Shown here one piece after another: positions 1 through 15,638 of a stretch of DNA of 15,638 bases (positions are counted from its first letter, which is position 1; each line of letters begins with the position of its first letter). The stretch covers positions 1 to 15,638 of the forward strand of contig JALUFY010000124.1 in NCBI GenBank assembly GCA_027051995.1, in the 5' to 3' direction. The notes under the pieces were generated by a model. It ran no database searches. It was not told the origin of the DNA and was given only the letters and a program-made list of their open reading frames with translations. Source of the stretch: Hyphomicrobiales bacterium. GTDB lineage: Bacteria; Pseudomonadota; Alphaproteobacteria; Rhizobiales; Aestuariivirgaceae. The position numbers were made by a program, and so were the translations under genes.

Positions 1-2079
1 GGCGTCCAGCTTGATCTGGGCCTTGCGCCAGCGGGCAGGCAGGCCGGTGAAGGCCAGCGTGCCGCTGATGCTGGCCGGGCCGGCCTTGCCGGTGAGCGTG
101 GCATCAATTTGCGCGCCCTTGTCCAGAGCTTTGGCGGAGGCTTTCAGGTCAAGATCGATGCCGCCGACCTTGCGCAGCCATTGCGGATCGTTTTCGCCGG
201 AGGATTCAAGCCCGGCGAGGAGCCGCCACAGGGGGCGGCCGTCGGAGGCGGTGACGCGGGTGTCCATGCTGCCCTCGACGCCGCCGCCGGGGAACTTCAT
301 CAGCCCGGCCATGTCGATCTTCGCCCCCTTGAGCGAGCCGATGTCGAAATTGCGGATTTCCACCAGATCGGGGTTGGCGAGAATGTCGATGGCCACATCG
401 CGCATGGGCAGGCCCCAGATGTGCATCCGGCTGGCGGAGACGCCAAGGGCGGTTTCGCCCATGCCCATGGCGGCGGCGAGCAGATCGAGAATATCCGTTC
501 CCTGCCCTTGGCCATTCGCGGCGGCCAGGCCGGAAGGGGCGTAGCGGTCGATGTCGAGAACGCCCGCGTTGACACGCAGATCGAGATGGCCCGCGCCTTT
601 TTCGTCGCGCCGGAAGGTGGTGACGAGCAGCCCTTCGGAGCCGTCCAGCTCGTATTGGCCTTTCGTGAGGCGGAAGCTGCGCGGGGTGATGTCCATGGCG
701 GCGTCCAGCTTGAGCCGGCCGCGCGCGCCGCTCCATACGCGGGTGATGGCCGCGGCGTGCCCGGGCAGGGCCCAGATGACGAAATCACGCAGGGAGTGGC
801 TGTCGAGTTCCGCCTTGCCGCCCAGCTGCGGCTTGTCCGCGTCCGGCAGCAGCTGGCCGGTGAAGGCGAGAGACGTCTGGCCGGGCAGGGAGACGGAGAA
901 GGCGTTGACGGCCAGCTGCTCGGATGAGGCGTCCAGCGCCATGCGCAGGCCTTCCAGCGTCTCGCCGCCGGCCAGCAGATTGGTGACGGACAGATCGAGC
1001 CGCAAAAGGATATCCCGGGGCAGGGCGGCGGTCATGTCCGAGAGCCAGCGCAGGCCGGAAGGGCCGAAAAGGCGCGCGCGGGTATCCTGCCCCAGGGCGT
1101 AATCGAGATCGAAGCGGGCCGCCTTGAGAGCGCCTTCCACCACGAGGATGGAGCCCAGCACGATGTGCGCCGCGCCGGTGACGGTATTGGCGCTGTGGGC
1201 CGCCGAGAGGGGGGCGGCCTCGATGTTCTTCAGCCAGATTTCATTGAAGTCCGCCAGCACATCGGCCTTGAAGGCATAGAGCGAGACACCATGCAGGGGG
1301 TTCTGCTTGCCCTTGGCGGTCACGGGCTCGGCGCGCAGGCGGCCCTTGATCCTGCCCGGTTCCGGGCTGCCCAGCGCACCGTCGAAGGTGTAGCGGAAAC
1401 CGCCGGCCCTGCGCGGCGCGGCGCGGGCGGAGACGCGCAGGGGCTGGCCCTCATGGTATTTGCCGGTGCTGATGGCGAAGGTCATCTCCACGCCCTGCAT
1501 GCGGCCCGTCGCGGCAAGCCGCCAGGGGCCGGTGAGGGAGGGCGCGGAGACGTGGGCGTTGATGTGTTCGATGGAGGCCTGGCCGCCGCGCCGGGCGTCG
1601 GAGAGAATGACCGCGCCGTCCTCGATGGTGACTCCGGCCACGGCGATGCGGTCCGGCGAGAAGGGCAGGCGGATATGGGCCCTGGGCGTCAGTTTCCATG
1701 TGCCGTATCCGCCTTTCAGCCGCTCAAGGGCGAAGATGGGCTGGCGCAGATCGATCTTCTCGATTTCGAGCTGTCCGGACATCAGCGCCGCCAGGGAGAG
1801 GCGGGCCTTGATCTCGGCGGCGTGCAGAAGCCAGGGCTGATGCGCGCCGGGCGGGTTGGCCACGGAGACATCGCGCAGCTTCAGAGTGGGCCAGGGGAAG
1901 AGAGAGACATCGATATCGCCGGATATCTTCACCTCGCGGCCGGTGAGGCGCGCGCCCCATGCTTCGGCGCGGGGTTTGTAGCGGTTGAAGTCCACGACGA
2001 AGGGCGCGGCCAGCGCCGCCGTCACCAGGAGGATGATGGCGATGCCGAGATAGAGCAGAGGTGAACGCCAGATGGCCAT
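1..2079 (-). CDS. AsmA family protein (3' end beyond window)
   Basis: The minus-strand frame is open from an ATG at 2079 to the window edge, giving 693 codons without a stop, so the C-terminus is missing. The product starts with a short cytoplasmic stretch (MAIWRSP), then one hydrophobic segment (about residues 8-28). Next comes the AsmA-type opening FVVDFNRYKP with LTGREVKISGDIDVSLFPWP, followed by VANPPGA and LMSGQLEIEKIDLRQP. Further in are alternating beta-strand-like blocks, with SLKGAKIDMAGL and RPLWRLLAGLE late in the visible part. AsmA-like proteins are inner-membrane-anchored, periplasmic, beta-rich proteins linked to outer-membrane biogenesis and possibly lipid transport; the exact role of this one is inferred from family only. 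I chose this ATG because the membrane anchor follows directly; no strong Shine-Dalgarno is visible, and the frame is open a little upstream. It is transcribed away from the neighbouring hydrolase across a 459-bp gap. Confidence 0.85.
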   Translation of the reverse strand, partial: MAIWRSPLLYLGIAIILLVTAALAAPFVVDFNRYKPRAEAWGARLTGREVKISGDIDVSLFPWPTLKLRDVSVANPPGAHQPWLLHAAEIKARLSLAALMSGQLEIEKIDLRQPIFALERLKGGYGTWKLTPRAHIRLPFSPDRIAVAGVTIEDGAVILSDARRGGQASIEHINAHVSAPSLTGPWRLAATGRMQGVEMTFAISTGKYHEGQPLRVSARAAPRRAGGFRYTFDGALGSPEPGRIKGRLRAEPVTAKGKQNPLHGVSLYAFKADVLADFNEIWLKNIEAAPLSAAHSANTVTGAAHIVLGSILVVEGALKAARFDLDYALGQDTRARLFGPSGLRWLSDMTAALPRDILLRLDLSVTNLLAGGETLEGLRMALDASSEQLAVNAFSVSLPGQTSLAFTGQLLPDADKPQLGGKAELDSHSLRDFVIWALPGHAAAITRVWSGARGRLKLDAAMDITPRSFRLTKGQYELDGSEGLLVTTFRRDEKGAGHLDLRVNAGVLDIDRYAPSGLAAANGQGQGTDILDLLAAAMGMGETALGVSASRMHIWGLPMRDVAIDILANPDLVEIRNFDIGSLKGAKIDMAGLMKFPGGGVEGSMDTRVTASDGRPLWRLLAGLESSGENDPQWLRKVGGIDLDLKASAKALDKGAQIDATLTGKAGPASISGTLAFTGLPARWRKAQIKLDA

Positions 2080-2320
2080 GCCGTGAGCGCCTGAATCGTC
2101 AGGATCGTTGCCGCGTCTTCAAAGGGCCGCGCGGGCGGCTCCCGAGGAGTGTTTTACAGCATATCGGAGGCGAATGGAAATCCGGCGTTTTATTGTCCGT
2201 AGCGGGTTGCTCGGCGCGCTTATGGCGGTTAAAAACCTGCCTCGCCCGCTTGAGGCGATATTAATGATTTCGCGGGTAATATATCCGGGAAGGCGAAGGA
2301 AGTTGCGCGCGGCGCGCTGT

Positions 2321-2465
2321 TGAGAGATTGATTCAGGCATGTGCTATAATGATTCAGAAACTGCGTGCAATTCATTGAAAATAAAGAAATAAATCTTCAC
2401 TCCTGAGAGATTGATTCAAGCGCTTTCCGGCCATTTGCGGCGGGGCCTTCACAGATTGATTCAAG
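2321..2465 (+). repeat. Cluster of four TGATTCA direct repeats
   Basis: The heptamer TGATTCA occurs at 2329-2335, 2350-2356, 2412-2418 and 2457-2463. Three copies sit in a longer shared unit, AGATTGATTCA(A/G)G, and the first and third share 16 of 17 bases (2321-2337 and 2404-2420). The core TTGATTCAA of the last two is a near-perfect inverted repeat (TTGA-T-TCAA), the usual form of a dimeric regulator's site. Centre spacings are 21, 62 and 45 bp. Whether this is an operator cluster or a leftover of tandem duplication cannot be told from one window. Confidence 0.5.
2342..2350 (+). promoter_or_regulatory. Extended -10 box TGCTATAAT, possible promoter
   Basis: TGCTATAAT is a perfect extended -10 element on the plus strand. 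No good -35 lies 16-18 bp upstream, and TTGATT at 2328-2333 is too close (11-bp spacer). No plus-strand gene follows, so it would drive an unannotated transcript, or it is chance in an AT-rich gap. Two TGATTCA repeats flank the box closely. Confidence 0.25.
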
Positions 2466-2538
2466 TCCGTGCGGTATGATCTGGCGGCTGGAGCCGGGAT
2501 GAAAAGGGCGCGCGCGGCGGTATGCGCCGGGGCGGCCA

Positions 2539-3372
2539 TCAGGCTTGGCAATTCGCGGCGAAGTCCGCCAGTTCGGCGTTGAAGCGCTCCGGGACCTCCG
2601 CGTAGGGGCAGTGGCCCGCGCCTTCATAGAGCGAAAGACGCGCGGAGGGGATCATCCCGGCAACGGTTTTCGAGACATCGGGCAGCACCACAGAATCCTC
2701 GCTTCCGTGGCTGAGCAGCACCGGAACCTCAAGGCCTGCGAACATGGCCTCGTAGGCCAGCCGCTTGCGCACCATCGCGCCGCGCACATCCGGGCGCGAG
2801 AGCATGGAGGCGGCAAGCTGGATTTCGAAATACTCTTCTGGAACGGGCCGGACGAAACAGGCGTGCAGGAGGCCGCGCATGGCGGCGATGGATTCGGCCA
2901 TGTCCGCGCTGCGCCCGCCCGCCGCGTTGTCCAGAAGCCCCGGCCCATACCAGCGCCCCGGCTGGCCCCTGGTGAACAGAACGGCGGGCGCGATGAGATT
3001 GACGCCCGATATGGCCCGCGCGCCGTGCATGGAGAGATAATCGCAGATCACCGAGCCGCCATAGGACCACCCGGCCAGCAGCGGCCTTTCCAGTTCTAGC
3101 TCCCTGATGACCGCATCCACGTCACCGGCCCACGGGGCGTTATCCGTATAGTGCTCCGCCCCCCGCGGCGCGCCGGACATGCCATGGCCGCGCAAATCCA
3201 CCGCCACCAGCCGGAAACGCTCCACAAGCGCCTTGTCGCGCATCTGAAACAGCCACGCCAGATGGCTTTGCGCCCAGCCATGCAGAAACACGATGGCCGG
3301 CCCCTCCGGCCTGCCCGCCTCGCATGCATGCAGCAGCACGCCGCCCGCGCCCGTGATGAAATGATGTCTCAT
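2539..3372 (-). CDS. Alpha/beta hydrolase
   Basis: The product is a 277-residue, apparently soluble single-domain alpha/beta hydrolase. Visible landmarks are the oxyanion-hole HGWAQ (residues 31-35), VDLRGHGMSG (58-67) and the nucleophile elbow GWSYGG with Ser103. The likely acid is Asp226 in SHGSEDSVVLP, and the catalytic His254 is in GAGHCPYAEVPERF. The triad is complete, so it should be active. The family includes esterases, C-C hydrolases, haloperoxidase-like enzymes and lactonases, and the substrate cannot be assigned. I use the ATG at 3372; a longer reading from a TTG at 3396 adds eight residues and has no better ribosome site. A plausible minus-strand promoter lies upstream (TTGATA at 3461-3466, 17 bp, TTTGAT; or a -10 TATCAT at 3423-3428). 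The gene follows ilvC on the same strand but is separated from it by the predicted opposite-strand sRNA. Confidence 0.85.
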   Translation of the reverse strand: MRHHFITGAGGVLLHACEAGRPEGPAIVFLHGWAQSHLAWLFQMRDKALVERFRLVAVDLRGHGMSGAPRGAEHYTDNAPWAGDVDAVIRELELERPLLAGWSYGGSVICDYLSMHGARAISGVNLIAPAVLFTRGQPGRWYGPGLLDNAAGGRSADMAESIAAMRGLLHACFVRPVPEEYFEIQLAASMLSRPDVRGAMVRKRLAYEAMFAGLEVPVLLSHGSEDSVVLPDVSKTVAGMIPSARLSLYEGAGHCPYAEVPERFNAELADFAANCQA

Positions 3373-3472
3373 GCCGCCAGTGTGCCCGCCCGCCAAGCGC
3401 CGCGCAATTGGCCTTTGGCGGGATGATACAACTTTTAATCAAATCTTAACCATTTGCCGCTATCAAGGAGAG

Positions 3473-3544
3473 CAGAATTCATGTGACCCTCCCTCCTCTC
3501 TTGACACATGAACAGGGCCGCCCCATCCGGAGCGGCCCTTTTTT
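3473..3544 (+). ncRNA. Predicted anti-Shine-Dalgarno small RNA
   Basis: Two adjacent hairpins on the plus strand look like a small regulatory RNA. The first is a perfect 8-bp stem, TTCATGTG (3478-3485) with CACATGAA (3505-3512). It closes a 19-nt loop that carries CCCTCCCTCCTCTC (3487-3500), which is complementary to purine-rich ribosome binding sites. The second is an intrinsic terminator (3514-3544). Alphaproteobacterial trans-acting sRNAs of the CcsR/'cuckoo' and AbcR types display such CCUCC motifs in loops and end in a terminator. The 5' end is inferred: a weak -10 (TATCAA, 3461-3466) would start transcription near 3473, and I could not identify a good -35. No plus-strand gene precedes it, so it is not the 3' UTR of a visible gene. 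It converges on ilvC. Confidence 0.6.
3514..3544 (+). terminator. Intrinsic terminator of the predicted sRNA
   Basis: AGGGCCGC (3514-3521) pairs with GCGGCCCT (3532-3539) around a 10-nt loop, followed by six T's (3539-3544). The T-tract is on the plus strand only. Read from ilvC, the A's come before the stem and no U-tract follows, so it is a poor terminator in the ilvC direction. Confidence 0.8.
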
Positions 3545-3565
3545 ATTGACTGACTGAAAGACGGT

Positions 3566-5474
<1,909 letters not shown>

Positions 5475-5523
5475 GGCTGTTGTCTCCGAAAGAGGCCGGG
5501 CGGCGGCATGGCCGCGCGGCGGA

Positions 5524-6090
5524 TCAGACTTCCATCGCCTCGGGCCCGCGCGAAATGGCGGCGATGCCCGTGCGCACCACCTCGATGAGGCCCAGCGGCT
5601 TCATCAGCGAGATGAACTGATCCACCTTGCGCGTTTTTCCGGTGATTTCAAAGACAAAAGAGCCGGTGTTGGCGTCCACCACCCGCGCCCGGAAGGCGTC
5701 CGCCAGACGCAGCGCCTCGATGCGGCTTTCGCTTTCGCCGCGCACCTTCACCAGCGCCAGCTCGCGCTCGATGGGCTCGCCGCGCAGGGTCAGGTCGGCC
5801 ACCGAATGCACCGGCACGAGGCGGCGCAGCTGCGAGCGGATCTGCTCCAGCACATGCGGCGTGGCCGAGGTGACGATGGTGATGCGCGAAACCCCGCGCT
5901 TGTGATGCACCTCCGAGACGGTGAGCTGCTCGATGTTGTAGCCGCGCGCCGTGAACAGGCCGATCACCCGCGCCAGCACGCCGGGCTGGTTGTCCACCAC
6001 CACCGACAGCGTGTGCCGCTCCTCCGGATCGGTTTCCTCCACCATGAAATAGGTGGAGGCGGGCGGCACGGAAAGGTCTTCTTCGGTCAT
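5524..6090 (-). CDS. ilvN: Acetolactate synthase small subunit
   Basis: This is the regulatory subunit of acetohydroxyacid synthase; it stimulates the large subunit and mediates feedback inhibition by branched-chain amino acids. The product is 188 residues. An N-terminal ACT domain begins with [23 protein letters not shown] (from residue 24) and [12 protein letters not shown] (50-61). A C-terminal ALS_ss_C domain contains [11 protein letters not shown], near the middle, and [29 protein letters not shown] near the end. The length fits the longer ilvH/ilvN class with both domains. The ATG at 6090 has a textbook ribosome site (AAGGAGAACGACG), which overlaps the ilvB stop; the two genes are 11 bp apart, so translational coupling is likely. 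The name ilvH would be equally acceptable. Confidence 0.96.
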
Positions 6091-6101
6091 CGTCGTTCTC
6101 C

Positions 6102-7865
6102 TTATGCGCAGGCCGCGCCGGCGTCTTCGGTTTCCTCGCCCAGCAGCATCTCGTTGTGCGGCTGACCCGCCGGAATCATCGGAAAGCAGTTGGCCAGATT
6201 GGCCACCTGGCAGTCAAGGAACACGGGCTTGTCCGTGTTGATCATTTCCTCGATGGCCGCGTCCAGATCGCCCGGCCTGGCGCAGCGCATGCCATGCCAG
6301 CCATAGGCCCGCGCCAGCTCCAGAAAGTCCGGCTGCGCCTCGACGTAGGATTCCGACAGCCGGTTGCCATGCAGCAGCTCCTGCCACTGGCGCACCATGC
6401 CCATGTAGTTGTTGTTGAGCAGAAAGACCTTCACCGGCAGGCCGTGCTGGCGCGCCGTGGCCAGCTCCTGAATGTTCATCTGGATGGAGGCGTCGCCGGC
6501 GATGTCGATGACCAGCGCCCCCGGATTGGCCGCCTGCACGCCCAGCGCCGAGGGCAGGCCATAGCCCATGGTGCCCAGCCCGCCGGAGGTCATCAGCCGG
6601 TTGGGTTTTTCGAAATGGTAGTGCTGGGCCGTCCACATCTGGTGCTGGCCCACCTCGGTGCAGATGAAGGCGTCGCGATCCTTCGTTGCCTCGTAGAGCC
6701 GCTGGATGGCGTATTGCGGCATGATGACGTCCTGGCTGTTGCGGTAGGCCAGGCAGTCGCGCGCCCGCCACACGCCGATCTGATCCCACCAGGCCTTCAT
6801 CGCCGCCTCGTCCAGCTTCAGGCCCCTGGCCTTCCACGCCGCGATCATGTCCTCCAGCGCCAGGCCGCAATCGCCCAGCACGGGAACATCCACCCGCACG
6901 TTCTTGTTGATCGAGGACGGATCGATGTCGATGTGGATTTTCTTCGAATTGGGCGAGAAGGCGTCCAGCTTGCCGGTGATGCGGTCATCGAAGCGCGCCC
7001 CGATGCACACCATGACATCGCAGTCGTGCATGGCCAGATTGGCCTCGAAGGTGCCGTGCATCCCCAGCATGCCCAGCCACTGCTCCGAGGAGGCCGGAAA
7101 GCCGCCCAGCCCCATCAGCGTGGAGGTCACGGGAACGCCGGTCAGCTCCGCCAGCTCGCGCAGCGCCGCCACGGCGCGCGGGCCGGAGTTGATCACCCCG
7201 CCGCCGGTGTAGAAGATGGGCTTTTTCGCCGAGGCCAGCAGCTCCACCGCGGCGGCGATGGATTGCGCATCCGCCCGCGTTTGCGGCTTGTAGGTGCCGT
7301 GGGTGACGTTGGCCGGCGGAACATATGCGCCGGTTTCGAACTGGATGTCCTTGGGGATGTCCACAACCACCGGGCCGGGGCGGCCGCTGCGCGCCACGTA
7401 GAAGGCCTCGTGAATGACCCGGGCGATGTCGTTGACGTCCTTCACCAGATAATTGTGCTTCGAGCACGAGCGGGTAATCCCCACCGTGTCGCATTCCTGA
7501 AAGGCGTCGGAGCCGATCAATGTCGTCGGCACCTGGCCGGTGATGACGACGACGGGGATGGAATCGGCCAGCGCGTCCATGACGCCGGTCACCGTATTGG
7601 TGGCGCCCGGCCCGGAGGTCACCAGCACGCACCCCACCTTGCCGGTGGAGCGCGCATAGCCTTCCGCCGCATGCACCGCGCCCTGCTCGTGGCGCACAAG
7701 GATGTGCTTCAGATCGTCCTGCTGGAACAGCTCGTCATAGATGGGCAGCACCGCGCCGCCCGGATAGCCGAAAATATGCTCCACGCCCTGATCCTTCAGG
7801 GCCCGCAGAACGATTTCGGCCCCTGTCATCATCTCCGTCTCCGGTGCCCCGGTGTCTTCCGCCAT
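6102..7865 (-). CDS. ilvB: Acetolactate synthase large subunit
   Basis: This is the catalytic, thiamine-diphosphate-dependent subunit: it joins two pyruvates to acetolactate, or pyruvate and 2-oxobutyrate to acetohydroxybutyrate. The product is 587 residues, the normal length. The N-terminal Pyr domain has FGYPGGAVLPIYD, the catalytic Glu60 in RHEQGAVHAAEGYAR, and TSGPGATNTVTG. The middle FAD/TH3 domain has YTGGG and GARFDDRITGK. The C-terminal PP domain has the diphosphate/Mg motif GDASIQMN (from residue 457) leading to LNNNYMGMVRQWQ. GDA in place of GDG is common in alphaproteobacterial enzymes. The ATG at 7865 is preceded by AAGGAAGGGAAAG. A 201-bp upstream segment holds a promoter, a leader peptide and an intrinsic terminator, so expression is probably set by attenuation. 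Confidence 0.97.
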   Translation of the reverse strand: MAEDTGAPETEMMTGAEIVLRALKDQGVEHIFGYPGGAVLPIYDELFQQDDLKHILVRHEQGAVHAAEGYARSTGKVGCVLVTSGPGATNTVTGVMDALADSIPVVVITGQVPTTLIGSDAFQECDTVGITRSCSKHNYLVKDVNDIARVIHEAFYVARSGRPGPVVVDIPKDIQFETGAYVPPANVTHGTYKPQTRADAQSIAAAVELLASAKKPIFYTGGGVINSGPRAVAALRELAELTGVPVTSTLMGLGGFPASSEQWLGMLGMHGTFEANLAMHDCDVMVCIGARFDDRITGKLDAFSPNSKKIHIDIDPSSINKNVRVDVPVLGDCGLALEDMIAAWKARGLKLDEAAMKAWWDQIGVWRARDCLAYRNSQDVIMPQYAIQRLYEATKDRDAFICTEVGQHQMWTAQHYHFEKPNRLMTSGGLGTMGYGLPSALGVQAANPGALVIDIAGDASIQMNIQELATARQHGLPVKVFLLNNNYMGMVRQWQELLHGNRLSESYVEAQPDFLELARAYGWHGMRCARPGDLDAAIEEMINTDKPVFLDCQVANLANCFPMIPAGQPHNEMLLGEETEDAGAACA

Positions 7866-7930
7866 GATCTTCTTTCCCTTCCTTGCGCGGCTGGCGCCTG
7901 TGGTAACCCATGCCCTGCGTTGACGGCAAC

Positions 7931-7953
7931 AAAAAAGGCCCCGAAAGGGACCT
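7931..7953 (-). terminator. Attenuator terminator upstream of ilvB
   Basis: On the minus strand AGGTCCC (7953-7947) pairs with GGGGCCT (7942-7936), one G-U included, around a TTTC loop. Six T's follow (7936-7931). The hairpin lies between the leader peptide stop and the ilvB start, inside the transcribed leader, which is where an attenuator terminator belongs. It cannot be the clcA terminator alone, because the ilvB promoter lies upstream of it. Confidence 0.8.
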
Positions 7954-7958
7954 GAATT

Positions 7959-8007
7959 CGCGCACTGACGATTTCGCGGCCCGCTCAGCGGGTCACGTCA
8001 GCGCGCG
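7959..8007 (-). promoter_or_regulatory. Leader RNA long-range stem of ilvB attenuator
   Basis: Bases 8007-7996 (inside the leader ORF, just after its Ile codons) can pair with 7970-7959, just before the terminator, as a 12-bp stem with one G-U. Enclosed in it is a second hairpin, CCCGC-TGA-GCGGG (7992-7980), with the leader stop codon in its loop. A ribosome stalled at the Leu-Ile-Val-Ile codons would disturb the outer stem; one that has reached the stop would break both. A possible antiterminator is GGGCC (7982-7978) with GGTCC (7952-7948), only 5 bp, so the switch mechanism is not settled. Confidence 0.5.
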
Positions 8008-8038
8008 TCATGATTACGATAAGCCTGTGTGTCATCAT
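7985..8038 (-). CDS. ilvB leader peptide (attenuation control)
   Basis: A 17-codon ORF upstream of ilvB reads MMTHRLIVIMTRADVTR. The run Leu-Ile-Val-Ile consists of the end products of the pathway it precedes, the signature of ribosome-mediated attenuation. Two of these codons, CTT and GTA, are rare in such GC-rich DNA, which would sharpen the response to tRNA charging. The ORF starts 7 bp after the predicted -10 box, so the mRNA probably begins at or within two bases of the first ATG and is leaderless; no ribosome binding site is present. The ORF is followed by a long-range stem and an intrinsic terminator before ilvB. I read this from the sequence; the peptide's expression is inferred. Confidence 0.75.
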   Translation of the reverse strand: MMTHRLIVIMTRADVTR

Positions 8039-8045
8039 GCCGGAA

Positions 8046-8074
8046 GTGTTACGCCCGCCCGCGCGCCGGGTCAA
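8046..8074 (-). promoter_or_regulatory. Predicted ilvB operon promoter
   Basis: On the minus strand TTGACC (8074-8069) and TAACAC (8051-8046) are separated by exactly 17 bp, a good sigma-70-type match. The predicted start is near 8040-8038, at the leader peptide ATG. The promoter lies 43 bp beyond the clcA stop codon. Confidence 0.65.
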
Positions 8075-8116
8075 GAGCCTTGTGCGCGCGGCCCGCGACG
8101 GCCTGCGCGGCTTTGC

Positions 8117-9814
8117 CTATTTGTGCTCCTCCACGGAGATTTCGATCAGCTTGTCGTTGAAGGCCTCCATGGCCCTGCCGTGATCGGCCCAGCCCATCAG
8201 CCGCCCGCCCCTGTCCACCACGGCAAGGCGCGTGTAGGAGCCCTTGCCGAAGGCGCGCAGGGCCTTGCGCAGGGTATCGTCCTTGCGCAGCAGCGGCCTG
8301 TCCGCGAACTCTTCCGGCACTTTGGTGGATGTGCCCTTTTCGCGCGGGATCATGAAGTCGCCCACCTTCAGCGTGCGCATGATGGCCCTGTGCGGCCCCT
8401 CGTTGAGGTCCAGCCCGCGCGTCGCCAGCTGCCAGTGGAAGAAGCTGCGCCCGATCAGCGTCTGCATGACCACCGAGGATATGGAGGTGGCCAGAAGCAG
8501 CGCGATGGTCATGTGATAATCGCCCGTCAGTTCGAAGACGATCAGCGCGGTGGACAGCGGCGCGCCGAGAATGGCCCCGGCCACCGCCCCCATGCCGACC
8601 AGCGAATAGACCCCCTGCTCGGAGGCGAGCTCCGGCATGAAATGGGCGGCGGTCAGGCCGAAGGCTCCGCCGGTCATCACGCCGAGAAACAGCGAGGGCG
8701 AAAACACCCCGCCGCCGAAGCGCGAGGCCAGCGTGACGGCGGTGGCGGCGATCTTGGCCGCCAGCAGAACAAGAAGCATCTCCAGCCCGTATCTGCCCTT
8801 CAGCGCCAGATTGGTGGCCTCATAGCCGACGCCGATGATCTGCGGAATGAAAATGGCCATGCCGCCGATGATGATCCCGCCGGCCGCCGGGCGCAGCCAC
8901 AGTGGCAGACGCACCTTGCGCGCCAGCCAGTCGGCGGTGGAAGTGGAGAGCAGAAAGGCCACCGCCACCAGCCCCGAAACCAGCCCCAGCAGGGCGAAGG
9001 CGGGAAACTCCCAGTTCGAAGCGATGTGATACTGCGGGATGATGAAGGCCGGCCAGTCGCCCAGATGAGCGCGCGTGATGACCGTCGCCGTCACCGAGGC
9101 CAGCACCGTCGGCACGAAGGCCGACAGGGCGTAATGGCCCAGGATCACCTCATGGGCGAAAACCACCCCGGCGATGGGCGCGTTGAACGAGGCCGAAACG
9201 GCCGCCGCCGCCCCCGCCGCCAGCAGCAGCTTGCGCGAAGCCAGCGGCATGGCGAAGGGCTGGCCCAGCACGCTGGCGATGGACGAGCCGATATGCACGG
9301 CGGGGCCCTCGCGCCCCGCGCTCGCCCCCGCGCCCAGCGAAACGATGGTGACCACGGCGCTGACGAAGCCTTCATACCAGCCGATCCTGCCGCGCCCGAT
9401 ATGCTCGGCCTCGATGACGTCGGCCACCGCCTCGGCCCTGCGGCGCGGCGCGAACCACGTCAGAAGCGCGCCGACGACGAGCCCGCCGATGACCGGCGCG
9501 AGAAAGACGATCACCGGATGGGTGAAATGCGCCTTGGTGGCGACGATGTTCTCGGCGCTGGAGCCCAGCCAGACCCGCTGCACAAGGCCAATGCCCATGC
9601 GGAAAAGCAGAATGGCGTAGGCCCCCGCCACGCCGGTGATCAGCGCCAGCAGCCACACCAGCGGCATGCGCGAGGCGCGCATGGCCGAAACCGACGGCTT
9701 GAACTGCTCCTCGATCCATTCGGCGAAAGCGCCATGCCCATGCGCGCGCCCGTCTTCGCCCGCGCTCCCGCGCCCGCTTTCGCCGCGCTGTTCATCCGTG
9801 CGCTCCCCGGCCAT
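8117..9814 (-). CDS. ClC-family chloride channel/transporter
   Basis: This 565-residue integral membrane protein has a charged N-terminal tail (about 45 residues), a ClC core of many hydrophobic segments, and a cytoplasmic C-terminal part with one recognisable CBS-like repeat (about 505-555, LAVVDRGGRLMGWAD). Core motifs are GREGP (167-171, gating Glu169), FNAPIAG (210-216), GGGVFSPSLF (367-376) and GDYHM with the pore Tyr433. The position of the internal proton glutamate of the E. coli exchanger (FIIEE) reads FAHEV, that is Val223, as in eukaryotic ClC channels. This suggests passive chloride flow, not H+ exchange. The usual GSGIP motif is not recognisable; the sequence there is AEAVADVIEA. 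The ATG at 9814 has GGGAGG upstream. The gene starts 24 bp after the thioesterase stop and is probably cotranscribed with it. Confidence 0.9.
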   Translation of the reverse strand: MAGERTDEQRGESGRGSAGEDGRAHGHGAFAEWIEEQFKPSVSAMRASRMPLVWLLALITGVAGAYAILLFRMGIGLVQRVWLGSSAENIVATKAHFTHPVIVFLAPVIGGLVVGALLTWFAPRRRAEAVADVIEAEHIGRGRIGWYEGFVSAVVTIVSLGAGASAGREGPAVHIGSSIASVLGQPFAMPLASRKLLLAAGAAAAVSASFNAPIAGVVFAHEVILGHYALSAFVPTVLASVTATVITRAHLGDWPAFIIPQYHIASNWEFPAFALLGLVSGLVAVAFLLSTSTADWLARKVRLPLWLRPAAGGIIIGGMAIFIPQIIGVGYEATNLALKGRYGLEMLLVLLAAKIAATAVTLASRFGGGVFSPSLFLGVMTGGAFGLTAAHFMPELASEQGVYSLVGMGAVAGAILGAPLSTALIVFELTGDYHMTIALLLATSISSVVMQTLIGRSFFHWQLATRGLDLNEGPHRAIMRTLKVGDFMIPREKGTSTKVPEEFADRPLLRKDDTLRKALRAFGKGSYTRLAVVDRGGRLMGWADHGRAMEAFNDKLIEISVEEHK

Positions 9815-9838
9815 GATCCGCGCCTCCCGCCTTGCCCT

Positions 9839-10333
9839 TCAGCCCGCCTCGCGCCTGATGCCGATTTTCGCTCCGGCTTCCTCCGGCCAGGGCCTGTGCG
9901 CGTCCCGCGCCTGAAGCCGCGCGAAGATTTCGCGCACATCCTCCGGCATGGGCGCGGAGCGCCGGCGCGTCATGTCGATGTGAATATCCAGCCCTTCCAT
10001 GGTGGCCGCCCGGTATCTCTTCTCCGCGTGATACATTTCCATGAAGACATGCACCCTTTTGGCGTCATGATCCAGCACCCGGAAGGTCATGCCCAGCGGA
10101 TCGCCCTCGTGTACCTCGCGCAGATAGTGAATCTGCGAGACCAGGATGAAGAAGGAACAGCCCGTGCGCGCCCTGTAGGCGGGCCCCAGGCCGTTGGCGG
10201 TGAAGATTTCCTCCACCGTGCGGTCGAACAGCAGGGAGTAATAGGCCATGTTCATGTGGCCGTTGTAATCGATCCAGGCGCTCTCCACCCGCTTGATGCC
10301 GCCCGCGAAAGATGGTGCCTCGTCACCCGTCAT
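9839..10333 (-). CDS. Hotdog-fold acyl-CoA thioesterase family protein
   Basis: The product has 164 residues with the 4HBT/hotdog hallmark near the N-terminus: WIDYNGHMNMAYYSLLFD (20-37), with Asp22 as the likely catalytic acid. The central beta strands are FFILVSQIHYLREVHEGDPL and VHVFMEMYHAEKR. The closest resemblance I recall is the thioesterase domain found fused to, or next to, L-carnitine dehydrogenase (betainyl-CoA thioesterases). No carnitine gene is nearby, so the substrate is open. I chose the ATG at 10333, which follows AAGGGGAAAAG at good spacing. A longer reading from 10402 adds 23 basic residues and would cross the divergent promoter region. It heads a likely two-gene unit with the ClC gene. 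Confidence 0.8.
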   Translation of the reverse strand: MTGDEAPSFAGGIKRVESAWIDYNGHMNMAYYSLLFDRTVEEIFTANGLGPAYRARTGCSFFILVSQIHYLREVHEGDPLGMTFRVLDHDAKRVHVFMEMYHAEKRYRAATMEGLDIHIDMTRRRSAPMPEDVREIFARLQARDAHRPWPEEAGAKIGIRREAG

Positions 10334-10405
10334 GCGCGCTTTTCCCCTTCGTTTTTCCCCATTCCCGCGATATGAACTTTTACACATTGCATAAGGGGTC
10401 ATGAG

Positions 10406-10424
10406 AGGTTAGTTTTTTTAACCT
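10406..10424. promoter_or_regulatory. Palindrome AGGTTA-N7-TAACCT between divergent genes
   Basis: A perfect 6-bp inverted repeat, AGGTTA (10406-10411) and TAACCT (10419-10424), flanks a GTTTTTT spacer in the 141-bp gap between the divergent thioesterase and D-lactate dehydrogenase genes. The form and place suit an operator of a dimeric regulator for one or both genes. A weak hairpin in RNA is the alternative. I could not place the two promoters with confidence. Confidence 0.35.
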
Positions 10425-10474
10425 GAATTACCGGCGCACCCCGCCCAAGCCTGAATAACAGAAAGCGCGCCAGC

Positions 10475-11863
10475 ATGGCAAAGGACACAAACGGAAAACA
10501 GGCTCTCGACGAGCTCTCCGCCCTGCTGAAAGACCGCCTGAGCACGGCTGAAGCCGTGCGCCGGCAGCATGCGGAAGACCCCACATGGAATCCCGTCCTG
10601 CCGCCGGACGCCGTGGCCTTCGCCGAATCGGAGGAGGACGTGGCCGCTATCGTGCGCGTCTGCGCCCGCCACGGCATGCCGGTGATTCCCTTTGGCGCGG
10701 GCACCTCCCTGGAGGGCCACATCTCCGCCCCGCGCGGCGGCGTATGCATCGATACCTCGCGCATGAACCGTATCATCGCGGTCAATCCGGAGGATCTCGA
10801 CTGCGTCGTCCAGCCCGGCGTCACCCGCCGCCAGCTCAACAGCTATTTGCGCGACACCGGCCTGTTCTTTCCCATCGACCCCGGCGCGGACGCCACCATC
10901 GGCGGCATGGCGGCCACCCGCGCCTCCGGCACCAACGCGGTGCATTACGGCACGATGGCCGACAACGTGCTCTCCCTGCGCGCCGTCCTGCCCTCCGGCG
11001 AGGTCATCCGCACAGCCTCCAGGGCGCGCAAGTCCTCCGCCGGCTATGACCTCACCCATCTGTTCGTCGGCTCCGAGGGCACCCTGGGCGTGACCACGGA
11101 GCTGACGCTGAAGCTGCACGGCATCCCCGAATCCATCGTCGCGGGCGTGTGCTGCTTCAAAGATGTCAAGGGCGCCTGCGACACGGTCATCGAGACCATT
11201 CAGTCGGCCCTGCCCATCGCCCGCATCGAGCTGCTCGACGCCGCCACCATCGCCACGGTCAACGCCTATTCGGCCCTCAGGCTGGATGAAAAGCCGACCC
11301 TTTTCATCGAGTTCCACGGCTCGCCCGCCTATACCCGCGAACAGATCAGCGCCTTTTCCACCATCGCCCAGGCCAATGGCGGCGACGCCAGCAACTGGGC
11401 CGAACGCGAGGAAGAGCGCCACCGCCTGTGGCGCGCCCGCCATGACGCCTTCTGGGCCGCCAAGGCCGCCTTCCCCGGCATGGAGGCCATGACGACGGAT
11501 GTCTGCGTGCCCATCTCCAGGCTCGCCGAATGCGTCACGCGCACCCAGCAGGATCTGGCGGAACACGGTCTTGCCGGCCCCATCGTCGGCCATGTGGGAG
11601 ACGGCAACTTCCATGTCATCCTGTTCGCCCATCCGGATGACGAAAGGAAGAAGGCCGAAATTGCCGCCTTCTCCGAACGCCTGGTGGAGCGCGCCCTGTC
11701 CATGGACGGCACCTGCACCGGCGAGCACGGCATCGGCATGGGCAAGATGAAATACATGAATATGGAGCACGGCCCGGCGCTGGCCGCCATGCGCGCCATC
11801 AAGGCGGCCATCGACCCGCACGGCATCATGAACCCCGGCAAGCTCATCCCGCAGGCGGACTGA
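10475..11863 (+). CDS. FAD-linked D-lactate dehydrogenase (LDHD type)
   Basis: This 462-residue flavoprotein of the vanillyl-alcohol-oxidase/PCMH superfamily is the only plus-strand protein gene in the window. The FAD-binding domain has PVIPFGAGTSLEGH (69-82), DPGADATIGGMAATRASGTNAVHYGT (135-160) and DLTHLFVGSEGTLGV (192-206). The C-terminal substrate domain has STDVCVPIS-like TTDVCVPIS, VGHVGDGNFHVILF (about 370-383) and TCTGEHGIGMGK (about 412-423). The pattern fits mitochondrial-type LDHD/DLD1 better than GlcD: it oxidises D-lactate, or another D-2-hydroxy acid, to the 2-oxo acid, usually passing electrons to cytochrome c or quinone. No signal peptide is visible. The ATG at 10475 has only a weak ribosome site. 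It is convergent with glpK, with 33 bp between the stops. Glycolate or other 2-hydroxyacid specificity remains possible. Confidence 0.88.
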   Translation: MAKDTNGKQALDELSALLKDRLSTAEAVRRQHAEDPTWNPVLPPDAVAFAESEEDVAAIVRVCARHGMPVIPFGAGTSLEGHISAPRGGVCIDTSRMNRIIAVNPEDLDCVVQPGVTRRQLNSYLRDTGLFFPIDPGADATIGGMAATRASGTNAVHYGTMADNVLSLRAVLPSGEVIRTASRARKSSAGYDLTHLFVGSEGTLGVTTELTLKLHGIPESIVAGVCCFKDVKGACDTVIETIQSALPIARIELLDAATIATVNAYSALRLDEKPTLFIEFHGSPAYTREQISAFSTIAQANGGDASNWAEREEERHRLWRARHDAFWAAKAAFPGMEAMTTDVCVPISRLAECVTRTQQDLAEHGLAGPIVGHVGDGNFHVILFAHPDDERKKAEIAAFSERLVERALSMDGTCTGEHGIGMGKMKYMNMEHGPALAAMRAIKAAIDPHGIMNPGKLIPQAD

Positions 11864-11866
11864 CCG

Positions 11867-11882
11867 CGCCGGTGTTCCGGCG
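11867..11882. other. Small hairpin between convergent genes
   Basis: CGCCGG (11867-11872) and CCGGCG (11877-11882) form a 6-bp stem with a TGTT loop in the 33-bp gap between the convergent oxidase and glpK stops. There is no T-tract, so it is at best a weak bidirectional terminator. Confidence 0.3.
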
Positions 11883-11896
11883 GCCTGGGCGGTGTG

Positions 11897-13387
<1,491 letters not shown>

Positions 13388-13420
13388 GGCGCAACTCTCC
13401 CGCATGGTTTCGCAACCGGG

Positions 13421-13449
13421 ATTGTGGGCCTTTTCAGCGGCGTGCGCAA
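13421..13449 (-). promoter_or_regulatory. Candidate glpK promoter
   Basis: On the minus strand TTGCGC (13449-13444) and CACAAT (13426-13421) are 17 bp apart, which would start transcription about 25-30 bp before the glpK ATG. The -10 match is only moderate. Confidence 0.4.
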
Positions 13450-13489
13450 GCCGCCTTTCCCGGGGCAGGGGGAAACTTCCCGCCGTCTG

Positions 13490-13681
13490 TCACTCGGGGA
13501 AGTGACAGCTTGTCTTGCTATCGCTTCCGCAGCAGCCGCCGCAGCCGCCGGTCTCGCGCGGCGGGCCGAGCTCGGGGTGCTTGAGGGCGAACTTGCGGGC
13601 AGTGTTCTCCACCACCACCCAGAGGATGACCAGGGCGGGAAAGACGAGCGCGGCGATGATGTAATCGAGGATCATGTGCAT
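13490..13681 (-). CDS. Small Cys-rich membrane protein, Rnf-associated
   Basis: The product has 63 residues: an N-terminal hydrophobic helix (about 4-24, ILDYIIAALVFPALVILWVVV), a short basic/polar stretch, and a Cys-rich tail, GGCGGCCGSDSKTSC, with Cys at 47, 50, 51 and 59. The ATG at 13681 has a perfect AGGAGG 5 nt upstream; Met3 is a less likely start. It begins 11 bp after rnfA and so belongs to the Rnf operon. The one-helix-plus-cysteines design resembles NqrM, which helps insert the intramembrane [2Fe-2S] cluster of the related Na+-NQR. I infer a similar role for the RnfA/RnfE cluster, but the Cys spacing is not the NqrM pattern I know. It is not a truncated RnfB, since the CGxCGYPGC motif is absent. 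Confidence 0.7.
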   Translation of the reverse strand: MHMILDYIIAALVFPALVILWVVVENTARKFALKHPELGPPRETGGCGGCCGSDSKTSCHFPE

Positions 13682-13692
13682 GGCCGCCTCCT

Positions 13693-14280
13693 CTAGTGCG
13701 TGCCGCCCAGACCGGCGAAGCCCATGAAGGAAAGCGACAGCAGGCCGCCGAGCATCAGCGAGAGAGCCGCGCCGCGCACCACGCCGGGCACATCGGACAG
13801 ATCAAGCTTTTCGCGCAGGCCGGACATCAGGGCGATGGCCAGGGTGAAGCCCGCGCCCGCGCCCAGGGCATAGACGATGGACTGCATCAGGCCATAGTGC
13901 TTGAAGGTCTGAAACAGCGCCAGGCCGAGGATGGCGCAATTGGTGGTGATCAGCGGCAGATATATCCCCAGGGCCTTGAACAGGCCGGGGGTGTATTTCT
14001 TCAGCGTCATCTCCACCAGCTGCACGGCGGAGGCGATGACGGCGATATAAGCGATGAGGCGCAGGAACTCGATGTGATAGCGCACCAGAATGGCGTTGAT
14101 GGCGAAGGCGCTGAGCGAACTGATGAGCATGACGAAGGAGGTGGCCAGGCCCATGGGCACGGCCGTTTCCAGCTTGCCGGAGACGCCCATGAAGGGGCAC
14201 AGGCCGAGAAACAGCGCCAGCACGAAATTGTTCATCAGCGCCGCGTTGAGAAAGATGAATGTCAGGCTGTCAGGCTGCAT
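13693..14280 (-). CDS. rnfA: Electron transport complex subunit RnfA
   Basis: RnfA is an inner-membrane subunit of the Rnf ferredoxin:NAD oxidoreductase. With RnfE it forms the pseudo-symmetric core that holds a [2Fe-2S] cluster in the membrane. The 195-residue product has about six hydrophobic segments. Its conserved Cys-bearing motifs are NNFVLALFLGLCPFMGVSGKLETA with Cys28 and LPLITTNCAILG with Cys115. GLATSFVM, GLREKLDLSDVP and LSFMGFAGL also fit RnfA. NqrE is homologous, but the NNFVL-GLCPFMGVS-KLETA sequence is the RnfA form. The ATG at 14280 has GAAGGGA upstream and overlaps the end of rnfE by 11 bp, a sign of tight coupling. Confidence 0.93.
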   Translation of the reverse strand: MQPDSLTFIFLNAALMNNFVLALFLGLCPFMGVSGKLETAVPMGLATSFVMLISSLSAFAINAILVRYHIEFLRLIAYIAVIASAVQLVEMTLKKYTPGLFKALGIYLPLITTNCAILGLALFQTFKHYGLMQSIVYALGAGAGFTLAIALMSGLREKLDLSDVPGVVRGAALSLMLGGLLSLSFMGFAGLGGTH

Positions 14281-14941
14281 GGCTGTGTCCCTTCGCCTGT
14301 TTGATGTTGCTCCCCAGGCGCCTGTTGACGAGATTGAAGGCCACCAGCATGAGCGAGAGCACGATGAAGCCGCCGGGCGGCAGGATCATGACCACCCAGG
14401 GCTCGAAATTGGGCCCGAAGAGATCGACGCCGAACAGCGATCCGGAGCCCAGAATCTCGCGGATGGCCCCGAGCACGAGCAGCGCGATGGTGAAGCCCAG
14501 GCCCATGCCGGTGGCGTTGACCACCGTGCGGCCAAAGGGATTGCGCGAGGCGTAGGCCTCTGCGCGGCCGAGGATGATGCAGTTGACGACGATGAGCTGA
14601 ATGAAGGCCCCAAGGGCGTTGTAGAGATCGAGCGAAATGGCCTGAATGGAATAATCCACCAGGGTGACGAAGGTGGCGATGATGACGATATAGGTGGCGA
14701 TGCGCACCTGCCTGGGGATGAAACGGCGCAGCAGCGAGATGATGGCTCCGGAGGTGATGAGAACGAAGGTGGTGGCCAGGCCCATGGCCAAGGCATTGAT
14801 GGCGGAGTTGGAGACGGCCAGCGCCGGGCACAGGCCCAGCATCATGACCAGCACCGGGTTGTCGCGCCACAGGCCTTCGGAAAAGACATCCCAGGTGACG
14901 GCCTGTTTCTCCCGAGGCTCTCTGTGCGGGATCGCGCTCAT
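14270..14941 (-). CDS. rnfE: Electron transport complex subunit RnfE
   Basis: RnfE is the partner of RnfA in the membrane core of the Rnf complex. The 223-residue product has a polar N-terminus, then GLWRDNPVLVMMLGLCPALAVSNSAINAL with Cys38. LATTFVLI, LGAFIQLIVVNCIILGRAEAYA with Cys121, LGAIREILGSGSLFG, ILPPGGFIVLSLMLVAFN and a polar tail follow. The two Cys are the expected cluster ligands. The compact loop after GSGSLFG resembles RnfE of RnfCDGEAB- or BCDGEA-type clusters. I use the ATG at 14941: AAGGAG stands upstream at good spacing, it overlaps the rnfG stop as ATGA, and the extra 51 N-terminal residues of the longer reading are Arg/Pro-rich and unlike the family. Confidence 0.94.
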   Translation of the reverse strand: MSAIPHREPREKQAVTWDVFSEGLWRDNPVLVMMLGLCPALAVSNSAINALAMGLATTFVLITSGAIISLLRRFIPRQVRIATYIVIIATFVTLVDYSIQAISLDLYNALGAFIQLIVVNCIILGRAEAYASRNPFGRTVVNATGMGLGFTIALLVLGAIREILGSGSLFGVDLFGPNFEPWVVMILPPGGFIVLSLMLVAFNLVNRRLGSNIKQAKGHSHAA

Positions 14942-15638
14942 GGCCTTGTCTCCTTGCTGTCTCGCGGGGCAGCCTTCTCCAGCTCCCCGAGATGGGGCGG
15001 AAGCAGCGGCAGGATGCGGCGGGCCGAGGCGTTGAGCGCCCGGCCGACGGCGCGCGATGAGATGGTCGCGCCGGAGATGGCGTCGATCTCCCAAGGATGC
15101 CGCTTCTTGCCGTGCTTCACCGTGACGATCTGGTGTTCCAAGTCTTTACCCGCTGCGTCAAGTTTCGCATCCAACGCCTGAAAATTCTTCAGAAAATCAT
15201 GATCGCTCCTGATGCGGTCGCCAAGGCCCGGCGTTTCCGTCATCTTCAGCACCTTCAGGCCGCGGATGCAGCGGCACTTCGGGTCATAGCCGTAGAGCAT
15301 GTAGATGATGTCGGCGTAGCCCTGGGCCGAGGCGCGCGCGGCGATGCCGGCGAGACGGCCGTTTTTGTCATAGCCGGCGTAGATGATGTTTCCGCGCGCG
15401 CCCTTTTTCGCCGGGCGCAAACCTTCCCGGCTGATGACGAAGGCGCGGTGCGAGACGGCGCCGGGGATCACCCGGGCCACGGCGCGGGAGATGGCGGCGC
15501 GCTGGTTGGCCTCGATCATCGGCCGGGTGATCTGATAGGCCACAACCACGAGCAGGCCGGAGATCATGGCGATGCCGCCCAGGGTGATGAGCAGCGGCCA
15601 GGGGGAGGTCTTCTCCGGCACATGCTTGATCTCGTGCG
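14938..15638 (-). CDS. rnfG: Electron transport complex subunit RnfG (5' end at window edge)
   Basis: RnfG is the membrane-anchored flavoprotein of the Rnf complex, with a large extracytoplasmic domain carrying a covalent FMN. Visible are one N-terminal membrane helix (PLLITLGGIAMISGLLVVVAYQI), YGYDPKCRCIRGLKVLKMTETPGLGDRI with the conserved ETPGLG, and the flavinylation motif DAISGATIS. In the latter, the Thr at about residue 186 (counted from the GTG at 15621) should bind FMN through phosphate. An ApbE-type transferase would be needed and is not in the window. The frame stays open from 15621 to the window edge (EIKHVPEK), and the GTG has a poor ribosome site, so the true start probably lies outside. 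Two Cys at 116 and 118 are unusual. The stop overlaps the rnfE start. Confidence 0.9.
   Translation of the reverse strand, partial: HEIKHVPEKTSPWPLLITLGGIAMISGLLVVVAYQITRPMIEANQRAAISRAVARVIPGAVSHRAFVISREGLRPAKKGARGNIIYAGYDKNGRLAGIAARASAQGYADIIYMLYGYDPKCRCIRGLKVLKMTETPGLGDRIRSDHDFLKNFQALDAKLDAAGKDLEHQIVTVKHGKKRHPWEIDAISGATISSRAVGRALNASARRILPLLPPHLGELEKAAPRDSKETRP

Follow-up and report, generated by a model that had tools for sequence, protein, structure and literature searches.

The window, that is, the whole stretch of 15,638 nucleotides that was analysed, contains a proposed small RNA (sRNA) of about 72 nt (3473..3544, plus strand) between two minus-strand genes. The left flank is a gene for an alpha/beta hydrolase (2539..3372; PF12697 and PF00561 above cut-off), whose likely start was picked by us as the ATG at 3372. 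The right flank is ilvC, which encodes ketol-acid reductoisomerase (3566..4588; NF004017, 563.9 bits, above cut-off) and is a convergent neighbour of the element.

The hairpin, its loop and the terminator

The first hairpin (3478..3512, plus strand) has a perfect 8-bp stem, in which TTCATGTG at 3478-3485 pairs with CACATGAA at 3505-3512, and a 19-nt loop (3486-3504) that reads ACCCTCCCTCCTCTCTTGA and carries CCTCC twice; these letters were read directly, and the same 19 nt between the two arms have also been summarised as CCCUCCCUCCUCUC. An intrinsic terminator follows at once (3514..3544, plus strand), with its stem at 3514-3539 and six T at 3539-3544. In this respect the original prediction, made from the sequence alone, was accurate: the stem and loop are borne out by sequence and fold, and the plus-strand T tract does come directly after the hairpin. 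Folded as RNA, 3473-3546 (74 nt) forms exactly two hairpins with the anti-Shine-Dalgarno loop unpaired, at -27.1 kcal/mol (z -5.3), and none of 200 shuffles was as good; the terminator supplies most of this stability. Taken alone, the first hairpin (3473-3513) is not unusually stable (-6.9 kcal/mol, z -1.5; equalled by 40 of 500 dinucleotide shuffles).

The combination of a CCTCC hairpin and a terminator is rare. In 1,007,044 bases of loci (a set with some overlap, from which 5 own duplicates and 9 viral loci were excluded), a stem of 7 bp or more, CCTCC in its loop and a terminator directly behind came together a single time, in this window. Sixty stretches of the own genome (354,716 bases) hold 215 looser hairpins (stem of at least 6), one of which precedes a weak 6-bp terminator-like match. 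A simple consensus scan listed neither the terminator described here nor, within 3000-4200, any sigma-70 promoter.

On the plus strand no plausible gene precedes the terminator, as had been claimed. Every plus-strand ORF of at least 25 aa overlapping 2900-3473 was scanned, four in all: 3151-3426, 2545-3099 and 2765-3040 gave no Pfam match, and no DUF1127 match was found in these or in 3371-3511, which agrees with the earlier statement that the element does not stand behind a DUF1127 gene. The ORF at 3371-3511 (46 aa) crosses the hairpin and does not look coding. It might be taken for a very small gene that ends in a terminator of its own, its frame being open and its stop lying a few bases before the terminator, inside the hairpin; this is hardly credible given its GC3 of 0.49 (ilvC, 0.89), the lack of a Pfam match and of any Shine-Dalgarno sequence visible on reading, and a start antisense to that of the hydrolase. 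At 3465-3486 (plus strand), AAGGAG is followed 10 bases on by ATG TGA, a start and then directly a stop, which probably lies outside the RNA if the latter starts near 3473.

In the ilvC direction, T makes up just 4 of the 8 bases past the terminator stem. On the ilvC strand, 7 of the 8 bases before the stem of the window are A (the plus-strand T tract), vs 0-5 in eight same-genus relatives, whose stems come from an automatic stem finder and in some cases may not be true terminators. Two of these relatives (L114 and L115) have an A run inside the stem and a third (L119) has 5 A before it, and these three of eight could also stop plus-strand transcription. Because of the A runs inside the stems of L114 and L115 and the doubtful stems, the difference in terminator direction between the window and its relatives is only suggestive.

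The opposite strand offers a different reading, in which RNA reading through from ilvC would carry the antisense of the loop, AGGAGGGAGGG, as a strong Shine-Dalgarno sequence for a 15-codon ORF (3435-3482, minus strand), which would govern the hydrolase gene as a leader peptide or as a translational switch. The letters there do read AGGAGGGAGGGTCAC-ATG and then an open frame, MNSALLDSGKWLRFD, which starts 9 bases after AGGAGG and ends in a stop; moreover, no strong minus-strand T tract follows the stem, and the minus strand of 3440-3570 folds at z -2.95. In that fold, however, the purine run is paired with a downstream CUCUCC and not free. The peptide has just 15 codons and overlaps the CtrA-type box described below, two relatives (G001 and G006) have the hydrolase gene without such a leader, and the plus-strand T tract and the match to dctP would be left unexplained, all of which makes this reading quite improbable.

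The CtrA-type box and the putative promoter

A perfect CtrA-type box, TTAATCAAATCTTAAC (3435..3450, plus strand), lies upstream of the hairpin; it is the sole perfect TTAA-N7-TTAA in the window and would be expected to bind CtrA. A -10-like sequence, GCTATCAAG (3459..3467, plus strand), is found 9 bases past the TTAACC, although the consensus scan did not pick it out. The spacing is similar at ctrA (TTAACC, 9 bases, TATCTT) and at a BacA-type gene (TTAACC, 9 bases, TAGGGT). Judging from the box and the -10-like sequence, the RNA would start near 3473, which places the box at about -38 to -23. According to the part of the source available, TTAA-N7-TTAA is the CtrA consensus and most CtrA-activated promoters in Caulobacter have one site at -35 (PMC11264516). 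A CtrA-controlled gene is expected to have a near-consensus box at about -35 in a genome that encodes CtrA, and both are found here, the position being that relative to the presumed start and CtrA scoring 426.3 bits vs an NCBIfam cut-off of 350. CtrA control of the RNA is plausible on these grounds.

Genome-wide, TTAA-N7-TTAAC has 18 matches, vs 2 for the reversed pattern, and by our count the 18 represent 13 distinct sites. Other boxes of the genome lie by ftsZ, by the sigma-70 gene rpoD, and between gcrA and a carbonic anhydrase gene; further neighbours are genes with COX1, cytochrome d1, cytochrome c, SBP_bac_3, BacA, YkuD and rhodanese domains, in a domain list that leaves out sites L180, L182 and L184. 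A pattern analogous to the one studied here, box plus CCTCC, showed no enrichment across the family (50 vs 94 in the control, by our sums).

The box is nearly symmetrical, the presumed ATG of the hydrolase is about 62 bases away and a -10-like TATCAT lies on that side, so the box might drive the minus-strand hydrolase gene, with no CtrA-controlled sRNA at all. This is improbable, in view of the TTAAC at its downstream end, which faces the hairpin as at ftsZ, and of the hydrolase genes of G001 and G006, which have no perfect box upstream. The box could, on the other hand, serve both directions, and thus the hydrolase gene (2539..3372) as well as the proposed RNA.

At L172 (C72 of the own genome) a perfect CtrA-type box is situated between cytochrome d1 (nitrite-reductase type) and divergent cytochrome c genes, a hint that CtrA may touch denitrification. 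At L170 (C11 of the own genome; 1-1353, minus strand) a COX1-type oxidase gene lies by a CtrA box and ranks 6 of 343 in pairing with the loop (-22.5 kcal/mol).

The dctP leader and other candidate targets

The complement of loop positions 3488-3504, TCAAGAGAGGAGGGAGG (17 nt), is found at three places in the genome when up to 3 mismatches are allowed (reversed control, 4): itself, C162:3303-3319 with one mismatch, and another with three. C162:3303-3319 corresponds to -28 to -12 before the ATG of dctP, and 16 of the 17 positions can pair (8 bp, one mismatch, 8 bp). The product of dctP is a TRAP substrate-binding protein of 346 aa (PF03480; NF037995 above cut-off), and dctQ and then dctM lie downstream. 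The element thus shows the mark of a trans-acting anti-Shine-Dalgarno sRNA, which is a mode of action and no family: its C/U loop is unpaired and matches, as a complement, the ribosome-binding site of a target in trans. A divergent GntR-type regulator and an Fe-S protein like lactate-oxidising subunits adjoin dctP; since both are below their family cut-offs, a lactate-like substrate for dctPQM is a guess.

The 68 other genomes of the family contain 11 sites with up to 2 mismatches, and the reversed control 19 (sum over 69 genomes). A single-mismatch site occurs once in those 68 genomes together, and not before an ORF of 60 codons, which makes a chance site with one mismatch roughly a 1-in-68 event per genome. 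Among the relatives' sites with up to 2 mismatches that were fetched, 4 of 10 precede some ORF start, and the location of the dctP site before a start therefore carries less weight.

Target prediction, which had been suggested as a check, singled out dctP: it has the best duplex energy of 343 sampled starts (-29.4 kcal/mol), a rank that is biased because C162 was fetched partly for its match to a 14-nt complement of the loop, the 17-nt search and the 68-genome null being fairer. Opening the dctP mRNA site costs about 4.5. Shuffled loops equalled the dctP value, as the best over 343 starts, in 2 of 100 mononucleotide and 5 of 100 dinucleotide shuffles. The 14-nt complement is not enriched genome-wide (196 vs 269 reversed); 4 of its 13 two-mismatch places, dctP included, have an ORF start (at least 60 codons) within the next 20 bases. 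Since the mean pairing of the loop with starts is no better than that of shuffles, the evidence favours one specific target and is against a broad tuning to ribosome sites. In this sense, dctP is one well-supported candidate target.

A branched-chain amino-acid permease gene (PF02653; L211 586-1500, minus strand, C44 of the own genome) has the leader AAGGAGGGGAGGGGGGAATG, which pairs with the loop at -30.6 or -30.3 kcal/mol; as it was drawn from 29 of 195 other 14-nt-complement places and has no null of its own, it is only a lead to a possible second target. Self-regulation through ctrA, gcrA and ftsZ was also considered and discarded, their pairing ranks being 40, 159 and 258 of 343. The position facing ilvC appears to be a matter of position only, and ilvC is absent from the 25 best loop pairings.

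Conservation, proposed mechanism and comparison with known sRNAs

Within the genus, ilvC was found in 9 of 11 genomes, counting this one. In the eight same-genus relatives that have it, the 450 bases following ilvC were read by eye; all eight lack the hairpin there, and several have terminator-type stem-loops. In the nearest relative (IlvC 96% identical) the order is ilvC, terminator, hydrolase gene, and the two genes lie about 118 bases apart. After ilvC, G008 (L116) carries a direct repeat of about 100 bases in several copies, and every copy has a GTCCGAGGATGGC...GTCCTCGGAC stem-loop. The original prediction had staked itself on close relatives not losing stem and loop while keeping the terminator; this has come about in part, the hairpin being missing in 8 of 8 and the terminator-type stem-loops of several being perhaps the same terminator.

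A covariance check had also been put forward with that prediction. With model R2 (the hairpin alone), the own genome was the one match among 297 genomes of the order, and with model R1, in 69 family genomes, the own site scored 114.1 bits and the next best 32.8 bits; both scans used stricter filters, with which weak matches are lost. Of the further R1 matches, 46 were inspected and proved to be terminators or other stem-loops, none with the first hairpin and a CCTCC loop. By blastn of 3425-3550 against 40 genomes, only short matches (15-44 bases) were obtained besides the own site. Plasmids and phages yielded nothing beyond matches of about 30 bases that lie in the terminator, while 9 viral contigs contain 15 bases identical to part of the loop region. 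Conservation thus lends the sRNA no support, and absence in relatives is no refutation either. The element is apparently restricted to one species.

A rival view is that this is an ordinary intergenic region: the terminator would belong to ilvC or put an end to stray antisense transcription, and chance would account for the hairpin, the C/U loop and the match to dctP. The unconserved hairpin would fit this view, as would the 40 of 500 shuffles that match it when taken alone and the relatives' terminator-like stem-loops after ilvC, 3 of 8 perhaps bidirectional. Against it stand the plus-strand location of the T tract (just 4 of 8 T in the ilvC direction), the CtrA box at the right distance, the immediate succession of CCTCC hairpin and terminator, which about 1 Mb of sequence showed a single time, and the complementarity to dctP; it is considered unlikely, although well worth reckoning with.

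The best explanation, in which we place about even confidence, is a species-specific, CtrA-controlled, single-hairpin anti-Shine-Dalgarno sRNA gene acting in trans to repress transporter translation. A stand-alone sRNA gene is probable, and this reading stays the best one because of the CtrA box in promoter position and the outstanding target at the dctP start. The trans-acting repressor proposed at the outset therefore gains from the box and from the dctP site and loses from a hairpin unconserved in 8 of 8 relatives. In such a mechanism, CtrA would bind at 3435-3450 and activate a plus-strand promoter; the RNA would start near 3473 and end in the T tract near 3544, and its first hairpin would keep the 19-nt pyrimidine loop open. 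The loop, probably with Hfq (encoded in the genome, above cut-off), would then pair with ribosome-binding sites of transporter mRNAs and block their translation, the dctP leader being the chief target and the branched-chain amino-acid permease gene possibly another.

The orthologous dctP leaders of G001 (protein 85% identical) and G006 (83%) keep GAGGGAGG, the Shine-Dalgarno core, and lack TCAAGAGA, the other half of the dctP site; they pair at -20.5 and -20.3 kcal/mol, vs -29.4 in the own dctP. The models found no RNA in these two relatives, which are few. A more specific and rather doubtful proposal is that of a newly born sRNA-target pair: a CtrA-driven single-hairpin RNA would have arisen in one species while the dctPQM leader gained TCAAGAGA on an old Shine-Dalgarno core, so that the cell-cycle regulator would silence carboxylate (perhaps lactate-like) uptake at a set stage of the cycle. 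What is new is the combination, together with its seeming confinement to one species; mechanisms of this kind are already known. If true, there would be a direct link between the alphaproteobacterial cell-cycle regulator and the post-transcriptional control of nutrient uptake, and an anti-Shine-Dalgarno sRNA would be seen pared down to a single hairpin with its terminator. The joint origin of an sRNA and its target site would also become tractable here, since the RNA and half of the site both seem to be missing from near relatives. In the openly licensed literature, titles and abstract openings on CtrA, sRNA and anti-Shine-Dalgarno or transporter described no such RNA among the matches listed.

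The whole window has no Rfam match at gathering thresholds, and the sub-threshold matches (sbrA, ErsA, ar14, suhB and others) look like likenesses of shape or terminator. The best of them, sbrA of Listeria (RF01489; 28.4 bits), shares a short stem, a loop of about 20 nt and a terminator; it is below the gathering score of 45 and comes from a distant phylum, the likeness being one of shape only. Membership of the ar14/cuckoo family (RF02344) was rejected by score (20.3 bits vs a gathering score of 58.8) and by motif, there being one hairpin besides the terminator and no CCTCCTCCC in 3473-3546. In the available portion of PMC10746234, ar14/NfeR1 has three hairpins, each with CCUCCUCCC, whereas here there is one such hairpin, with a loop that lacks CCUCCUCCC, and a CtrA box instead of LsrB/NtrC control. 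Shared features, within that portion, are a C/U-rich anti-Shine-Dalgarno loop on a hairpin of variable stem in its own transcription unit (also in cuckoo RNAs) and the blocking of ribosome sites of transporter mRNAs, shown for NfeR1 in Sinorhizobium and proposed here (PMC10746234).

With AbcR1/AbcR2 (ar15) the candidate has in common an open anti-Shine-Dalgarno stretch, and in Sinorhizobium these RNAs have been shown, in the section of the source at hand, to pair with transporter mRNAs at the ribosome site and so repress their translation (PMC8844928). The AbcR motifs given in the same section, CUCCUCCC in the loop of the 5' hairpin and UUCCCCUC in the stretch separating hairpins (PMC8844928), are absent from 3473-3546, ar15 is not among the matches listed to E 10, and the size differs (about 72 nt vs 114-121 nt), so membership of this family was rejected too. 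CcsR1-4 of Rhodobacter sphaeroides, associated with the DUF1127 gene ccaF1, are likewise small alphaproteobacterial sRNAs, of the CcsR type cited in the original prediction; they are processed, according to the accessible part of the source, from a transcript with the DUF1127 gene and four RNA copies, whereas one copy and no DUF1127 match are found here. A locus of the CcsR/CIN1 type was discarded in view of the four scanned plus-strand ORFs, among which DUF1127 is absent. By score, motif, hairpin number and neighbourhood the candidate is not a member of the AbcR or NfeR1 families, but it would work like them.

Among sRNAs of the cell cycle, EcpR1 acts on gcrA and dnaA (PMC4414408) and GspR on ctrA and cspA5 (PMC5928217); the available parts of both sources do not tell of CtrA control of these RNAs. 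CcnA of Caulobacter crescentus is described, in the available part of its source, as a 182-nt RNA at the replication origin that has a CCCC loop and targets ctrA and gcrA (PMC8959179), whereas the candidate is about 72 nt long, has ilvC as a neighbour and places ctrA and gcrA no higher than 40 and 159 of 343 in pairing. As far as that part goes, both have a CtrA box before a non-coding RNA and a C-rich loop acting, in the candidate by proposal, on 5' leaders (PMC8959179).
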